Origin: Vibrio coralliirubri
GTDB lineage: Bacteria; Pseudomonadota; Gammaproteobacteria; Enterobacterales; Vibrionaceae
DNA: 64,000 nucleotides
Assembly (NCBI RefSeq): GCF_024347375.1
Contig: NZ_AP025471.1
Span: 1,798,001-1,862,000, forward strand
Direction of reading: 5' to 3'
The translations under genes and the position numbers were made by a program. Shown here in pieces: positions 1 to 64,000 of the stretch (positions are counted from its first letter, which is position 1; every line of letters starts with the position of its first letter). The notes beneath the pieces are model-generated. The model made no database searches, was not told the origin of the DNA, and saw nothing but the letters and a program-made list of their open reading frames with translations.

Positions 1-948
1 AATGAAGTGCTGATCAAAGTCATGGCAGCAGGCGTTAATAATACCGACATCAACACGCGAATCGGTTGGTATGCAAAAAGTGAGGATTCAGACGATGCCA
101 GTTGGTCTGGCGAAGCGTTGAAATTCCCTCGCATCCAAGGTGCCGATGTGTGCGGTTTCATCGTAGCCGTTGGTAACGAAGTTTCGGCTGAACGTATTGG
201 CGAGCGTGTTCTGATTGAGCCTTGTTTGACCGAGGTTTATGGACAAGATCTACCACAGCCATGGTATTTCGGATCTGAATGCGATGGTGGTTTCGCTGAA
301 TACACCAAAGTGGCAGCTAAACATGCTTACGCGGTGAACAGCACCATGTCGGATGTTGAGCTAGCGTCTTTCCCATGCTCTTACTCGACCGCAGAAAACA
401 TGCTGACTCGCTCGAATGTGGCTGAGGGTGATCGCGTGCTTATCTCTGGCGCATCGGGCGGTGTGGGCTCTGCGGCTATTCAGTTAGCAAAAGCTCGCGG
501 CGCGTATGTGATTGCCATCACTAGCCCAAGCAAGAACCAACAGTTACTTGAACTTGGCGCTGATGAAGTGATTGCCCGTGATGCTGATTTGGTTAAAGCG
601 CTAGGCGAAAGCAGTGTGAATGTGGTTATCGACTTAGTCGCCGGTGACAAATGGCCTGAATTCCTTGAAGTGCTGAAACCACATGGTCGTTATGCCGTAT
701 CTGGCGCAATTGGCGGTGCTATGGTTGAGCTTGATGTCCGAACTCTGTATCTCAAAGACCTTAGCTTTTTTGGTTGCACGGTTTTAGAACCACAGGTATT
801 CCAGAATCTAGTCAACCGTATTGAGAAGCAGCAGATTGGCGCGATTGTCGCAGAGTCTTATCCGCTAGCCGATATCCATAAAGCGCAAGATGAGTTCTTA
901 AAGAAAAAACACGTTGGTAAGATCGTGTTGGAAGTGGCAGAGCGCTAG
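1..948 (+). CDS. Medium-chain dehydrogenase/reductase, zinc-type alcohol dehydrogenase or quinone oxidoreductase-like (5' partial)
   Basis: The reading frame is open to base 1, so the gene begins outside the window; the first visible codons read N-E-V-L-I-K. The sequence has the N-terminal GroES-like fold signature of the MDR family (GVNNTDIN, then GADVCGFIVAVG) and the Rossmann motif SGASGGVGSAAIQ in the middle. The four-cysteine structural zinc loop of classical alcohol dehydrogenases is not visible, so a quinone-oxidoreductase-like NAD(P)H enzyme is more likely. The substrate cannot be told. A hairpin terminator follows the stop codon, so it is probably the last gene of its unit. Confidence 0.85.
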   Translation, partial: NEVLIKVMAAGVNNTDINTRIGWYAKSEDSDDASWSGEALKFPRIQGADVCGFIVAVGNEVSAERIGERVLIEPCLTEVYGQDLPQPWYFGSECDGGFAEYTKVAAKHAYAVNSTMSDVELASFPCSYSTAENMLTRSNVAEGDRVLISGASGGVGSAAIQLAKARGAYVIAITSPSKNQQLLELGADEVIARDADLVKALGESSVNVVIDLVAGDKWPEFLEVLKPHGRYAVSGAIGGAMVELDVRTLYLKDLSFFGCTVLEPQVFQNLVNRIEKQQIGAIVAESYPLADIHKAQDEFLKKKHVGKIVLEVAER

Positions 949-980
949 TTTTAGTCAGCTTCACGGTTTAGATTTATGGA

Positions 981-1017
981 AGAGCGAGCAAGCGTTATGT
1001 GTTCGCTCTTTTTGTTT
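981..1017 (+). terminator. Rho-independent terminator after the dehydrogenase
   Basis: A 10-bp stem (981-990 with 1000-1009, one G-T pair) closes a 9-base loop and is followed by a T-rich tail TTTTGTTT. It lies 33 bases after the stop codon. Confidence 0.75.
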
Positions 1018-1184
1018 CTAGTGAATGCTGGTAGGCACAGTCTCGCAGCCCGTTGAGTAACAGATCCTATACAGTTGAGAAATTAATGATTCATTTGTCA
1101 TTGTGTGGTTTATGAATTAACTGTGCGATAATCACCGCCGTTATATATCCCGAATTGTTTGATAATCATCTAGGAGCCGTATTG

Positions 1185-2279
1185 ATGTTTAAAAGGGTAT
1201 TGCAGGCACTATTCTCACCTTTTGTTGATTCAAAAAACGAACCCTCTGCAGAGCCTGCCCAACAAGAGCAACAACAAATAGTTGCTAATGATACTGTTCA
1301 GTCTTCAATCTTTGTTCCGCCGTCGTCCGCTCAGCCATCATCATTAATCGTCGATAAGACGCTTAGCCTTCACGATGGTGAGTTCCTTGATTATTTGTTT
1401 GGAGAGTCTCGCCTTCGAACGGAGTCAGACCCATTTAGTGATTTTGTCGCTTGTCAGATCGAACGCTTGATTCGCTCTCCAAAAGCCTTGCTTAATGAAC
1501 TGCCAGTGATGCCAGCCTCTGTGACCACGTTAATGGCAGAATTACAGAGCGATGAGTTTGATGTCGATGCATTGTTAAGAGTGATTGAGCGTGAGCCGAG
1601 TATGGCTGCCGATGTAATTAAGTTGGCAAATAGCGCCTTTTACAAACGCAATGAAAAACAGGTTACCGACCTAAAAACAGCATTCCTAAATATGGGTTCT
1701 CAGGGGCTTGTTGAAGGGGTGGTGAATAGCTACATGAAGAACTTCACGCCGGGGAACAATATTTACTGGCGTCACTTCGGTGAGAAAATTTGGAATCACA
1801 GTGTTCAGACTGCGTCGTTTTCTAAGGAGTTGATGAAAGACTCTTCATCTCAAGAAGATCAAGCGGCGGCGTACTTTGTTGGGTTGATTCGCAACTTAGG
1901 CAAGATGATCATTTTCCAGATGATGGTAGAAGCCTTCAAGCATGTTGATCCTTCTGTTCCGCCTAACTCGTTAGCATTGAAGCGCCTGATGAACAGCTAC
2001 TCAATTCGCCTGACTTACACCATTGCCAAGTTCTGGGAGCTGCCAGAATCAGTGTTGACCGCAATTGGCTACCAAGAGTCGAGCCGATACGAATGCACAC
2101 CAGTTGGTCAAGCTGTGTTTGAAGCCAACTATTTGAGTGAGTTGTACTATTTACTGGAAGAACAAACGATTGAAGTCGAGCAATTTAAGCGTAGATGCAA
2201 AGATACGCTAACGTCGCCTGCGGCATACAAAGTGGCAAACCGTATCTATAAAGAGTCTGAATTGGCACTGGTGGGATAA
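1185..2279 (+). CDS. HDOD domain-containing protein
   Basis: About 364 residues. The C-terminal two thirds match the HDOD domain (HD-related output domain): LPVMPASVTTLMAELQ, then VIEREPSMAADVIKLANSAFY and VGLIRNLGKMIIFQ. The first 70 residues are low-complexity (Gln/Ser/Pro-rich) and probably a linker. HDOD proteins work in bacterial signalling, often in motility or c-di-GMP circuits; a specific role cannot be read here. The start was set at ATG 1185 because TAGGAG (1171-1176) precedes it at good spacing; the upstream TTG at 1155 has no such site. It stands alone, with terminators on both sides. Confidence 0.85.
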   Translation: MFKRVLQALFSPFVDSKNEPSAEPAQQEQQQIVANDTVQSSIFVPPSSAQPSSLIVDKTLSLHDGEFLDYLFGESRLRTESDPFSDFVACQIERLIRSPKALLNELPVMPASVTTLMAELQSDEFDVDALLRVIEREPSMAADVIKLANSAFYKRNEKQVTDLKTAFLNMGSQGLVEGVVNSYMKNFTPGNNIYWRHFGEKIWNHSVQTASFSKELMKDSSSQEDQAAAYFVGLIRNLGKMIIFQMMVEAFKHVDPSVPPNSLALKRLMNSYSIRLTYTIAKFWELPESVLTAIGYQESSRYECTPVGQAVFEANYLSELYYLLEEQTIEVEQFKRRCKDTLTSPAAYKVANRIYKESELALVG

Positions 2280-2334
2280 TAACGGCTGGCGTTGGCTAGG
2301 TTGATTCTGAAGTCGTCATAAAGCGGTATTTTCT

Positions 2335-2370
2335 AAATGGTCTTACTAAGCAGTAAGACCATTTTTGTTT
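2335..2370. terminator. Bidirectional terminator between convergent genes
   Basis: A perfect 13-bp stem (2335-2347 with 2352-2364) with loop AAGC, A-rich on one side and T-rich on the other. It sits between the HDOD gene (+) and the DUF1090 gene (-) and can serve both. Confidence 0.85.
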
Positions 2371-2380
2371 CAATTATCGA

Positions 2381-2779
2381 TTAAGGGATCTTAGCCAGTT
2401 CTTGCTTTAATTTATCGATTTTACGCAGTTCCTTTTGGATCTTACCCTCATACTTTCGAATTTTATCCGCTCTTTCATCTCTTTTTGCTTCTTCTAAGTC
2501 GGCTTGGTATTCAGCTAAATCTTGTTCATTGGATTCAATCTTGTCACGGAGATCATCCTTCAAACCTTCATTAGTGCAGTTCTCTTTCGCGGCTTTCAAC
2601 GCTTTTGTTAATCGCTCCACTTTGTACTGATTGTCGTACTGTTCCGCTTTCTTTATCTGATATTCGATCTCACAGAACTTCTTTTCACAGCCAGTTAGCG
2701 CGTCGCATTGGGTGCTTGCCATGCTGTTAAAAGAGAATGCGCAAAGAAACAGTAATGAGCCTTTTAGGTGTCGAGTCAT
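2381..2779 (-). CDS. DUF1090 family periplasmic protein (YqjC-like)
   Basis: 132 residues. The N-terminus has a Sec signal peptide (MTRHLKGSLLFLCAFSFNSMA-S), followed by a short cysteine-containing region (CDALTGCEKKFCEIE) and then a long charged helix rich in E, K and D that should form a coiled coil. This is the arrangement of the DUF1090 family, to which E. coli YqjC belongs; its function is not established. The gene is monocistronic, with a shared terminator at 2335-2370. Confidence 0.8.
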   Translation of the reverse strand: MTRHLKGSLLFLCAFSFNSMASTQCDALTGCEKKFCEIEYQIKKAEQYDNQYKVERLTKALKAAKENCTNEGLKDDLRDKIESNEQDLAEYQADLEEAKRDERADKIRKYEGKIQKELRKIDKLKQELAKIP

Positions 2780-2932
2780 GGTTTACCTTCTTATTGGGTC
2801 TATTTAGTTTGTGCTTATATTTGTTGAGTCTCACTTCGAGAGTACATTAGCACCCCATTTCTTTGCTATTGGCAGGGGAGTGTTAAAGATAAGTCGCTGT
2901 GCCTAATGACTTATTTTTGAACATGGCTAGAT

Positions 2933-4465
2933 TTACAAATGGTTAATCCACAACTGATCGAGTTCGCACCAACCGAAACCATTCACTTGCGCGCCGTGTA
3001 TCTTTTCAGAAACCTCTAAGTTGAACGCCTCTTGCTTGAGCTCAACCACAACCCCAGAGTTATTCAACCAATGCTTCAGTTCCAACAGTGCATTCATCGC
3101 TAACTCAAAGTTGGGCTGGTTTCTTATTGAAGCTAAGCCTTGTTCGATTTTTTCTAGCATCTCAGCAGGCAGCGCTAAGTCCTCAAATGGGAAGCGAGTG
3201 AAAAAGCTTAACCACGAAGTGAAGGTGTCGTTCTCATCAATAATGCTACACAACACGACGTCTTTGGTAGTTAGGTAGTTAGTTAGGTAGTTAGTTAGGT
3301 AATGTCCATATTCCACGCTGGTTTTGTGGTCGCCAGACACTGACAACTGCTCGAAAAGCGCTTGGCATTCAGAGGTGTCTTCAACGCTGAATTTACGCTC
3401 TGTTTTGATCAACGCTGGGTTTTGAATTTTGAAAAACGTTGAACCGAAATCCGGTTGGGAAGCATGGTCATCGCCACGCACGGTGGTCGTTTTCTCGGGC
3501 AGTTTCACGCACACCTGATTTTGAGCGCAGGCTTTACTCTGTGCCCATTCAGGATAGACCCACAACTCGACTCGATTGAGAATCGGCGTGCTGTGTGAAT
3601 AGGCGCTATTGCGGCTCAATCTCAACATCTTGCTTGAGAATATGTCTAATGAGAACGCGCCAGATCCAATCAGCCTATCAGTCGGTGATGAGTGATCGAA
3701 TACGGAAGCTTCAGCCCTAGCAAGTAGGCGCGGTAAATGCCAATCAGGTTGATTCAATTTCACGACAACCACATTACCTGCCGAGACAGAGACCTCATCA
3801 ATATGCTGATAACAACTACGCCATATTTTGCTTTGGCAGAGCGAGTTAAGGTTGCGCGCTATGTCTTGAGGTTCGAGTGTTCTTCCGTTATGAAACTGAA
3901 CACCATTGCGAATTTGAAAATGCCACTGTGTAGCATCTAGATTAGGCTGCCAATGATAAGCCAAATCTCCGCTGAGTTTGCCGTGCTGAACGGTGGTAAG
4001 GCGTTGGCAAACTTGCATCACTAAGAAGCGTTCGGTGCGTCTAAGTACTCGTTGAGGGTGAAGCGCTTCGAGTTCTCGGTGAAAGGGGATGTACGCGATA
4101 TTCTGCGCCGACGGATTGGTGCTGCTTAAAAAGGCTTGCAACTCAGCGCCAGCATTGCGGCCATTGAAGCTCAAGGCGCTAAACACCTGTTCTATGTTGC
4201 CTGCGTCAGCTTGGGTTTGTGCGTATCGGTAACACGCCTCAATGGGCTCAACCAGACACGTCAGTTGTGCCTTCTTGCTACGGCCTGAGCTAGCTTGCCA
4301 CTCAATCCAGCCTTGTGCTGTCATCGCTTTGAGTAAGGTCTGAACGTGACGTTCACTCACGTGCAGCAGTGTGGCCAGTTGGTTGACCTGACAATGTGAT
4401 ACTCCAGGCCCAAAAGCCTGAAATATCTTTTCATACAGTTCAAGCTTGCGCTTAAGGTTGCCCAA
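2933..4465 (-). CDS. SgrR-like transcriptional regulator with C-terminal solute-binding domain
   Basis: 510 residues. Residues about 1-110 form a winged helix (LYEKIFQAFG, QLATLLHVSERHVQTLLKAMTAQGWIEW) and the rest resembles a family-5 extracellular solute-binding protein without a signal peptide (LAYHWQPNLDATQWHFQIRNGVQFHNGR). This is the architecture of SgrR, which senses sugar-phosphate stress in enterobacteria. The start is TTG 4465, preceded by AGGAAAAG, which overlaps the end of the upstream oxidoreductase gene 10 bases away, so the two are probably translationally coupled. An in-frame YLTN repeat lies near residues 385-400. The effector is unknown. Confidence 0.82.
   Translation of the reverse strand: MGNLKRKLELYEKIFQAFGPGVSHCQVNQLATLLHVSERHVQTLLKAMTAQGWIEWQASSGRSKKAQLTCLVEPIEACYRYAQTQADAGNIEQVFSALSFNGRNAGAELQAFLSSTNPSAQNIAYIPFHRELEALHPQRVLRRTERFLVMQVCQRLTTVQHGKLSGDLAYHWQPNLDATQWHFQIRNGVQFHNGRTLEPQDIARNLNSLCQSKIWRSCYQHIDEVSVSAGNVVVVKLNQPDWHLPRLLARAEASVFDHSSPTDRLIGSGAFSLDIFSSKMLRLSRNSAYSHSTPILNRVELWVYPEWAQSKACAQNQVCVKLPEKTTTVRGDDHASQPDFGSTFFKIQNPALIKTERKFSVEDTSECQALFEQLSVSGDHKTSVEYGHYLTNYLTNYLTTKDVVLCSIIDENDTFTSWLSFFTRFPFEDLALPAEMLEKIEQGLASIRNQPNFELAMNALLELKHWLNNSGVVVELKQEAFNLEVSEKIHGAQVNGFGWCELDQLWINHL
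3266..3301. repeat. In-frame 12-bp tandem repeat inside the SgrR-like gene
   Basis: Two perfect copies of GGTAGTTAGTTA (3274-3285, 3286-3297) flanked by partial copies. On the coding strand they read YLTN-YLTN-YLT. Because the unit is 12 bases, gain or loss of copies changes protein length but not frame. Confidence 0.85.
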
Positions 4466-4475
4466 TTTTCTTTTC

Positions 4476-5486
4476 CTAACGACGAGGTTGAGTTAAGTGT
4501 TGATAGCCAGAGTCAATGAGTGCTTTTTCCATCGTGTCGAGAACTCGAGAGGTTATCTCTGAGCTTAGGATATCCGATTCAGTTTTGTCTTGAAGGACTA
4601 ACTCTGAAAAATGGTCGATTTCAAACTCGAATCCATTCCCTGTCACTCGGTAATTAATAGTCGACTTGTTGCCTTGATGTTCAATCTCAATAAAGGCCGG
4701 ATTCCACCATTTTTCGTGAATGGTGATTTTGGTTTCGGGTCCACTTAAATGTGCTGTTCGGGGAAGGTTTTGCACTGTTGATGCCGATATCTTACCGCTT
4801 ATATCACCAGAGAATGTAAAGCATGCATTGGTATCAACATTCGCTCCCTCATACAGACACGACATCTCTACCTGAGGTTTTGAAGGGTTCACACCCAGCG
4901 TTCGACACAGATCGTAGAAGAACCAAAGCCCATAGACGCCGACATCGAGCGTTGCTCCGCCTGACAAATCCGGATTGAAGATAAACAAATCGGGCTCATA
5001 GTCATGATGGTTACCAAAGCTGGCTTCGATTGAATCTATCTGAATGTTGTTATCGACCAAGAATGATTGAAGCTCACGATACGCAGGAAACACCACGGTT
5101 TTCATCGCTTCCAACAGCATCACGCCATTTTGCGTGGCGAGGGCTTTCATCTCAAGCCAGTCAGCAAGGTTGGTGAAAGCCGGCTTCTCAACCAATACAT
5201 GCTTTTTATTCTTTAGAAACAACTCAGTGAGTGGCTGGTGGTATGGGTGAACCGTAGCGATGTAAACCGCTTCAACACTTGGATCATGCGCCATCTCTTC
5301 ATAAGAACCATAAGCCTTGTCGCAACCAAACTTGTTGGCGAATGTGGCTGCGCGTGAGTGATCTCTTGCGGCAACCGCATAAAGCTCACCATGCAGACAG
5401 TGCTCTGTTACAGCGGTCGCGAATCGATTGGCGATATTGCCTAGCCCTGCGATACCCCATTTAATTTTTCGTTGCGTGTCGCTCAT
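4476..5486 (-). CDS. Gfo/Idh/MocA family NAD(P)-dependent oxidoreductase
   Basis: 336 residues. The N-terminal Rossmann fold is clear (IKWGIAGLGNIANRFATAV), followed by the family signature VEAVYIATVHPYHQP and LVEKPAF, where the EKP lysine is the conserved catalytic/cofactor residue. The C-terminal half is the alpha/beta substrate domain. The family reduces or oxidises sugars, inositols and related polyols; the substrate is not evident. It is the first gene of a two-gene unit with the SgrR-like regulator just downstream. The ATG at 5486 has a GGAGTAACTG site. Confidence 0.88.
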   Translation of the reverse strand: MSDTQRKIKWGIAGLGNIANRFATAVTEHCLHGELYAVAARDHSRAATFANKFGCDKAYGSYEEMAHDPSVEAVYIATVHPYHQPLTELFLKNKKHVLVEKPAFTNLADWLEMKALATQNGVMLLEAMKTVVFPAYRELQSFLVDNNIQIDSIEASFGNHHDYEPDLFIFNPDLSGGATLDVGVYGLWFFYDLCRTLGVNPSKPQVEMSCLYEGANVDTNACFTFSGDISGKISASTVQNLPRTAHLSGPETKITIHEKWWNPAFIEIEHQGNKSTINYRVTGNGFEFEIDHFSELVLQDKTESDILSSEITSRVLDTMEKALIDSGYQHLTQPRR

Positions 5487-5538
5487 CAGTTACTCCAAAT
5501 CGTTGTTTTGTCTCAGTGTACTCAGAGACGCCACATAC

Positions 5539-5574
5539 AAATAGAGAACAGATTTCTCAACCTGTTCTCTATTT
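5539..5574. terminator. Strong stem-loop between methyltransferase and oxidoreductase genes
   Basis: A perfect 13-bp stem (5539-5551 with 5562-5574) with a 10-base loop. It lies after the homocysteine methyltransferase stop and before the oxidoreductase start on the minus strand. The better T-tract is on the plus strand, so it may be a weak terminator or a processing/attenuation hairpin. Confidence 0.6.
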
Positions 5575-5599
5575 ATTTTATTTTAGTTGAAGCTCTTGA

Positions 5600-6499
5600 T
5601 CAGCTCTGTAGGGAGCGCTTCCAATCGGCTAGGGCTTTAATGTGTTTTGGCCCGATGCCACAACAGCCACCGATAATATTCGCGCCCAGTGCGTGCCAAC
5701 GTTTAGCGTAAGTTAAGTAACCTTGGCCATCCAGCTCACGCATTTCTTGAAACATGTCATTCGCTTCATGTTCGCTGCTGATAGGTGCAAAATTATTGGC
5801 GTAGACACCAATTTCTAAATCACTACCTAGCTCATCGATCACTTTCTTAGTATCTATAATGGCTTGATCCATCACTTCTGGCACTGAGCAGTTAAACATA
5901 ATGCCTGTCGCGTTTGATTGGCAGGCAAGTTTGATGGCGTCTGTTACGCTCTCGCCTGAACGAATATTGGCAGAATCGCCCTTGGTGTCTTCCAAACTGA
6001 ATGCGTAGTAACACGGCTTATCGGACTGCTTAAGAACCGCATGAATGGATTCGAATTCTTGCAGGCTACAGATGGTTTCCGCTATCCAAAGATCGATGTT
6101 TGGATCTTGGGCATCGTAAAGCGTTTGAATAATTGGCGCCGCTTCTTCTACCTTAAACAAATCTGGTCGGTAGCTGCCAAATGGCGGTGGAATCGCGCCT
6201 GCTACTTGTACTGTGTGAGGGGCATTGTCTGCAACTGATTTAGCCAGCTCACCAGACAGTGCGGCTAGTTCAAAGCCTCGTTGTTCGAACAGCTCTTCAC
6301 CCAAATGAAAAGGCACACACGCGTAGCTGTTGGTGATCAGGATTTCAGCACCTGCATCGACAAAGTTTTGATGCGCTTGGCTGACAAATTCGGGTGCTTC
6401 AATCAGCGCTTGAGCACTCCAAAGCGGTTGAGAAAATGGCGCGCCAATTTCTTTGAGTTCTCGGCCCATGCCGCCATCAAGTATGGTTAGTGTTTTCAT
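5600..6499 (-). CDS. mmuM: Homocysteine S-methyltransferase family protein
   Basis: About 299 residues. It shows the zinc-dependent homocysteine methyltransferase pattern: TILDGGMGREL at the N-terminus, an internal NCS motif (GIMFNCSVPEVM) and the C-terminal GGCCGIGPKHI motif, giving three zinc-ligand cysteines. Members such as MmuM transfer a methyl group from S-methylmethionine or a similar donor to homocysteine, making methionine in the cytoplasm. ATG 6499 was preferred over the in-frame TTG at 6505. The symbol is by family resemblance, and the methyl donor is not proven. Confidence 0.82.
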   Translation of the reverse strand: MKTLTILDGGMGRELKEIGAPFSQPLWSAQALIEAPEFVSQAHQNFVDAGAEILITNSYACVPFHLGEELFEQRGFELAALSGELAKSVADNAPHTVQVAGAIPPPFGSYRPDLFKVEEAAPIIQTLYDAQDPNIDLWIAETICSLQEFESIHAVLKQSDKPCYYAFSLEDTKGDSANIRSGESVTDAIKLACQSNATGIMFNCSVPEVMDQAIIDTKKVIDELGSDLEIGVYANNFAPISSEHEANDMFQEMRELDGQGYLTYAKRWHALGANIIGGCCGIGPKHIKALADWKRSLQS

Positions 6500-6712
6500 A
6501 TTCAATACTATCTAAACAATTGCTGAAGTTCTGCCGCCACCATATCAGACAACCTTGTTAGACAGAAGCCATCAAGACTCTGTGTTATCGAGAAAAGGTG
6601 TCGGACTGTTTTGGAGATAGCCAAGGCATAATTTAGATCGCTCTTTGACAATAATGTGCACCTCCACACGAATCAATATCTATACGCATGAGTGGCATAC
6701 CAGAGGAAGTAA

Positions 6713-6991
6713 TCAATCCATTGGGAACTTTTGTTTCTGGTGGAGTACGCGCATAATTCGGATAACGTCGCCTTCTATCCAATAGGAGACGATCATTGAA
6801 ATCTCAGGAATTATAAGTAATCGTCCACGAATGCCGTCTCTCTGTACACCCATTAGAGGCTGCTCAAGCAAGTTTTCTACTTTTGTTTCAATGAGGTTGT
6901 CAGCGTTCTCTGCCGCATCAGGGTTGAAGTCATAGATAAACTCAAAGATCCTTTCACGATCATTGAGTGATTCTTCTTCCCATAAAATCAT
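6713..6991 (-). CDS. Type II toxin, RelE/ParE family
   Basis: 92 residues with the compact RelE/ParE fold pattern: ILWEEESLNDRERIFEFIYDFNP, then PLMGVQRDGIRGRLLIIPEISMIVSYWIEGDVIRIMRVLHQKQKFP. Family members either cleave ribosome-bound mRNA (RelE) or poison gyrase (ParE); the sequence alone does not decide. The start codon overlaps the stop of the antitoxin gene by 4 bases (ATGA), the usual translational coupling of these pairs. Confidence 0.88.
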   Translation of the reverse strand: MILWEEESLNDRERIFEFIYDFNPDAAENADNLIETKVENLLEQPLMGVQRDGIRGRLLIIPEISMIVSYWIEGDVIRIMRVLHQKQKFPMD

Positions 6992-7272
6992 TGCTTACCT
7001 CGATTACGGATTCTGGCTTTGCGTTCTTCCATTCGAAATTTAGCAGTTTGGTGTTCAACGAAAACGGATTCTCCTGAGTCAAACTTCTCAAATGCTAGGT
7101 TTACTTGTTCAGTTAGCCATGCATCGTGAGATAATGTCTGTCTTTGTTGCTCAGCGAGTTGCTCAGTAAGCTCACGGCAAGCACCACTCAGTGTACGACC
7201 TTGGCTCTCAGCCATCTGTTGAGCTAGGCGTTTTGTTTCTTCATCAATACGAAATTGAATTCTAGTGTCCAT
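6988..7272 (-). CDS. Type II antitoxin, RelB/DinJ ribbon-helix-helix family
   Basis: 94 residues. The N-terminus is a ribbon-helix-helix DNA-binding domain (MDTRIQFRIDEETKRLAQQMAESQGRTLS split over a strand and two helices) and the C-terminus is a charged toxin-binding tail. The start is ATG 7272, preceded by AAGGA at 7 bases; a longer in-frame extension to 7311 lacks a ribosome site. It is the first gene of the pair and probably represses its own promoter, as is usual for the family. Confidence 0.87.
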   Translation of the reverse strand: MDTRIQFRIDEETKRLAQQMAESQGRTLSGACRELTEQLAEQQRQTLSHDAWLTEQVNLAFEKFDSGESVFVEHQTAKFRMEERKARIRNRGKQ

Positions 7273-7456
7273 GATGCATTCCTTTATTAGTGTGTGTACA
7301 AATGTTAGCACTCACCTTTGAGATGGGCAACTGACAAGCTACTATGGCACCAATAACTAAATTTGGGCGCTATTTCCATCCTGCATAGCGACATATCTCG
7401 TAAAATATTTCAGAACGTTAAACACTAAGTCACCACAATCTGTAGAGGAAAGTGCA

Positions 7457-8158
7457 TTGAAGTTAACGAATAAACTCGTACGTTACCCGCACATTGATGT
7501 TGATCGTGCGTTTGAAAAAGAAGCTGAATTATTGCAGCAAATTCAGGCGGGTGAGATTGGACAAGCCTTAATGCTGTGGCAAGCAAAAACGCCGACACTC
7601 GTTTTGCCCGCAGGTAAAAAGTGGCCAGTGACGGTGGAATCTAGAAAGCAACTCGCGGCGCAAGGTTGGCAACTCACCTCACGTAAAACAGGTGGTGCTC
7701 CCGTTCCCCAGCTACCGGGGATCATTAACCTATCGCACATTTACCATTGGCCTCGTGATGAAGCCTACAACATCCAAAAAGCGTATCTACATCTGTGCAA
7801 TGTCTTAACCCTGTTTTTTAAAGAATTTGGTATTGATGTGGATGTACATGCCACCCCCGGTTCTTATTGTGATGGTGATTACAACCTCAATATCAATAAA
7901 CAAAAAATAGTGGGCACTGCTCAGCGTGTTTTGCTTAAACAAGGGGGCGGCCAAATCGTACTTTCGCAAGCCTGTATCTTGTTAGATGTCGACTTAGAAA
8001 ACATCGTTGCGCCCGTGAATTTTTATAATCAAGTTTGTGGAAATCCAACCGTGGTGGATGCGCAGGTTCATACTCCGTTGTCCGCACATCTGACAACCCT
8101 TCCCAACGTAGACTCACTCTTTCAGCAGTTAAGCCAAGCTTTCATCAAGTATGCGTAA
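7457..8158 (+). CDS. Lipoate-protein ligase family (BPL/LPL domain) protein
   Basis: 233 residues. It has the lipoyl/biotin ligase fold motifs: a substrate loop RKTGGAPVPQLPGIINLS (equivalent to the RRxGGG region), and DYNLNINKQKIVGTAQR with the conserved lysine of the family, then GGGQIVLSQACILLDVD. It probably acts on lipoate or octanoate transfer, but lacks clear identity with LplA or LipB, so the exact substrate is open. The start is an uncommon TTG at 7457 with GAGGA 7 bases upstream; the nearby GTG is out of frame and stops at once. Confidence 0.78.
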   Translation: MKLTNKLVRYPHIDVDRAFEKEAELLQQIQAGEIGQALMLWQAKTPTLVLPAGKKWPVTVESRKQLAAQGWQLTSRKTGGAPVPQLPGIINLSHIYHWPRDEAYNIQKAYLHLCNVLTLFFKEFGIDVDVHATPGSYCDGDYNLNINKQKIVGTAQRVLLKQGGGQIVLSQACILLDVDLENIVAPVNFYNQVCGNPTVVDAQVHTPLSAHLTTLPNVDSLFQQLSQAFIKYA

Positions 8159-8214
8159 TGCCAACCTTTCGCTAACGCACAGCTCGCTCTTGTTTAGGAA
8201 GACCAATTTCTCGT

Positions 8215-8616
8215 TTATCCCTTATCTTTATAGATCGCCGGCTTGATGTCCAATAGAGGTGTGTTGTTCAAGCAATCTAAGCCTCTCACGGTTACGGTGC
8301 CATTCCCGATTTTTTCAATCGGTAGCACGGCGGCACCGATTGGGTTTGGTCTGTGCGGTGAACGCAGTGCAAAGGTGCCTTTGGTCGGCGTCTCTTCATC
8401 CCAGCTTTGTATAAACTCGTCTCGTTTTGCGCCTTCTAACCAATACAAGATCAAGATGTGGTCGCCACGGTTTAGTCCTAGCAAACCTTGCTGGTAAACG
8501 TCATCTAAGATGATTTCACAGATCGGGCCGTTGTCCGGTTGGATGTTATTCGGACACTCCGACACTGAGTGATACGGCGTATCAATTCGGCCAATAAATT
8601 TCAGTTCTTCAGACAT
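8215..8616 (-). CDS. TsaA-like (TrmO N-terminal) domain methyltransferase
   Basis: 133 residues, all of it a TsaA/YaeB-like beta-barrel domain: FIGRIDTPYH, GDHILILYWLEGAKRDE, FALRSPHRPNPIGAAVLPIEKI and LLDIKPAIYKD. E. coli TrmO, which N6-methylates t6A37 in tRNA using SAM, is about 100 residues longer, so this is a single-domain relative and its substrate may differ. The RSPHRPNPIG block is the SAM-site signature. AGGAGCTAAAC precedes the ATG. It may be transcribed with nothing else; the transporter upstream is 34 bases away on the same strand. Confidence 0.85.
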   Translation of the reverse strand: MSEELKFIGRIDTPYHSVSECPNNIQPDNGPICEIILDDVYQQGLLGLNRGDHILILYWLEGAKRDEFIQSWDEETPTKGTFALRSPHRPNPIGAAVLPIEKIGNGTVTVRGLDCLNNTPLLDIKPAIYKDKG

Positions 8617-8649
8617 GTTTAGCTCCTATTTATCTCTTTATTAATCTCT

Positions 8650-9540
8650 TTATTTGTCATCGTTTTTCATGGTCACTAAGGTGTAGATGAAGATCGTAAT
8701 CAAGATCACCACACCGCCGACAATACTGGTTGTTGGCGGGATCTCGGTGAAGAAGATAAACGCCCAAACTGGCGCTAACACAGTTTCCAACATCAGAGTC
8801 ATTGATACCTCTGGCGCAGTAATGTGGCGCGTTGCGACCATAGATAACACTCGGCCAACAGGTGCCGTAAACAAGCCCATCATGCCCATGATTAACCATG
8901 TTTCAACGCTGTAGCTTGATGGCGTTGCGAAGAAAAACATCACAACCGCTAGCAATAAGCCACCTAGGCCCACACTCGCCAATCGGCTGACGTCTTGATA
9001 TTTGCGTAGCAAGGTAAACATCATAGATAAACAGATCACCGCGAACACAGCCAACGCATCACCCATCCAATTACCTGAAGAAAACGAACCCGAAACCACG
9101 ATCGTAATACCAATCATCACCGCAACAATGGCAACCAAAGTCGATCGACTAGTGGCTTCTTTCAAGATCAACCAGCTGAAAATAGCCGCAACAGCAGGGG
9201 CCGCACTGAGGATCACAAAGGTATTGGCAATCGAGGTCATCTTAATGCTGAACACCAAGCCTGAGGCACTGCCGAGCATAAGAATACCCGCTGCCAACAA
9301 TGGCCAACCGCTCTGTACGACTGCTTTTCGGATTCCACGTTTGTCGTTGAACTTAAGCAAAATCGGCATCGAGATTGCGCTGAATAAGCCGAACAAAAAG
9401 GCAGTATCGAATCCGCTGACACCGGCATAACGAATAAAGATGGGGTCAATACTCATTAACACGGCACCTGCAATCGCGAGAGTAAAGCCGAGGGTTCGTG
9501 TGTTTCTTGCTTCAGTTTTAGGGAGGTTCATTGTCGTCAT
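8650..9540 (-). CDS. DMT superfamily (EamA) transporter
   Basis: About 296 residues with ten predicted membrane segments arranged as two EamA repeats (ending with ETVLAPVWAFIFFTEIPPTTSIVGGVVILI). Such inner-membrane carriers export amino acids, nucleosides or drugs; the substrate is unknown. ATG 9540 is chosen over an upstream TTG at 9552. It is transcribed away from the TetR gene at 9660, and two copies of a palindrome lie between them, so it is very likely the TetR target. Confidence 0.88.
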   Translation of the reverse strand: MTTMNLPKTEARNTRTLGFTLAIAGAVLMSIDPIFIRYAGVSGFDTAFLFGLFSAISMPILLKFNDKRGIRKAVVQSGWPLLAAGILMLGSASGLVFSIKMTSIANTFVILSAAPAVAAIFSWLILKEATSRSTLVAIVAVMIGITIVVSGSFSSGNWMGDALAVFAVICLSMMFTLLRKYQDVSRLASVGLGGLLLAVVMFFFATPSSYSVETWLIMGMMGLFTAPVGRVLSMVATRHITAPEVSMTLMLETVLAPVWAFIFFTEIPPTTSIVGGVVILITIFIYTLVTMKNDDK

Positions 9541-9568
9541 TTCTCTATCCAATTATCTGTTATTAATA

Positions 9569-9590
9569 AATCATACTGGTAAGTATGATT
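9569..9590. promoter_or_regulatory. Palindromic operator copy 1 (TetR-type)
   Basis: Perfect 9-base arms AATCATACT and AGTATGATT around GGTA. It lies between the divergent transporter and TetR genes. Confidence 0.8.
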
Positions 9591-9614
9591 TTAAAAAATA
9601 GTTGAGTCAACATA

Positions 9615-9636
9615 AATCATACTTTAAAGTATGATC
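9615..9636. promoter_or_regulatory. Palindromic operator copy 2 (TetR-type)
   Basis: The same arms ATCATACT and AGTATGAT around TTAA, 46 bases from copy 1. It lies 24 bases before the TetR start, fit for autoregulation. Confidence 0.8.
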
Positions 9637-9659
9637 TCTGTTTTGGGGTGGATGAAGTA

Positions 9660-10244
9660 ATGAGCAAGATTGAGCAGAACAAAGAGAAGAAACGACTCGC
9701 GATTTTAAAAGCGGCGAAGGAGATATTCCTCGCGGAAGGCTATGTGCAAACCAGCATGGACCGAGTCGCTAGAGAAGCGAAAATGACCAAGCAAACGCTT
9801 TATCGTTACTTCTCTTCTAAAGATGTGTTGTTTGAAGCGACGTTAAGACAAATGGGTAGCCAGACAGACGATAAGTTGGTGGTGCATTTGCAACACGCCG
9901 ATACTCGACAAGCGTTATTGGGCTTTGCAAAAGACTTCGTTTTGTTTCACCTTTCGAGCGAGCATATTGCGACCTTTAAGCTGTTGATAGCAGAAGGCAG
10001 TAAGTCTCCAGAATTAGTTAGCCGTTTTATGGACGTTGGCCCAGATGATACCGATCGCGTGCTTGCTCAGTTTTTCAATGAGCGATTCGATATTGAAGAA
10101 CCACAAACCAAAATTAAGCTTTGGCTTGGTATGGTGATGAGTGTCAGAGATGGTGTGTTGATGGGAATGCCTGCACCCACAGAACAAGAGATTGCAGATC
10201 ACGTTGAAGCGAGTACTGACTTGTTGTTAGCGGCTTTGGCTTAG
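9660..10244 (+). CDS. TetR/AcrR family transcriptional regulator
   Basis: About 194 residues. The N-terminal helix-turn-helix is typical (RLAILKAAKEIFLAEGYVQTSMDRVAREAKMTKQTLYRYFSSKD over residues 10-55) and the rest is an all-helical ligand domain. ATG 9660 is chosen, with a G-rich ribosome site just upstream; a GTG at 9648 is in frame. It diverges from the DMT transporter and two matching palindromes lie in the gap, so local repression of itself and the transporter is inferred. Confidence 0.88.
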   Translation: MSKIEQNKEKKRLAILKAAKEIFLAEGYVQTSMDRVAREAKMTKQTLYRYFSSKDVLFEATLRQMGSQTDDKLVVHLQHADTRQALLGFAKDFVLFHLSSEHIATFKLLIAEGSKSPELVSRFMDVGPDDTDRVLAQFFNERFDIEEPQTKIKLWLGMVMSVRDGVLMGMPAPTEQEIADHVEASTDLLLAALA

Positions 10245-10362
10245 GTAGGGCTGTGAACCTGAAAAAGTAAGATATACGTTAGGCGCTGCTGGACTTTGAT
10301 TATTTCATAATATGGAGCTGCAACGCCTGTCGTTTGGTCTGTTTACGAGTTAAATCGAGCTA

Positions 10363-11238
10363 TTACCAAGCAAAGGTTTTAATGACGTTTTGCTTAGTGA
10401 TTGGGTTGTGAGCGATGTCTTGATTAATCTTATCAAGAAACGGCTTGCGAGCTTGAGGCAACATGCCACGCATTGGTGAGATGTTATTGCCGTGGTCGCC
10501 CCAGTAGTAGCAATCGAAATCTTCTAGGTTTTCGAGCAAGTATTTTTCTTCTTCCAGAATCTGCAATGGCGTTGGTAAAACAAACTCGCCACGGTTTACT
10601 TCTTTTTCCAATACCGATCCCGGTTGAACGGCTAAAGCCATCGGTGCAATCGCATCTGGCTGCATGATGTTCAGTAAGCTGGTGGTACTAATCGCATGCT
10701 CGACAGAACGCTCTTTGCCGCCAAGGCCAAAGATAAATGAAGCCAGCACCTTGATGTCTGCTTCACGGGCTAGGTTCATGCCTTCAATCGCATGCTCACG
10801 CGTCATGCGCTTTTGAATGCGTTCAAGCACAATTGGGTCACCGGACTCTAAGCCTGAATAGGCCATGCTTAAACCTGCCGACTTAATCTCTTTCAGTTCA
10901 GACAAGCTCTTACGACGGAAGTCATTGAACCCTGAATACAGAGAAATATTCTTGATCTCTGGGAAGGTGATCTTGATGTAATCCAGAATCGAAATCAGCA
11001 TCTCGGTTCTAATCGCCATTACGTTACCATCGACTAAAAAGATAGACTCTACATGCGGATAGATTTTTCTCGCCGCATCAATATCTTCAAAGATGTCTTT
11101 GATATCTCTTACTTTGAAACGCTTATCATCAAACATCGTGCAGAAGGTACATTGGTTGTTACTGCACCCCAATGTTGTCTGGATGAGTACGCTCTCTGCT
11201 TCCATCCAAGGACGATAAACTTTACCTTCAAAACGCAT
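10363..11238 (-). CDS. Radical SAM protein (copy A of a paralogous pair)
   Basis: 291 residues. The [4Fe-4S] cysteines form C25-X4-C30-X2-C33 (LGCSNNQCTFC), a spacing seen in COG1032-like radical SAM enzymes. YSGLESGD and IFGLGGKERS are the SAM-binding glycine/ESG blocks, and the C-terminus ends in TFAW. It is plainly homologous over its full length to the gene at 45320. The reaction is not known. GGAGCATTT precedes the ATG. The SDR gene upstream is on the same strand, 212 bases away. Confidence 0.85.
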   Translation of the reverse strand: MRFEGKVYRPWMEAESVLIQTTLGCSNNQCTFCTMFDDKRFKVRDIKDIFEDIDAARKIYPHVESIFLVDGNVMAIRTEMLISILDYIKITFPEIKNISLYSGFNDFRRKSLSELKEIKSAGLSMAYSGLESGDPIVLERIQKRMTREHAIEGMNLAREADIKVLASFIFGLGGKERSVEHAISTTSLLNIMQPDAIAPMALAVQPGSVLEKEVNRGEFVLPTPLQILEEEKYLLENLEDFDCYYWGDHGNNISPMRGMLPQARKPFLDKINQDIAHNPITKQNVIKTFAW

Positions 11239-11361
11239 AAATGCTCCTCGGCCGTAGCCTGTGTTGTTTCGACGAGGGCAAGTTTAGCAAGCTGCATCTT
11301 GGGTGATAATTGGGCAAAGCGGGGAATCAGTATTAAAGAAATTTTAATAATCGAAAGAGCA

Positions 11362-11393
11362 CGCAGTTCTTTGTCTAGATGGATAGAACTGCG
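11362..11393. terminator. Stem-loop after the SDR gene
   Basis: A 9-bp stem CGCAGTTCT / AGAACTGCG with a 14-base loop, 58 bases past the SDR stop on the minus strand. The tail is only partly T-rich (TGCTCTTTCG), so the terminator call is tentative. Confidence 0.45.
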
Positions 11394-11450
11394 GCTTGGA
11401 TTGTGTGTGGTGGTGGGGGGAGTGTTAGTGGTGCTTTTACTAATTAATGA

Positions 11451-12272
11451 TCAGTGCGCAACGCACAGCTTTTCTTCGAGTAATTGATCAAGCACTGTCA
11501 CCAGCTTTTGGTTCTTGGTGTTGTCTAATGCGTCAGCGTGCGGGTCTTTGAACAACCCAGAATCATTATCAAAATATTTACCGGAAGCGTTGGCAAACTC
11601 ATCACTGAACGCAGCACGACAAAGAATATCGGCACCAATCGCTAGATCGTTTCCATCAACGCCATAAGCATCTTTTACTAATTTACTGCCAAGGAAAGAG
11701 GCTGGGTTTACAGGGATAATTGCGGTGCCTTTGTCTAAAAGACTATTGGCTAATTCGATGGACCACATCGTTAGTGCGAGCTTACTTTGCGCGTAAACCG
11801 GACCATCAAGTTCACCCGCATTCGGGCTAATCAATGCATCTAAATCGACGGGGGCTTGGGCTGCTGAAGATAGGTTGACGATACGACCTGTCGCATCAAA
11901 AAGAGGAAGCAGCTTTTTTGTCAGTAGATACGGCGCAATGGTGTTTACGACAAAACGCACATCAAGATTGTCTGGAGTGGTGATGTCCGACACCTTATAC
12001 ACACCTGCGTTGTTAATGAGTATATCGAGTCGTTTGTGATCGCTTTTGATTTGGGTTGCGAGCGCCTCAACTTCAGAGAGCGTCGATAGGTCTGCGATGT
12101 AGCTTTCGATGATTGCATTCTTAGACAGGCGAGACAAAGCGGTCACGACTTTATTGACCTTAACTGGGTTGCGGCCATGAATCAGAACATGGTGCCCTTG
12201 TTGCGTTAGTGCTTTTGCGGTCTCTAAACCAATGCCATCCGTGGCACCTGTGATCAGAATTATTTTTTGCAT
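11451..12272 (-). CDS. Short-chain dehydrogenase/reductase (copy A)
   Basis: 273 residues. Classic SDR motifs: TGATDGIG for NAD(P) binding near residue 7, NNAGVY near the middle, catalytic Ser in VNLSSAAQ and YAQSK as the active-site Tyr/Lys. The start is ATG 12272 with AAGGACGGAAT before it; an upstream extension has no ribosome site. It is a clear paralogue of the SDR at 47891. The substrate is unknown. Confidence 0.87.
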   Translation of the reverse strand: MQKIILITGATDGIGLETAKALTQQGHHVLIHGRNPVKVNKVVTALSRLSKNAIIESYIADLSTLSEVEALATQIKSDHKRLDILINNAGVYKVSDITTPDNLDVRFVVNTIAPYLLTKKLLPLFDATGRIVNLSSAAQAPVDLDALISPNAGELDGPVYAQSKLALTMWSIELANSLLDKGTAIIPVNPASFLGSKLVKDAYGVDGNDLAIGADILCRAAFSDEFANASGKYFDNDSGLFKDPHADALDNTKNQKLVTVLDQLLEEKLCVAH

Positions 12273-12439
12273 ATTCCGTCCTTCAAAAAATAGTTTGAAC
12301 AACGTTATAACAAAGATTAATGACACATAGTTGCATTTGGCTCACAAGCTGAAGACTCAAATGTGAGTCTATGGGGCAAATAATGACCATTTTAACACTT
12401 GGTGGTTAACCGTTGGCGTTTAACGATTAAGTAAGACAA

Positions 12440-12462
12440 TGGGTCAGTTTGTGGCTGACCCA
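12440..12462. terminator. Stem-loop after the enoyl-CoA hydratase gene
   Basis: An 8-bp stem TGGGTCAG / CTGACCCA with a 7-base loop, 21 bases past the stop on the minus strand. There is no strong T-run, so the call is weak. Confidence 0.45.
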
Positions 12463-12482
12463 AATTAAGAGAAGTGACCGAG

Positions 12483-13328
12483 TTATTTGATGTCTTGAAC
12501 GTTCATAACCAGAGTTTCCCAGTTACGTTGGTTTTCCATATCGTGCTCTAGGCCTTGCTCATCGGCAATTTGGAAGCGCTTAACCGCAGGGGTTTTGCTC
12601 GTAGCTTGATACAACCAGTAAGCTTCCGCTTTGAGTGCTTCGTCGATCGGTTTATCGATAGACTCATACACCGCTTGCTTACATGCATTGATCGATTCAG
12701 CAGGGAATTTTGAGATTCGTTTGGCAAGCGTATCAACATATTCGCCAATTTCATCCGGCTCTAGTGCCTTGTTGATGGTGCCGTATGCTTCGGCTTCGTC
12801 AGCATCAAAGTCTCGTGCACTTAGGACGATTTCGAGTGCGCGACCTAAGCCGACTTGGCGTGCCATGCGTGATGCACCGCCACCACAAGGAAGGATGCCC
12901 ATACCTACTTCCATTTGCATGAATTTGTATTTACCGCGAGCCGCGAATCGCATGTCACACGCCAGTGCAAATTCGTGGCCTCCACCTCGAGCGAAGCCTT
13001 CAAGCTTGGCAATGGTGGCTTGTGGCAGTTTGCTGATTCTTTCCAGCACCACTTGCAGGTCGAGTAACTTCGCTTCTTCACGAGAAACGGCTTCTGTCGA
13101 CATGTCTTTTAATAGATTGGTGTCGTAGTGACAGACCCAAACTTCAGGGTTTGCTGACTGAAATACCACGACCTTGATGTCACGATCGCGCTCTAGTCTC
13201 ATCGCTAAACCATTGAGGTCGGCAAGCATTTCTTGCCCTTGAACATTCACAGTACCGAAGTCAAAAGTGACGGTAAGAATCCCATCCTCGGCTTGAGCTT
13301 TAAACGTCGTATAACCTTGATATGCCAT
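12483..13328 (-). CDS. Enoyl-CoA hydratase/isomerase family protein
   Basis: About 281 residues. The crotonase fold is seen in KLEGFARGGGHEFALACDMRFAARGKYKFMQMEVGMGILPCGGGASRMARQVG (oxyanion-hole glycines and helix, here broken by the 20-residue limit into AKLEGFARGGGHEFALACD and MGILPCGGGASRMARQVG). The catalytic glutamates of true hydratases are not securely placed, so isomerase or hydrolase activity is equally possible. AGAAGGA is 8 bases before ATG 13328; an ATG at 13334 is also in frame but too near the site. It diverges from the MATE gene. Confidence 0.8.
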   Translation of the reverse strand: MAYQGYTTFKAQAEDGILTVTFDFGTVNVQGQEMLADLNGLAMRLERDRDIKVVVFQSANPEVWVCHYDTNLLKDMSTEAVSREEAKLLDLQVVLERISKLPQATIAKLEGFARGGGHEFALACDMRFAARGKYKFMQMEVGMGILPCGGGASRMARQVGLGRALEIVLSARDFDADEAEAYGTINKALEPDEIGEYVDTLAKRISKFPAESINACKQAVYESIDKPIDEALKAEAYWLYQATSKTPAVKRFQIADEQGLEHDMENQRNWETLVMNVQDIK

Positions 13329-13643
13329 TTCCATATTCCTTCTGAGAGATTTCATTTCAGCCTATTCAGTGTGAATGCGACCTAAATTCAGGCTAGCGAG
13401 GAATGTTCGAACCAACAATTAACCATTAAACGAAACACTATTAACGAATTATTAAGAGTGTTGGCGATTTTTGTAATTTCAATTTATTCAACACCTTAGT
13501 TTGATATTTTAACGTTGAAGGTATCTTGCCACTTCGATTGTCAACGAAATCTAAAAACTCATTCCTTGTTTGGCGCTCTTATCCTTTTCATTTAGCTTCG
13601 TATACTGCTCAACTAGGTAATTAGCCACAAGGTACAGACAAGA
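13329..13643. other. AT-rich divergent intergenic region
   Basis: 315 bases between two divergent genes. It must carry promoters for both, but I see no convincing operator or small gene in it. Confidence 0.5.
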
Positions 13644-15029
13644 GTGAACCGACTTATGCAGATGAGATCCGCGACTTTGAAAACCATTATTGAGAAAACA
13701 CTGCCACTGACGCTGGGCGTGTTTGCGATCATGATGGTGCAATTGGTCGATTCGATCTTTATTGGTCAGCTAGGGGTTAATGAGTTGGCGGTTCACGGTA
13801 TCACCTTGCCATTTCAGGCGGCGTTTACCGGTGTTCAAGTGGGCATCGGTGTGGCGGCAACGTCCATTATTTCTCAAGCGGTAGGGGCAAAGGAGCAACG
13901 TAAATCTACTTCAATTGCCACGCTGTCTGTCGGGTTGGGTGTCTTGGTGATTGCTTTGATCTGCATAGGGCTGATTGTTTTTAGCGATTCTGTTTTTGCG
14001 TCGTTTGTGAATGATGTATCTGACGCTCAATACCAATCCATGCTGTCTATTTTTAATGTGTACTGGCCACTGTGGTTGTTCAGTGCATTGATGGTGGCGG
14101 TGCTTTATCTGGCCACCTGTGTTTATCGTGCCAATGGCGATACCAAAACAACCGGCAGCATGTTCTTGGCTGCTAGCGTGATTAACCTAATTCTCGACCC
14201 TATTCTGATCTTTGGATTGGATATGGGCATTGCAGGAGCAGCGATCGCATCGAGCATTGGTTACGCATTTGGTGCAATCTACATGCTAATCAAGTCTCGC
14301 GGCAAGGGTTGGTTTGGCTTCAATGGCGCGTGCCGTAACCAAATCAAAGGCTACAGTTTTGAGTTATTCAAGACGGTAATGCCAACCACTGCGAATCAGA
14401 TATTACCCGCGGTCAGCGCGTTCTTCTCAATGCTTTTGATAGCGAGAATCGGAACCGATGAGATGGCTTTTTGGAGCTTACTCGCCCGTGTTGAAAGTTT
14501 TATGTTGGTGTTTTCTCTTGCTCTGACGATGTCCATACCGCCTATGATTGGTCGTTACCTAGGGGCGCAGCAGCGATGCAAAATCCCCGAGCTATTGAAT
14601 ACAACAGCGAAGTTCTTACTGGTTTTCCACACTGTGATGGCCGCATTATTGGCGCTGTTTAGTGGCTGGATTATTCCTGTTATCTCGGAAGAACAAGGTA
14701 TACGCAACTGGTTTGAAGTGACCTTGTTATTTATACCGTTCAGCTATGGGCCGCTTGGGCTTTGCATGTTGGTTGCGTCGGTCTTTAATGCCTTGGGTGT
14801 GCCTCGTAGAGCTTTGAATGTCTCTTTCCTACGCTTGTTTGTTTTCTACATTCCGGCGTTATGGCTCGGCTCTATAACTGGAGACATGATCAATGCGGTT
14901 ATTGCTGCGACAGTCGCCAATGTTTTAGCGGGCGCTTTTGCATGGTTTAAGCTTAATGCCTATATTAAAACCCACATTATCCCTCGTGCCGCTGCGGCCA
15001 GTAAGCAGCGTGTACTCAGCGCAGGCTAG
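13644..15029 (+). CDS. MATE family efflux transporter
   Basis: 461 residues with twelve predicted membrane segments in two halves of six (for example LTLGVFAIMMVQLVDSIFIG at the start and GSMFLAASVINLILDPILIF). These inner-membrane carriers use a sodium or proton gradient to export cationic drugs or metabolites; the substrate is not evident. The start is GTG 13644; ATG codons at 13656 and 13662 are alternatives. The LysR gene follows after 9 bases, so they are probably cotranscribed. Confidence 0.87.
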   Translation: MNRLMQMRSATLKTIIEKTLPLTLGVFAIMMVQLVDSIFIGQLGVNELAVHGITLPFQAAFTGVQVGIGVAATSIISQAVGAKEQRKSTSIATLSVGLGVLVIALICIGLIVFSDSVFASFVNDVSDAQYQSMLSIFNVYWPLWLFSALMVAVLYLATCVYRANGDTKTTGSMFLAASVINLILDPILIFGLDMGIAGAAIASSIGYAFGAIYMLIKSRGKGWFGFNGACRNQIKGYSFELFKTVMPTTANQILPAVSAFFSMLLIARIGTDEMAFWSLLARVESFMLVFSLALTMSIPPMIGRYLGAQQRCKIPELLNTTAKFLLVFHTVMAALLALFSGWIIPVISEEQGIRNWFEVTLLFIPFSYGPLGLCMLVASVFNALGVPRRALNVSFLRLFVFYIPALWLGSITGDMINAVIAATVANVLAGAFAWFKLNAYIKTHIIPRAAAASKQRVLSAG

Positions 15030-15038
15030 CCAGTATTG

Positions 15039-15953
15039 ATGAACATTGAACATCTAAAATTGTTTGTGCGACTCGCGTCTACGCACAATATAAGTCAAGC
15101 AGGACAAGAGCTTGGGTTGTCACCTCCGGTAGCCAGTATTCATATCGGAAAGCTCGAAGAGAGCCTAGGTGCACGTCTTGTGCATCGCACCACGAGAAAG
15201 GTTTCCCTGACCGAAGAAGGCATGGCATTTCTTCCTCACGCCAAGCAAATCCTTTTGAGTGTTGAAGCGGGTGTTGCCTCTGTCGGAACTGGTAATGAAT
15301 TACCAAAAGGGGTGTTGCGAATATCTGCGCCTTCATCGTTTGGTCGCATGCATGTTATGCCAGCGCTAAAAGGCTTTTTGGCTAAGTATCCAGATCTGTC
15401 GGTGGACATTTCACTCAGTGACTCAATCGTCGATCTGGTTGATGGTGGCTTTGATGTGGCGATTCGTAATGCGGAGCTACAAAACTCAAGCCTGATCGCT
15501 CGTAAGCTCTCGACTGATAAGCGTATTTTGTGTGCATCGCCGGAATATCTGGCAGCTCATGGCTATCCGAAAACACCAGAAGACCTCAAGCAACATCAAT
15601 GCATCAATCAAACTGGCTTGGAAGGGTGGACGTTCGATACACCAGAAGGCGATGTCACCATCAAGAAGAAAGGTGCTATCCGCGTCGATCACGGTGAAGC
15701 GGTAAGGGATGTATGTGTCGATGGCTTGGGCATTGCCATGTGTGCGACTTGGATTGCTTATAAGCAGCTCGCGGAAGGTTCGCTGGTTGAGGTGTTGCCG
15801 GATTACCCTTTAAAGGATGAGGCGGCTATCTGGGCGGTATACCCGAGTGCTCAGTTGCTTGCGCCTAAGGTACGCGTATTTATCGACTACTTTGTTCAAT
15901 ATTATGGTTCACCTTCTTATTGGGATTGCGAAGTAAACGGTCAAGCTCAGTAG
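15039..15953 (+). CDS. LysR family transcriptional regulator (copy A)
   Basis: About 304 residues. The N-terminal winged helix (LKLFVRLASTHNISQAGQEL, then VHRTTRKVSLTEEG) and the C-terminal type-2 periplasmic-like sensor domain are complete. It is close in sequence to the LysR at 46890 and belongs to the duplicated set described in the findings. It starts 9 bases after the MATE gene, so it may control that transporter. Confidence 0.88.
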   Translation: MNIEHLKLFVRLASTHNISQAGQELGLSPPVASIHIGKLEESLGARLVHRTTRKVSLTEEGMAFLPHAKQILLSVEAGVASVGTGNELPKGVLRISAPSSFGRMHVMPALKGFLAKYPDLSVDISLSDSIVDLVDGGFDVAIRNAELQNSSLIARKLSTDKRILCASPEYLAAHGYPKTPEDLKQHQCINQTGLEGWTFDTPEGDVTIKKKGAIRVDHGEAVRDVCVDGLGIAMCATWIAYKQLAEGSLVEVLPDYPLKDEAAIWAVYPSAQLLAPKVRVFIDYFVQYYGSPSYWDCEVNGQAQ

Positions 15954-15986
15954 CGATTCAGAAGCACTTATTGAGAACAAATAAGA

Positions 15987-16017
15987 AAGCCCCGACCAAA
16001 AGGTAGGGGCTTGTTTT
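15987..16017 (+). terminator. Terminator after the MATE-LysR unit
   Basis: Stem AAGCCCC.ACC with GGT.GGGGCTT (one mismatch), loop AAAA, then TGTTTTT. Confidence 0.85.
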
Positions 16018-16081
16018 TATGTTCTTTATAGAACGTTTTTTCTAGCTAACTGCTGTTGTTTTTATTTAGTGTATCCGGCGT

Positions 16082-18154
16082 TTAATGAGCGTGTACCGCT
16101 GAATCTTGGTATAGCTCGGCATCAACTTCTTCGCCTTTGTTTGGACGCGGTACAATCTCAAAAGAGGTGTCAGCTTCTGTTAGTGAAGAGAGCAGTTTGT
16201 TAAGCGATGTCTTATCACCTTTCACGCCTGCTTGTCCGTCTTCTAACAGTTTTCCAAGGCTTGTTTTCTTAAGCACGATGTCAGACACGTCAGACTTATT
16301 TATGATCAGTGTCGTATCGGCATCTTGTAGCTCGTTCACTTGAATGTTGTTCAGGTTACCGTTAGACATTTCAACGTAGTAGAACTCTTGAACGTCTGGT
16401 AGCTGAATATTCAACGTAAATGGTGTTTCTTGCGCTTTTAGCGAATCCACTTTTACGGCTAAGTAGTCGAGTAGGTTTTCAATCGTCATATTCGCCAACA
16501 CATCCGGAGATGCAGTCTTTGGTGCGCCCGGTTGTGTGCCAATACGAAGCTCTTGAGCGCCCGTTAGATAGATGTTTCTCCAACCAGCTCCTTCTGATTG
16601 ATAACCCAACTGCTCGTAAGTATCAGCCAATAAGCCGCGTGCAACTTTGTTCTCTGGTTCTGCTTGAATCACCTTATTCAGTGCTGTTGCAACGAAGCGG
16701 TATTCACCTTCTTGGAAGTCTTGCTGTGCTTTTTCAATCACAGCGTCGCTGCCGCCCATGTACTCAACAAACTTCACTGACTCTGGCTTGATTGGTAATG
16801 GGTTTAGGTTAGCTGGGTTCATGTCGAAGTAACCAAGATACATGTTGTACACAGCGCGGGCGTTGTGAGAGTAAGTACCGTGGTAACCGTTGGTGTGCCA
16901 AGACTGTTGAATGCTGTCTGGCATTACCTTGTAAATCTCGTCCCCGATGTCTTGTAGAACCACACCGTTATTGGCTAAGCGAAGCGTTTGGTTATGAGTA
17001 AAACCGTAAGCGTCACGCTGCATTTTTAGGTAATCAGAGATCTCTTGTTCGCCCCAAATTGGCGATGAGTGAGACGCAAACAGCACCTCAGTATCTTCAC
17101 CCCAAGTGACTAACATCTCGTTGATCTTCTTAGACCATTTCAAGCCGTCACGTACTTTAGCGCCACGCAGCGTGTACAGGTTGTGCATGCCTTGGTAGGT
17201 CAGTTCGCCAGTCCAAAGTGCTTTCATACTTGGAATATATGTCACCATTTCAGAGGCCGCTTCGGTACCAGAAGCATCCATGAATTGCATTTCTAGGCCG
17301 TCGATAACCAGAGTTTCAATCTCTTCGTTATGGTTCAGCTCGTAGTCTGGCAGTACGTAAGTAATGCTACCGGTTGATAGACCTTTCGACAGTGCGGCAT
17401 CAACAATACCGTGTTCGTGTCGGTTCAGGGTTGCGCCATATTGATAAGCAGTACGACGAGACATTGCATTACCCGCCAATACGTTTTCGTCGACGATCTC
17501 TTTAGTGATGTTTTTCGAACCGTACACTTTTACATCTGGGTACGCGTCTTTGATTGCTCTTGCGCCACCAAAGTGATCAGCGTGCGAGTGAGAGTAAATC
17601 ATTGCTACGACTGGCAGTTCGCCGCCATCAGGCACATTGCTCTTGAAGAATTTGAGAGATTTAGCGGCCGCTTCTTTGGTAAGAAGTACGTCATAAGCGA
17701 TCCAACCGTTGTCACTACGAATGAAAGAGATAGACGCTAAATCCGCGCCTCGAACTTGGTAAACTTTACCCGGAACAACCTCATATAAACCTTCTGCCGC
17801 TTGGTTCAATACTGCTTGGCGCCAAAGCGAAGGGTTAACCGAATCAGGTGCTTGGTCTGCATTCGTTACACTCGGGTCGATGAAGTTAAAGCTATTACGA
17901 ATGATGTCGCCCGTCTCTTGATCAAAGCTAGCAATCAGACCCTTGTTGTTATTGTCGAAAGCACGAGTGTCGGCAAAGTTAAGTGTTTTTGCGAACTCTT
18001 GGTTTGCTTTGGTGGTCATCTCGGTTGCGCTTTTGCCACCTTGGTCGCCAATTTCGCTGAAGTGTGCGTGGTCATGGTTAGCTGCAACTGCTGGAAATGC
18101 CAGCGAGATAGCTAGGAATAGTGATGCGTTTTTGAACGTGCGAGAAGTTGTCAT
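16082..18154 (-). CDS. Alkyl sulfatase, metallo-beta-lactamase fold (SdsA/BDS1-like)
   Basis: 690 residues. A Sec signal peptide (residues about 1-24, ending PAVAA) directs it to the periplasm. The metal site H189-S-H191-A-D193-H194 is intact, and downstream come the dimerisation region and a C-terminal SCP2-like domain, the order found in alkylsulfatases such as SdsA1. Family members hydrolyse linear primary or secondary alkyl sulfates (for example dodecyl sulfate) to alcohol and sulfate. The divergent LysR at 18344 probably controls it, with dyads in the gap. Confidence 0.9.
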   Translation of the reverse strand: MTTSRTFKNASLFLAISLAFPAVAANHDHAHFSEIGDQGGKSATEMTTKANQEFAKTLNFADTRAFDNNNKGLIASFDQETGDIIRNSFNFIDPSVTNADQAPDSVNPSLWRQAVLNQAAEGLYEVVPGKVYQVRGADLASISFIRSDNGWIAYDVLLTKEAAAKSLKFFKSNVPDGGELPVVAMIYSHSHADHFGGARAIKDAYPDVKVYGSKNITKEIVDENVLAGNAMSRRTAYQYGATLNRHEHGIVDAALSKGLSTGSITYVLPDYELNHNEEIETLVIDGLEMQFMDASGTEAASEMVTYIPSMKALWTGELTYQGMHNLYTLRGAKVRDGLKWSKKINEMLVTWGEDTEVLFASHSSPIWGEQEISDYLKMQRDAYGFTHNQTLRLANNGVVLQDIGDEIYKVMPDSIQQSWHTNGYHGTYSHNARAVYNMYLGYFDMNPANLNPLPIKPESVKFVEYMGGSDAVIEKAQQDFQEGEYRFVATALNKVIQAEPENKVARGLLADTYEQLGYQSEGAGWRNIYLTGAQELRIGTQPGAPKTASPDVLANMTIENLLDYLAVKVDSLKAQETPFTLNIQLPDVQEFYYVEMSNGNLNNIQVNELQDADTTLIINKSDVSDIVLKKTSLGKLLEDGQAGVKGDKTSLNKLLSSLTEADTSFEIVPRPNKGEEVDAELYQDSAVHAH

Positions 18155-18219
18155 AAGAGCCTCTTCATTTCAGAATTTTGTTTCGTTGAGGCGATTATAG
18201 GAATAAGACATATAGCAAA

Positions 18220-18264
18220 AAATAAAGTAAGCTTTATTTAACACATCACGAACTGTTATGTGTT
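18220..18264. promoter_or_regulatory. Two adjacent dyads in the alkylsulfatase/LysR gap
   Basis: First dyad 18220-18239: arms AAATAAAG and CTTTATTT around TAAG. Second dyad 18240-18264: arms AACACAT and ATGTGTT with an 11-base spacer, as in LysR-type sites. They abut each other between divergent genes. Confidence 0.6.
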
Positions 18265-18343
18265 GTATGCTTAAAAGTAGCAGATTGAAGCGCAAAGCTT
18301 GTCGCATACCCAATGCGAGTGCACCTAAACATGGAGAGTGACC

Positions 18344-19246
18344 GTGAGTGATGTTGAAAAGTTAGATCTAAATTTACTGAGCGTATTTTTGGAAGTGTAT
18401 CGACTGCAGTCGATCACCTTAGCCTCAGAATCGCTTGGTATGACTCAGCCTGGAGTGAGTGGGGCATTGAAGCGACTGCAATCTCAACTTGATACTGACC
18501 TGTTTATTCGTGAAGGGCGCGGGATTATTCCGACTAACGCTGCGGTGCAACTGGCAAACCGAGTGGAACCAGCCCTTGAAGGCATAACCAGCGCAGTTAG
18601 CACCTTAAAGCAGTTCGATAATCAGCAGTATCATGTGTTTCGAATTCTGGTGAATGAGATCGGCTTAACCAAGCTTCAACCCCTTGTCGAGCAAGATGAA
18701 ACGTTGGGGAATATCTCAATTGAGTTCAATATGGTGCCGAACAACGAAGAAGAACTTCTTCAGAGTTTAAGCATGCAGCAAGCTGATCTAGCGATTGATA
18801 TCCATTACCCGCAAGTGAATGGATATATGAAGCAGCCGATGATTGAAGATGAATTGGTACTAATTGCTAGAAAGGGGCATCCGAGAATCAATGGCTCGGT
18901 GACGCAAGAGCAATATTACAACGAAAAGCACGTTACTTTTAGAATGCGTCGAACCCGTTTATACACGGCAGATTACTTTACCAAGTCGCCATTGAAACAG
19001 AGAAAAGTGAGTGCCGAGTGTGACTCGCTGATGACCATGTGTGTGCTGGTATCGGGCTCAGATTGTGTCGGCAGTACGTCGCGTGATTTTGCCAATCAAT
19101 TTTCCGAACCCTTCCAGCTTCAAGTCCTTGATCAGCCTTTTGAAATATTACCTATGCAGCAGTACATGATCTGGCATAAGAGAACCGATTTGAATCCTGC
19201 TCATCAGTGGTTGAGAAACAAGATTCAACAATACATGGCTGATTAA
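18344..19246 (+). CDS. LysR family transcriptional regulator
   Basis: About 300 residues. The N-terminal helix-turn-helix (LNLLSVFLEVYRLQSITLAS, then MTQPGVSGALKRLQSQLD) and the sensor domain are complete. GTG 18344 is preferred because GGAG lies 7 bases upstream; GTG 18338 is too close to it. It is divergent from the alkylsulfatase, the likely target. Its stop codon overlaps that of the convergent DMT gene. Confidence 0.86.
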   Translation: MSDVEKLDLNLLSVFLEVYRLQSITLASESLGMTQPGVSGALKRLQSQLDTDLFIREGRGIIPTNAAVQLANRVEPALEGITSAVSTLKQFDNQQYHVFRILVNEIGLTKLQPLVEQDETLGNISIEFNMVPNNEEELLQSLSMQQADLAIDIHYPQVNGYMKQPMIEDELVLIARKGHPRINGSVTQEQYYNEKHVTFRMRRTRLYTADYFTKSPLKQRKVSAECDSLMTMCVLVSGSDCVGSTSRDFANQFSEPFQLQVLDQPFEILPMQQYMIWHKRTDLNPAHQWLRNKIQQYMAD

Positions 19247-20142
19247 CGAGCCGCTCTTGCCGCTCGTTTTTGTTTGGCGCTCTCTATTATCTTAGAAGGC
19301 GTCATACCTGTCACTAACATGGTGCCGGTAATAACCAGAACCGATCCGAAAATAGTGTTAAGGCCAATTGCTTCGTCTAAGAAAAGGTTGCCCCACAAGA
19401 TGCCAAACACTGGAATCAAAAAGGTAACAGACAGAGCCGAAGGCGCACCCAGCTCAGAAACGAGATTGAAATAAAGCAAGTAGGCAAGGCCTGTACACAC
19501 AGCGCCTAATAAGATCACTGATGTGGTGATGGTCAGATCCGGAGCCTCTCTCATCGGCATAAAGAAGACAAACGGCAACACGATTAATACCGCCGCCCAC
19601 ATGCTGCCATGAGCATTGTTGAATGCCTCAACTTTGGGTGCTTGTTTGGTATAGTTCGACGCTATTCCGTAACTAAAGGCCGCCATCACCGCCGCAAAGA
19701 TGGGAAGCACAGCCTCACGGCCAATGTTCATCGCATCCCAACCGACTAACACGCCAACTCCCGTTACCCCAATTCCAAGCCCTAATAGAACACGCGCTTC
19801 GAGTGTAGTTTTGGTCCATATCGCACCTATGATTGCCGCCCATATTGGCGCAGTCGAGTTCAAGATAGCGAGTGTCGAGGCGTTCAGTGTCTGCGCGGCA
19901 TAAGCGAAAAGTAAAAAGGGAACCGCAGTATTGAACAATCCAAGAATAAAGAAGTGTTTAGCATGTGAATTGAACGACAACTTCTTTCTTAAGTAGATAG
20001 CGACCAATAATAGAGTGATGGCAGCAAACAGCACTCGCGCTTCAATCAACACCGCTGGGCCCAATGGATTAGCGGCAATTCTCATGAACAGAAACGAACC
20101 GCCCCATATCGCAGCGAGAGTTATTAATTTTAGAAAGTTCAC
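19243..20142 (-). CDS. DMT superfamily (EamA) transporter
   Basis: 299 residues, with ten predicted membrane segments in two EamA repeats (ITLAAIWGGSFLFMRIAANP at the N-terminus, SALSVTFLIPVFGILWGNLF near the end). The C-terminal tail is basic (KQKRAARAAR) and cytoplasmic. The start is GTG 20142 with no strong ribosome site. The stop codon shares TTAA with the LysR gene on the other strand. The substrate is unknown. Confidence 0.85.
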   Translation of the reverse strand: MNFLKLITLAAIWGGSFLFMRIAANPLGPAVLIEARVLFAAITLLLVAIYLRKKLSFNSHAKHFFILGLFNTAVPFLLFAYAAQTLNASTLAILNSTAPIWAAIIGAIWTKTTLEARVLLGLGIGVTGVGVLVGWDAMNIGREAVLPIFAAVMAAFSYGIASNYTKQAPKVEAFNNAHGSMWAAVLIVLPFVFFMPMREAPDLTITTSVILLGAVCTGLAYLLYFNLVSELGAPSALSVTFLIPVFGILWGNLFLDEAIGLNTIFGSVLVITGTMLVTGMTPSKIIESAKQKRAARAAR

Positions 20143-20338
20143 GGCTTATATCTCAGAATGTGTAAAACCCGACTATGGAGGAAAGATAACTATTACACAA
20201 ACATAGATACCAATACTGTGCAGTTATGGACATAAGTTTGAGTTCTTAAACAGGAACAGCTTCGATGAATTTCGTTCTGTTTATTGAGCCATATTTGATG
20301 AGTAATCTAGCGTTAGACATCAAACTGAGGTGAACAAA

Positions 20339-20728
20339 ATGAAGATTGAACACATCGCAATTTGGACCAAACAACTCGAAGTGTTGAAGCGATTTTATGA
20401 AGACTATTTCGGTGCCACATCGAATTCAAAATATCACAACCCAACCAAAGGGTTTTCTTCATACTTCCTCTCTTTCGAAACAGGGAGCCGTCTAGAGATC
20501 ATGGAAATGGACTCGGTGCCTGAATCGAAAGATGACATCTATGATCAGTTTACAGGCTTTGTTCATATCGCGATTTCATTGGGCTCGGAACAAGCGGTCG
20601 ATGCACTCACTCAACGCTTGGTTGAAGATGGTTATGAGCGCTTAGATGGCCCAAGAAGAACAGGCGATGGCTATTATGAGAGCTGTATACTCGATCCAGA
20701 TGGTAATCGCTTGGAACTTACCGTTTAA
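20339..20728 (+). CDS. VOC (glyoxalase/bleomycin-resistance) family protein
   Basis: 129 residues forming one VOC unit: KIEHIAIWTKQLEVLKRFYEDYF at the start with the metal-ligand His, FVHIAISLG in the middle and ESCILDPDGNRLEL at the end with the metal-ligand Glu. Members are lyases, dioxygenases or resistance proteins; function here is unassigned. GAGG is 8 bases before ATG 20339. Confidence 0.85.
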   Translation: MKIEHIAIWTKQLEVLKRFYEDYFGATSNSKYHNPTKGFSSYFLSFETGSRLEIMEMDSVPESKDDIYDQFTGFVHIAISLGSEQAVDALTQRLVEDGYERLDGPRRTGDGYYESCILDPDGNRLELTV

Positions 20729-20779
20729 TGGAGGGCACTTAAATAGCGTTTAACTCACTAACGGAACTGAGGTATTACA

Positions 20780-21304
20780 ATGATGAAGCATGCTGTGACT
20801 TTCCTTTTTAGTCTTGGGCTGATGGGATGTGCAACCTCAGAACCGGCGTATGAGCAGGAGACGGACGCGAAACCTGAACCATCACAACCCGTTGGGTATC
20901 TTGGCTTCAAAGCCCATCAAGAGTGGGCCATTCAATTTAACGATTGCACGGTCTACGATTTAACAGGCGCACAACCCTACCAGTGGTTTGATCGCACTTC
21001 AGCCTCTGTGAGCTGTTATACATTTAAGCCAAACGATGCCATCGAACCTTTATCAGTCTATGCCGACGCAGATTTTGCCAGCAATAAGCTAACGCCGATC
21101 GACCGCTTTCAAGAGTTGCAAGTATCAGAGTCAGGCTGGGGCACCTTTCCTGCGGTCTATGAGACCAACGGCACCAATTGGCTGAAAGTCAAAGAGGGTT
21201 GGATTCACCTCACACTAGCCGATCAGACACTCGTTCAGTTCTACCCTGGCACTCAAAACCAATCTGGCAAATCGCAGCATGATCAGTATTTTGAGCAGCA
21301 TTGA
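20780..21304 (+). CDS. Predicted lipoprotein of unknown function
   Basis: 174 residues. The signal ends in a lipobox LMGC with the acylated cysteine at residue 17, and is followed by a Pro/Glu-rich linker. The rest contains paired cysteines (NDCTVYDL, VSCYTFK) and a compact domain that I do not recognise with certainty; it resembles SH3-like envelope domains (IEPLSVYADADFASNKL, TNWLKVKEGWIHL). GAGG precedes the ATG. It follows the VOC gene by 51 bases and may be cotranscribed. Confidence 0.75.
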   Translation: MMKHAVTFLFSLGLMGCATSEPAYEQETDAKPEPSQPVGYLGFKAHQEWAIQFNDCTVYDLTGAQPYQWFDRTSASVSCYTFKPNDAIEPLSVYADADFASNKLTPIDRFQELQVSESGWGTFPAVYETNGTNWLKVKEGWIHLTLADQTLVQFYPGTQNQSGKSQHDQYFEQH

Positions 21305-21364
21305 TCGTAATGCTGACTGTTGATTAGTCTGTAGTTCGATCAAAAAAGATCTTTTAACTATTGC

Positions 21365-21378
21365 TGAAACCGGTTTCA
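21365..21378. promoter_or_regulatory. LacI-type operator 1
   Basis: Perfect palindrome TGAAACC-GGTTTCA with a central CG, the typical LacI/GalR operator shape, about 96 bases before the glycosidase start. Confidence 0.85.
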
Positions 21379-21398
21379 ATCTGTATCTTTGCTTTTAT

Positions 21399-21412
21399 TG
21401 AAATCGGTTTCA
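21399..21412. promoter_or_regulatory. LacI-type operator 2
   Basis: TGAAATC-GGTTTCA, one base off perfect symmetry, 34 bases from operator 1 and 61 bases before the glycosidase start. Confidence 0.85.
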
Positions 21413-21455
21413 GAGTTGTAATGGGCTCTCTAATCCTGGTCTTTTTCACGAATAA

Positions 21456-22913
<1,458 letters not shown>

Positions 22914-22964
22914 AATGCATTTCCCAGCGCAGTTATGTGAACTGTGAGCTGTCATTTTGCAATG

Positions 22965-22994
22965 AATTAGTCGGCCTATGTCGGCTAATTTTTT
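22965..22994 (+). terminator. Terminator after the glycosidase
   Basis: Stem AATTAGTCG / CGGCTAATT (one G-T pair), 8-base loop, then a T-run. Confidence 0.75.
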
Positions 22995-23012
22995 ATAAAG
23001 GAAAAGAAGCGA

Positions 23013-24011
23013 ATGGTAACCATGCTTGATGTCGCAAATCGCGCAGGCGTATCTAAATCGACCGTTTCTCGTGTCTTAAATGGCAAGAACATCGTGCGCC
23101 CAGATGTGGTGAAAAAGGTATTTGATGCGATTCAAGAAACAGGTTATCGACCTAACTTGTTGGCCCAGCAATTGGCGACTAAGAAGACCAATTTCATCGG
23201 CTTTGTAATCACCAATGAGTTGTTCAATGGCCCTTACTTTTCTTCCTTGATGTATCACGCGGCTTCTTATAGCGAAAAGTCGAATCACCAACTGGTGATC
23301 ACCGATGGAAAACACAGCGCAGAAGACGAAATAAAGGCGATCAACTTCCTGTTGGATATGAAGTGCGCGGGCATCATCATTTACCCACAGTGCTTAGCTG
23401 AAAGTGAGATTGCAAAGGTCATCGAAAGCACTGACACACAGATTCTGGTACTCAACCGAGAAATGCCGTCGAAGCCTAATCATGCCATTACCACCGACCA
23501 TTATCAGAGCGCTTGTTTGATGGTTGAACACATCATTGAGCAAGGCCATACAGATATTGCAGTGATTCGAGGAAAAACCGGTTCTTCGACTGATGAGTTG
23601 CGTTACCAAGCCTATCAAAATGTGTTAACTAAACATGGTGTGGCATTGGATGAGGCCAAAGTTGTTCAAGGCGATTGGACGATGGAGAGCGGTTATCACG
23701 CGGCTCAGGCTCTGGCAAAAAGCAAAGCAACATTCACTGCTATCTTGTCGGAAAACGATGACATGGCGATTGGTGCGATTAAGGCGTTAACTGAACTTGG
23801 GTACTCATTGCCTCAAGATGTTTCTATCGTCGGCTTTGATAACAGCAAAGTGGGGGCGTTTTTAACGCCAAGCTTAACGTCTGTCAGTGTGCCATTAGAG
23901 CAAATGACGCAAAAGGCGATCCTGCAAATTGTCGGTGAAACAGAGCAAGCGACCACCATTAATACCACTGGTGGTTTGGTGCTGCGCGATTCGATAGCGA
24001 AGCTAAATTAG
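23013..24011 (+). CDS. LacI family transcriptional regulator
   Basis: 332 residues. The helix-turn-helix and hinge are intact (MLDVANRAGVSKSTVSRVLN) and the sugar-binding domain follows (ISIVGFDNSKVGAFLTPSLT at the C-terminal end). It resembles AscG/CelR-like repressors of beta-glucoside genes. GGAAAAG precedes the ATG. It very likely binds the two TGAAA-TTTCA palindromes before the glycosidase; the effector is unknown. Confidence 0.9.
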   Translation: MVTMLDVANRAGVSKSTVSRVLNGKNIVRPDVVKKVFDAIQETGYRPNLLAQQLATKKTNFIGFVITNELFNGPYFSSLMYHAASYSEKSNHQLVITDGKHSAEDEIKAINFLLDMKCAGIIIYPQCLAESEIAKVIESTDTQILVLNREMPSKPNHAITTDHYQSACLMVEHIIEQGHTDIAVIRGKTGSSTDELRYQAYQNVLTKHGVALDEAKVVQGDWTMESGYHAAQALAKSKATFTAILSENDDMAIGAIKALTELGYSLPQDVSIVGFDNSKVGAFLTPSLTSVSVPLEQMTQKAILQIVGETEQATTINTTGGLVLRDSIAKLN

Positions 24012-24176
24012 CAATGTTCGAATTTCATATTTCACCTACAAAAAGTGACGAACTGCGCATCTCTTAAACCAAGCTTAAACACTCCTTATTCACTGTTATT
24101 TAGATGTGCGATATTGCGTTTTTTGGTCGATGAATTGACCAGCATTAGTTCAGTAATGTGAGAACAGGTAAGTAAC

Positions 24177-24737
24177 GTGAAAACAGAAAAACAAAAAATG
24201 CTAGCAGGCGAACCTTATCAGGCTTGGGATAAAGAGCTTTATTCAGCTCGTATCGAATGTCGTAAGGTGCTTCAAAAACTCAATAACAGTATTCCTGACA
24301 CACCTGAATGGGAAGCAGCAACGCAAGAGCTCATTCCTGGATGTGAAAACGCGCATCTAGAACCTCCATTTCGTTGTGACTACGGCTCGAACATCAAGCT
24401 GGGCAAGAACTTCTACGCTAACTTTAACTGCGTGATTTTGGATGTGGCTGAAGTGACCATTGGCGACAATGTACTGCTTGGTCCGAACGTTCAAATCCTG
24501 ACCGCAGGTCATCCACTCGAAGTGAAAGGCCGTGTAGAAGAAGGCGTTGAGTTTGGCACACCGATTAATGTTGGCGACAATGTTTGGCTTGGCGGTGGTG
24601 TAATCATCTGCCCCGGTGTCACTATTGGCGAAAACAGCGTTATTGGCGCAGGCAGTGTGGTAACCAAAGACATTCCAGCCAATGTGGTTGCAGTCGGTAA
24701 TCCATGTAAAGTGCTGAAAGCGATCGATAATGCGTAA
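24177..24737 (+). CDS. Sugar O-acetyltransferase (Maa/LacA family)
   Basis: 186 residues. An N-terminal maltose-acetyltransferase helix pair (KQKMLAGEPYQAWDKEL) precedes a left-handed beta-helix of hexapeptide repeats (VTIGDNVLLGPNVQI, VTIGENSVIGAGSVVTKDIP). The catalytic histidine lies in TAGHP. It transfers acetyl from acetyl-CoA to a sugar hydroxyl in the cytoplasm. The start is GTG 24177, and the LacI gene ends 165 bases before. It ends at a strong terminator. Confidence 0.9.
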   Translation: MKTEKQKMLAGEPYQAWDKELYSARIECRKVLQKLNNSIPDTPEWEAATQELIPGCENAHLEPPFRCDYGSNIKLGKNFYANFNCVILDVAEVTIGDNVLLGPNVQILTAGHPLEVKGRVEEGVEFGTPINVGDNVWLGGGVIICPGVTIGENSVIGAGSVVTKDIPANVVAVGNPCKVLKAIDNA

Positions 24738-24755
24738 TAATCAGATTGAATAGAT

Positions 24756-24788
24756 AAAGCCCGAACCTAGGTTCGGGCTTTGTTTTTT
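24756..24788. terminator. Strong bidirectional terminator
   Basis: A perfect 26-base palindrome (arms AAAGCCCGAACC and GGTTCGGGCTTT) followed by TGTTTTTT. It can end both the acetyltransferase (+) and the MFS gene (-). Confidence 0.92.
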
Positions 24789-24796
24789 CTATCCTT

Positions 24797-24831
24797 GCTA
24801 GATGCTAGATGCTAGATGCTAGATGCTAGAT
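24797..24831. repeat. 7-bp tandem repeat overlapping the MFS stop codon
   Basis: Five perfect copies of GCTAGAT. The MFS stop codon (24819-24821, minus strand) lies within the tract. On the minus strand every frame of the repeat reaches TAG within a few codons. Confidence 0.92.
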
Positions 24832-26012
24832 GGAACAGCTTGTTGTGCTTGCTTCTTATCTAACGCACCACTGAATCGAGTCAGAACAAGAGCGATCAGA
24901 ACGATCACAGCACCTATCCAAGGGGTGTTCATTAATCCAGATTTCGCGACAATCAAACCACCGCCCCATGAGCCTAATGCAATACCGACGTTGAAGGCTG
25001 CAATGTTCAACCCAGAAGCGACATCGACTGCGTCTGGTGTGTATTTCTCAGCCAGTTTCACAACATACACTTGTAGCCCCGGAACGTTACCGAATGCGAA
25101 TGCACCCCAAACCAAAATAGTCGCAACGGCTGCATAAGGGTTTACAGCGGTAAAGTTGAATACCACCAGTACCGCGGCTAAACCAGAGAAGATAACGGTC
25201 AGCGCTTTAATCGGGCCCATCTTGTCGGCCATTTTTCCACCCCAGATGTTACCTACCGCCACTGACACACCGTAAACCAACATGATGAGACTGATTGAGC
25301 TCGAATCAAACCCTGATACGTTTTCCAGTATTGGAGCAAGGAACGTAAAAGCTGTGAATGTACCGCCATAACCTAGTGCTGTGATAGCGTAAACCAACAG
25401 TAAGCGTGGTTGAGTTAGAACCTTTAGTTGTGCCGAAATCTTCGCCGCTGGTGGTTGCTTAAGGTTGCTTGGAACCAAGATAGCGCTACCGATAAGAGCA
25501 ATAAGACCAAGCAGAGCCACTATCAAGAAGGTTGCTTGCCAGCCAAAGGTTTGGCCGATGTAAGTGCCCAGTGGTACGCCGGTCACCAATGCAACCGTTA
25601 AACCCGTAAACATGATCGCAATGGCACTGGCTGCTTTATCTTTTGAAACCAAACCTGTCGCGATGGTCGATCCAATCGAGAAGAACACACCATGGGCAAG
25701 GCCGGTCAAAATTCGTGCGGCGATCAGCGTGTTATAGCCTGGCGCCTGCCACGCCAATAAGTTACCAATGACAAACAATGCCATCACGGTTAGTAGCACC
25801 GCTTTACGATTCCATTTGCCGGTTAATGCCGTTAATACAGGTGCGCCAATAGCAACGCCAAGCGCATATAAACTGACTAATAAACCTGCCGATGGCAGAG
25901 ATACATTCAAGTCGCTCGCCATGGTAGGAATCAAGCCTACGATGACAAATTCTGTGGTTCCGATGGCAAAGGCGCTGAGCGTCAATGCAAGTAATGCTAG
26001 TGGCATAATCAT
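24819..26012 (-). CDS. MFS transporter (AraJ/sugar-efflux-like)
   Basis: 397 residues with twelve predicted membrane segments (ALLALTLSAFAIGTTEFVIV at the start; GALLxxDR-type A-motif region near GKWNRKAVLL). This looks like the DHA1-type efflux subgroup that includes AraJ and YdhP; the exported compound is unknown. ATG 26012 is used; ATG 26006 is also possible after AGAGAG. The divergent LysR at 26288 probably controls it. The last codons come from the tandem repeat. Confidence 0.85.
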   Translation of the reverse strand: MIMPLALLALTLSAFAIGTTEFVIVGLIPTMASDLNVSLPSAGLLVSLYALGVAIGAPVLTALTGKWNRKAVLLTVMALFVIGNLLAWQAPGYNTLIAARILTGLAHGVFFSIGSTIATGLVSKDKAASAIAIMFTGLTVALVTGVPLGTYIGQTFGWQATFLIVALLGLIALIGSAILVPSNLKQPPAAKISAQLKVLTQPRLLLVYAITALGYGGTFTAFTFLAPILENVSGFDSSSISLIMLVYGVSVAVGNIWGGKMADKMGPIKALTVIFSGLAAVLVVFNFTAVNPYAAVATILVWGAFAFGNVPGLQVYVVKLAEKYTPDAVDVASGLNIAAFNVGIALGSWGGGLIVAKSGLMNTPWIGAVIVLIALVLTRFSGALDKKQAQQAVPSSI

Positions 26013-26140
26013 CTCTCTTACTGTTCTTTGTTAAATACCGAGCGCGATAAAATGGGGCAGCTTGTGACTGCAATAGGAGCGCTTCGTTTGATGGCGAGGA
26101 TTATCTAGCAAAATATATTTGTGAAAAATGCCATCATTAA

Positions 26141-26162
26141 CAAATAACCTTTGTGTTATTTG
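26141..26162. promoter_or_regulatory. Dyad in the MFS/LysR gap
   Basis: Perfect 8-base arms CAAATAAC and GTTATTTG around CTTTGT. Confidence 0.6.
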
Positions 26163-26230
26163 CAATAATTGGAGAGTTAGCCGATCATTGGATTAAGCTG
26201 ATGAGATCGAAAAGACACAGATGATTTGAG

Positions 26231-26245
26231 TTGTGATGATCACAA
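26231..26245. promoter_or_regulatory. LysR-type box close to the LysR start
   Basis: Perfect 7-base arms TTGTGAT and ATCACAA around one G; it contains a T-N11-A box. It is 43 bases before the LysR start. Confidence 0.6.
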
Positions 26246-26287
26246 GCGAGATGACATTAAACAAAATGAAGATAGTGAAGGAGTCCC

Positions 26288-27169
26288 ATGTTAACCCGTT
26301 CAGATGATTTAGAAATGGTACTCACCGTTGTCGATGCTGGTGGGTTTTCTGCGGCGGCAGAGGCGCTGGATGTGCAGGTCGCCAAGGTGTCTCGTTCGGT
26401 GAGTAAGGTTGAGTCGCAACTCGGCGTCTCAATATTCAACCGAACAACGAGACGCGTGGAGTTGACGGAGGAAGGGCGGCAGTTTGTCGATTCAGTCAGG
26501 GTGGGATTACAGATGATTCAGAGCGCGGAAGAAGAAATCGTGTCGCGTGGTGAGTTACCAAAAGGTCGTTTAAGAGTCGATGCCGCTAGTCCATTCGTAT
26601 TCCATCAGCTAGTGCCGTTGGTGCAGGCATTCAAAGAGGCTTATCCAGACATTGAGTTGGAACTCACTTCCAACGAAGGCTTCGTTGATCTTCTAGAAAA
26701 GAGAACTGATGTTGCGATTCGAATCGGTAAGTTGTCCGATTCAACACTGCATGCTCGCCCGTTAGGAAAAAGTTTGCTCCATATTGTTGCGTCACCTGAT
26801 TATCTCGCTAAGCGTGGGATGCCCACCAAACCTGAAGATTTGAGTTCACATCAAATTGTGGGTTTTGCAGGGAACAAAGTGCTTAACCATTGGCCTTTAC
26901 CAAACCAAAGTTATGTCGCGCCTACTGTGACAGCCAGTAATGGTGAAACCGTGCGTCAACTAGCACTAGCTGGAAATGGGATAGCTTGTTTATCGGGGTT
27001 TATGGTGCAGGAAGATATGGCTGCGGGGCGTCTAATCCCTATTCTGGAACAAGATAAACTTGCCAATACAGACCGAGAGCGAGTGAATGCGGTTTATTAC
27101 AAGTCGTCCTCTGTCTCTAAACGTATCTCGGCGTTTATTGATTTTATTCAGCCCCGTTTGAAGCTCTAA
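26288..27169 (+). CDS. LysR family transcriptional regulator
   Basis: 293 residues. The helix-turn-helix is typical (LEMVLTVVDAGGFSAAAEAL, then FNRTTRRVELTEEGRQF) and a complete sensor domain follows. AAGGAG lies 5 bases before the ATG. It diverges from the MFS transporter, with two dyads between, so it probably regulates itself and the transporter. Confidence 0.88.
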   Translation: MLTRSDDLEMVLTVVDAGGFSAAAEALDVQVAKVSRSVSKVESQLGVSIFNRTTRRVELTEEGRQFVDSVRVGLQMIQSAEEEIVSRGELPKGRLRVDAASPFVFHQLVPLVQAFKEAYPDIELELTSNEGFVDLLEKRTDVAIRIGKLSDSTLHARPLGKSLLHIVASPDYLAKRGMPTKPEDLSSHQIVGFAGNKVLNHWPLPNQSYVAPTVTASNGETVRQLALAGNGIACLSGFMVQEDMAAGRLIPILEQDKLANTDRERVNAVYYKSSSVSKRISAFIDFIQPRLKL

Positions 27170-27202
27170 CTAAGGCAGACCGACGATATCCGCATAAATG
27201 AA

Positions 27203-27231
27203 AAAGCCCCGCTGACGTGCAGCGGGGCTTT
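27203..27231. terminator. Terminator between convergent genes
   Basis: Perfect 12-bp stem AAAGCCCCGCTG / CAGCGGGGCTTT with loop ACGTG; works on both strands for the LysR and ABM genes. Confidence 0.9.
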
Positions 27232-27290
27232 CAAATTGAACTCGATAGCTTGTCAGTGTGCTTTCTAGTAACAGACTACTGTAACTGTAC

Positions 27291-27581
27291 TTAAGCGATC
27301 TTAGTCATCTCGTTAAGTGTAAATGACGTAACACTGCCTTCGGTTGCTGCCATGTATTCAGCAAGGTGGGTATTACCCATGTGTGTTTGCCAAAGTTCAC
27401 GTGATGTCCAGTTTTCGTAGAAAGTGAAATGTGCTGGGTTTTCATTGTCTTGGTGAAGGTCGTAGTTGATGCAACCTTCTTCAGCGCGAGTAATATCAAT
27501 CAGCTTTAGCAGCTCAGCTTTAACCAATTCAATTTTGTCTTCGTTAGCGACGATGTTTGCGATGATAGTTAGTTGAGTCAT
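27291..27581 (-). CDS. ABM domain protein (putative quinol monooxygenase, YgiN-like)
   Basis: 96 residues, one antibiotic-biosynthesis-monooxygenase domain: LTIIANIVANEDKIELVKAE, EEGCINYDLHQDNENPAHF and FYENWTSRELWQTHM. Such small dimeric cytoplasmic proteins oxidise quinols or act as co-enzymes to flavoenzymes. ATG 27581 follows AGGT at 7 bases; the upstream extension has no site. It is similar in kind to the protein at 63298. Confidence 0.85.
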   Translation of the reverse strand: MTQLTIIANIVANEDKIELVKAELLKLIDITRAEEGCINYDLHQDNENPAHFTFYENWTSRELWQTHMGNTHLAEYMAATEGSVTSFTLNEMTKIA

Positions 27582-27788
27582 GTTCGTACCTATATTATTT
27601 TTCACCGAAATGGTGATTTGTCTGTGTTTACAGCGCCACTCTTTGTTCATTGAGCTGCAGTCTGTGTCGATGGATAAATAATAGTAGGAGTATTTGAAAC
27701 GATAAACAGTGCTACATTTGAATTATTGTCAAAAAATAATTGATAATAACTTGGGTATTATGTGCTACTAGGCGTAGGTGAGGAGTGT

Positions 27789-28286
27789 TTAGAAGCCACC
27801 CGCCCACGCATCAAAATCGTCAATGTTGTCGAGCTCTTCTTTAGTTCTTGGGGTTGGGTAATAAGGCAGAGCCAATCTTTGAGCGGAAGGTTGCAGTTCC
27901 CAATCGGGTGTAATCTTGAGTCGGGTTAATTCGTCGTTGAGGCGTACAAACATATAGTAGCCATCGGCATGGGTATTGGCGTAACTCGCGATTGTGGCGA
28001 TATCACCAGAAGGTAATTTTACGTCTCGACCGAGTGGATAGAGTTGGTGCAATGCGAAACTCACTTTGGGATCTTCAAGTTTGCCTTGCTTAAAGCGTTC
28101 TAATCCGATGGCGGTTGAAGTCGTGCGCGGCTTCCACCCTGTGAGGAACAACCCACTTAAGTTATCTTGGAACGGCTTACCCTTTCGATTGCCTTCATTG
28201 GTAATGAATTGAACCGTCAGCGTGTCTCCCGATTCTTGCAGAATTTCTAAAAACTGTTCACCAGTGCGATCGACCAAAAGCTTCAT
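27789..28286 (-). CDS. Conserved-looking hypothetical protein
   Basis: 165 residues that I cannot assign. The sequence starts MKLLVDRTGEQFLEILQESG and reads as a small soluble beta-rich domain (TLTVQFITNEGNRKGKPF, DIATIASYANTHADGYYMFV), ending in an acidic, aromatic tail (DNIDDFDAWAGGF). No signal peptide or membrane segment is seen. Codon use resembles the neighbours. It stands alone between two minus-strand genes. Confidence 0.7.
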   Translation of the reverse strand: MKLLVDRTGEQFLEILQESGDTLTVQFITNEGNRKGKPFQDNLSGLFLTGWKPRTTSTAIGLERFKQGKLEDPKVSFALHQLYPLGRDVKLPSGDIATIASYANTHADGYYMFVRLNDELTRLKITPDWELQPSAQRLALPYYPTPRTKEELDNIDDFDAWAGGF

Positions 28287-28425
28287 AATATCCAGCTACC
28301 ATCAAGAATGAGAGACAATAAAGGGTACTACTATAAGGAAGGCTTGTGTAGAGACGATAAAGGTTATGTAGCGTGAACAATGTTTTCGGTGTTGATCCTT
28401 TCATGCCCTTAGATCAACAACAGCT

Positions 28426-28959
28426 TTAGCGCTTACGTAAGTAATGAGTTTGCACGATCTCATCAAGGTACGTCGTGACGCCTTTCAACGTAAAATCGAC
28501 GGGAGATACTAAGTCACCAAATAACGGGGACCCACCACCAAGCACGATAGGAATGGTCGAGATGACCAGCTCATCAATCAGGTCTTCTTTCAGGAAGTTT
28601 TGAATGGTGATGCCGCCATCAATGTACAAGTTCTTTAGGCCTTTGTTATTCAAATCCGCGACAATCTGTTTAAGCTCGCCTTTCATCAAAAATACTTTAC
28701 CTTCAAGTTCTTGAGGTACTTCATTCAAAGTGTTGCTCAGTACATAGACTGGCTTGCTGTAAGGCCAGTCGATACCAAAGCTCAACACCATATCCATTGT
28801 ATTTCGTCCCATGACCAGTGCATCGATACGATCGGTGTGGGCGTTGTAACCCATGTCGTCACTGTCTGGATTTGGAATCGCTTGCAGCCAATCTAAGCCG
28901 CCTTGTTTGTCCGCAATGTAACCGTCAAGGCTGGTTGCGATGAATACAATATTTGACAT
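28426..28959 (-). CDS. Dihydrofolate reductase family protein (RibD C-terminal domain)
   Basis: 177 residues. Matches the RibD-C/DHFR-like fold: NIVFIATSLDGYIADKQGGL at the start, VMGRNTMDMVLSF with the NADPH-loop glycine, and YIDGGITIQNFLKEDLIDEL. It is probably an NADPH-dependent reductase with an unknown substrate. ATG 28959 is chosen because the extension upstream to 28992 overlaps the operator region. It diverges from TetR 29053. Confidence 0.85.
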   Translation of the reverse strand: MSNIVFIATSLDGYIADKQGGLDWLQAIPNPDSDDMGYNAHTDRIDALVMGRNTMDMVLSFGIDWPYSKPVYVLSNTLNEVPQELEGKVFLMKGELKQIVADLNNKGLKNLYIDGGITIQNFLKEDLIDELVISTIPIVLGGGSPLFGDLVSPVDFTLKGVTTYLDEIVQTHYLRKR

Positions 28960-29015
28960 TTTTAACTCCGATATCGATGAGAAACTTGGCATCTACACGG
29001 TAATAAATTAAAATA

Positions 29016-29030
29016 TTCTACAGTGTAGAA
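29016..29030. promoter_or_regulatory. TetR-type operator
   Basis: Perfect 7-base arms TTCTACA and TGTAGAA around one G, 23 bases before the TetR start and between the divergent genes. Confidence 0.75.
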
Positions 29031-29052
29031 ATAAAGTTTAAGAGGTGACGGT

Positions 29053-29616
29053 ATGACTGTCAAGGATCAGAAACGAGGTCGACCAAAGAGTGGATCAAGC
29101 CAACTCAGCGCCGAGAGAATTCTCACCATTGCTAAAAGCATGATGCGAGAGAGTGGCAAAGTGCCAAGCATTCGAGGATTAGCGACAGAACTCGGGGTCG
29201 ATGCGATGGCCATATACCATTACTTCAAAAACAAAAACGATCTGCTTGAGGCAATCACGGTTTCTTTGATTGAAGAAGTTGCGAAGCCAGAGCTGACCCA
29301 AGACTGGCGAGATAACCTTTATCGGCTCAGTGTGAGTTACTTGTCGATGCTCAACGAATATAGAGGCTTGTTAGAGACCCTATTGACCATGAAATCCCTC
29401 GGGCCGATGGAGGTATTTAGTGAACGTTTTGAAGCGGTGTTGAGCCCGTTAGCGTTAACCGAAGAGCAAGCCAAAAATGCGTTGGACTTGCTGGTGGACT
29501 ATTTACATGGTTACGCATTGGCGTTGAACTGTAACCCAGACCGAACAGAGCTCACCATTGACATGGTCGAAAAGCCGCTGAGTTTATACTGTTTGGCGCT
29601 CACTCAACTTAAGTGA
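29053..29616 (+). CDS. TetR/AcrR family transcriptional regulator
   Basis: 187 residues. A basic N-terminus (KRGRPKSG) leads into the helix-turn-helix (RILTIAKSMMRESGKVPSIR, then LGVDAMAIYHYFKNKNDLLE). The C-terminal ligand domain is helical. GAGGTGACGGT precedes the ATG. Divergent from the DHFR-like gene, with one palindrome between, so it likely represses that gene and itself. Confidence 0.88.
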   Translation: MTVKDQKRGRPKSGSSQLSAERILTIAKSMMRESGKVPSIRGLATELGVDAMAIYHYFKNKNDLLEAITVSLIEEVAKPELTQDWRDNLYRLSVSYLSMLNEYRGLLETLLTMKSLGPMEVFSERFEAVLSPLALTEEQAKNALDLLVDYLHGYALALNCNPDRTELTIDMVEKPLSLYCLALTQLK

Positions 29617-29777
29617 TTTGTAGGCCAATTTAACGACCTTTAAATTTATACTGGATAATTACCTATAAATTTCAGGATTTAGCAGTAATAATCAATGAAT
29701 AGATCGGAATAGCTTGTTCATTGAAAAGCTGTACGGAAAGTTTCTAAAGACGCCATCGTGAAAAGGAAGTCAGATAC

Positions 29778-31310
29778 ATGCCTGTGCTCCAACGCATCAG
29801 TTTAACGTTAATCTTAATCGCCGTTTTAGGTGGGTGTTCTTCACTTCCTGAAGGCATCGATCACCCGACAGAACCGCCAACCTCTCCTGCACCTAGTTCT
29901 TTATCGGTTCTAACCAATGAATTTCAGCCTGAAGCCTTAGAGCAAGGCACCACTGCGGTTCGTCTGCAAGAGTCTGGTTGGGATGCCTTGGCACAGCGAT
30001 TAGCGCTGGTTGAAAGTGCCGAGCACACCATCGACATTCAATACTACATCTGGAACTCTGACGAATCGGGCAGTTACTTAGCCAGTCGTTTGTTAGCCGC
30101 GGCCGAGCGCGGTGTGAAGGTTCGCGTAATGCTGGATGATATCAACCTTAACGAACGTGAAGGTTTGCTGTCGGCATTGGATGCGCACCCGAACGTCGAG
30201 ATTCGTATCTTCAACCCAACACCAACACGCCGTGGTTTCAGTAAATGGCTGAGCTTTGTCGGCGACTTTTCTCGTTTAAATCGCCGTATGCACAATAAGT
30301 CGTTTACCGTAGATGGCACTTTGTCTGTGGTGGGCGGGCGTAATATTGGTGATGAATACTTCGACCTTTCTGATGAAATCAATTTCCGAGACCGCGATGT
30401 ATTAGTCATGGGTTCGGTAGTTAATACCATCCAAACAAGTTTTGTTGAATACTGGAATAGCCGTTGGTCTTACCCTGTCGATATGCTGGGTGACGACGAA
30501 CAACCTGATCTCTCAAAGATAGATAATATTGTCGTTCCGCACTATCAAAATTACCCTGAATTACCATTAGACCGTGAGGCTGCTGATAGTTTGCTGAAAG
30601 AGGTGATTGGTGAGATGACATGGGTGAATGCGCGTTTTGTTTACGATCAACCCGTCCCTGATGATTCAGACAATACCGATGAACCGAAAGCGACCGCGAT
30701 TCTTTTAGGGAAATTAGCGAGCGAATCGAAACAAGAGATCTTGCTGGAATCCGCTTACCTTGTATTCGATGATGGTCAGCTTGAAGAGTGGCAGGTATTG
30801 AACAACAAGGGCGTTGAGATAAAAGCGCTAACGAACTCTATGGCGTCTAATGATCTGGTGACCAATCACTCCGCTTATGCGGGCAGACGTTACGATATGT
30901 TGGAGCATGGCATCGACCTGTTTGAGCTAAAACCAGAATCTAAGCTGTGTGAAGCATCGACTCAAGACGTGTCTAAATGTGCACCTGAGACGGCCTATGG
31001 CTTGCACGCTAAATCAGTCGTATTCGACCGCAGCATCGCGAGCATCGGCTCATTTAACTTCAACTTGCGTTCTACTTACCTCAACACGGAATCGGTTTTG
31101 ATCATCGAGAACAAAGAGATTGCTGAAACATTAGCAGACACCATTGAGCAAACGATGAGTGAAGATAATAGCTGGCGCTTGGAACTGGAAGACGGTGATG
31201 TGTATTGGTATTCGGGCGAGCAAAGTTGGGACAGCGAACCTGAAACGGGTCAATGGGAACGAATGCAATCAGGCTTTTTGCAATTGCTACCGATTGAGAA
31301 ATATCTGTAA
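29778..31310 (+). CDS. Phospholipase D family lipoprotein, cardiolipin synthase-like
   Basis: 510 residues. A lipobox LGGC puts the acylated cysteine at residue 20, so it is anchored in the envelope. Both HKD catalytic motifs are present: H172-x-K174-x4-D179 (MHNKSFTVDG) and H410-x-K412-x4-D417 (LHAKSVVFDR). This is the architecture of ClsC/YmdC-like phosphatidyl transferases. Whether it makes cardiolipin or hydrolyses phospholipids is inferred only from family. It stands alone, followed by a strong terminator. Confidence 0.85.
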   Translation: MPVLQRISLTLILIAVLGGCSSLPEGIDHPTEPPTSPAPSSLSVLTNEFQPEALEQGTTAVRLQESGWDALAQRLALVESAEHTIDIQYYIWNSDESGSYLASRLLAAAERGVKVRVMLDDINLNEREGLLSALDAHPNVEIRIFNPTPTRRGFSKWLSFVGDFSRLNRRMHNKSFTVDGTLSVVGGRNIGDEYFDLSDEINFRDRDVLVMGSVVNTIQTSFVEYWNSRWSYPVDMLGDDEQPDLSKIDNIVVPHYQNYPELPLDREAADSLLKEVIGEMTWVNARFVYDQPVPDDSDNTDEPKATAILLGKLASESKQEILLESAYLVFDDGQLEEWQVLNNKGVEIKALTNSMASNDLVTNHSAYAGRRYDMLEHGIDLFELKPESKLCEASTQDVSKCAPETAYGLHAKSVVFDRSIASIGSFNFNLRSTYLNTESVLIIENKEIAETLADTIEQTMSEDNSWRLELEDGDVYWYSGEQSWDSEPETGQWERMQSGFLQLLPIEKYL

Positions 31311-31331
31311 GCTAGCCGCCTCCGGATAAAT

Positions 31332-31368
31332 AAAAATGTCAGCGTATATTACGCTGACATTTTTGTTT
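31332..31368 (+). terminator. Terminator after the phospholipase-D lipoprotein
   Basis: Perfect 14-bp stem AAAAATGTCAGCGT / ACGCTGACATTTTT with loop ATATT and further T bases. Confidence 0.92.
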
Positions 31369-31401
31369 GTGCTGCTGTTTGCTGTGGTTTGTTGCAAGCT
31401 G

Positions 31402-31440
31402 TTAACGGCTTAACGGCTTAACGGCTTAACGGCTTAACGC
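31402..31440. repeat. 8-bp tandem repeat overlapping the nitroreductase stop codon
   Basis: Four perfect copies of TTAACGGC and a partial fifth (TTAACGC). The nitroreductase stop codon (31434-31436, minus strand) is at the edge of the tract. On the minus strand the repeat reads GCCGTTAA, a TAA every unit. Confidence 0.92.
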
Positions 31441-32156
31441 TTGGTCAGCTGCTTGCTGTTCAAGTAAGGCAGGATATGCGGGCGAGATTCGCCAGATAGC
31501 TTTTGCGTGATCTGTTGTGACCAACTGCTCTGCTTTTGGTTGCTTGAACGGCTTGCGTAGTAGCTTTGCATCGAATCATCGTAGCTGGCAATTTCATCTA
31601 GGCTCAGCGATTGGTATTGATTTTCGTGCATGACTACGTGAGCTGGAAGGCGAGGCTTAACTTCTGGTTGCTGTGCCGGGTGACCTAAACACATTCCGAA
31701 CAATACGGCGGTGTGTTGTGGTAGTTCTAACAGTTCATCGACTTGTTGTGCGCTGTTACGCAGCCCACCAATATACACGCCACCCAAACCCAGAGACTCA
31801 GCAGCCAGCATGCAGTTTTGCGCCATGATGCCAGAATCTACCGCGCCAATCAGGGTCAGTTCAGTAAAGTCGGTTTTCACTTCAGGGTTGATTTGCGCGT
31901 GGCGTTGATAGTCGATACAGAACACTAAAAACTCAGCCGCATTCTCAACGTAAGCTTGATTGCCTGCGTATTCAGCTAGCAACTTGCGCTTCTCTTTGTC
32001 TGTCACTCTCACGATAGAAACAGCCTGCAGTAAGCTCGATGATGAAGCCGCGAGACCAGCCTGAATAATCACATCAAGTTGTGCTTTTTCAATCGGTTGA
32101 TTTGTATATTGACGAATGGAGCGGTGCCCCAGAATAGTTTCAATCGTGCTGTTCAT
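31434..32156 (-). CDS. Oxygen-insensitive NADPH nitroreductase (NfsA-like)
   Basis: 240 residues, the length of NfsA/Frp flavin reductases. ILGHRSIRQYTNQPIEKAQL is the FMN-binding start, and GLGGVYIGGLRNSAQQVDEL and LFGMCLGHPAQQPEVKPRLP follow the family pattern. Uses NADPH and FMN to reduce nitro compounds or flavins in the cytoplasm. A small hydrophobic ORF lies directly upstream (32162-32263). The C-terminus ends inside the 8-bp repeat. Confidence 0.88.
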   Translation of the reverse strand: MNSTIETILGHRSIRQYTNQPIEKAQLDVIIQAGLAASSSSLLQAVSIVRVTDKEKRKLLAEYAGNQAYVENAAEFLVFCIDYQRHAQINPEVKTDFTELTLIGAVDSGIMAQNCMLAAESLGLGGVYIGGLRNSAQQVDELLELPQHTAVLFGMCLGHPAQQPEVKPRLPAHVVMHENQYQSLSLDEIASYDDSMQSYYASRSSNQKQSSWSQQITQKLSGESRPHILPYLNSKQLTKR

Positions 32157-32161
32157 AACTC

Positions 32162-32263
32162 TCAGACAGTCCTTGTGATGATGGCGTAGAGAATCACAAT
32201 AACGACAATTACCATGAGCGTAAAGGGTGTTTGAGCCTTTCTGGTTGGCGGAATGATATTCAT
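32162..32263 (-). CDS. Possible 33-residue membrane peptide upstream of the nitroreductase
   Basis: An ATG-started frame of 33 codons, peptide MNIIPPTRKAQTPFTLMVIV then VIVILYAIITRTV. It has a basic N-terminal part and one strong hydrophobic segment of about 15 residues. It ends 5 bases before the nitroreductase ATG. There is no recognisable ribosome site, because the ATG follows a terminator-like stem closely. Real gene or chance frame is undecided. Confidence 0.35.
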   Translation of the reverse strand: MNIIPPTRKAQTPFTLMVIVVIVILYAIITRTV

Positions 32264-32269
32264 GAATTT

Positions 32270-32302
32270 AAAAGGATTGCTGTCACAGCCAATCCTTTTT
32301 TG
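32270..32302. terminator. Terminator between FadL porin and nitroreductase units
   Basis: 10-bp stem AAAAGGATTG / CAATCCTTTT with inner CTGT/ACAG pairing; T-runs on both strands. Lies 43 bases past the porin stop. Confidence 0.75.
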
Positions 32303-32344
32303 TACGGTTTCTTGCTAGAAGCGAATAACGCTTAAGAGTTCGCT

Positions 32345-33457
32345 TTAATGGCGGAGAGACAAAGTGATGAAGTGAACTCTGTTGGTTGAATAGCTGCCAG
32401 AAGGCTGAAATAGTCCAGAGTCAGCATTAATTTCACCATGGCCTAAATCTTGGTATTGGTAGCTCAATCCTAGATGTAAGTCATTGGATATCTTCTTCTC
32501 AGCGCCGAACCCGATACGCCACTGTTTATCGAGTGGAAGTAACACATCTCTGTTTTGACTGCTTACTGGGCTCGTGTCACCGCTCACTCCGCTGTACAGC
32601 AACCAATCCTCATATGCGTATTCCACACCAACCCCAAGAGAGTAGGTGGTTGAGTATTTGTCATCATAATCTTGCCATGTCTCCATGTTGGAGCTGAGTA
32701 GAAGGTTTAAGTCTTCATTTAATGAATGCTTCAACCCTAAGTTTAAGCTTCGAACCCACGTCAGTTCAGAGCTAATTCCAAAAGCGTTGGCGGTATCAAG
32801 GGAAAGGTCGTGATCAAATTGGCCCTGATAACTGACACCCAATTGTGTGTTGTCACTGATGTGGTGATTGAGACTCAGGCCGAACCCTAGATCAAGGCTA
32901 TCCCCTTGAAGTTCCCGACCATTCAAAGCTTGGGTTTCAAGCGCAGCGTGCTGCAATATCAAAGAACTACCAAGAGACAGTTGTTCATTGACCTGATATG
33001 ACAATGACGACGTTAAGTTGAGTGCCGAAATGCTATTTTCTTTGATTAATAAAGCAGGGTGAGCGCCAACGCCGTGTGAGTATTCAACGCCAGTGCCGCC
33101 AGCTGCGTGCAATGCTGCGCCGACGACCCATTGGTCATTTAACCTTGATGCGTAAGACAGGTGAGGGAGAATATCGGCGCTGCTTCCTGTGGTCGACGCC
33201 GAGTTATCGTCACGGACAAAAGTGGTTTCAACATCGAGGTATTGAACGCCGAGAATCCAAGCGCTTTCTTCAATGGCCGATAACCCCGCAGCGTTGGTGA
33301 TCACTGCGGATGCATCGTTCGCGGTTACGTTTCCTGCGCCTGCTGTGCCAACGCTTTTGGTTGTCGCAATCTGAGATAGATTTAACCCTCCCGCATGAGC
33401 AAGAGAGCCGACTATCCCTGTTACTAACAGAGACAGTGTGATGAAAGGTGTTTTCAA
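32345..33457 (-). CDS. OmpP1/FadL family outer-membrane channel
   Basis: 370 residues. The signal peptide (MKTPFITLSLLVTGIVGSLAHA) is followed by the FadL-type hatch (GGLNLSQIATTKSVGTAGAG, VTANDASAVITNAAGLS) and then a beta-barrel of alternating strands ending in the C-terminal aromatic/HFITLSLRH. FadL-family barrels take up hydrophobic compounds. The start is TTG 33457 with GAGG 8 bases upstream. It follows the DUF1254 gene on the same strand by 140 bases, so they are probably one unit. Confidence 0.88.
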   Translation of the reverse strand: MKTPFITLSLLVTGIVGSLAHAGGLNLSQIATTKSVGTAGAGNVTANDASAVITNAAGLSAIEESAWILGVQYLDVETTFVRDDNSASTTGSSADILPHLSYASRLNDQWVVGAALHAAGGTGVEYSHGVGAHPALLIKENSISALNLTSSLSYQVNEQLSLGSSLILQHAALETQALNGRELQGDSLDLGFGLSLNHHISDNTQLGVSYQGQFDHDLSLDTANAFGISSELTWVRSLNLGLKHSLNEDLNLLLSSNMETWQDYDDKYSTTYSLGVGVEYAYEDWLLYSGVSGDTSPVSSQNRDVLLPLDKQWRIGFGAEKKISNDLHLGLSYQYQDLGHGEINADSGLFQPSGSYSTNRVHFITLSLRH

Positions 33458-33597
33458 GAATAGAACCTCATTTTCAGTGTATGAGTTATGTTGCTAGCAG
33501 TTTGAGTCATGTATTTAGGGATAGAGCGAATTGCCACGAGCGAATATTAAGAACGCCGCGGCAATTGACTTGATCTACTTAATTGACCTAATTGGGG

Positions 33598-34998
33598 CTA
33601 GAGTTTTTCAACTTGTGGCAGTGGGTATTCATTGTCGAGAACAGCTTGAGTTGGCTCATACAGGCGCATGTGAAGATAGAAGTCATCTTGAGGTGCTGGT
33701 AGCCAGTTACACGTTGGATCAGACGGTTTTACGTATTGAATGCATATTGGCAAGGTGCCGTCTTCTGCGTATTTCAGCTCATCTTTACGATTGGTTGAGA
33801 TGGAGTAACGTTGAATGAAGTTCTCAACCATGAACAGGTTTTTAGCGTCGTACATGGTCAAAGACCAAAAGGCGTCAGCGGGTGCATCGGCAGGCATGGT
33901 CATTCGATATTGATTGTCTCCCGACAGCTGCTCACCATTCGAGTCCGTGTATCGATTTGGGTAGAGTGCTCGCTCTGGCACATTCAAGCCAGCCGCACGC
34001 ATATTGATGCTCGCTCGGCTCAGGTAATCATTTCCGTAACGGCCACCCTCGTACATCATCGACCAGCCATTATTGACATCACCGATGCTTCGACCTGCGT
34101 ATTGAATGATCTGTTGTGAAGACTCAATCGCGCGCATTAGCCCTTTTTTCTGTGCTGAAGTTAGCGCTTCAGGGTTAAAGGGGGTCGATCCTCCAATACC
34201 AATTTGTTGGAATTGATCAACGATGGCTGCATCTTCTGGAATCGGGTTTTTACGTAGCTCACGGTCAATCAATGAATACCACTCTAACCCTTCAGGCCTC
34301 GCCATGGGTGGGATGCGACCTGTCGAAGCTTTAAGTTCTACGATGTCATGCTCTGCGCCGAGTTGATCGAGTGGGTAGCTGAGGAATTTATCGTGAGTAA
34401 CCAATGCGTCATTGAGATCTTGCTCGCCAAATACGCCCGTTCGTTGAATTAACCAAACCATAGGAGTGCGAGACTCTACGACACGATCAATCCCCTCTGG
34501 CACTTCGCCAGCCCATCCTTTGTTGACCAAAAGCACTTTTGAACCTTGGTCGCCGACATTCTTCACGTGCAGATCTTCAATTGAATCTGAGTAAGCATCC
34601 AATAACTGAACAATGTAATAGCGGTTATCGGTGCGAGGAATATCAATCACCATTGGACCTGACAAATCCAGATCGTAGTGAGCTTGTGAATAGAGCGTAT
34701 CGTTGTTGACGGTAGGTACAATTCTATCCTGAGGTCCGGATAGAACGCGTGTTTTACCCATCTCATTCAATGGTGCCATGGCGTTGTCCATCGGTGCATC
34801 AACAGATGTGGTCGTTTGCCTAACCGCCGCCACGGTTAATGGGCCTGTACCATAAATAAATGCTTGAACACCGAGATTGTAAGCGAGCTCTTCTTCAGGA
34901 TTAATAGATTGTTGGGCAAGGGATGGCATCGCGATAATACTGGACAAAGAACACACTAAACTGGTCAGTACACTTTTCTTATAGAGGAGCTTTCTCAT
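33598..34998 (-). CDS. DUF1254/DUF1214 domain protein, secreted
   Basis: 466 residues. A signal peptide (about 1-28, LVCSLSSIIAMPSLAQQ) sends it to the periplasm. The DUF1254 region (VPTVNNDTLYSQAHYDLDLS, VIDIPRTDNRYYIVQLLDAY) is followed by a DUF1214 region (FWSLTMYDAKNLFMVENFIQ, ending CNWLPAPQDDFYLHMRLYEP). The biochemical role of these domains is not established. AAGGTG precedes the ATG. It diverges from the sulfatase maturase with a LysR-type box between and is paired with the FadL channel. A broken second copy lies at 39781. Confidence 0.88.
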   Translation of the reverse strand: MRKLLYKKSVLTSLVCSLSSIIAMPSLAQQSINPEEELAYNLGVQAFIYGTGPLTVAAVRQTTTSVDAPMDNAMAPLNEMGKTRVLSGPQDRIVPTVNNDTLYSQAHYDLDLSGPMVIDIPRTDNRYYIVQLLDAYSDSIEDLHVKNVGDQGSKVLLVNKGWAGEVPEGIDRVVESRTPMVWLIQRTGVFGEQDLNDALVTHDKFLSYPLDQLGAEHDIVELKASTGRIPPMARPEGLEWYSLIDRELRKNPIPEDAAIVDQFQQIGIGGSTPFNPEALTSAQKKGLMRAIESSQQIIQYAGRSIGDVNNGWSMMYEGGRYGNDYLSRASINMRAAGLNVPERALYPNRYTDSNGEQLSGDNQYRMTMPADAPADAFWSLTMYDAKNLFMVENFIQRYSISTNRKDELKYAEDGTLPICIQYVKPSDPTCNWLPAPQDDFYLHMRLYEPTQAVLDNEYPLPQVEKL

Positions 34999-35068
34999 GG
35001 AACACCTTAGATCGTAGGAACAGAATTAGGCATTTATCATATGAGCAAGTGAGATTAAGGAGTGTAAT

Positions 35069-35097
35069 AGCCGATATTAAGGATGTTAATAGTCGCT
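35069..35097. promoter_or_regulatory. LysR-type box 1 (DUF1254 / sulfatase maturase gap)
   Basis: A 29-base element with blocks AGCC, TATTAAG, TAATAGT and GCT and a T-N11-A core ATTA-N7-TAAT. It matches box 2 at 37347 at 23 of 29 positions. It lies 71 bases before the DUF1254 start and 144 bases before the maturase start. Confidence 0.78.
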
Positions 35098-35240
35098 TTT
35101 TGCCTTTCAAGTGATTGTTTTAATTAACATTGATTTAGGTTGGTGAAGCGACTCTACGACGTGTGCAGATAGGGTGCTTGAGGCGCTATTGTTTGATTGA
35201 TTTTCGGTTGATATGTTGGCAAAAAAGTACGGGAATCGAT

Positions 35241-36392
35241 ATGAACACATCTACTTATCCTTTTAGCTTATTCATTAAAGCAGAAGGAGCTCAGTGCAAT
35301 CTGGATTGTAGCTACTGCTATTATCTCAATAGACAAGATGTCGATAAGAGGTCTTCAATGTCTTTGGACATGATGGAGCAAATTGTCGGTGCTCATATCG
35401 ACGCGCAGCCAATGAAAGATCAGCAAGTGGACTTTATCTGGCATGGTGGCGAGCCTATGTTAAGAGGGCTCGATTTCTATGAAGCTGCGATGAAAGCGCA
35501 GGCAAACAAAGCGACAACCAAGCTGGTCGTGAATACGATGCAGACTAATGGAACCATGATTAACGATCGCTGGGCGAGTTTCTTTGCTAAACACAATTTC
35601 ATGATGGGCATCAGTATCGACGGGCCCAATATTCTGAATGACATCGCTCGGATCGACAAAAATGGCGAGTCGTCTTTTGAACGCACAATGCGTGGGATGT
35701 CTTACCTAAAGAAGCACAATGTTGATTTTAATACGTTAACGGTCGTGAACAATAAAACCTACAAACACGGTAAAACGATCTATCAGTTTTTGGTTGAAAA
35801 TGGCAGTGGTTACATGCAGTTTCAGCCTTGTATCGATCATGAGTTAGACAGACGAACAGGGCATGATTGGTCGTTAACCGGTGAGCAATGGGGGCAATTT
35901 CTTTGTGACTTGTTTGATGCATGGAGCGCCAATGATGTCGGTAAAGTGTATATCCAGTTTTTTGAAAACTGTTTAATGGTGTTGATGGGTTACCAAAGCC
36001 AAATGTGTCATCACAGCGCGACTTGTGGACAGCAATTAATGGTTGAGCATGACGGCAATGTTTACAGTTGTGACCATTATGGGTATCAAGATCATCAATT
36101 GGGCACCATGAACAGTGATAAGCTTGCAACTATGGCGAGCTCACCAGAACAAATCGCGTTTGGCACCAACAAATATGATGAGTTAAACAGCACTTGTCGA
36201 CGTTGCGATTTTGTTGAACTCTGCCAAGGTGGTTGTCCTAAAAACAGAATAGCAACAACCGAAGATGGCAGTCCGATGAATCATTTATGCCAAGGGTATG
36301 AGATGTTTTTTCGTCACGCATTACCCAAATTATTGCCTATGGTAGAAGCGATGAAAAAAGGGTATTCGCCAGCGTACTTTCCACTTTTCTAA
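35241..36392 (+). CDS. Anaerobic sulfatase maturase, radical SAM/SPASM
   Basis: 383 residues. The radical SAM cluster is C19-X3-C23-X2-C26 (AQCNLDCSYC) and the C-terminal SPASM cysteines are present (CRRCDFVELCQGGCPKNR). Such enzymes (anSME, AtsB) convert an active-site Ser or Cys of a sulfatase to formylglycine in the cytoplasm. The sulfatase at 37491 has the matching Ser-type motif, so it is the expected substrate. ATG 35241 follows GGGA; the extension from 35163 has no such site. The LysR pseudogene follows by 17 bases. Confidence 0.92.
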   Translation: MNTSTYPFSLFIKAEGAQCNLDCSYCYYLNRQDVDKRSSMSLDMMEQIVGAHIDAQPMKDQQVDFIWHGGEPMLRGLDFYEAAMKAQANKATTKLVVNTMQTNGTMINDRWASFFAKHNFMMGISIDGPNILNDIARIDKNGESSFERTMRGMSYLKKHNVDFNTLTVVNNKTYKHGKTIYQFLVENGSGYMQFQPCIDHELDRRTGHDWSLTGEQWGQFLCDLFDAWSANDVGKVYIQFFENCLMVLMGYQSQMCHHSATCGQQLMVEHDGNVYSCDHYGYQDHQLGTMNSDKLATMASSPEQIAFGTNKYDELNSTCRRCDFVELCQGGCPKNRIATTEDGSPMNHLCQGYEMFFRHALPKLLPMVEAMKKGYSPAYFPLF

Positions 36393-36409
36393 ATCATTTG
36401 GAGTAGGGC

Positions 36410-37305
36410 ATGACCAAAGACCTAAACTTACTGCGGCTCATTTTGGTGCTTAATGAGACTCGTCAAACGGTGAGTCTCATTAAGCCTTGAACGTAAGTCA
36501 GCCGACGATCAGTGTCATGCTTCGTAAGCTCAGAGAACAATTTGATGATGAGTTGTTTGTTCGAGATAAAGCAAGGCTTGAACCCACCCCAAAATGCTTA
36601 AAGCTTATCGAAACCTTGCCTCTGCTATTAGAACAGTTAGATAACCTTTACATACCCAATGATGAGTGGGGGTTGGAAGATTTAAGAGGGGAGGTTCAAA
36701 TCATGTTGCCTTCCCCGCTGTTGATCCCAGTGGGTGTGCCACTAATCAAAAAGCTGACCAAAGAAGCGCCGCAAGTGACGTTTCAATGCTCACCTTGGTT
36801 AGATAACGGCGTCCAGTCCCTAGAGACCAACCGAATGTGTTGGGGAGTGAGCTATCTTCCTATGGACGTCAATAAAACCCTGACTGAACGCCCAGTTGGC
36901 TTTGATAAGTTCATGTTGGTGCTAAGAGCTGACCACCCAATTCAAGGTAATTCCCTTGAGGACATTCTGAAATACCCACTCTGTATCAATATGATCCCTG
37001 GTTACATTCAGCCGTCCAAGACGGAAATGTTGATCAAAAAATACGACTTAGATAAACACATCGGGCTCAGAAGCAACAATATGAATTTGATGCTAGAAGT
37101 CGTTAAAGACAGCGACTTCATCTATGTAACATCGTCGAAATGCCGCTATTTGCTTGATCACTCTTATCGTTGTATCGACTTACCGCCGGAACTGTTGAAA
37201 GACACCTATCGTCGAGAATTGGCACTGTTTACTCATCAAGCAAACCGCAATAACCCGTTCACGGATTGGCTTCAAAAAGAAATTACGTCGATTATTCAAT
37301 CCTAG
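36410..37305 (+). pseudogene. LysR family regulator, frameshifted
   Basis: The start ATG 36410 has GGAG 7 bases upstream and encodes a normal LysR N-terminus (MTKDLNLLRLILVLNETRQT) but stops at TGA 36488 after 26 codons. The rest of the helix-turn-helix and the whole sensor domain (ALNVSQPTISVMLRKLREQF onwards) continue in another frame from about 36484. One A lost from the AA at 36482-36483 explains it: restoring it gives KALNVSQPTIS and a protein of 298 residues, normal for the family. A sequencing error is possible. It sits between the maturase and the sulfatase, the expected targets. Confidence 0.85.
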
Positions 37306-37346
37306 TGTCACGCTACTATTCCCTTTAAATAACTCCCCTTTCTAAC

Positions 37347-37375
37347 AGCCACTATTAAGAATCGTAATAGTGGCT
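37347..37375. promoter_or_regulatory. LysR-type box 2 (upstream of the sulfatase)
   Basis: Arms AGCCACTATTA and TAATAGTGGCT are perfect 11-base inverted repeats around a 7-base spacer, containing T-N11-A. There is no T-tail, so it is not a typical terminator. It lies 116 bases before the sulfatase start and matches box 1. Confidence 0.78.
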
Positions 37376-37490
37376 ATCAAGCCATTTTGGGCCTCTTTCT
37401 TATACCATTTATCTCAACAATGGTTCGCTGAGACATGCACAATTTTCGTTGTGACTTCAGCGATTTACTCATAGTGAATGAGGGTTATAA

Positions 37491-39029
37491 ATGTATAAGT
37501 CTTTTGTTAAATCCGCTCTGGCGCTTTCGGTACTGGCGAGCGTCAACGTACATGCAGCGAGCCAACCCAATGTGGTTGCCATCATGCTCGATGATGTTAG
37601 CCCAACGGATCTGTCTGCCTACCACCGCGGCTTAGGCGCGGTGGATACGCCGAACATTGATAGAATTGCCGAACGCGGCATGATGGTCAGCGATTACTAC
37701 GCACAAGGCAGCTCTACCGCGGGGCGCTCTGCCTTTATCACGGGTCAATATCCTTTCCGAACAGGCTTAACGTCTGTCGGTCAGCCGGGCTCTTCACTTG
37801 GCCTTCAAAAAGAAGATCCAACCTTAGCCGAAATGTTGAAAGACAAAGGCTATGCGACCGTGCATGTCGGTAAAAGTCACCTAGGCGATAACAATAGCCA
37901 CCTGCCAACGGTGCACGGCTTTGATGAATTCTTCGGTTTCCTTTACCACCTCAATGTTATGGAGATGCCTGAACAGCCGGAATTCCCAACAGACCCTAAC
38001 TTCAGAGGTCGCCCTCGTAATGTTCTTCACACTGTCGCTACCGAGAGTGTGGACATGCAAGAAGGCCCAAGATTTGGTGTGGTTGGAAAGCAAACGATTG
38101 AAGATAAAGGTCCTTTAGGCGCTAAACGCATGCAAACCGTCGATGGCGAATTTTTGGAGTTTGCTACAAATTGGCTTGATAGACATGAAGCGGAGAAAGA
38201 CGAACAACCTTACTTCATGTGGTACAACCCAACTCGTATGCACCAAAAAACGCACGTACGTCCGGAATATCAAGGCGCGAGCCAAATCAACACCTACTAC
38301 GATGGCTTGATCGAACTGGATGACCAGATCGGTGTGCTGCTCGACAAGCTTGAAGATTTAGGTGAAATTGACAACACCATCATTCTCTTCACCTCTGACA
38401 ATGGCGTAAACCTAGATCACTGGCCTGATTCCGGCTCCGCATCATTCAGAGGACAAAAAGGCACGACATGGGATGGCGGTTTCCGTGTGCCTATGCTGGT
38501 CAGCTGGCCAGATAAAATCCCTCAAGGTGAATACACCGATGGCTTCATGACTTCTGAAGACTGGGTGCCAACCATTATGGCTGCAGTGGGTGAAGGCGAC
38601 ATTAAGCAAGAACTGCTTGATGGAAAAGAGCTAAACGGCGAGCGTTATCAGGTCCATTTGGATGGTTATAACCAGCTGGATATGTTGACCAAAGGCGAGC
38701 CGAGTCAACGTCATGAGTTCTTCTTCTACAACGAGCAAGATTTGAATGCGTTCCGAGTTGATGATTGGAAAGTGCACCTAAAAACCAAAACGGAGTGGAT
38801 TGCGCCTCCTGAAGAGTGGCCACTAGGGATGCTTGTTAACATCAAGGCTGATCCTTATGAGCGTAGCCCTGATACTCGTGGTTGGTTCTTATGGATGAAA
38901 GAGAAGTCTTGGGTATTACCAAAGCTGCAAAAATCAGCGGCGGAATATCAGAAGTCACTCAAAGCGTTTCCACCAAGACAGAAAGCCGGTGGTATTGGTA
39001 TGGCAGACAAATCAGTGGTTGCTGACTAG
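37491..39029 (+). CDS. Secreted sulfatase, Ser-type (formylglycine-dependent)
   Basis: 512 residues. A signal peptide ends near residue 23 (NVHAAS). The modification motif is S75-T-A-G-R79, the serine variant handled by anaerobic-type maturases. Metal and substrate residues fit the family: D34 D35 at the start, K128 and H130 (VGKSHLGD), and TSDNGVN. It hydrolyses a sulfate ester in the periplasm or outside the cell; the substrate (aryl, sugar or other) is unknown. The maturase gene is 1.1 kb upstream. It begins the unit with the barrel protein at 39091. Confidence 0.92.
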   Translation: MYKSFVKSALALSVLASVNVHAASQPNVVAIMLDDVSPTDLSAYHRGLGAVDTPNIDRIAERGMMVSDYYAQGSSTAGRSAFITGQYPFRTGLTSVGQPGSSLGLQKEDPTLAEMLKDKGYATVHVGKSHLGDNNSHLPTVHGFDEFFGFLYHLNVMEMPEQPEFPTDPNFRGRPRNVLHTVATESVDMQEGPRFGVVGKQTIEDKGPLGAKRMQTVDGEFLEFATNWLDRHEAEKDEQPYFMWYNPTRMHQKTHVRPEYQGASQINTYYDGLIELDDQIGVLLDKLEDLGEIDNTIILFTSDNGVNLDHWPDSGSASFRGQKGTTWDGGFRVPMLVSWPDKIPQGEYTDGFMTSEDWVPTIMAAVGEGDIKQELLDGKELNGERYQVHLDGYNQLDMLTKGEPSQRHEFFFYNEQDLNAFRVDDWKVHLKTKTEWIAPPEEWPLGMLVNIKADPYERSPDTRGWFLWMKEKSWVLPKLQKSAAEYQKSLKAFPPRQKAGGIGMADKSVVAD

Positions 39030-39090
39030 CGCCAAATACGACTAATGCAAGGTGTGCTGTAACAAGCGCACCTTACTACCGGACAACAAT

Positions 39091-39768
39091 ATGAAGAAAC
39101 CGTTACGTCTGCTCACGGGCACTTTTTCCACTTTAACACTCTCTATCTTTGCGCTTATCCCCTTTGCATTTTCCATCTCCGCTCAAGAAGAGCCTGCCAG
39201 TGATATGGCTGACCCAATGGCCGTTTATACGGGAGGTGAACTTATTGCGGGCAATAAAGGGCTTGGCGCTACCTTCCAGTTTGGCGTGAATCGTGGCGAT
39301 TGGGGTGTGTTGGGTAAGCTGGAAGGCAAAAATAACTTTGAAAACTATCGAGCACGATTCTTCACTCCCAATAAGAAAACGGGCACCGGCTTATTTGTTG
39401 ATGCTGGACACGACTTCTCCAACGACGATCTAACATCGAACTACGCCTCTATTGGTGTGATGCAAGCATTCGAGTTAAGCGACAAATTTAAACTCTACAG
39501 CGCCATAACGTATGGAAGGATGTGGGAAGAGAATAACCAATTTCAAGACACTCAGATCATCAGCAGTATTAACTACTTAAAGTACGATTTTGCTGACCAA
39601 TTTTATCTTCAACTCGCCCCTCAATACACCTACGGATTGGACGGGGAGAACACACGAGATTTCTCTGCTGAAATGCAGCTGGGCTACAAGGTCGATAGTG
39701 ACAACATCATCATCTTTAGTGGTGATACTGACAACAACACTTGGATCACCTTCCGTACTCGCTTCTAG
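39091..39768 (+). CDS. Outer-membrane beta-barrel protein
   Basis: 225 residues. A signal peptide of about 32 residues (LTLSIFALIPFAFSISAQ) is followed by alternating beta-strands (GDWGVLGKLEGKNNFENYRA, YLQLAPQYTYGLDGE) and a terminal aromatic residue (TWITFRTRF), as needed for barrel assembly. I cannot name the family. It follows the sulfatase by 61 bases and precedes the DUF1254 pseudogene by 12 bases, so it probably serves the same pathway. Start ATG 39091 is the signal-peptide methionine. Confidence 0.75.
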   Translation: MKKPLRLLTGTFSTLTLSIFALIPFAFSISAQEEPASDMADPMAVYTGGELIAGNKGLGATFQFGVNRGDWGVLGKLEGKNNFENYRARFFTPNKKTGTGLFVDAGHDFSNDDLTSNYASIGVMQAFELSDKFKLYSAITYGRMWEENNQFQDTQIISSINYLKYDFADQFYLQLAPQYTYGLDGENTRDFSAEMQLGYKVDSDNIIIFSGDTDNNTWITFRTRF

Positions 39769-39780
39769 TTAGGACATTAA

Positions 39781-41230
39781 ATGATGAAAAAAAACATTCT
39801 TGCGGCAGCACTGGCTTGTGCTTTCATGGTTGCACTTCCATCTCCGGTACTCGCGAGCCAATCCGTGGACGCGACCAGCGCAGCTGTGGCAACAAAAACA
39901 GCAATGGGGATAAAAACGGAAACTCTCCCCGTTGAGATGGCGAGTTTAGCGTCGCTCAAAAAGGATAATCAGTTATTGGCACAACTTGCCTACGAATACG
40001 CGTACTCGATAGATGAAGCCTACAAATACTTTTACAAAACCGTCGTTGAGCAAGACTACCCTTTGAATCGATTCCAAAATATTCGAATACTTGCTGACGA
40101 CACTTACACTGCGCATCCGACGATTAACAATGACACGTTACACTTGATGGGTTGGATGGACCTAGCGGCAGAGCCGGTCATCATTACGATTCCAGACCAT
40201 GATGAAAATCGATACTGGTTGTTCCATACCATGAATATGCAGCACTTTACTGACTCGGCTTTTGGCTCTCCACAGCGAGGCACAAAAGGCGGCAGCTTCA
40301 TGTATGCAGTTGAAGGGTGGAAAGGTGAAGTGCCTGCGAGTGTCGACCAAGTCGATCTATGTCGAGCATCCGCTGGTCAAGATGATGGGTCGAATTATGG
40401 ACCTTGGTGGTGACGATTCTGCAACTGCTCAAAAGTTAATGGATCAATGGAATATTAGGACATTGTCGGAATACTTAGGTCAGAAAGGGCCAGATCCTGT
40501 TGAGCGCGAGTATCCAGCCCCTGAAGACTCTAATTGGGTCCAGCGAACCAATTTCATTTTGTCTGAAGGAACAATGAAGGCGCATGACCAAAAGCTGCTT
40601 GAACTGTTCGAGTACATTGGCTTAGGAGATGTTGAATTAGGCAAAACCAATCATCCATTTACGAAAGAGCAGCTTAGTATGATCGAGTCCGGTCAAAAAG
40701 ACGGACTGGAACAAATTATTAATGCGGGCTTTGATGATTCATGAGACGTATTGGGCTCTCGCGATGAAATGACCAAGGTTCCAAGCTTTCAACACGCCTA
40801 CGGCACCTTAATGGGCCAATGGGGGTTGCCTGCAAAGCACACTATGTATAGCGGTGACTTCTTTGATAGCGAAGGTGCTGCGCTCGATGGTAGTAAGTAT
40901 GACTACACGGTGACCTTCGATGCGCCACCGCTAGAAGAGGGTGGTTTTTGGTCATACACGGCCTACAGTGGTGAAACCCGATTGATGGAGAAAAATGGCT
41001 TAAACCGTCACTCCCGTGGAGACAGAACGCTAACGCCTAATGCTGATGGCAGCTACACCATTTACATGAGTAGCGATGTAAAAGGACATGAAGATGATCC
41101 TAACTTCTTACCTATCCCCGATCATCAATGGTATTCAGTGTTACGTATGTACACGCCCGGTGAAGAGGTAAGAACAGATAAATGGAAATCGACACCATTT
41201 ACCAAGGTCAAAAAATCCACGATAAAGTGA
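39781..41230 (+). pseudogene. DUF1254/DUF1214 protein, frameshifted and with an in-frame stop
   Basis: The N-terminal part (signal peptide MMKKNILAAALACAFMVALP, then DUF1254) runs in one frame to about 40353. The homologous sequence then continues one base on (IYVEHPLVKMMGRIM from 40355), as if an extra G at 40354 was gained. A TGA at 40742 interrupts that second frame; the DUF1214 part then resumes (GSRDEMTKVPSFQHAYGTLM) to 41230. Repaired, the protein would be about 482 residues. Homologues suggest a tryptophan where the TGA lies, but this needs checking. The related intact gene is at 33598. Confidence 0.85.
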
Positions 41231-41271
41231 TGACTTAAATTGTCTGTTTAAGGTTTTGTTTATAATCGATT

Positions 41272-41303
41272 AATGCCAGCTGCTATGCCGCTGGCATTTT
41301 TTA
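41272..41303 (+). terminator. Terminator after the sulfatase unit
   Basis: Perfect 9-bp stem AATGCCAGC / GCTGGCATT, 9-base loop, then a T-run. Confidence 0.88.
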
Positions 41304-41406
41304 TTGAGCGAAACTTGCTTTGAAATAGGCGTTAAATGCTCAGAACTGTCGGATAAAATAGGGCATACTGGACGCAATATATAGACCAAAGAAAGTAACC
41401 ACGCGC

Positions 41407-42651
41407 ATGAATCCAATCTGCCTCAACGACCCTTTTTCTCTTCCTAATGGCCAAGTGATCAAAAATCGCCTGTTCAAATCGGCAATGAGTGAACAGCTAG
41501 GTGATAAACACCATAACCCTAAGCAAGGTTTGGTCACGCTTTACCAGCGTTGGGCTCAAGGAGGAATTGGCCTATCCATGACGGGTAACGTGATGGTCGA
41601 TAGAGGTGCGCTTGGTGAACCTAAAAACGTTGTGTTGGATGAACACAGTGACTTAAGCGTATTTCGTGAGTGGGCGAAGGCTGGAACACAAAATGGTTCG
41701 CAGATATGGATGCAATTGAACCACCCAGGAAAGCAAATCCCTAAATTCTTATGTGATAGCCCGGTTGCTCCTTCGGCTATCTCTTTAGAGCGTGGATTAG
41801 AGAAAGGCTTCAATACGCCACGAGCTCTGACTGAGACGGAAATAATCGCAATCATTGATAAATTTGCGCTGAGTGCAAAGCTATCAAAACAAGCGGGTTT
41901 TACTGGTGTGCAGATCCACGGTGCTCATGGTTATCTTGTCAGTCAGTTTTTGTCTTCGAGACACAATCAACGCCAAGACAAATGGGGTGGCTCACTCGAA
42001 AACAGACTTCGTTTTGTGCTTGAGGTTTATCGTGCGATTCGAAAAGAGGTCGGTGACGATTTCCCCGTCGGGATTAAGCTCAACAGCGCCGACTTCATGA
42101 AAGGTGGCTTCACTGAAGAAGAGTCGATGCAGGTTGTACAAACATTGAGTGATAACGGTATCGACTTGATTGAGATCTCTGGCGGCACCTATGAAAGTCC
42201 ATCAATGATGGGTTCAAAGAATAAGGCTGAATCAATCAAGGCCAGCACGGTAAAGCGTGAAGCGTATTTTATGGATTACATGGTGAAGGCGAGAAAACTC
42301 GTCAGCACACCGCTGGTGGTCACGGGTGGTTTCCGAACCGCGCAAGCAATGAATGAAGCATTAAACACCTCGGCTACCGATTTTATTGGTATTGCACGCA
42401 CAATGGCGGTTGATCCGGACTTCCCTAACAAGTTAATCGAAAACCCTAGCCACGGCATGCCGCTAACCGTGCCAACCACAGGAAAACCTGTATTAGATAA
42501 GGTAGCAATGGTCGGGCTGGTTTGGTATGAACATCAGATGTGGCGCATTGCCTCTGGCAAGAATGCCGACCCTAAATTAAGCGCATTAGGTGTGGTGGTA
42601 AAAACAATTCTCAGCGCCGGCTGGCACGCTTTCAAAAAACGCAGAGCGTAA
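41407..42651 (+). CDS. NADH:flavin oxidoreductase, Old Yellow Enzyme family
   Basis: 414 residues. FMN-binding OYE barrel: LNDPFSLPNGQVIKNRLFKS at the start, QLNHPGKQ in the middle, GVQIHGAHGYLVSQFLS with the catalytic His pair, then NRQDKWGGSLENRLRF. This resembles the NemA/2,4-dienoyl-CoA reductase-like subgroup that reduces alkenes, enones or nitro compounds. The physiological substrate is not evident. It is monocistronic, flanked by terminators. Confidence 0.88.
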   Translation: MNPICLNDPFSLPNGQVIKNRLFKSAMSEQLGDKHHNPKQGLVTLYQRWAQGGIGLSMTGNVMVDRGALGEPKNVVLDEHSDLSVFREWAKAGTQNGSQIWMQLNHPGKQIPKFLCDSPVAPSAISLERGLEKGFNTPRALTETEIIAIIDKFALSAKLSKQAGFTGVQIHGAHGYLVSQFLSSRHNQRQDKWGGSLENRLRFVLEVYRAIRKEVGDDFPVGIKLNSADFMKGGFTEEESMQVVQTLSDNGIDLIEISGGTYESPSMMGSKNKAESIKASTVKREAYFMDYMVKARKLVSTPLVVTGGFRTAQAMNEALNTSATDFIGIARTMAVDPDFPNKLIENPSHGMPLTVPTTGKPVLDKVAMVGLVWYEHQMWRIASGKNADPKLSALGVVVKTILSAGWHAFKKRRA

Positions 42652-42669
42652 GCAGTCATGGATTGTTGA

Positions 42670-42705
42670 AGCAGAACTTTGAGAAATTGAAGTTCTGCTT
42701 TTTGT
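42670..42705 (+). terminator. Terminator after the OYE gene
   Basis: Perfect 10-bp stem AGCAGAACTT / AAGTTCTGCT with a 10-base loop and TTTTGTTT. Confidence 0.9.
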
Positions 42706-42886
42706 TTGTCTCTTTTTAAATTCTCGATAAATACGTCGTAGGGCACCCCAGCCAGTCTTTGTTGTGGCACTGATCGAATACCAACATGAGTATTAGTTAT
42801 AGTGTCCATAAGTGGAAAATCAGAGTAGACCAACTAGGATGAATTGAATTAAACCCTACAATTAATTCAACAACATGGTAGTTGCT

Positions 42887-43870
42887 ATGAAGAAAATAAC
42901 CCTTTTGTCCGTTACGATTTTATCTAGCCTTTCTTTCTCATCTTTTGCTAAAGATTGTGATCCCAATTTGCTGCCTTCTTGGAAAGACAGTGAGAGTAAA
43001 TCCGCTATCGTCGACTTTGTTGGGCAAGCCACCAAAGCAGAGTCTGATGCGTTCGTGGCGATTGAAGATCGTATTGCCGTGTTCGATAACGACGGTACGC
43101 TTTGGTCGGAAAAGCCTTATTACTTCCAATTGGCTTTTGCGTTGGACCGAGTAAAAGAGATGGCTCCAGAACATCCTGAGTGGAAAACAGAAGCACCGTT
43201 TAAGTTTGTGCTTGAAGATGATATTGAGAGCGTTCTGGGTAGCGGTGAAGAAGGGTTATTGAAAATCATCATGGCGACACATTCTGGTATGACAGTTGAA
43301 CAATACCAGCAAGACGTTGAGCAATGGTTGACGGTAGCAAAAGATAAACGCTTCAACAAAGCCTACACAGACCTTACTTATCAGCCAATGAAAGAGATGC
43401 TGACTTACCTTCAAGAGCATGACTTTAAGACTTACATTGTGTCGGGCGGAGGCGTTGACTTCATGAGGGCGTGGGCTCCACAAGCTTACAACATTCCTAC
43501 AGAGCAAATCATCGGTAGTGCTCTTAAATACAATTACAGCTACAACGATGGCAAACCAACGGTGACCAAAGATTCGTCCATTTTGACCATTGATGATAAA
43601 GCCGGAAAGGTCACCAACATTCAGCATATTATCGGTAAGAAGCCGATTTTAGCGGTCGGTAACTCAGACGGTGATCAAGCCATGATGCAATGGGCAACGA
43701 GCCAACCCAACTCTATGGCGATGATTGTTCATCACACTGATGCTGAGCGCGAGTGGCAGTACGATCGTAAGTCTCATGTTGGCAAGCTTGATAAAGCTTT
43801 AGATGAGGCGAATTCCAGAGAGGATTGGACACTGATCGACATGAAATCAGATTGGTGTGAGGTGTACTAA
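42887..43870 (+). CDS. Periplasmic HAD-superfamily phosphatase
   Basis: About 327 residues. A signal peptide (MKKITLLSVTILSSLSFSSF-A) is followed by HAD motif I DNDGTLWS, motif II in TYIVSGGG and a motif III/IV region AVGNSDGDQAMMQW. The enzyme probably dephosphorylates a small metabolite in the periplasm; the substrate is unknown. ATG 42887 is preferred because it begins a clean signal peptide; ATG 42875 is in frame. Its nearness to the DUF1254/sulfatase locus may be functional, though two terminators separate it. Confidence 0.82.
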   Translation: MKKITLLSVTILSSLSFSSFAKDCDPNLLPSWKDSESKSAIVDFVGQATKAESDAFVAIEDRIAVFDNDGTLWSEKPYYFQLAFALDRVKEMAPEHPEWKTEAPFKFVLEDDIESVLGSGEEGLLKIIMATHSGMTVEQYQQDVEQWLTVAKDKRFNKAYTDLTYQPMKEMLTYLQEHDFKTYIVSGGGVDFMRAWAPQAYNIPTEQIIGSALKYNYSYNDGKPTVTKDSSILTIDDKAGKVTNIQHIIGKKPILAVGNSDGDQAMMQWATSQPNSMAMIVHHTDAEREWQYDRKSHVGKLDKALDEANSREDWTLIDMKSDWCEVY

Positions 43871-43898
43871 CGCCACGTTTACCCTTAGTCAAAATCAC

Positions 43899-43930
43899 AA
43901 AGGCTTGGATTTTTAATTCGAGCCTTTTTT
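43899..43930 (+). terminator. Terminator after the HAD phosphatase
   Basis: Stem AAAGGCTTG pairs with CGAGCCTTT (one G-T pair), then a T-run. Confidence 0.75.
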
Positions 43931-44078
43931 GTGAGCGGAGGTTTTGGGAATGAACGGTTTGAAAGCAATCGTTTGAAAGGAATAAGGTGTTATGGGCTCG
44001 CTTTAAGCAAGAACGTACTATAAATTTTCAATGCATGACGGTTTAATCGGGATAGTCAGAAATTAAAGGAATAGAAAA

Positions 44079-44774
44079 ATGAAAACGATCGGTTTGCTCG
44101 GCGGTATGAGTTGGGAGTCGACAGTGAGTTACTACAAGTCCATCAACGAGGGCGTTAAAGCCACACTCGGCGGGCTCAATTCTGCGAAGGTTTGTATGTA
44201 CAGCGTGAACTTCGATGAGATAGAAAAGCTTCAACATCAAGGTCGTTGGGCTGAGACGGCTGATATCTTATCGGACGCGGCTTTATCGGTAGAGAAGGGC
44301 GGGGCTGATTTCATTCTGATTTGTACCAATACCATGCATAAGGTCGTTCCTGAGATCGAAGAGAAGATCATGATTCCTATCTTGCACATCGCTGATACCA
44401 CGGCGCAGAAGCTGCTGGAACAAGGAGTGAAGAAAGTCGGATTGATCGGTACTGCTTTCACGATGGAACAAGATTTTTATAAAGGCCGTCTGACTAACAA
44501 ATTCGGTATCGATGTTGTAATCCCGGATGAGGATGACCGAGAGAAAGTGCACAACATCATTTACCAAGAGTTGTGTCGAGGCCAAGTAAAAGAAGCCTCT
44601 CGAGATGTATACCGTCAAATCATTGAGAAGCTAGGCCAACAAGGTGCAGAAGCCGTTATTCTGGGGTGCACTGAAATCGCCCTGCTGATTCAGCAACAAC
44701 ACACTGATGTTCCCCTGTTTGATACCACAGCCATTCATGCAGAAGCGGCAGTACGTTTGGCGACGAGTGACTAA
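44079..44774 (+). CDS. Aspartate/glutamate racemase family protein (RacX/YgeA-like)
   Basis: 231 residues. Two catalytic cysteines of the PLP-independent racemases are in place: LICTNTMH and ILGCTEIAL. GLLGGMSWESTVSYY at the start is the family signature. It probably interconverts L- and D-amino acids (aspartate, glutamate or a broader set) in the cytoplasm. GGAATAG precedes the ATG. It is monocistronic. Confidence 0.9.
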   Translation: MKTIGLLGGMSWESTVSYYKSINEGVKATLGGLNSAKVCMYSVNFDEIEKLQHQGRWAETADILSDAALSVEKGGADFILICTNTMHKVVPEIEEKIMIPILHIADTTAQKLLEQGVKKVGLIGTAFTMEQDFYKGRLTNKFGIDVVIPDEDDREKVHNIIYQELCRGQVKEASRDVYRQIIEKLGQQGAEAVILGCTEIALLIQQQHTDVPLFDTTAIHAEAAVRLATSD

Positions 44775-44888
44775 CTTCTAGCTCTTGTTCTTAGAACCAT
44801 AGCAGTCCTCTTTTAGTTTTTGTGCGATTTTTATTCAGTTGAGTGAAAGTTTTTTGTACAAAAGCGGGTCGTTAATTAATGAAGCGAT

Positions 44889-44913
44889 GCCTTGTTCATT
44901 AACCAAGGCTTTA
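44889..44913 (+). terminator. Weak terminator-like stem after the racemase
   Basis: 6-bp stem GCCTTG / CAAGGC with 9-base loop and TTTAT. Confidence 0.4.
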
Positions 44914-44997
44914 TCGGCAGGTAAGGCTTTAGTTAATGGCTGAGGTATCCGCGCTTTTAAGCACTATGCTTTAGTCATGACCAAAAGAGGATTTATT

Positions 44998-45120
44998 ATG
45001 AAATGGCTTATTTTATCTGTAACGCTGTTATTCGTGGCAGGATGCCAATCGACGGGGTCTCAAGAAGCACAAGTCGGTGACGACATGAATCGAGTTCATA
45101 CTCAAGGGTGCAGCAGCTAA
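44998..45120 (+). CDS. 40-residue predicted lipoprotein
   Basis: The peptide MKWLILSVTLLFVAGCQSTG then SQEAQVGDDMNRVHTQGCSS has a lipobox VAGC with the acylated cysteine at residue 16, followed by a short polar tail and a second cysteine near the end. GAGG lies 8 bases before the ATG, and a strong terminator follows. It looks like an entericidin-sized lipoprotein but I do not assign it to a family. Confidence 0.72.
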   Translation: MKWLILSVTLLFVAGCQSTGSQEAQVGDDMNRVHTQGCSS

Positions 45121-45173
45121 TCTCTTTTTGTGGAAACACCTTTTCAGCTGCTCCAATAGAGAGTTACCCCTAT

Positions 45174-45206
45174 AAAGCCTTGTGTTGTCACAAGGCTTTT
45201 ATTTTA
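45174..45206 (+). terminator. Terminator after the small lipoprotein
   Basis: Perfect 11-bp stem AAAGCCTTGTG / CACAAGGCTTT with loop TTGT and a T-rich tail. Confidence 0.9.
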
Positions 45207-45319
45207 TACAAAATCTAAAAACTGATTCGACTATATTGCGAATTATCAATGAATACTGGTGTTGATAAACTCTGTTTTATTCAAGCACGCTCTCGTGCTT
45301 ATAGACCGGAGAAACCAAT

Positions 45320-46192
45320 ATGAATTACGAGGGAAAAGTATATCGTCCATGGACAGAGGCGAAGAGCATTCTGATTCAAACCACATTAGGTTGCAGCATC
45401 AACACATGTACGTTCTGTAATATGTTCAGTGATAAACGATTCAAGGTTCGTGATATTGAGGATGTGTTTAAAGATATCGAAGAAGCGCGCCTGATTTATC
45501 CTTATGTTGAATCAATTTTCCTTATCGATGGCAACGTGATGGCGGCTCGCACGGATTACCTTCTTAAGATTTTGGATAAGCTTCGCCATACCTTTCCAGA
45601 AAGCAGAAAAGTATCGCTCTATAGTGGTTTGAACGATTTCCGTCGTAAAAGCTTGAGCGAACTTAAAGAGCTTAAAAGTGCTGGTCTCACTATGGCTTAT
45701 GCGGGGTTGGAGTCGGGCGATGCGGTTGTACTCGAGAACATCAAAAAGCGCCTGACACCAGAACAAGCGATCGAAGGCATGGCATTAGCCAAAGAAGCAG
45801 GCATTGAAACCTTACTTTCGTTTATCTTCGGCCTTGGCGGTCGTGATCGATCACGTGAACATATTGTCGAGACCACAAGATTACTGAATATCATGAAGCC
45901 TGAGCAGATAGCGCCAATGGCGTTAGCGATTCAGCCTGGCACCGTGATGGAACAAGAAGTAAAAGACGGTAAGTTCGTTATGCCGACGCAACTTCAGATC
46001 TTAGAAGAAGAAAAGTATCTGCTTGAGAATCTAAACATCGATACTTTCTATTGGGGTGACCATGGCAATAACATCGTGACTCAGAAAGGTTTCCTACTTG
46101 ATTCAAGAGAGCAATTTTTGGCTAAGGTGAACCGTGCGATAGCATCAAACCCAATGGCTAAAGATAGTGTTATTCAGACGTTTGCTTGGTAG
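45320..46192 (+). CDS. Radical SAM protein (copy B of a paralogous pair)
   Basis: 290 residues with the cluster C25-X4-C30-X2-C33 (LGCSINTCTFC), YAGLESGD and FIFGLGGRDRS, and a terminal TFAW. It aligns from end to end with the gene at 10363, with small indels only. The reaction is unknown. GGAGAAACCAAT precedes the ATG. It belongs to the duplicated set described in the findings. Confidence 0.85.
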   Translation: MNYEGKVYRPWTEAKSILIQTTLGCSINTCTFCNMFSDKRFKVRDIEDVFKDIEEARLIYPYVESIFLIDGNVMAARTDYLLKILDKLRHTFPESRKVSLYSGLNDFRRKSLSELKELKSAGLTMAYAGLESGDAVVLENIKKRLTPEQAIEGMALAKEAGIETLLSFIFGLGGRDRSREHIVETTRLLNIMKPEQIAPMALAIQPGTVMEQEVKDGKFVMPTQLQILEEEKYLLENLNIDTFYWGDHGNNIVTQKGFLLDSREQFLAKVNRAIASNPMAKDSVIQTFAW

Positions 46193-46459
46193 CGTTTACT
46201 TAAAAACGATATTTGCAGGCTAAGTAAAAATCGAAAGAAGTATTGTTTTTGAGGCGGGATAATCGCCATAAACCTACTTCCGTTACTGAGACAATTCAAA
46301 ATCAGCAAAGCCATTTTCTTGGTGGATGTTGTAAATTTGTGAATCTGAATTGTCTATATTCTATGCTGTGTACTGGATCTCATTTGTTATTTGACTCCCT
46401 TGCTAAGGTTAATAATGAATGCGTAATACCAATCACTTTACTCAACTTAAGAGGTTTCT

Positions 46460-46696
46460 ATGCTAGGTGAAAATCATTCTCTTGTTCACGAATTTCCTGA
46501 AATGAAAGATAAAATTGCTGAGCTTGTTAAAACTGACGATGGCTTTGCAGCAGACATGAAGACGTACGACAACCTTGATAAAGAGATTCGTAAGCTTGAG
46601 CTGAAAGATTCACCCATTGATGATGGCTCGATGCACCAACTGAAACATGATCGTTCTGTACTGAAAGATGCACTGCATGCACGTTTAACTGGCTAG
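46460..46696 (+). CDS. YdcH family protein (DUF465)
   Basis: 78 residues. MLGENHSLVHEFPEMKDKI and LDKEIRKLELKDSPIDDGSM are typical of the small helical YdcH/DUF465 proteins, whose function is not known. It is predicted to be a helical hairpin. AAGAGGTTTCT precedes the ATG. A strong terminator follows. Confidence 0.85.
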   Translation: MLGENHSLVHEFPEMKDKIAELVKTDDGFAADMKTYDNLDKEIRKLELKDSPIDDGSMHQLKHDRSVLKDALHARLTG

Positions 46697-46746
46697 TGAG
46701 CGGGTAGTTTTGTTGATTAGCTAAATGGCGAATTGCAGACTTAGAC

Positions 46747-46772
46747 AAAAAAACTCCTTCGGGAGTTTTTTT
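46747..46772 (+). terminator. Terminator with UUCG loop
   Basis: Perfect stem AAAAAAACTCC / GGAGTTTTTTT with a very stable TTCG loop. Confidence 0.95.
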
Positions 46773-46889
46773 CGTTTTGGCTCAATAACATCATCACAAT
46801 TCAACTGAGTTAATACGTTGTATTGTTATGTGAATGACGCATAATGAGGGTTACTGGTACACGATTTTTAAGATTTTATTGGTAATCTC

Positions 46890-47780
46890 ATGAATATTGA
46901 ACACCTCAAATTGTTTGTTCGTTTAGCTTCCACGCATAACATCAGCATGGCTGGGCAAGAGCTTGGTTTGTCTCCTGCTGTTGCAAGCTCGCACATCAGT
47001 AAACTGGAAGACAATTTAGGCGTTCGCTTGGTGCATAGAACCACTCGCAAGGTCTCTTTAACCGAAGAGGGGGAAGCATTCTTACCTCATGCTGAAGAGG
47101 TGTTATCGAGTGTCGATGCTGCCAAATCGGCGGTTGGTGTGGGCTGTGACTCTCCAACCGGAACGCTGCGAGTTACCGCATCTGCGTCTTTTGGGCGTTT
47201 GCATCTTGTTCCTGCTTTACCTGGATTCTTAGAGCGCTACCCTGGGTTAAAAGTCGATCTCAGGCTATCAGATTCGATGGTGGATGTTGTTGAGGGTGGC
47301 TTTGATATCGCAATTCGTATCTCAGAGCTGAAAGACTCGACACTGATTGCCCGAAAACTTGCGACAGACAAACGCATTGTGTGTGCATCGCCTGATTACT
47401 TAATCAAATACGGTAAGCCAGCCACACCTCAAGATCTTAACGATCATCAGTGTATTAGCCTAATTGGTTTAGAAAACTGGACCTTCAATACTGAAAGTGG
47501 GCCTAAGACGATAAAGGCATCTGGGTCGTTCAGGGCAGATAACGGAGAAGCACTGCGTGACGCAGCTTCTGGTGGAATGGGTATCACGGTGACGTCGAAT
47601 TGGTGTGCGTATGAGCAACTGAAAAGTGGTCAACTGATTCAAATATTAGAAGATTACCCATTAACCTCAGAGCCTGCGATTTGGGCTGTGTACCCAAGCA
47701 CAAGGTTACTTGCGCCAAAGGTGAGAGCCTTCATTGACTACTTCTCTGAGTATTATGGCAACCCGCCGTATTGGGAGTAA
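46890..47780 (+). CDS. LysR family transcriptional regulator (copy B)
   Basis: 296 residues. The N-terminal domain is nearly identical to the LysR at 15039 (LKLFVRLASTHNIS, then VHRTTRKVSLTEEG). It has a full sensor domain ending PPYWE. It is convergent with the SDR at 47891 and follows the YdcH gene. Its target is not clear from local divergence. Confidence 0.88.
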   Translation: MNIEHLKLFVRLASTHNISMAGQELGLSPAVASSHISKLEDNLGVRLVHRTTRKVSLTEEGEAFLPHAEEVLSSVDAAKSAVGVGCDSPTGTLRVTASASFGRLHLVPALPGFLERYPGLKVDLRLSDSMVDVVEGGFDIAIRISELKDSTLIARKLATDKRIVCASPDYLIKYGKPATPQDLNDHQCISLIGLENWTFNTESGPKTIKASGSFRADNGEALRDAASGGMGITVTSNWCAYEQLKSGQLIQILEDYPLTSEPAIWAVYPSTRLLAPKVRAFIDYFSEYYGNPPYWE

Positions 47781-47802
47781 ACGTAGAGACAAGCGTTGTA
47801 CG

Positions 47803-47852
47803 AAAAAGCCCTGTGTTTCTAACTTAATACATTAGAAACACAGGGTTTTTTT
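47803..47852. terminator. Long bidirectional terminator
   Basis: A 14-bp stem CCCTGTGTTTCTAA / TTAGAAACACAGGG extended by A and T runs, with a 9-base loop; serves the LysR (+) and SDR (-) genes. Confidence 0.93.
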
Positions 47853-47890
47853 ATTGAGATTTGCAAATCAACTCGCATGAGTCGTCGCGA

Positions 47891-48700
47891 TTAAGAAAGC
47901 GTCGCTTTGATGATCTCTTCAATTTTAGCGACAACTTGCTGTGACTTATCGCCGTAAATCGCATCTGGGTGTGGGTTTGCAAACGTGTTGTTGTCGTTAT
48001 CAAAGTATTGACCGCTCGCTTGTGCGAACTCATCAGACAATGATGCGCGAACCAGAATATCAGAACCGATGCTTAGGTCGCCGCCTGCAATACCGTAAGC
48101 GTCTTTCACCATCTTACTGCCTAGTAACGAAGCTGGGTTGACCGCAACCACCATTGGCCCCGTAGAGCCTAACTCTTTTGCCATCTCTCGAGTCCACATG
48201 GTGATCGCAAGCTTGCTTTGTGCGTAAGCGTCACCATCAGACATTGGCTTCTTGCCTTCTAGCGCTTCGATGTTCACTGCAGCTTGCGCCGCTGAAGACA
48301 GGTTCACCACTCGGCTAGATGCATCGAGTACAGGTAGCAGACGTTTAGTCAGATGGTATGGTGAAATGGTATTCACAACAAAACGAACATCTAACCCGTC
48401 TTTAGTGATCGGGTTCGGAGTGTTGAACACACCTGCGTTGTTAATCAGTACATCAATCTTATCGTGCTCAGCAATTATTTCGTCCGCCAACGCATCCACA
48501 TCAGCCAGAACAGACAAGTCTGCCACGTAACTTTGAATTTTCGCTTCAGCAGAGATAGCCACAAGTTGCTGCTCTACGTCTTTGAGTTTGCTTGGGTTAC
48601 GTCCATGCAATAAAACGTGGTGACCTTGTTGAACAAGTACTTTTGCCGTTTCGAAGCCGATACCATCGGTAGAGCCTGTGATCAGAATAACTTTTTGCAT
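47891..48700 (-). CDS. Short-chain dehydrogenase/reductase (copy B)
   Basis: 269 residues. TGSTDGIG for the cofactor, NNAGVF, VNLSSAAQ and YAQSK as the catalytic residues. It aligns along its whole length with the SDR at 11451, including the rare segment NPASLLGSKMVKDAYGI. The substrate is unknown. GGAAT is near the ATG. Confidence 0.88.
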   Translation of the reverse strand: MQKVILITGSTDGIGFETAKVLVQQGHHVLLHGRNPSKLKDVEQQLVAISAEAKIQSYVADLSVLADVDALADEIIAEHDKIDVLINNAGVFNTPNPITKDGLDVRFVVNTISPYHLTKRLLPVLDASSRVVNLSSAAQAAVNIEALEGKKPMSDGDAYAQSKLAITMWTREMAKELGSTGPMVVAVNPASLLGSKMVKDAYGIAGGDLSIGSDILVRASLSDEFAQASGQYFDNDNNTFANPHPDAIYGDKSQQVVAKIEEIIKATLS

Positions 48701-48880
48701 GGAATAGATTCCTTATTAAAGCGCTGACATGGTGAGCGTTTTTAAATGTGTTGTTTCGTTGAGATAAAGAATAGCAACCTTTTGTGAAGTTGATAATCAA
48801 CGGGATTAATAAAACACTATTTAGTTTTTGTTGAAAATAGAGGTGTAAACAAAGTCTCCGGTTGAGCGGAATAGCAGACA

Positions 48881-48913
48881 ATAAAAAAGCTTAGCGCGGG
48901 GGACGCTAAGCTT
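48881..48913 (-). terminator. Terminator after glpD
   Basis: Perfect 10-bp stem AAGCTTAGCG / CGCTAAGCTT with a 7-base loop; T-run on the minus strand. Confidence 0.92.
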
Positions 48914-48955
48914 CATTGTTAAGTATGTTCTTGAACCATGTTTAGGCTGGTGGGG

Positions 48956-50515
48956 TTAGCCTACCTGAGAAAAGCTCACTACCTTGCTTTGTAGCTTCTC
49001 TTTCAGGTAATCCGTCACCGCTTGCTGCTCGGATTCGCTCATGTACAGACCAAGCTTGGTTCTGCGCCACAAGATGTCTTCGTCAGTCATCGCCATCTCT
49101 TCATTGATCAAGTAATCGATTTCAACTTGATAAACGCCATGCGCCTCGCTTGAGAACTGGATGCCAAGGTCTGCTTCGCTATTTGCGCCTTCCAGTAGCT
49201 TCCAAGTGTAAGTACCAAATTGAGTCACGTAGCGAAGCAATAGCGCTTCAGGTGCCCAAGGGTATTTAGTGTGGATCATCTTCGCAAGTTGCTCTCTGCT
49301 GCAACTAAAGTTACCGCCTGGAAGCGTGTTGTTGGCTGTCCAAGGTGCACCCATGTTGGTTAGGTGTGGTTCTAACTTCTTAAGTGCTGCTTCGCCTAGC
49401 TTACGGTAAGTGGTTAGCTTGCCGCCGAAGATCGAAAGCAGTGGCGCTTGATCCAGTTCTGCGTCCAATTCCAACGTGTAGTCACGAGTGATCGCTTGTG
49501 GAGAATCAGATTCATCGTCACAAAGCGGTCTTACGCCACTGTATGTCCAAACTACATCTTCACGGCCAAGCTGTTTAACAAAGTGCTGGTTAACAATATC
49601 AATCAAGTAATCCACTTCGACATCATCAATTGCGACGTTACGTGGGTCGCCTTTGTATTCAAGGTCAGTCGTGCCGATGATCGAGAACTTATCTAGGTAA
49701 GGGATCATGAACACAATACGATTGTCTTTGTTTTGCAGAATGTACGCTTGTGGTTCGTCATGAATGCGTGGCACAACAATGTGTGAGCCTTTGATCAGAC
49801 GAATATTACGAGGCGAAGCTTGCTCTAATCCATCATCAAAGAACTGTTTAACCCAAGGACCAGCCGCGTTAACAAGCGCTTTTGCTTTGCGTTCAAAGCG
49901 TTGGTTTGTCATCACATCAAGGATCGTCACATGCCAAATACCACCTTCGCGGTGCGCTTTTTCAACACGGCAGTAGTTACGTACTTCTGCGTTGTTTTCT
50001 TTTGCTGCTAATACGTTGAGCAACACCATACGCGCATCATCCACCCAGCAATCTGAGTATTCGAAGCCCGTCTTCATTTCTGGTTTCAGTAGGCCCGATT
50101 TCGCTAGGTTGACTGTCTTGCTTCCCGGAAGAGTGGTGCGCTTACCCAAGTTATCGTAAAGGAATAGGCCACAGCGAATCATCCAAGCTGGGCGTAAAAA
50201 TGGTCGATGAGGCAAACGGAAACGCATTGGTTGAGCAACATGAGGCGCTTTTCTTAACAAGACTTCACGTTCAGCGAGTGCTTCCGAAACCAAACGAAAT
50301 TCGTAATGTTCAAGGTAGCGTAGGCCACCGTGGATAAGCTTTGAGCTGGCAGAAGACGTTGCAGATGCGAAATCATTTGCTTCGTATAAGCCAACGTTTA
50401 GACCACGACCTGATGCGTCTGCCGCGATGCCTGCACCGTTGATGCCGCCGCCAATCACGATCAAGTCTAAAGTGGAAGATGTACTGTTGTTTGAATTATT
50501 TTGTTGAGCACTCAT
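48956..50515 (-). CDS. glpD: Aerobic glycerol-3-phosphate dehydrogenase
   Basis: 519 residues, near the E. coli GlpD length. FAD site LDLIVIGGGINGAGIAADAS at the start, SSKLIHGGLRYLEHYEFRLV and PLLSIFGGKLTTYRKLGE are the family signatures. It oxidises sn-glycerol 3-phosphate to dihydroxyacetone phosphate at the inner membrane and passes electrons to quinone. It lies after glpR on the same strand with its own upstream region and its own terminator. Confidence 0.97.
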   Translation of the reverse strand: MSAQQNNSNNSTSSTLDLIVIGGGINGAGIAADASGRGLNVGLYEANDFASATSSASSKLIHGGLRYLEHYEFRLVSEALAEREVLLRKAPHVAQPMRFRLPHRPFLRPAWMIRCGLFLYDNLGKRTTLPGSKTVNLAKSGLLKPEMKTGFEYSDCWVDDARMVLLNVLAAKENNAEVRNYCRVEKAHREGGIWHVTILDVMTNQRFERKAKALVNAAGPWVKQFFDDGLEQASPRNIRLIKGSHIVVPRIHDEPQAYILQNKDNRIVFMIPYLDKFSIIGTTDLEYKGDPRNVAIDDVEVDYLIDIVNQHFVKQLGREDVVWTYSGVRPLCDDESDSPQAITRDYTLELDAELDQAPLLSIFGGKLTTYRKLGEAALKKLEPHLTNMGAPWTANNTLPGGNFSCSREQLAKMIHTKYPWAPEALLLRYVTQFGTYTWKLLEGANSEADLGIQFSSEAHGVYQVEIDYLINEEMAMTDEDILWRRTKLGLYMSESEQQAVTDYLKEKLQSKVVSFSQVG

Positions 50516-50595
50516 GGTTTTGACCTCTTTCTGAGCGAACGAGCATTTTAGAACATAATTGAATCCTATATGAACTTTCGTTTGCGGTCATTTAT

Positions 50596-50603
50596 TATTT
50601 TCG
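50596..50603. promoter_or_regulatory. Putative GlpR-related motif before glpD
   Basis: TATTTTCG, the reverse of the CGAAAATA core also found before glpR (51618-51625) and glpF (54359-54366). It is a short motif, offered as a candidate only. Confidence 0.4.
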
Positions 50604-50631
50604 TTTATGCGCGTTTTATGTGATTTGGGCA

Positions 50632-50663
50632 TAAAAAAACCTCTGCTTATGAAAGCAGAGGTT
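50632..50663 (-). terminator. Terminator after glpR
   Basis: Perfect 11-bp stem AACCTCTGCTT / AAGCAGAGGTT, 4-base loop; T-run on the minus strand. Confidence 0.9.
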
Positions 50664-50785
50664 CAAATAAGACTAATTCGAGCATAGAAGCGACAGTGAC
50701 AGCGAGCAAGTTTTACTTTATTAACTTTTCTATAAAGAATGGTGATTCATTTAAGAAAGTGGCGTCACTGAGCTCTTATGTTTAG

Positions 50786-51571
50786 TTATTCGCTCATAGG
50801 ACGAGCGGTATCGATCACTTCTAATGGTATTGCCGAATCTTTAAGGATGTTGAGGATCTCTTCTGGTGGCTGCTTATTGGTAAATACCATGTGGGCTTGA
50901 GAGATATTGCCGAGCTTAACCATCGCGTTACGGCCAAACTTAGTGTGGTCGACGGCTAAGAAGATGCTGCGACTGTTTTCTATGATGGCTTGTTTCACAC
51001 GAACTTCGTGGTAATCAAAATCGAGCAGTGAGCCATCAAAATCGATTCCACTGATACCCAAAATACCGAAGTCGAGGCGGAACTGCTTCACAAAATCGAG
51101 TGTCGCTTCGCCAACAATACCGCCGTCGCGGTTGCGTACTTCGCCACCGGCCAAGATAACCTTTATCTCTGGGTTCGGCAGAAGGATGCTGGCAACGTTA
51201 ATGTTGTTGGTGACAACTCGTAATTGTTTGTGATTTTTATTGAGCGCACGAGCCACCGATTCTGGCGTGGTGCCGATATCAACGAACAGGGTTGCACCAT
51301 CTGGGATGTGCTTAACCAGTTCGTCGGCGATCACGTCTTTTTCGTTGAAGTTAAGCGCTTTACGCGTGTTATAAGAGGTGTTTTCCGAGCTTAAAGGAAT
51401 GGTAGCACCACCATGATAGCGACGAATCTTGTTGCTATCGGCCAGTTCATTGAGGTCTCGTCTGATGGTTTGTGGGCTGACATCGAACTTTTCAACGAGC
51501 TCTTCGGTGCTCACATATCCTTGTGTTTTTACCAGATCTACAATCTGCTGGTGTCTTGGTATCTGCTTCAC
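50786..51571 (-). CDS. glpR: Glycerol-3-phosphate regulon repressor, DeoR family
   Basis: 261 residues. The DeoR helix-turn-helix (YVSTEELVEKFDVSPQTIRR, then KIRRYHGGA) and sugar-phosphate isomerase-like effector domain (DIGTTPESVARALN) are complete. It represses the glp genes and releases when glycerol 3-phosphate binds. The start is GTG 51571. It lies between glpK and glpD, a common Vibrio order, but with terminators on both sides. Confidence 0.95.
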   Translation of the reverse strand: MKQIPRHQQIVDLVKTQGYVSTEELVEKFDVSPQTIRRDLNELADSNKIRRYHGGATIPLSSENTSYNTRKALNFNEKDVIADELVKHIPDGATLFVDIGTTPESVARALNKNHKQLRVVTNNINVASILLPNPEIKVILAGGEVRNRDGGIVGEATLDFVKQFRLDFGILGISGIDFDGSLLDFDYHEVRVKQAIIENSRSIFLAVDHTKFGRNAMVKLGNISQAHMVFTNKQPPEEILNILKDSAIPLEVIDTARPMSE

Positions 51572-51617
51572 TTAACTTACCACTCCCTGCGCGCAAAGGG
51601 CTCTAGCGCGTCAAAAT

Positions 51618-51625
51618 CGAAAATA
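51618..51625. promoter_or_regulatory. Putative GlpR-related motif before glpR
   Basis: CGAAAATA, 47 bases before the GTG start of glpR. It is a candidate half-site only. Confidence 0.4.
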
Positions 51626-51738
51626 TAAACTCACGCTATTGTGCTCGAATTGATGAAAAGAGAGAAGTAATGATGGTAAGGAATCATGTCTAAACCGCAA
51701 AAACGCTGGTCAATACGTGGAATTTGAGCCTGAAACGC

Positions 51739-51767
51739 AAAAAAGAGCACAAAATAGTGCTCTTTTT
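51739..51767 (-). terminator. Terminator after glpK (second stem)
   Basis: Perfect stem AAAAGAGCAC / GTGCTCTTTT with loop AAAATA and A/T-runs. Confidence 0.88.
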
Positions 51768-51786
51768 ACTTTCGTTTGCTGAGGTT

Positions 51787-51814
51787 CGAGCAATCTAATC
51801 GATGAGATTGCTCG
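51787..51814. other. Extra stem-loop after glpK (first stem)
   Basis: Perfect 10-bp stem CGAGCAATCT / AGATTGCTCG with an 8-base loop, before the classic terminator. No T-run; it may protect the mRNA end or be an extra stop signal. Confidence 0.6.
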
Positions 51815-51863
51815 AGTTCCTAGGTCAACGATTAATGATTAACGATGAGCTGAATACTCAGTA

Positions 51864-53384
51864 TTACTCTTCGTCGTCATCGTGCAGCTCAGACCAAACC
51901 TGTGCACACTTGATTGCACGCTTCCAGCCTTTATAACGGCGGTTACGCTTCTCTTCGTCGTGGTGTGGCATGAAGGTGCGGTTAAGAACGGCTTTGTCTT
52001 GAAGCTCGTCAATGCTGTCCCAGAAACCAACCGCTAGGCCAGCAAGGTAAGCGGCACCCAGAGCGGTTACTTCCGTTACTTCAGGACGGTGAACTTCAGT
52101 ATCAAGCACGTCTGATTGGAACTGCATTAGGAAGTTGTTCGCTACTGCGCCGCCATCAACACGTAGGTTCGCTAGCTTGATGCCAGAGTCCGCTTGCATC
52201 GCGTCTAATACGTCACGCGTTTGGTAAGCAATGCCTTCCAAGGTTGCACGGATAATGTGGTTAGAGTTAACACCACGAGTCAGGCCAACAATCGTACCGC
52301 GAGCGTAAGCATCCCAGTATGGTGCGCCTAAACCAGTAAACGCAGGGACTACGTAAACGCCGTTTGAAGAGTCTACTTTGGTTGCGAAGTACTCAGAGTC
52401 TTCTGCGCCAGCCAGTAGCTTCATTTCATCACGTAGCCATTGGATTGATGCGCCGCCCATGAATACTGCACCTTCCAGTGCGTATGCAGGCTCGCCTTTA
52501 GGGCCACATGCCAGTGTTGTTAGTAGGCCGTTTTTCGATGTGACTTTCTCTTGGCCTGTGTTCATTAGAAGGAAACAACCCGTGCCGTAAGTGTTCTTAG
52601 CTTGGCCTGCTTCTACACACATTTGACCGTAAAGAGCTGCTTGTTGGTCACCCGCAATACCTGCGATTGGAATACGAGTACCGCCTTTACCACCAAGGTT
52701 TGTTTGACCGTAAACCTCAGAAGAACGCTTCACTTCTGGCATCATTGATGACGGGATCCCCATTTCATCAAGTAGCTTTTGATCCCAGCATAGGTCGTTG
52801 ATGTTGAACAACATAGTACGTGACGCGTTAGTGTAATCCGTAACGTGAACACGTCCTTGAGTCATCTTCCAAACCAACCAAGTATCAACCGTACCGAACA
52901 GTAGCTTGCCAGCTTCAGCGTCTTCGCGAGCGCCTTCAACGTTGTCTAGAATCCATTTTACTTTGGTACCTGAGAAATACGGGTCAAGGACTAAGCCAGT
53001 ATTGTCACGTACGTAGTCTTCTAGGCCACGTGCTTTTAGGTCTTCACAGATGTCTGCTGTGCGGCGACACTGCCACACGATTGCGTTATAAACCGGCTTG
53101 CCTGTCTCTTTGTTCCAAACAATGGTGGTTTCACGTTGGTTAGTGATACCAATGCCCGCTAGCTCATCGCTACGGATGCCTGCTTTAGCAAGCGCTTCAA
53201 CCAATGTTGAGCTTTGAGTTGCCCAGATTTCCATTGGATCATGTTCAACCCAACCGGCTTTAGGATAAATCTGAGTAAATTCGCGTTGAGAAGAGCTTAC
53301 GATGTTTGCATCGTGGTCGAGGATTACAGCGCGAGAGCTTGTGGTGCCTTGGTCTAGGGCAACAATGTATTTTTGCTCGGTCAT
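51864..53384 (-). CDS. glpK: Glycerol kinase
   Basis: 506 residues, full length. FGGY-kinase signatures: [20 protein letters not shown] at the start, [20 protein letters not shown], and the C-terminal FGGY motif [20 protein letters not shown]. It phosphorylates glycerol to sn-glycerol 3-phosphate with ATP in the cytoplasm. It lies 59 bases downstream of glpF in the same unit. AAGGATTCTTACC precedes the ATG. Confidence 0.98.
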
Positions 53385-53443
53385 GGTAAGAATCCTTTTT
53401 CTTTTGTTATTTATATTTTAGTAAATGTAGGGGCGCTTAGTGA

Positions 53444-54298
53444 TTAAGCTTGAGCTTGTTCAGCTTCTTGTTCTGTTTCACATTGGTTTGGAATTGTGCA
53501 GCCTTGGCCTTCAATAGGTAGGTAAGCACCGATAACACGTGGGTACAACCAGCCACCAAAACATGCACCCGCAATTGGAGCAAGGATTGGTACGATGAAG
53601 TAAGGAATATCACGAGCACCTGTTAGAGCGAAATCCCAACCTGCAAAGTAAGCGAACAGTTTTGGTCCGAAGTCACGAGCAGGGTTCATTGCAAAACCAG
53701 TCAGTGGACCTAAAGAACCACCGATAACTGCGATAAGAATACCGATAAGTAGCGGGTTCATTGCGCCGCGAGATGCGCCATTGTTCTCATCACCTAACGC
53801 TAAGATGGCAAACATCAACACTGCAGTAATCACGAATTCCACAGCAAAAGCGCCGAAGAAAGAGAGTGAAGCATGTGGGTAAGTCGAGAAGATACCAGCA
53901 GTTGATAGTGCGTCTTGGCTGCTACGAACGAAGTTGTGTGCGATTTCGTAGTCAGTGAATAGGTTACTGTACAGGCTGTAAACCAGTGCTGCAGAACAGA
54001 ATGCGCCAAGCAGTTGCGAAATGATGTAAGGCAGCACTTTCGCTTTATCAAAGCCATGGAACATTGCTAGTGCAATCGTCACCGCTGGGTTGATGTGAGC
54101 GCCTGACACGCCGGCAGTACAGTAAATTGCAATCGCAACACCGAAGCCCCAGATGATGCTGATTTCCCATTGTCCGAATGTTGCACCGGTTAGTACCAGT
54201 GCTGCCACACAGCCAACGCCGAAGAATATGAGTAATCCTGTACCGATAAATTCAGCCAAGCATTGCCCAAATAAAGAAGGGTGTTTGTTTGTTGTCAT
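53444..54298 (-). CDS. glpF: Glycerol uptake facilitator (aquaglyceroporin)
   Basis: 284 residues, six membrane segments and two NPA half-helices: HINPAVT at residues 70-72 and NPARDFG near residue 205. It passes glycerol across the inner membrane by facilitated diffusion for glpK. It is the first gene of the glpFK unit. A CGAAAATA element lies about 60 bases upstream. Confidence 0.96.
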   Translation of the reverse strand: MTTNKHPSLFGQCLAEFIGTGLLIFFGVGCVAALVLTGATFGQWEISIIWGFGVAIAIYCTAGVSGAHINPAVTIALAMFHGFDKAKVLPYIISQLLGAFCSAALVYSLYSNLFTDYEIAHNFVRSSQDALSTAGIFSTYPHASLSFFGAFAVEFVITAVLMFAILALGDENNGASRGAMNPLLIGILIAVIGGSLGPLTGFAMNPARDFGPKLFAYFAGWDFALTGARDIPYFIVPILAPIAGACFGGWLYPRVIGAYLPIEGQGCTIPNQCETEQEAEQAQA

Positions 54299-54358
54299 GT
54301 TCGAGTCCTTTTTAGTTTTGCTTATCTAGCACGCGTATTGTGCATAAATTTGCGAACT

Positions 54359-54373
54359 CGAAAATAAACGAAC
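54359..54373. promoter_or_regulatory. Putative GlpR-related site before glpF
   Basis: CGAAAATAAACGAAC, with CGAA at its left end and again near its right end; it lies 61 bases upstream of the glpF start. It resembles GlpR half-sites in style; not proven. Confidence 0.45.
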
Positions 54374-54547
54374 ATCAAAAGTGAGCGTTTGAGCATAAAA
54401 TTGTTAATTAAAGTCACTTGAAATGTTAATCCGAACACTTTTGCTCGGAAAAGACGCTCGCATGAACGTCATTGTTCGAATGGATGTGTTTCGAGGTCGC
54501 TAAAACTACCTGTATGTAAACGGATGCACAACTGGTACGAGGAGTTT

Positions 54548-54631
54548 ATGTTTGGATTTGTGATGCTACTTCGTGAGTGGTGGATTATTAGACGTAGCTT
54601 GATGATATTTAACACACTTTATGATATGTGA
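54548..54631 (+). CDS. Possible 27-residue peptide
   Basis: An ATG-started frame preceded by an excellent ribosome site (GAGGAG ending 5 bases before). The peptide MFGFVMLLREWWIIRRSLMI then FNTLYDM has two hydrophobic stretches around WW and RR. No homologue is known to me. It lies on the plus strand in the 428-base gap between two minus-strand genes; nothing else convincing fills that gap except the glpF promoter region. Confidence 0.45.
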   Translation: MFGFVMLLREWWIIRRSLMIFNTLYDM

Positions 54632-54726
54632 CCCGTCCGTCTATGCTTATGTGGTCATCGTATTTATTCTCCTTTTTACGATGACTGATTACCAGTTAGC
54701 CCCTTTTTATTTCAATGGATGCAGCT

Positions 54727-55158
54727 CTAAACCAGAGCTGCCACTTTTCCTTTCGCTACCAATTGATCTCGAACCGAGTCATACGCCCAGTTGAACGCAA
54801 TCGCGTAAAGTACGAAGAAAATCACTAGGCCGATGTCCATGATCAGTACGGTTAGGAAGTCGAGTTGTAGAACCCACATCAAGACAGGTAGAGTCACTGT
54901 CATCAAGCCAAGTTCAAAACCTAATCCGTGCAGGATACGTGTTTTCGTGGTTCTTTTGCTTCGGTCTGTTCCGTAAATTTTGTCGTAGCCATAGTTGTAA
55001 ACGTAGTTCCAAGCCATCGCTATCAATGATATTGCGAGCGCTAAGCCTGCCATTTCACCTGCGCCATTTCCTGTAACATAGGTTGCAAGCCCTGCCATCA
55101 AAACCAAAGCAACCAATTCAAATAGCACCATGTGCAACATGCGTTCTTTATGTGACAT
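54727..55158 (-). CDS. PACE family efflux transporter (AceI-like)
   Basis: 143 residues, two bacterial-transmembrane-pair domains of two segments each: ERMLHMVLFELVALVLMAGL and RILHGLGFELGLMTVTLPVL. The first FE pair and the repeat are as in AceI, which exports chlorhexidine and polyamines with proton exchange. The substrate here is unknown. It diverges from a LysR regulator, as AceI/AceR do. Confidence 0.9.
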   Translation of the reverse strand: MSHKERMLHMVLFELVALVLMAGLATYVTGNGAGEMAGLALAISLIAMAWNYVYNYGYDKIYGTDRSKRTTKTRILHGLGFELGLMTVTLPVLMWVLQLDFLTVLIMDIGLVIFFVLYAIAFNWAYDSVRDQLVAKGKVAALV

Positions 55159-55229
55159 TTTTCTAACTCTCTTTACGATTAAATAGCCGCCGATGGGCTA
55201 ATGACTTGGCTAGATAATATCTACTTAAG

Positions 55230-55266
55230 TGATAATATAAAGATAGTTATCATCACATATAGTGAT
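55230..55266. promoter_or_regulatory. LysR-type dyads in the PACE/LysR gap
   Basis: TGATAA-N11-TTATCA (55230-55252) and ATCAC-N5-GTGAT (55252-55266) share one base and lie 23 bases before the LysR start, 72 bases before the PACE start. Confidence 0.6.
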
Positions 55267-55288
55267 AGTAAGTTTTGGGAGAAACCGA

Positions 55289-56176
55289 ATGTACAACATT
55301 GAACAGCTGAAAATGTTTGTGTATGCCGTTGAATTAGGGTCATTTTCTGCCAGTGCTCGTCAATTGGGTAAGGTGCAGTCGGCGGTGAGCCAAGGCATCA
55401 GTAATCTTGAAATAGATTTTAATGTTGAGCTTTTTGATCGTTCGACTCGAAAGCCTTCACTAACCAAAGCGGGCGAGCAGTTATTTAAACAGGTGAAAGC
55501 GATCGTGCTGCAGGTTGAAGATCTGAATGTGACGGTTAGTGCGATGGGTAGCGGAGAAGAGGGGCTCATCAAAATTGCATTAGATGATTCATTGCTAGTT
55601 CCGAACCTATCTAAGATCCTTAGTCAGTTCAGTCAACAATTCCCTGCGACTGAAGTTGAACTGGTTGCGTGTACCACGACAGAGGTCAATCCGTTAATTA
55701 TTGAAGAGAGAGCCGACATTGGATTGATGTTTACCAATTTGGCTTTTGATGTCGGCTCTGAGCCTTGCTTTATTGGTCACTTACCATTTATTGCTGTGTG
55801 TCATCCAAGTCATTCACTCGCAAAAACAGGTGTCGCGAAACTCCCTGATTTACTCCCACATCGTCAGTTAGTGTTGAGGGGAGACAAGGGTAAGGTGATG
55901 GATCAGTTTCCGATGATTGCCGGTAAGGTGTGGTGGTCAAACAGCTTTATTGTTATCAAAGAGATGGTACTTGGCAGTGATATTGGCTGGGCATACTTAC
56001 CCAAGTACCTTGTCGAAGAGGAGCTGAATAAGCGGCGTTTAGTGGAGATTAATGTCTCATTCGATCACAAAACATGGTCGCCGCCCGTTGATCTTGTTCT
56101 GTCTAAAACACGCTCAAAAGGTCCAGCCTTGCTTTGGCTTGAACAAGCATTGAAAGGCTTACTAGACGAAGCGTAA
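55289..56176 (+). CDS. LysR family transcriptional regulator (AceR-like position)
   Basis: About 295 residues. The helix-turn-helix is complete (LKMFVYAVELGSFSASARQL, then LFDRSTRKPSLTKAG) and the sensor domain follows. ATG 55289 has GGGAG 9 bases upstream; the extension from 55262 has no such site. Divergent from the PACE gene, so it probably activates that gene, as AceR does for AceI. Confidence 0.88.
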   Translation: MYNIEQLKMFVYAVELGSFSASARQLGKVQSAVSQGISNLEIDFNVELFDRSTRKPSLTKAGEQLFKQVKAIVLQVEDLNVTVSAMGSGEEGLIKIALDDSLLVPNLSKILSQFSQQFPATEVELVACTTTEVNPLIIEERADIGLMFTNLAFDVGSEPCFIGHLPFIAVCHPSHSLAKTGVAKLPDLLPHRQLVLRGDKGKVMDQFPMIAGKVWWSNSFIVIKEMVLGSDIGWAYLPKYLVEEELNKRRLVEINVSFDHKTWSPPVDLVLSKTRSKGPALLWLEQALKGLLDEA

Positions 56177-56216
56177 AAAACTGGACGAAACTTAAATTGG
56201 GTGAAAATGAACAAAA

Positions 56217-56246
56217 AAAGGCTCACCGCTTAGCGTGTGAGCCTTT
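56217..56246. terminator. Terminator between LysR and ACR3 genes
   Basis: Stem AAAGGCTCAC / GTGAGCCTTT with inner CGC/GCG pairing and one bulge; A and T runs on both sides. Confidence 0.85.
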
Positions 56247-56277
56247 CTGTTCAAAGTGATACTGATTTTTATTAGTT

Positions 56278-57333
56278 CTAGACGCTAGGTTTAACCGTCT
56301 GACCGTTGTAGTACTTGTCTTTCATCTTAAGTGCCACGTTCACTAGGTAAATCAGCACAGGTACTTCAATCAGTGGACCGATAACACCGGCAAACGCTTG
56401 GTCTGAGTTGATACCGAATACTGAGATAGCAACGGCAATCGCTAGCTCGAAGTTGTTACCTGTCGCTGTGAATGCAATTGATGCGTTCTTGTCGTATTCA
56501 ATACCCATCTTCTTACCAATGAAGAAGCTGATGAAGAACATCGCTGTGAAGTAGATAGTCAGTGGAACCGCAATCAACAATACGTCCATTGGCAGTTCAA
56601 CAATCATCTCGCCTTTTAGGCTGAACATCAGAACGATAGTTGTCAATAGAGCAATCAGTGTGATTGGAGAGATACGTGGAATAAACACGTCGTTGTACCA
56701 CTGCTCGCCTTTCATCGACACAAGGATCTTACGGCTTAGGAAGCCCGCTAGGAATGGGATACCTAAGTAGATAAGTACACTGTGTGCAATGTCGATCATC
56801 GAGATATCAACCAACATGCCTTCGTAACCAAATACTGGTGGAAGAACGCTGATGAACAACCACGCCATAAAGCTGTAGCTCACCACTTGGAATGCACTGT
56901 TTAGAGCAACCAATGCCGCGCCGTACTCTTTGTTACCGCCGCCGATGTCGTTCCAAACCAGAACCATCGCCACACAACGAGCAAGACCAATCAGAATCAC
57001 GCCGACCATGTAACCTGGGTGGTCACCCAAGAAAGTCAGTGCCAATACGAACATCAGAATTGGGCCAACAAGCCAGTTCATGATCAAAGATAGCTTGATC
57101 GCTTTCTTATCTTTTACCACGGTGCCGAGCAGGTTGTAGTTAACCTTAGCCAGAGGTGGGTACATCATTAAGATAAGGCCAATCGCAAGCGGAATGTTGG
57201 TGGTACCAACAGACATAGATTCGTTCCACTGTTCGATCTGTGGGAATAGGGTGCCAAGCAATACACCAAGGCCCATGGCAATAAAAATCCACAGTGTTAA
57301 GTAGCGATCTAGAAAACCTAACTTTGGTTTCAT
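56278..57333 (-). CDS. acr3: ACR3 family arsenite efflux transporter
   Basis: 351 residues, about ten membrane segments. [20 protein letters not shown] holds the conserved cysteine of ACR3 pumps, and [20 protein letters not shown] is the second signature. It exports arsenite (possibly antimonite) across the inner membrane, driven by proton-motive force. It follows arsR on the same strand by 109 bases, with its own ArsR-like operator, so it may have its own promoter. Often labelled arsB in annotations. Confidence 0.95.
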
Positions 57334-57359
57334 GATAATCTCTCTTTGTTGATATCGTA

Positions 57360-57377
57360 AATCGTCGAAAAACGATT
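57360..57377. promoter_or_regulatory. ArsR-like operator before acr3
   Basis: AATCGT-N6-ACGATT, perfect 6-base arms, the same as in the site before arsR. It ends 27 bases before the acr3 start. Confidence 0.72.
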
Positions 57378-57442
57378 AGTTGTGGCAAAAAAACACGCTT
57401 AAAAGTAAAGGCCACTAAAGCCAATCATTCAAGCGTGAACTT

Positions 57443-57784
57443 CTATTTTAAAATACTGTTAAATACCGATTCGAAGCGTTGAATATTGTCGCGGTCGATG
57501 CGGTAACACATCTTCGGCGGAATCGACTCAGCCGTAATAAAACCTGAGGCTTTCAATATTCTTAAGTGCTCTGATACCGTTGATTGAGCTAAACCCAATT
57601 CACTTACCAGATCACTGTTCAAGCAGCCGCCCGATTTTTCTAAAGCGGACAAGATACTAAGTATGCGAATTCTCGCTGGATGAGCGAGTGCTTTTGCTAA
57701 CGCAGCCATCTCTTTTTCTGCTTCAGCATTACTCGGCGGAAGAGGTAGAGAACAGCTATCTGTTGCTTGGCATGTTGCAGTCAT
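57443..57784 (-). CDS. arsR: ArsR family metalloregulator
   Basis: About 113 residues. The winged helix is typical (ALAHPARIRILSILSALEKS, then LGLAQSTVSEHLRILKASGF). Cysteines occur at residues 5 and 11 in the N-terminal tail, in GGCLNSDL and in KMCYR; a tail pair plus a helix cysteine fits an ArsR that binds arsenite outside the classic alpha-3 CVC site. ATG 57784 is used; GTG 57799 is also in frame but touches the operator. It represses itself and acr3 until arsenite binds. Confidence 0.9.
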   Translation of the reverse strand: MTATCQATDSCSLPLPPSNAEAEKEMAALAKALAHPARIRILSILSALEKSGGCLNSDLVSELGLAQSTVSEHLRILKASGFITAESIPPKMCYRIDRDNIQRFESVFNSILK

Positions 57785-57798
57785 ACTTAGTGGGCTCA

Positions 57799-57834
57799 CT
57801 TACTACTAATCGTTAAAAGACGATTGATAGTAAG
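57799..57834. promoter_or_regulatory. ArsR-like operator before arsR
   Basis: AATCGT-N6-ACGATT (57808-57825) nested in an outer CTTACTA / TAGTAAG repeat, giving a long imperfect dyad. The rest of the 322-base gap to 58107 shows nothing else I can support. Confidence 0.72.
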
Positions 57835-58106
57835 CCTATTTCTTTTATTGGTCAACGCGAAATTTAAAAGTCGGCTTAAATTGGCATATTAAATCAGTCG
57901 TTATAATTAAGCTGATACTCGCTTTCTTATCTGTTTTCACACCCTTATTGCGCATAAACAAGATCTTAGATTTAAACAAAGAAATCGACCGAAAAGCGTT
58001 GCATTCATTGGCTACTCTAACGATATAATCGAACGCAGAACCGTTACACAAGATAACGAAAAATCATAATTTACACTTTAATATTTACTTATAGGTAAGC
58101 CCTGAA

Positions 58107-58904
58107 ATGCCACAACAGAACATCAAATTTATCGCTGCTGATATGGACGGCACTCTGCTTAATGAACACGGGAGGCTAGACCCTGAATTCTTCAATCTTT
58201 ATGAGCGACTAGAAGCTCAAGACATCACTTTTGCTGCGGCATCGGGCCGTCAGTACTACAGTCTGATAGAGACTTTTGCTCCGCTAAAAGATCGCATGAT
58301 GTTCGTTGCTGAAAACGGCACATTGGTGATGCACAAAGGCCAAGAGCTTTACAGTTGCTTACTTGATACCGATGCCATCAAAGAGATCATTAAAGAAGCT
58401 CGCGCGATTGAAGGCGCGCATGTGGTGCTATGTGGTAAGAAATCGGCATACATTGAAACCAAAGATGAGCGTGCTCTAGCGGAGATCTCTAAGTACTACC
58501 ATCGCCGTGAGCAAGTAGAAGACTTACTGGCGGTAGAAGACGATTTCATCAAGGTCGCTATCTGTCACTTTGACGGTTCACAAGAGAAAGTGAACCCGAG
58601 CATCAATGCCAAGTTTGGTGAGAACTACCAAGTGGTTGTCAGTGCGAAAATTTGGTTGGATGTGATGAACGCTGAGGCATCAAAAGGCGCGGCGATTAAA
58701 CATCTACAAAACACACTCGGCTTCACTTACGAGCAGACCATGAGTTTTGGTGACTACCTGAATGACTTGGAAATGCTTAAAGAGAGCTACCACTCATACG
58801 CGATGGAAAATGCACACCCAAAGTTGAAAGAGATCGCTCGTTTTGGCGCGCCAAGTAACGTCGATGCGGGTGTGTTCCAAGTGCTAGAGAAGCTGCTAGC
58901 GTAA
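58107..58904 (+). CDS. Cof-type HAD-IIB sugar-phosphate phosphatase
   Basis: 265 residues. HAD motif I DMDGTLLN, motif II AASGRQ, the lysine in ASKGAAIKH and motif IV GDYLNDLEML. The IIB cap in the middle matches YbiV/SupH-like enzymes that dephosphorylate sugar phosphates or FMN in the cytoplasm; the precise substrate is not evident. Terminator follows. Confidence 0.9.
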   Translation: MPQQNIKFIAADMDGTLLNEHGRLDPEFFNLYERLEAQDITFAAASGRQYYSLIETFAPLKDRMMFVAENGTLVMHKGQELYSCLLDTDAIKEIIKEARAIEGAHVVLCGKKSAYIETKDERALAEISKYYHRREQVEDLLAVEDDFIKVAICHFDGSQEKVNPSINAKFGENYQVVVSAKIWLDVMNAEASKGAAIKHLQNTLGFTYEQTMSFGDYLNDLEMLKESYHSYAMENAHPKLKEIARFGAPSNVDAGVFQVLEKLLA

Positions 58905-58932
58905 CGTGGTTAAGCTCAATCCGATTTTTATC

Positions 58933-58965
58933 AAAGCCAACTCGTGGATATGAGTTGGCTTTTTT
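58933..58965 (+). terminator. Terminator after the Cof phosphatase
   Basis: Perfect 11-bp stem AAAGCCAACTC / GAGTTGGCTTT, 8-base loop, T-run. Confidence 0.92.
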
Positions 58966-58994
58966 GTTGCTGAGCCTGAACTTTATAATCCGTC

Positions 58995-60194
58995 TTAACA
59001 TTGATTCGCCAACGTACATTCAGGTTTGATTTTTTTACCAAGTTTACTCATCCAAAATGTAGCAGCTAGAACCACAATTCCTGCAATGGTAAAACCATAC
59101 ACAATGGCATCTGCGTGCGCCAATACCGCAATCAACACATAGCTTAGGCTTTGTGTGAGTGTGGCGAATAGGGCTAGCCCTCCATCCACTCTTCCTCGCT
59201 GTTTCATTGCCACCGCGTGGTGCATCCAATTGGTACGTGCGATTCTATTGAGCGCGTTGAATGCCCCGAAGATGAATGTCAGCACAATGATATACGCTGG
59301 GTTTTCTACTTGGCTCATAAGCAGTAAAGAGACGGCGATAATCACCATGGCTATTTGGATGATTGTTTTGTGGGACGCGGACTTTAGAATTAATGGTAAA
59401 GATACGCCAATGATCAGTGCACCCATGCCGAGTGAGATGTTGTAAAGCGCGAGCCAATCTCCGGTCACATTGAGCTCTGAAAACCAGATAGGAACCAATC
59501 GACTTAAAAAAGTCATCATCGGATATGAGAGACAAGAAACAATCAGGAATCCGTAGAATTGTGGTGACTGAGCAAATACATCCTTAATCTCGATTAGCTG
59601 CTGCTTGAAAGGTGTGTTTACGCTGTCCTTGATTCGTCTTCTGTAGGGAGTCATTAGGTAACTGATAGCTGAAATAGTGGAAGCAATACCTGCAAAAATT
59701 GCAAACTCATTGATGCTCCATTGTTCTAATAGCACAACGCCCAAAGCCCCTGCACCTAATGTTGTCGACTGCAGAATAATTTCTTGGTGGCTCGAGATTT
59801 TGGCGTATTCGTGGTGATCGTAATTCTCTTGCGTAAAGGCGTTGTTGGTGTGCCATGCAAGGCTACTCGAGACCCAAAAAATCAGCTGAGCTGCGCCTAA
59901 CACCATAATCGAACCAAATCCGAACCAGTATATAGCAGCGACAATAAATGCGGTTGAAGCTTGAATTATCTGCGCGATGATCAGAATGTGTTTACGAGAA
60001 TGGCGGTCGATCAACGCAGAAAAATACGGGGTTATTAGAAAAGATGTAACGGTACAAAGCAGGGCGGTCAGCGCGACAAAAGTCCCCATGTTAGGTGTCG
60101 CTAGCATTAACCAAGGCAGTGCTAACATAAACAGCCCTGAGCTGATGCCATCAAAGAAGCGTCCGGTAAGGTAGGGTGGTGTTTTTCTCTTCAT
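58995..60194 (-). CDS. MFS transporter
   Basis: 399 residues with twelve predicted membrane segments. SALIDRHSRKHILIIAQIIQ is the A-motif-like loop between segments 2 and 3. It looks like an MFS efflux protein of unknown substrate; it is distinct from the MFS gene at 24819. A MerR-style promoter with a 20-base palindrome lies 31-61 bases upstream of the start. No MerR gene is nearby. Confidence 0.85.
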   Translation of the reverse strand: MKRKTPPYLTGRFFDGISSGLFMLALPWLMLATPNMGTFVALTALLCTVTSFLITPYFSALIDRHSRKHILIIAQIIQASTAFIVAAIYWFGFGSIMVLGAAQLIFWVSSSLAWHTNNAFTQENYDHHEYAKISSHQEIILQSTTLGAGALGVVLLEQWSINEFAIFAGIASTISAISYLMTPYRRRIKDSVNTPFKQQLIEIKDVFAQSPQFYGFLIVSCLSYPMMTFLSRLVPIWFSELNVTGDWLALYNISLGMGALIIGVSLPLILKSASHKTIIQIAMVIIAVSLLLMSQVENPAYIIVLTFIFGAFNALNRIARTNWMHHAVAMKQRGRVDGGLALFATLTQSLSYVLIAVLAHADAIVYGFTIAGIVVLAATFWMSKLGKKIKPECTLANQC

Positions 60195-60224
60195 ATCGTT
60201 ATCTCATAGTCTCTGTTTTGCATA

Positions 60225-60255
60225 ACTCTACAACTTAAAGTTAACTTTAAGTCAA
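60225..60255 (-). promoter_or_regulatory. MerR-type promoter before the MFS gene
   Basis: On the minus strand TTGACT (60255-60250) and TAGAGT (60230-60225) are 19 bases apart, and the spacer is mostly a perfect 20-base palindrome (60233-60252, arms ACTTAAAGTT and AACTTTAAGT, central GTTAAC). A long spacer filled by a dyad is the hallmark of MerR-family activation. Confidence 0.7.
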
Positions 60256-60305
60256 AGGTTAATTGAGAGAAATTGGAGTTATTCTGGAGGGAAGATATCG
60301 ATATT

Positions 60306-60319
60306 TGAACGATCGTTCA
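60306..60319. promoter_or_regulatory. TetR-like palindrome before the DsbA-family gene
   Basis: TGAACGA-TCGTTCA, perfect 14 bases; GAACG/CGTTC palindromes are typical TetR operators. It lies 96 bases before the DsbA-family start. Confidence 0.6.
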
Positions 60320-60414
60320 TTTTATTGTAATCTGTTGTAGAACGATAATCTAGTAGGAAAGGTGAGTATTCACTTTGTATTGGATACGCCTTAGCAACGA
60401 TATTTGGAATGACG

Positions 60415-61062
60415 ATGAGCAAGAAACTTCAACTCGATATTATTTCTGACGTAATGTGCCCTTGGTGCGTGGTCGGCTACAAAAACTTAGAGCAAGCCGT
60501 TACGGAACTTGGTTTAGAAGACCAGATTGAACTTGAATGGCAGCCGTTTGAGCTTAACCCTGACATGCCGCAAGAGGGTGAAAACCTGCGTGACCATATC
60601 ATGAGAAAATACGGTTCTAGTGCGGAAGAGAGCCAACGTTCACGTGAACAGCTAGCGGCTCGTGGCAAAGCGGTTGGGTTCGATTTCAACTTCTATGACA
60701 GCATGAGAATGGTTAATTCCCGTCATATGCATGTGCTGCTCGATTTTGCTCTAGCGCACGGTAAACAGACTGAGTTAAAGCTACGCTTCTTTACTGCTCA
60801 CTTCACAGAGCAGAAAGACCTGTCTGACCTTGAAGTCATGGCACAAGAACTTGAAGCGGTTGGGCTAAACTCAACCAAGGCACTGAAGCGCCTAAAGAAC
60901 ACCGACAACTTGAAGCAAATTGAAGCGCAAGAGTTTGAATGGCAACGCATGGGGATCTCTGCGGTTCCTACTGTGGTGTTCAATCGTAAGAGTGCTGTGA
61001 CAGGCGCGCAGACGGTAGAAACCTACAAGCAGATTCTTCATGAGCTTATTGCTGAATCATAA
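60415..61062 (+). CDS. DsbA family oxidoreductase (FrnE-like)
   Basis: 215 residues, a thioredoxin fold with C15-P-W-C18 and a helical insert (DSMRMVNSRHMHVLLDFALA). The cis-Pro segment is ISAVPTVVFNRKSAVTGAQ. There is no signal peptide, so it is a cytoplasmic FrnE/2-hydroxychromene-isomerase-like dithiol enzyme. ATG 60415 has GGA 6 bases upstream; ATG 60409 directly abuts that site. It precedes the YcaQ gene. Confidence 0.88.
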   Translation: MSKKLQLDIISDVMCPWCVVGYKNLEQAVTELGLEDQIELEWQPFELNPDMPQEGENLRDHIMRKYGSSAEESQRSREQLAARGKAVGFDFNFYDSMRMVNSRHMHVLLDFALAHGKQTELKLRFFTAHFTEQKDLSDLEVMAQELEAVGLNSTKALKRLKNTDNLKQIEAQEFEWQRMGISAVPTVVFNRKSAVTGAQTVETYKQILHELIAES

Positions 61063-61096
61063 ACGGATCATTGCTATCAATTAGAGTCTGAATTTC

Positions 61097-62305
61097 ATGG
61101 AATCATTGTCACTCGCCCAAGCGCAAAAAATGGTACTGCTTTCACAAAAACTGCCACCTAAGAAGCTGCCCTCAAAGAAACAACGTAATGGGGGCGCTTT
61201 GGCGAACACGTTGTCTGCGATTGAAAACCTTGGCTATGTGCAAATTGATACCATTTCCGTGATTCAGCGAGCCCACCATCATACGTTGTGGAATCGCAAT
61301 CAAGATTACCAACTGAACCATCTCGATAAGCTGTTAGAGCGTCGAGAGGTGTTTGAGTATTGGTCGCATGCCGCTGCGTATTTACCCATGCGTGACTTCC
61401 GATTCAGCCTACATCGCAAGAATGGTTTTGCAAGCGGTAAGCTCAAGCATTGGTATAAAAAGGATGACGCACTGATGGCTCATGTTCTCAAGCGAATTGA
61501 GAATGAAGGGCCGTTGATGGCGAAAGACTTTGAAGGGGATAGGCCAAACCCCGGCGGGTGGGGCGGTAAACCGGCCAAGCAAGCATTAGAAACCTTGTTC
61601 ATGCAAGGCGATTTAATGGTGCCAAACCGAGTGAGTTTTCATAAGGTGTATGACCTAACCGAGCGAGTTTTGCCGAGCGAAATTGATACCTCTGAGCCGA
61701 CTGAACAAGAGTACATCGAGCATATCATTACGCGTTATTTAGAGGCTAACGGAGTTGGAATAGCGTCGGATATGAGCTACCTGCTCAAGAACACAAAGCC
61801 TCTGATTCAGAAAACACTCCAACAGATGCTTGAAGATAAGCAGGTTCTGAAAGTAGATATTCAAGGCTCTGATTACTATGTCCTGCCAGGTGCTTTTGAT
61901 CTGCTGAATCAACCTCTTTCCAGAACCAAGCTTAAGATACTGTCTCCGTTTGATAACCTGCTGATTCAACGAAAGCGAATGCAATCATTGTTCAACTTTG
62001 ACTACCTCCTAGAGTGCTATGTGCCTGAGGCCAAGCGCCAGTTTGGTTACTTTAGTTTACCGATTCTGTGGCAAGGTAAGCTGGTGGCACGAATGGATTG
62101 CAAGGTCGACAGGAAGACCCGTTTACTCAATATTCGTAACTTGGTTGTTGAAGACAGAGTTAAAACTCATGAGTCATTGATTCACGCCTTATGCGAAGAA
62201 CTTAAACACTTCATGGCGTTTAACCAATGTGATGAGATGACTGCCCATAACACCACACCTTCCGATCTTGGCAAGCGCTTGATGAGCCATTGGCAAACAG
62301 TCTAG
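61097..62305 (+). CDS. ycaQ: YcaQ/AlkX-type winged-helix DNA glycosylase
   Basis: 402 residues. The family QxD motif is Q49-I-D51 (LGYVQIDTISVIQRAHH), and the paired winged helices and beta domain follow. E. coli YcaQ unhooks DNA interstrand crosslinks and removes bulky N7-alkylguanine. It lies 34 bases after the DsbA-family gene on the same strand and is probably cotranscribed. Identity with YcaQ beyond the motif was not computed. Confidence 0.85.
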   Translation: MESLSLAQAQKMVLLSQKLPPKKLPSKKQRNGGALANTLSAIENLGYVQIDTISVIQRAHHHTLWNRNQDYQLNHLDKLLERREVFEYWSHAAAYLPMRDFRFSLHRKNGFASGKLKHWYKKDDALMAHVLKRIENEGPLMAKDFEGDRPNPGGWGGKPAKQALETLFMQGDLMVPNRVSFHKVYDLTERVLPSEIDTSEPTEQEYIEHIITRYLEANGVGIASDMSYLLKNTKPLIQKTLQQMLEDKQVLKVDIQGSDYYVLPGAFDLLNQPLSRTKLKILSPFDNLLIQRKRMQSLFNFDYLLECYVPEAKRQFGYFSLPILWQGKLVARMDCKVDRKTRLLNIRNLVVEDRVKTHESLIHALCEELKHFMAFNQCDEMTAHNTTPSDLGKRLMSHWQTV

Positions 62306-62333
62306 CGGTCTTTGTTGTTTAGAAAGCGCTTAG

Positions 62334-63191
62334 TTACTCGGAAAGAGCAGCTAATAAAAACTCGACAAAGGTTCTGTTCTTCAACGACAGTTGCTTAGTT
62401 TTGTAGAGCAAGTGAATCGGCTTTGGTAACGGCGCCATGCCGGGTAGGATTTCCAACAGCGCTCCACGTTTAATCTCTTCTGCGACTAAGATTGTCGGTT
62501 GCAACAACACGCCCACACCTTGTAGGGCGGCATATCGCAACACATCCCCATTATTCGACATCAAGCGCACACGCTCTTTATTCGGTGTGGCGTGAGGGGC
62601 TTGGCTGCTGTAACTGAATCCAAGCGATGGGTGCTGCGCCAAGTCTTCTAGTACTCTGATTTCAGCATGTTGGTTAAGGTACTCAGGAGCCGCGCAGTAA
62701 CACATCTCATAATCCCCTAAGTATCTGGCGACTAAACTGGAATCAGACAGGTCACCGATTCGCACAATCAAATCAATATCGGATGAATAAGGATCGACAA
62801 GGTCGTTGTTCAGTACGAGTTCGACATTAATCGTTGGGTGATGCGCGAGGAACTTAGCCACAATCGGGGCAAGCACCTTGTTCCCATAGGTGACCGGACA
62901 GTTTATCTTTACCGTCCCTTGTGGCTGGTTCTCCAAGGTTTGAATTAGGTTTTCAGCATTGCTGATGTCTTCGAGAATCCGTTTACATTCTCGATAATAA
63001 AGCTGACCGGAATCGGTTAAAGACTGCTTACGCGTGGTGCGGTGGATCAGCTGAGACTTCAAACTGGCTTCTAAGGAATGGACATGCTTACTTATCATGG
63101 TCGCCGACAGGTTGAAGTGGTTTGCGGCGCTACGAAAGCTGCCTTGTTCCACCACGTAGACGAAGACTTTCATGCTGGTTAACTTATCCAT
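62334..63191 (-). CDS. LysR family transcriptional regulator
   Basis: About 285 residues. The helix-turn-helix is MDKLTSMKVFVYVVEQGSFR, then LIHRTTRKQSLTDSG, and the sensor domain is complete. ATG 63191 is used because the extension starts at TTG. It diverges from the ABM/oxidoreductase pair, with two dyads between, so that pair is the probable target. Confidence 0.87.
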   Translation of the reverse strand: MDKLTSMKVFVYVVEQGSFRSAANHFNLSATMISKHVHSLEASLKSQLIHRTTRKQSLTDSGQLYYRECKRILEDISNAENLIQTLENQPQGTVKINCPVTYGNKVLAPIVAKFLAHHPTINVELVLNNDLVDPYSSDIDLIVRIGDLSDSSLVARYLGDYEMCYCAAPEYLNQHAEIRVLEDLAQHPSLGFSYSSQAPHATPNKERVRLMSNNGDVLRYAALQGVGVLLQPTILVAEEIKRGALLEILPGMAPLPKPIHLLYKTKQLSLKNRTFVEFLLAALSE

Positions 63192-63204
63192 TGAACACTC
63201 TTGG

Positions 63205-63280
63205 TTGATAAACAATAAACAAAACGTGAGTTTATCAATTATTAGGGGTTAATTATATTAATGGCAAACCGATAATTAAC
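63205..63280. promoter_or_regulatory. Two 9-base dyads in the LysR/ABM gap
   Basis: TTGATAAAC-N16-GTTTATCAA (63205-63238) and GTTAATTAT-N15-ATAATTAAC (63248-63280). Both have perfect arms; together they fill most of the 106-base gap. Confidence 0.65.
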
Positions 63281-63297
63281 TAAAATAAGAGCGTGAA

Positions 63298-63621
63298 ATG
63301 CCTCAAATGAACGAAACCATCTTTGTTACTGCCGAACTTAAGATCAAAACTAACATAGAGCGAGCTGCTGCGATCGAAGCTATCGAACAGTTTTGTTTAG
63401 ACATGCAAAGCGAGCCGGGCTGTCTACAAGCGATTGCAACCTATGATCAAAGCCAAAGCGATCGTGTGATCTTGCTTGAGCAATACGCAAACCGCGAGGC
63501 GATCAATCAGCACTTTGTGATGCCTCATACCCAAGCGTTTATTGAGCGTGATATTACGGAATTAGTGCAAGCATTTGAAACGCAACGTGGACCAATCAAA
63601 ACACAAGAGCAGGAGATCTAA
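63298..63621 (+). CDS. ABM domain protein (putative quinol monooxygenase)
   Basis: 107 residues, one ABM fold: ETIFVTAELKIKTNIERAAA, SEPGCLQAIATYDQSQSDRV and LLEQYANREAINQHF. It is a relative in kind of the protein at 27291. It overlaps no gene; the oxidoreductase starts 3 bases later, so the two are probably one unit under the divergent LysR. Confidence 0.85.
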   Translation: MPQMNETIFVTAELKIKTNIERAAAIEAIEQFCLDMQSEPGCLQAIATYDQSQSDRVILLEQYANREAINQHFVMPHTQAFIERDITELVQAFETQRGPIKTQEQEI

Positions 63622-63624
63622 GAC

Positions 63625-64000
63625 ATGAAATGGGGAATCCTAGGAACCAGCTTTATCTCAGGCGTAATGGCGGATGCGATTAAAGGCGATGCTCAAAGCG
63701 AGTTGTATGCCGTTGCTGGTCGTACTGAAAAAACACTTAACGAGTTTGCTGCTCAATACCAACCAACACGAACCTTCAACAGCTATGAAGCCTTGATTGA
63801 AGATGAGTCGGTCGACATTATCTATATTGCTCTGCCAAACCATGTCCATCATGAGTATGTGATTAAAGCGGCTCAAAAAGGCAAAGCGATCTTGTGTGAG
63901 AAGTCTCTGTCGGTAGATATGGAAAAAACCGAGCAAGCCTTGCAAGCCGTGAAAGAAGCGGGCGTATTCTTTGCAGAAGGTTTGATGTATCTAAACCATC
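63625..64000 (+). CDS. Gfo/Idh/MocA family oxidoreductase (3' partial)
   Basis: About 125 residues are visible before the window ends. The Rossmann motif MKWGILGTSFISGVMADAIK and family segment DIIYIALPNHVHHEYV, then CEKSLS (EKS in place of the usual EKP), place it in the family. AGGAGATCTAAGAC precedes the ATG. It is translated right after the ABM protein. It is separate from the oxidoreductase at 4476. Confidence 0.85.
   Translation, partial: MKWGILGTSFISGVMADAIKGDAQSELYAVAGRTEKTLNEFAAQYQPTRTFNSYEALIEDESVDIIYIALPNHVHHEYVIKAAQKGKAILCEKSLSVDMEKTEQALQAVKEAGVFFAEGLMYLNH

Follow-up and report, generated by a model that had tools for sequence, protein, structure and literature searches.

The window analysed here, a stretch of 64,000 nucleotides from Vibrio coralliirubri, lies on contig 2 of a two-contig genome of 5.74 Mb; judged by the locus itself, the nearest named relatives are Vibrio tasmaniensis, Vibrio sp. 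14G-20 and V. splendidus. On the left, genes for a FadL-like and a DUF1254/DUF1214 protein occupy the minus strand, and to their right a maturase, a LysR-type regulator and a sulfatase follow in that order. The sulfatase is followed by a gene for a 225-aa protein that matches no Pfam family, a second DUF1254/DUF1214 gene, and genes for an FMN oxidoreductase and a HAD phosphatase. The genes considered below are:

32345..33457, minus strand: FadL/TodX-like outer-membrane transporter, 3' of DUF1254A (Pfam PF03349)
33598..34998, minus strand: DUF1254A, a DUF1254/DUF1214 protein of 466 aa, predicted target 1 (Pfam PF06863, PF06742)
35241..36392, plus strand: anaerobic sulfatase maturase, radical SAM/SPASM (NCBIfam TIGR03942, anSME, 479.8 bits, above the equivalog cut-off of 349.45)
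36410..37305, plus strand: LysR-type regulator, frame broken within the helix-turn-helix segment, open frame left 36487-37305 (Pfam HTH_1 from profile position 23, LysR_substrate)
37491..39029, plus strand: sulfatase of 512 aa, open frame, predicted target 2 (Pfam PF00884; PDB arylsulfatases)

Formylglycine-type (S1) sulfatases carry the motif C/S-x-P/A-x-R, and the sulfatase of the window, which scores 186.6 bits against PF00884 and contains SSTAGR in its translation, belongs to this type. The regulator is recognised by both Pfam domains, PF00126 at 32.9 bits (cut-off 26.6) from profile position 23 and PF03466 at 36.8 bits (cut-off 28), and falls into none of the named LysR families of NCBIfam that were compared (LeuO, BsrA, YidZ and others), the best of them, LeuO, giving 43.8 bits against a cut-off of 262 and all 12 families listed lying far below their cut-offs; its relatives in the PDB are weak (best E about 1e-6, LysR-type regulatory proteins). 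The start of HTH_1 is missing from the window protein, and in nine close relatives that were compared (L010-L017, L020) the reading frame runs on further upstream: the window frame holds 272 residues aligned to the relatives and one upstream codon, compared with at least 27 upstream codons in these nine. Its open frame of 273 aa likewise compares with at least 299 aa in 14 other close single-contig copies; the copy in genome G164 is in two pieces. Against locus L010 (95% DNA identity over 13.2 kb), frame-changing indels among the covered genes occur only in LysR and the second DUF1254 gene. Comparison with L011, which is more distant, shows them in these two and, in a few alignments, in a nitroreductase-like gene, FadL and DUF1254A, and comparison with L017, also more distant, in these two and the nitroreductase-like gene. 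The gene looks broken, by a frameshift in the DNA-binding domain, and an assembly error may lie behind it.

A first-pass annotation of this DNA drew attention to two 29-bp boxes, at 35069-35097 between the divergent DUF1254 and maturase genes and at 37347-37375 before the sulfatase, which it described as identical at 23 of 29 positions and of which it called the second a perfect inverted repeat. Both boxes lie at these positions with this identity, and the arms of box 2 agree at 11/11 positions as against only 8/11 in box 1. Twenty-three is the top 29-base match between the two intergenic regions, a score reached by none of 2000 dinucleotide shuffles (mean 17.9, maximum 22). Searched through the strain's own genome (5.74 Mb) with up to three mismatches, the joint 29-base pattern finds both boxes only, box 2 also on the opposite strand, and the reversed-pattern control finds nothing; the motif is not common genome-wide, the 29-base pattern and the exact palindromes being confined to this locus. 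The statement that the window holds no other copy was mistaken, since a third palindrome, GATTAAGGAGTGTAATA, stands at 35053-35069, 22 bp from the core of box 1. Without mismatches, the pattern ATTAANRANNNTAATAG matches the genome at just three places, 35054-35070, 35076-35092 and 37354-37370, all at this locus, and box 1 is therefore a pair of near-copies 22 bp apart.

As a unit, the 29-bp box did not stand up. Its TATTA and TAATA blocks are kept in relatives, whereas the CGCT at the 3' end of box 1 varies among them, so that the 23/29 match is partly coincidental and the box was rejected as the conserved unit. The bare core TATTA-N7-TAATA was likewise discarded as a marker of the regulon, as it occurs at chance level (9 genome sites versus 10 for the reversed control). 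With one mismatch allowed, ATTAANRANNNTAATAG gives 33 matches in the strain's own genome against 35 for the reversed control, and therefore no regulon members can be claimed there beyond the three exact sites. The conserved unit is instead a predicted directional operator, TATTA-N7-TAATA-N5-TAT, with its second half-site 22 bp downstream; box 1 is directed at DUF1254-FadL and box 2 at the sulfatase. Tests of single sequences for such tandems are weak, the tandem at site 1 being equalled in 32/2000 shuffles and the best tandem in region 2 not being significant (460/2000). The parts of the two operators and their promoters, with conservation counted in the close group (window included) over 11 divergent and 11 LysR-sulfatase regions, are:

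35036..35041, minus strand: putative -10 TATGAT of the DUF1254A-FadL promoter, 50 bp from the operator start, with no good -35 by eye; at least 4/6 matches to TATAAT in 11/11 close sequences
35053..35069, minus strand: predicted second (activation) site of operator 1, a near-copy 22 bp closer to DUF1254A; GATTA and TAATA unchanged in 11/11
35075..35091, minus strand: predicted recognition palindrome TATTA-N7-TAATA of operator 1 (core of box 1), towards DUF1254A; TATTA and TAATA unchanged in 11/11 aligned divergent regions
35189..35217, plus strand: ordinary sigma-70-like promoter TTGTTT-17-TATGTT of maturase-LysR, outside operator 1; columns invariant or nearly so in the relatives' alignment
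37353..37369, plus strand: predicted recognition palindrome of operator 2 (core of box 2; full arms 37347-37357 and 37365-37375), towards the sulfatase; TATTA and TAATA unchanged in 11/11 aligned regions
37375..37391, plus strand: predicted activation half-site of operator 2, degenerate, TATCAAG..., 22 bp downstream; TAT at +22 in 11/11 close sequences
37403..37408, plus strand: putative -10 TACCAT of the sulfatase promoter, 50 bp from the operator start; at least 4/6 matches in 11/11 close sequences

The -10 first considered for the sulfatase, TATACC at 37401, was replaced by TACCAT after the alignment of 34 sites described below.

Homologues of the regulator (E no higher than 1e-40, with the 11 best candidates of each genome considered) are present in 30 of 227 genomes of the genus, 16 of them close (81-100% identity) and 14 at 38-57%. 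The genomes of this search overlap with those that supplied the nearest relatives of the locus, and L018 and L021 are two contigs of one genome. The operator recurs 5' of sulfatase and DUF1254 genes near LysRs of 40-57% identity, also in other families of the order. The loci around the 14 distant LysRs (177,014 bases) contain 14 exact palindromes, and 12 of these fall in the 200 bp ahead of a sulfatase or DUF1254 start, a space amounting to 2.2% of the sequence. Of the 21 sulfatase and DUF1254 starts in these loci, 16 have a site if one mismatch is allowed, compared with a mean of 0.69 and a maximum of 3 in 300 shuffled sets. The five starts without one are the sulfatases of L090 and L091, each of which stands behind a DUF1254 gene that bears a site, two starts in L092, where only two-mismatch sites are seen, and the second DUF1254 gene in L097, which has no site. 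The LysR of L095 and L097, only 40-42% identical, lies between DUF1254A and the sulfatase with one site on either side, and in genome G004 two DUF1254 genes some 60 kb from the LysR bear sites, as unlinked targets. An order-level search of 295 genomes drawn from a larger group found the LysR in 11, five of them from four other families. In those families the pattern is clear in L142 (sulfatase and DUF1254) and L144 (DUF1254A) and weaker in L143 (DUF1254, three composite mismatches) and L141 (5' of a FadL-like gene), and L145 and L146 do not repeat it.

Oriented towards their target genes, 34 sites, not all independent since three close-group pairs are included (the window, L013 and L015), align as TATTA-N7-TAATA-N5-TAT. 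T at offset 2 and A at offset 14, that is T-N11-A in an interrupted dyad, are found in 34/34, the sites having been chosen for their resemblance to the palindrome. For spacing we used a set of 30 sites, in which the window is the only close-group pair: its 2 sites, 16 of the 26 palindromes with up to one mismatch in the distant loci, and 12 from the composite-pattern search. The ten palindromes left out (L085 4418; L088 1332 and 1497; L089 8214; L091 5837; L093 5768; L094 12870; L097 2171, 2186 and 5446) do not precede a sulfatase or DUF1254 start or, for L088 1497, are a second site themselves; those at L085 4418, L089 8214 and L094 12870 lack TAT at +22 in the orientation used. TAT stands exactly at +22 in 29 of the 30, matching the recognition site and promoter-proximal second site of LysR-type transcriptional regulators (LTTRs), a count that is not free for the 12 sites found through the composite pattern, because that pattern contains CTAT. 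Among the other 18 it is present in 17, the exception being L085.

A hexamer resembling a -10 (at least 4/6 matches to TATAAT) begins exactly at +50 in 15 of the 30 sites, a number reached in 0/2000 shuffles; the next-best offset gives 9, which is also the shuffle maximum. Both window promoters obey this +50 rule, as do 11/11 close sequences on each side. It is unmet at the other 15 sites, namely all nine DUF1254A promoters outside the window, the sulfatases of L085, L087 and L142, the DUF1254 genes (of the 31-32% kind) of L086 and L143, and L141. Given the spacing of half-site and hexamer, the second half-site would thus occupy the expected place of the -35, which suggests the layout of an activator-dependent promoter. 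The same geometry bears on whether box 2 could simply be an RNA hairpin or terminator after lysR, with box 1 a chance look-alike, as its perfect 11-base dyad, 41 bases past the lysR stop, might lead one to suppose. We rejected this reading, which we regard as scarcely credible, on the grounds that no long T run directly follows box 2; moreover, the dyad of box 1 is imperfect, and the sites recur 5' of genes elsewhere in a fixed direction with a +22 half-site that lies outside any hairpin.

To which regulator the operator belongs can be approached through co-occurrence. Of the 227 genus genomes, 27 have both LysR and sulfatase (the latter accepted at E of 1e-150 or below within the 6 best candidates), 3 only the LysR, 1 only the sulfatase and 196 neither. 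The single genome with a sulfatase and no LysR, G135 (locus L130), has sulfatase, maturase and DUF1254 genes with no site near them; one weak match lies 2.7 kb from the DUF1254 start (three composite mismatches, one of them in the palindrome). Scanned exactly over the genus, the composite has 41 matches in 27 genomes and its reversed control 5. Thirty-five of the 41 coincide with one of the close group's two operators or, elsewhere, precede a sulfatase or DUF1254 gene, and six have no homologue of the window genes beside them (1.5 kb on either side compared). By genome, the exact composite is present in 20/30 with the LysR versus 7/197 without.

These counts also bear on the possibility that the operator belongs to another, unlinked regulator and the LysR is a mere neighbour. 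Co-occurrence alone is no proof of contact where sites and LysR are neighbours. Three observations could be read in this way: G208, one of the seven genomes with a composite and no LysR, has lost LysR and sulfatase and keeps operator 1; four loci with a LysR of the group show no clear site, three of them with no sulfatase or DUF1254 gene seen nearby (L093, L098, L145) and the fourth with a sulfatase only 30% identical (L146); and the sites of the window persist despite its broken LysR. Against them stand the near-complete pairing of LysR with sulfatase and the skew of the composite towards LysR genomes, where six of the seven exceptions have no window-gene homologue within 1.5 kb and come near the reversed control's 5, as well as the absence of a site near the genes of G135 and the LTTR-like T-N11-A dyad with its 22-bp pair. 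We therefore consider an unlinked regulator very improbable.

The annotation had proposed that one LysR coordinates the DUF1254-FadL operon, the maturase and the sulfatase. For the first and the last the proposal is upheld by the shared operator, the flanking sites of L095 and L097, the lack of a site in L130 and the distribution of the composite among genomes. It did not survive for the maturase as a gene driven from box 1, which is unsupported because the operator faces DUF1254A and the maturase-LysR genes, with lysR behind the maturase, have their own conserved promoter about 100 bp beyond it; on this geometry and this separate promoter, operator 1 was rejected as driving the maturase. On the plus strand, towards the maturase, the -10-like hexamer at +50 is seen in 0/11 close sequences from site 1a and in 3/11 from site 1b (the window, L010 and L011), and TAT at +22 after site 1b in 0/11, as against the hexamer in 11/11 on the DUF1254A side. 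Operator 1 may still affect the maturase at a distance. In eight of the nine distant loci that show both genes (L086, L087, L088, L092 and L094-L097, the exception being L085) the maturase lies 3' of the sulfatase on the same strand, and co-transcription or co-control is therefore possible there.

Taken as a whole, we favour a reading, to which we give a probability of about 85%, in which both boxes are predicted operators of one LysR-type activator encoded between them that would drive DUF1254A-FadL and the sulfatase. Activation is suggested by a layout that corresponds to the recognition-plus-activation geometry of LTTRs. A LysR dimer would hold the high-affinity palindrome TATTA-N7-TAATA as recognition site, and the second dimer of the tetramer would hold the half-site exactly 22 bp, or about two helical turns, downstream as activation site. 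With the second site covering the position where a -35 is lacking, and with the -10 at 50 bp from the first base of the operator, effector-bound LysR would recruit RNA polymerase, leftwards to DUF1254A-FadL and rightwards to the sulfatase, and maturase-LysR would be transcribed from the separate, ordinary promoter. We infer binding, tetramer and activation from sequence, as we do an effector akin to a sulfate ester or its product. The same LysR could conceivably bind these sites and repress, or only autoregulate, as LTTR recognition sites often serve repression and autoregulation (PMC8407307). We regard this as improbable: the recognition palindrome is placed 5' of the promoter, the half-site takes the position of the -35, and about 100 bp separate the operator from the promoter of maturase-LysR.

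An activator of this kind has several known counterparts. SftR of Pseudomonas putida is reportedly a LysR-type regulator of sulphate ester metabolism, and the likeness, compared by description only, lies in LysR-type control of sulphate ester use; we know of no partnership of SftR with a maturase or a DUF1254 protein. SdsB1 of Pseudomonas aeruginosa, also LysR-type, lies beside the alkyl sulfatase SdsA1 much as the LysR of the window adjoins its sulfatase. It differs in its partner, as SdsA1 is an alkylsulfatase of another fold that needs no formylglycine maturase. HdfR of Escherichia coli is a further LysR-type protein. According to PMC2984483 it affects aslB, an anaerobic sulfatase-maturase homologue, indirectly, with no gel shift on the aslB promoter; the likeness is that of a regulator acting on a maturase homologue, and the difference that this effect is reported as indirect. 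LTTR activators combine a T-N11-A dyad as recognition site with a second, activation site (PMC11739112 and PMC8407307), a pairing predicted for the operators of the window too. Unlike those, the palindrome here is very AT-rich, the second half-site is fixed at exactly 22 bp, and lysR in the close group lies behind the maturase and is not directly divergent from its target. Our literature search found no paper on this LysR or its site among the matches listed, and none in the collection searched that treats DUF1254 and sulfatase together.

The operator is very probably that of the LysR and of a small sulfatase-DUF1254 regulon extending outside the genus. With the DNA-binding domain of the LysR broken, this regulon is probably uninducible in the window strain, at both promoters and with the operators intact. 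We lean, if only modestly, towards a wider picture, in which an unnamed LysR subfamily and its directional 27-bp operator would define a small regulon of sulfatase, maturase, DUF1254/DUF1214 and FadL-type porins common to Vibrio and other families of the order (clearly in L142 and L144, weakly in L141 and L143). Its target promoters would have exchanged the -35 for a second half-site, the DUF1254 proteins would be placed in the use of lipophilic sulfate esters, and the regulon would be undergoing loss in parts of the splendidus group, where LysR is broken here and both arms are truncated in G208. Such a regulon is ordinary in kind, and its detail is newly delineated as far as our searches go. 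It provides a precise and testable layout of operator and promoter for a regulator that is apparently new to the literature, within the matches listed, and in marine bacteria it ties sulfatase metabolism to the uncharacterised DUF1254/DUF1214 and FadL-like proteins. It also predicts which strains would be able, and which unable, to induce the sulfatase.

The reading frames concerned in the window are those of the regulator encoded between maturase and sulfatase and of the second DUF1254/DUF1214 gene:

36410-37305, LysR gene, frame interrupted within the helix-turn-helix segment
39781-41230, second DUF1254/DUF1214 gene, in two frames (39781-40413 and 40751-41230)

The close relatives checked carry open-frame copies of LysR, in comparison with the broken copy of the window, and the second DUF1254/DUF1214 gene, split in the window, is spanned by a single match in the close relative L010. 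In V. renipiscarius (L019), cataatagccaaaa units form a short tandem repeat in the maturase-LysR spacer (6840-6880). L010 and a further related locus, L018, also hold a second LysR, 29% identical, adjoining another DUF1254-type gene and situated downstream of the oxidoreductase:

L010 13444-14256, second LysR
L018 6225-7037, second LysR

A regulon truncated on both arms is seen in L084 of genome G208 (3198-5655), where the match to DUF1254A continues into the FadL end and that to the maturase passes directly to the second DUF1254 gene. Neither LysR nor the sulfatase finds a match; operator 1, the palindrome pair pointing at DUF1254A, is retained despite the truncated arms.

The distant loci L094 and L088 have exact palindromes at 12870 and 1332, respectively; read by eye on the minus strand, these have TAT, the second half-site, at +22. 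They face the following genes, their identities guessed by eye:

L094 11467-12519, HlyD-like, membrane-fusion type (palindrome 12870)
L088 3-1058, outer-membrane porin-like (palindrome 1332)

Lying 270-350 bp from the palindromes, the HlyD-like and porin-like genes are possible additional members of the regulon.
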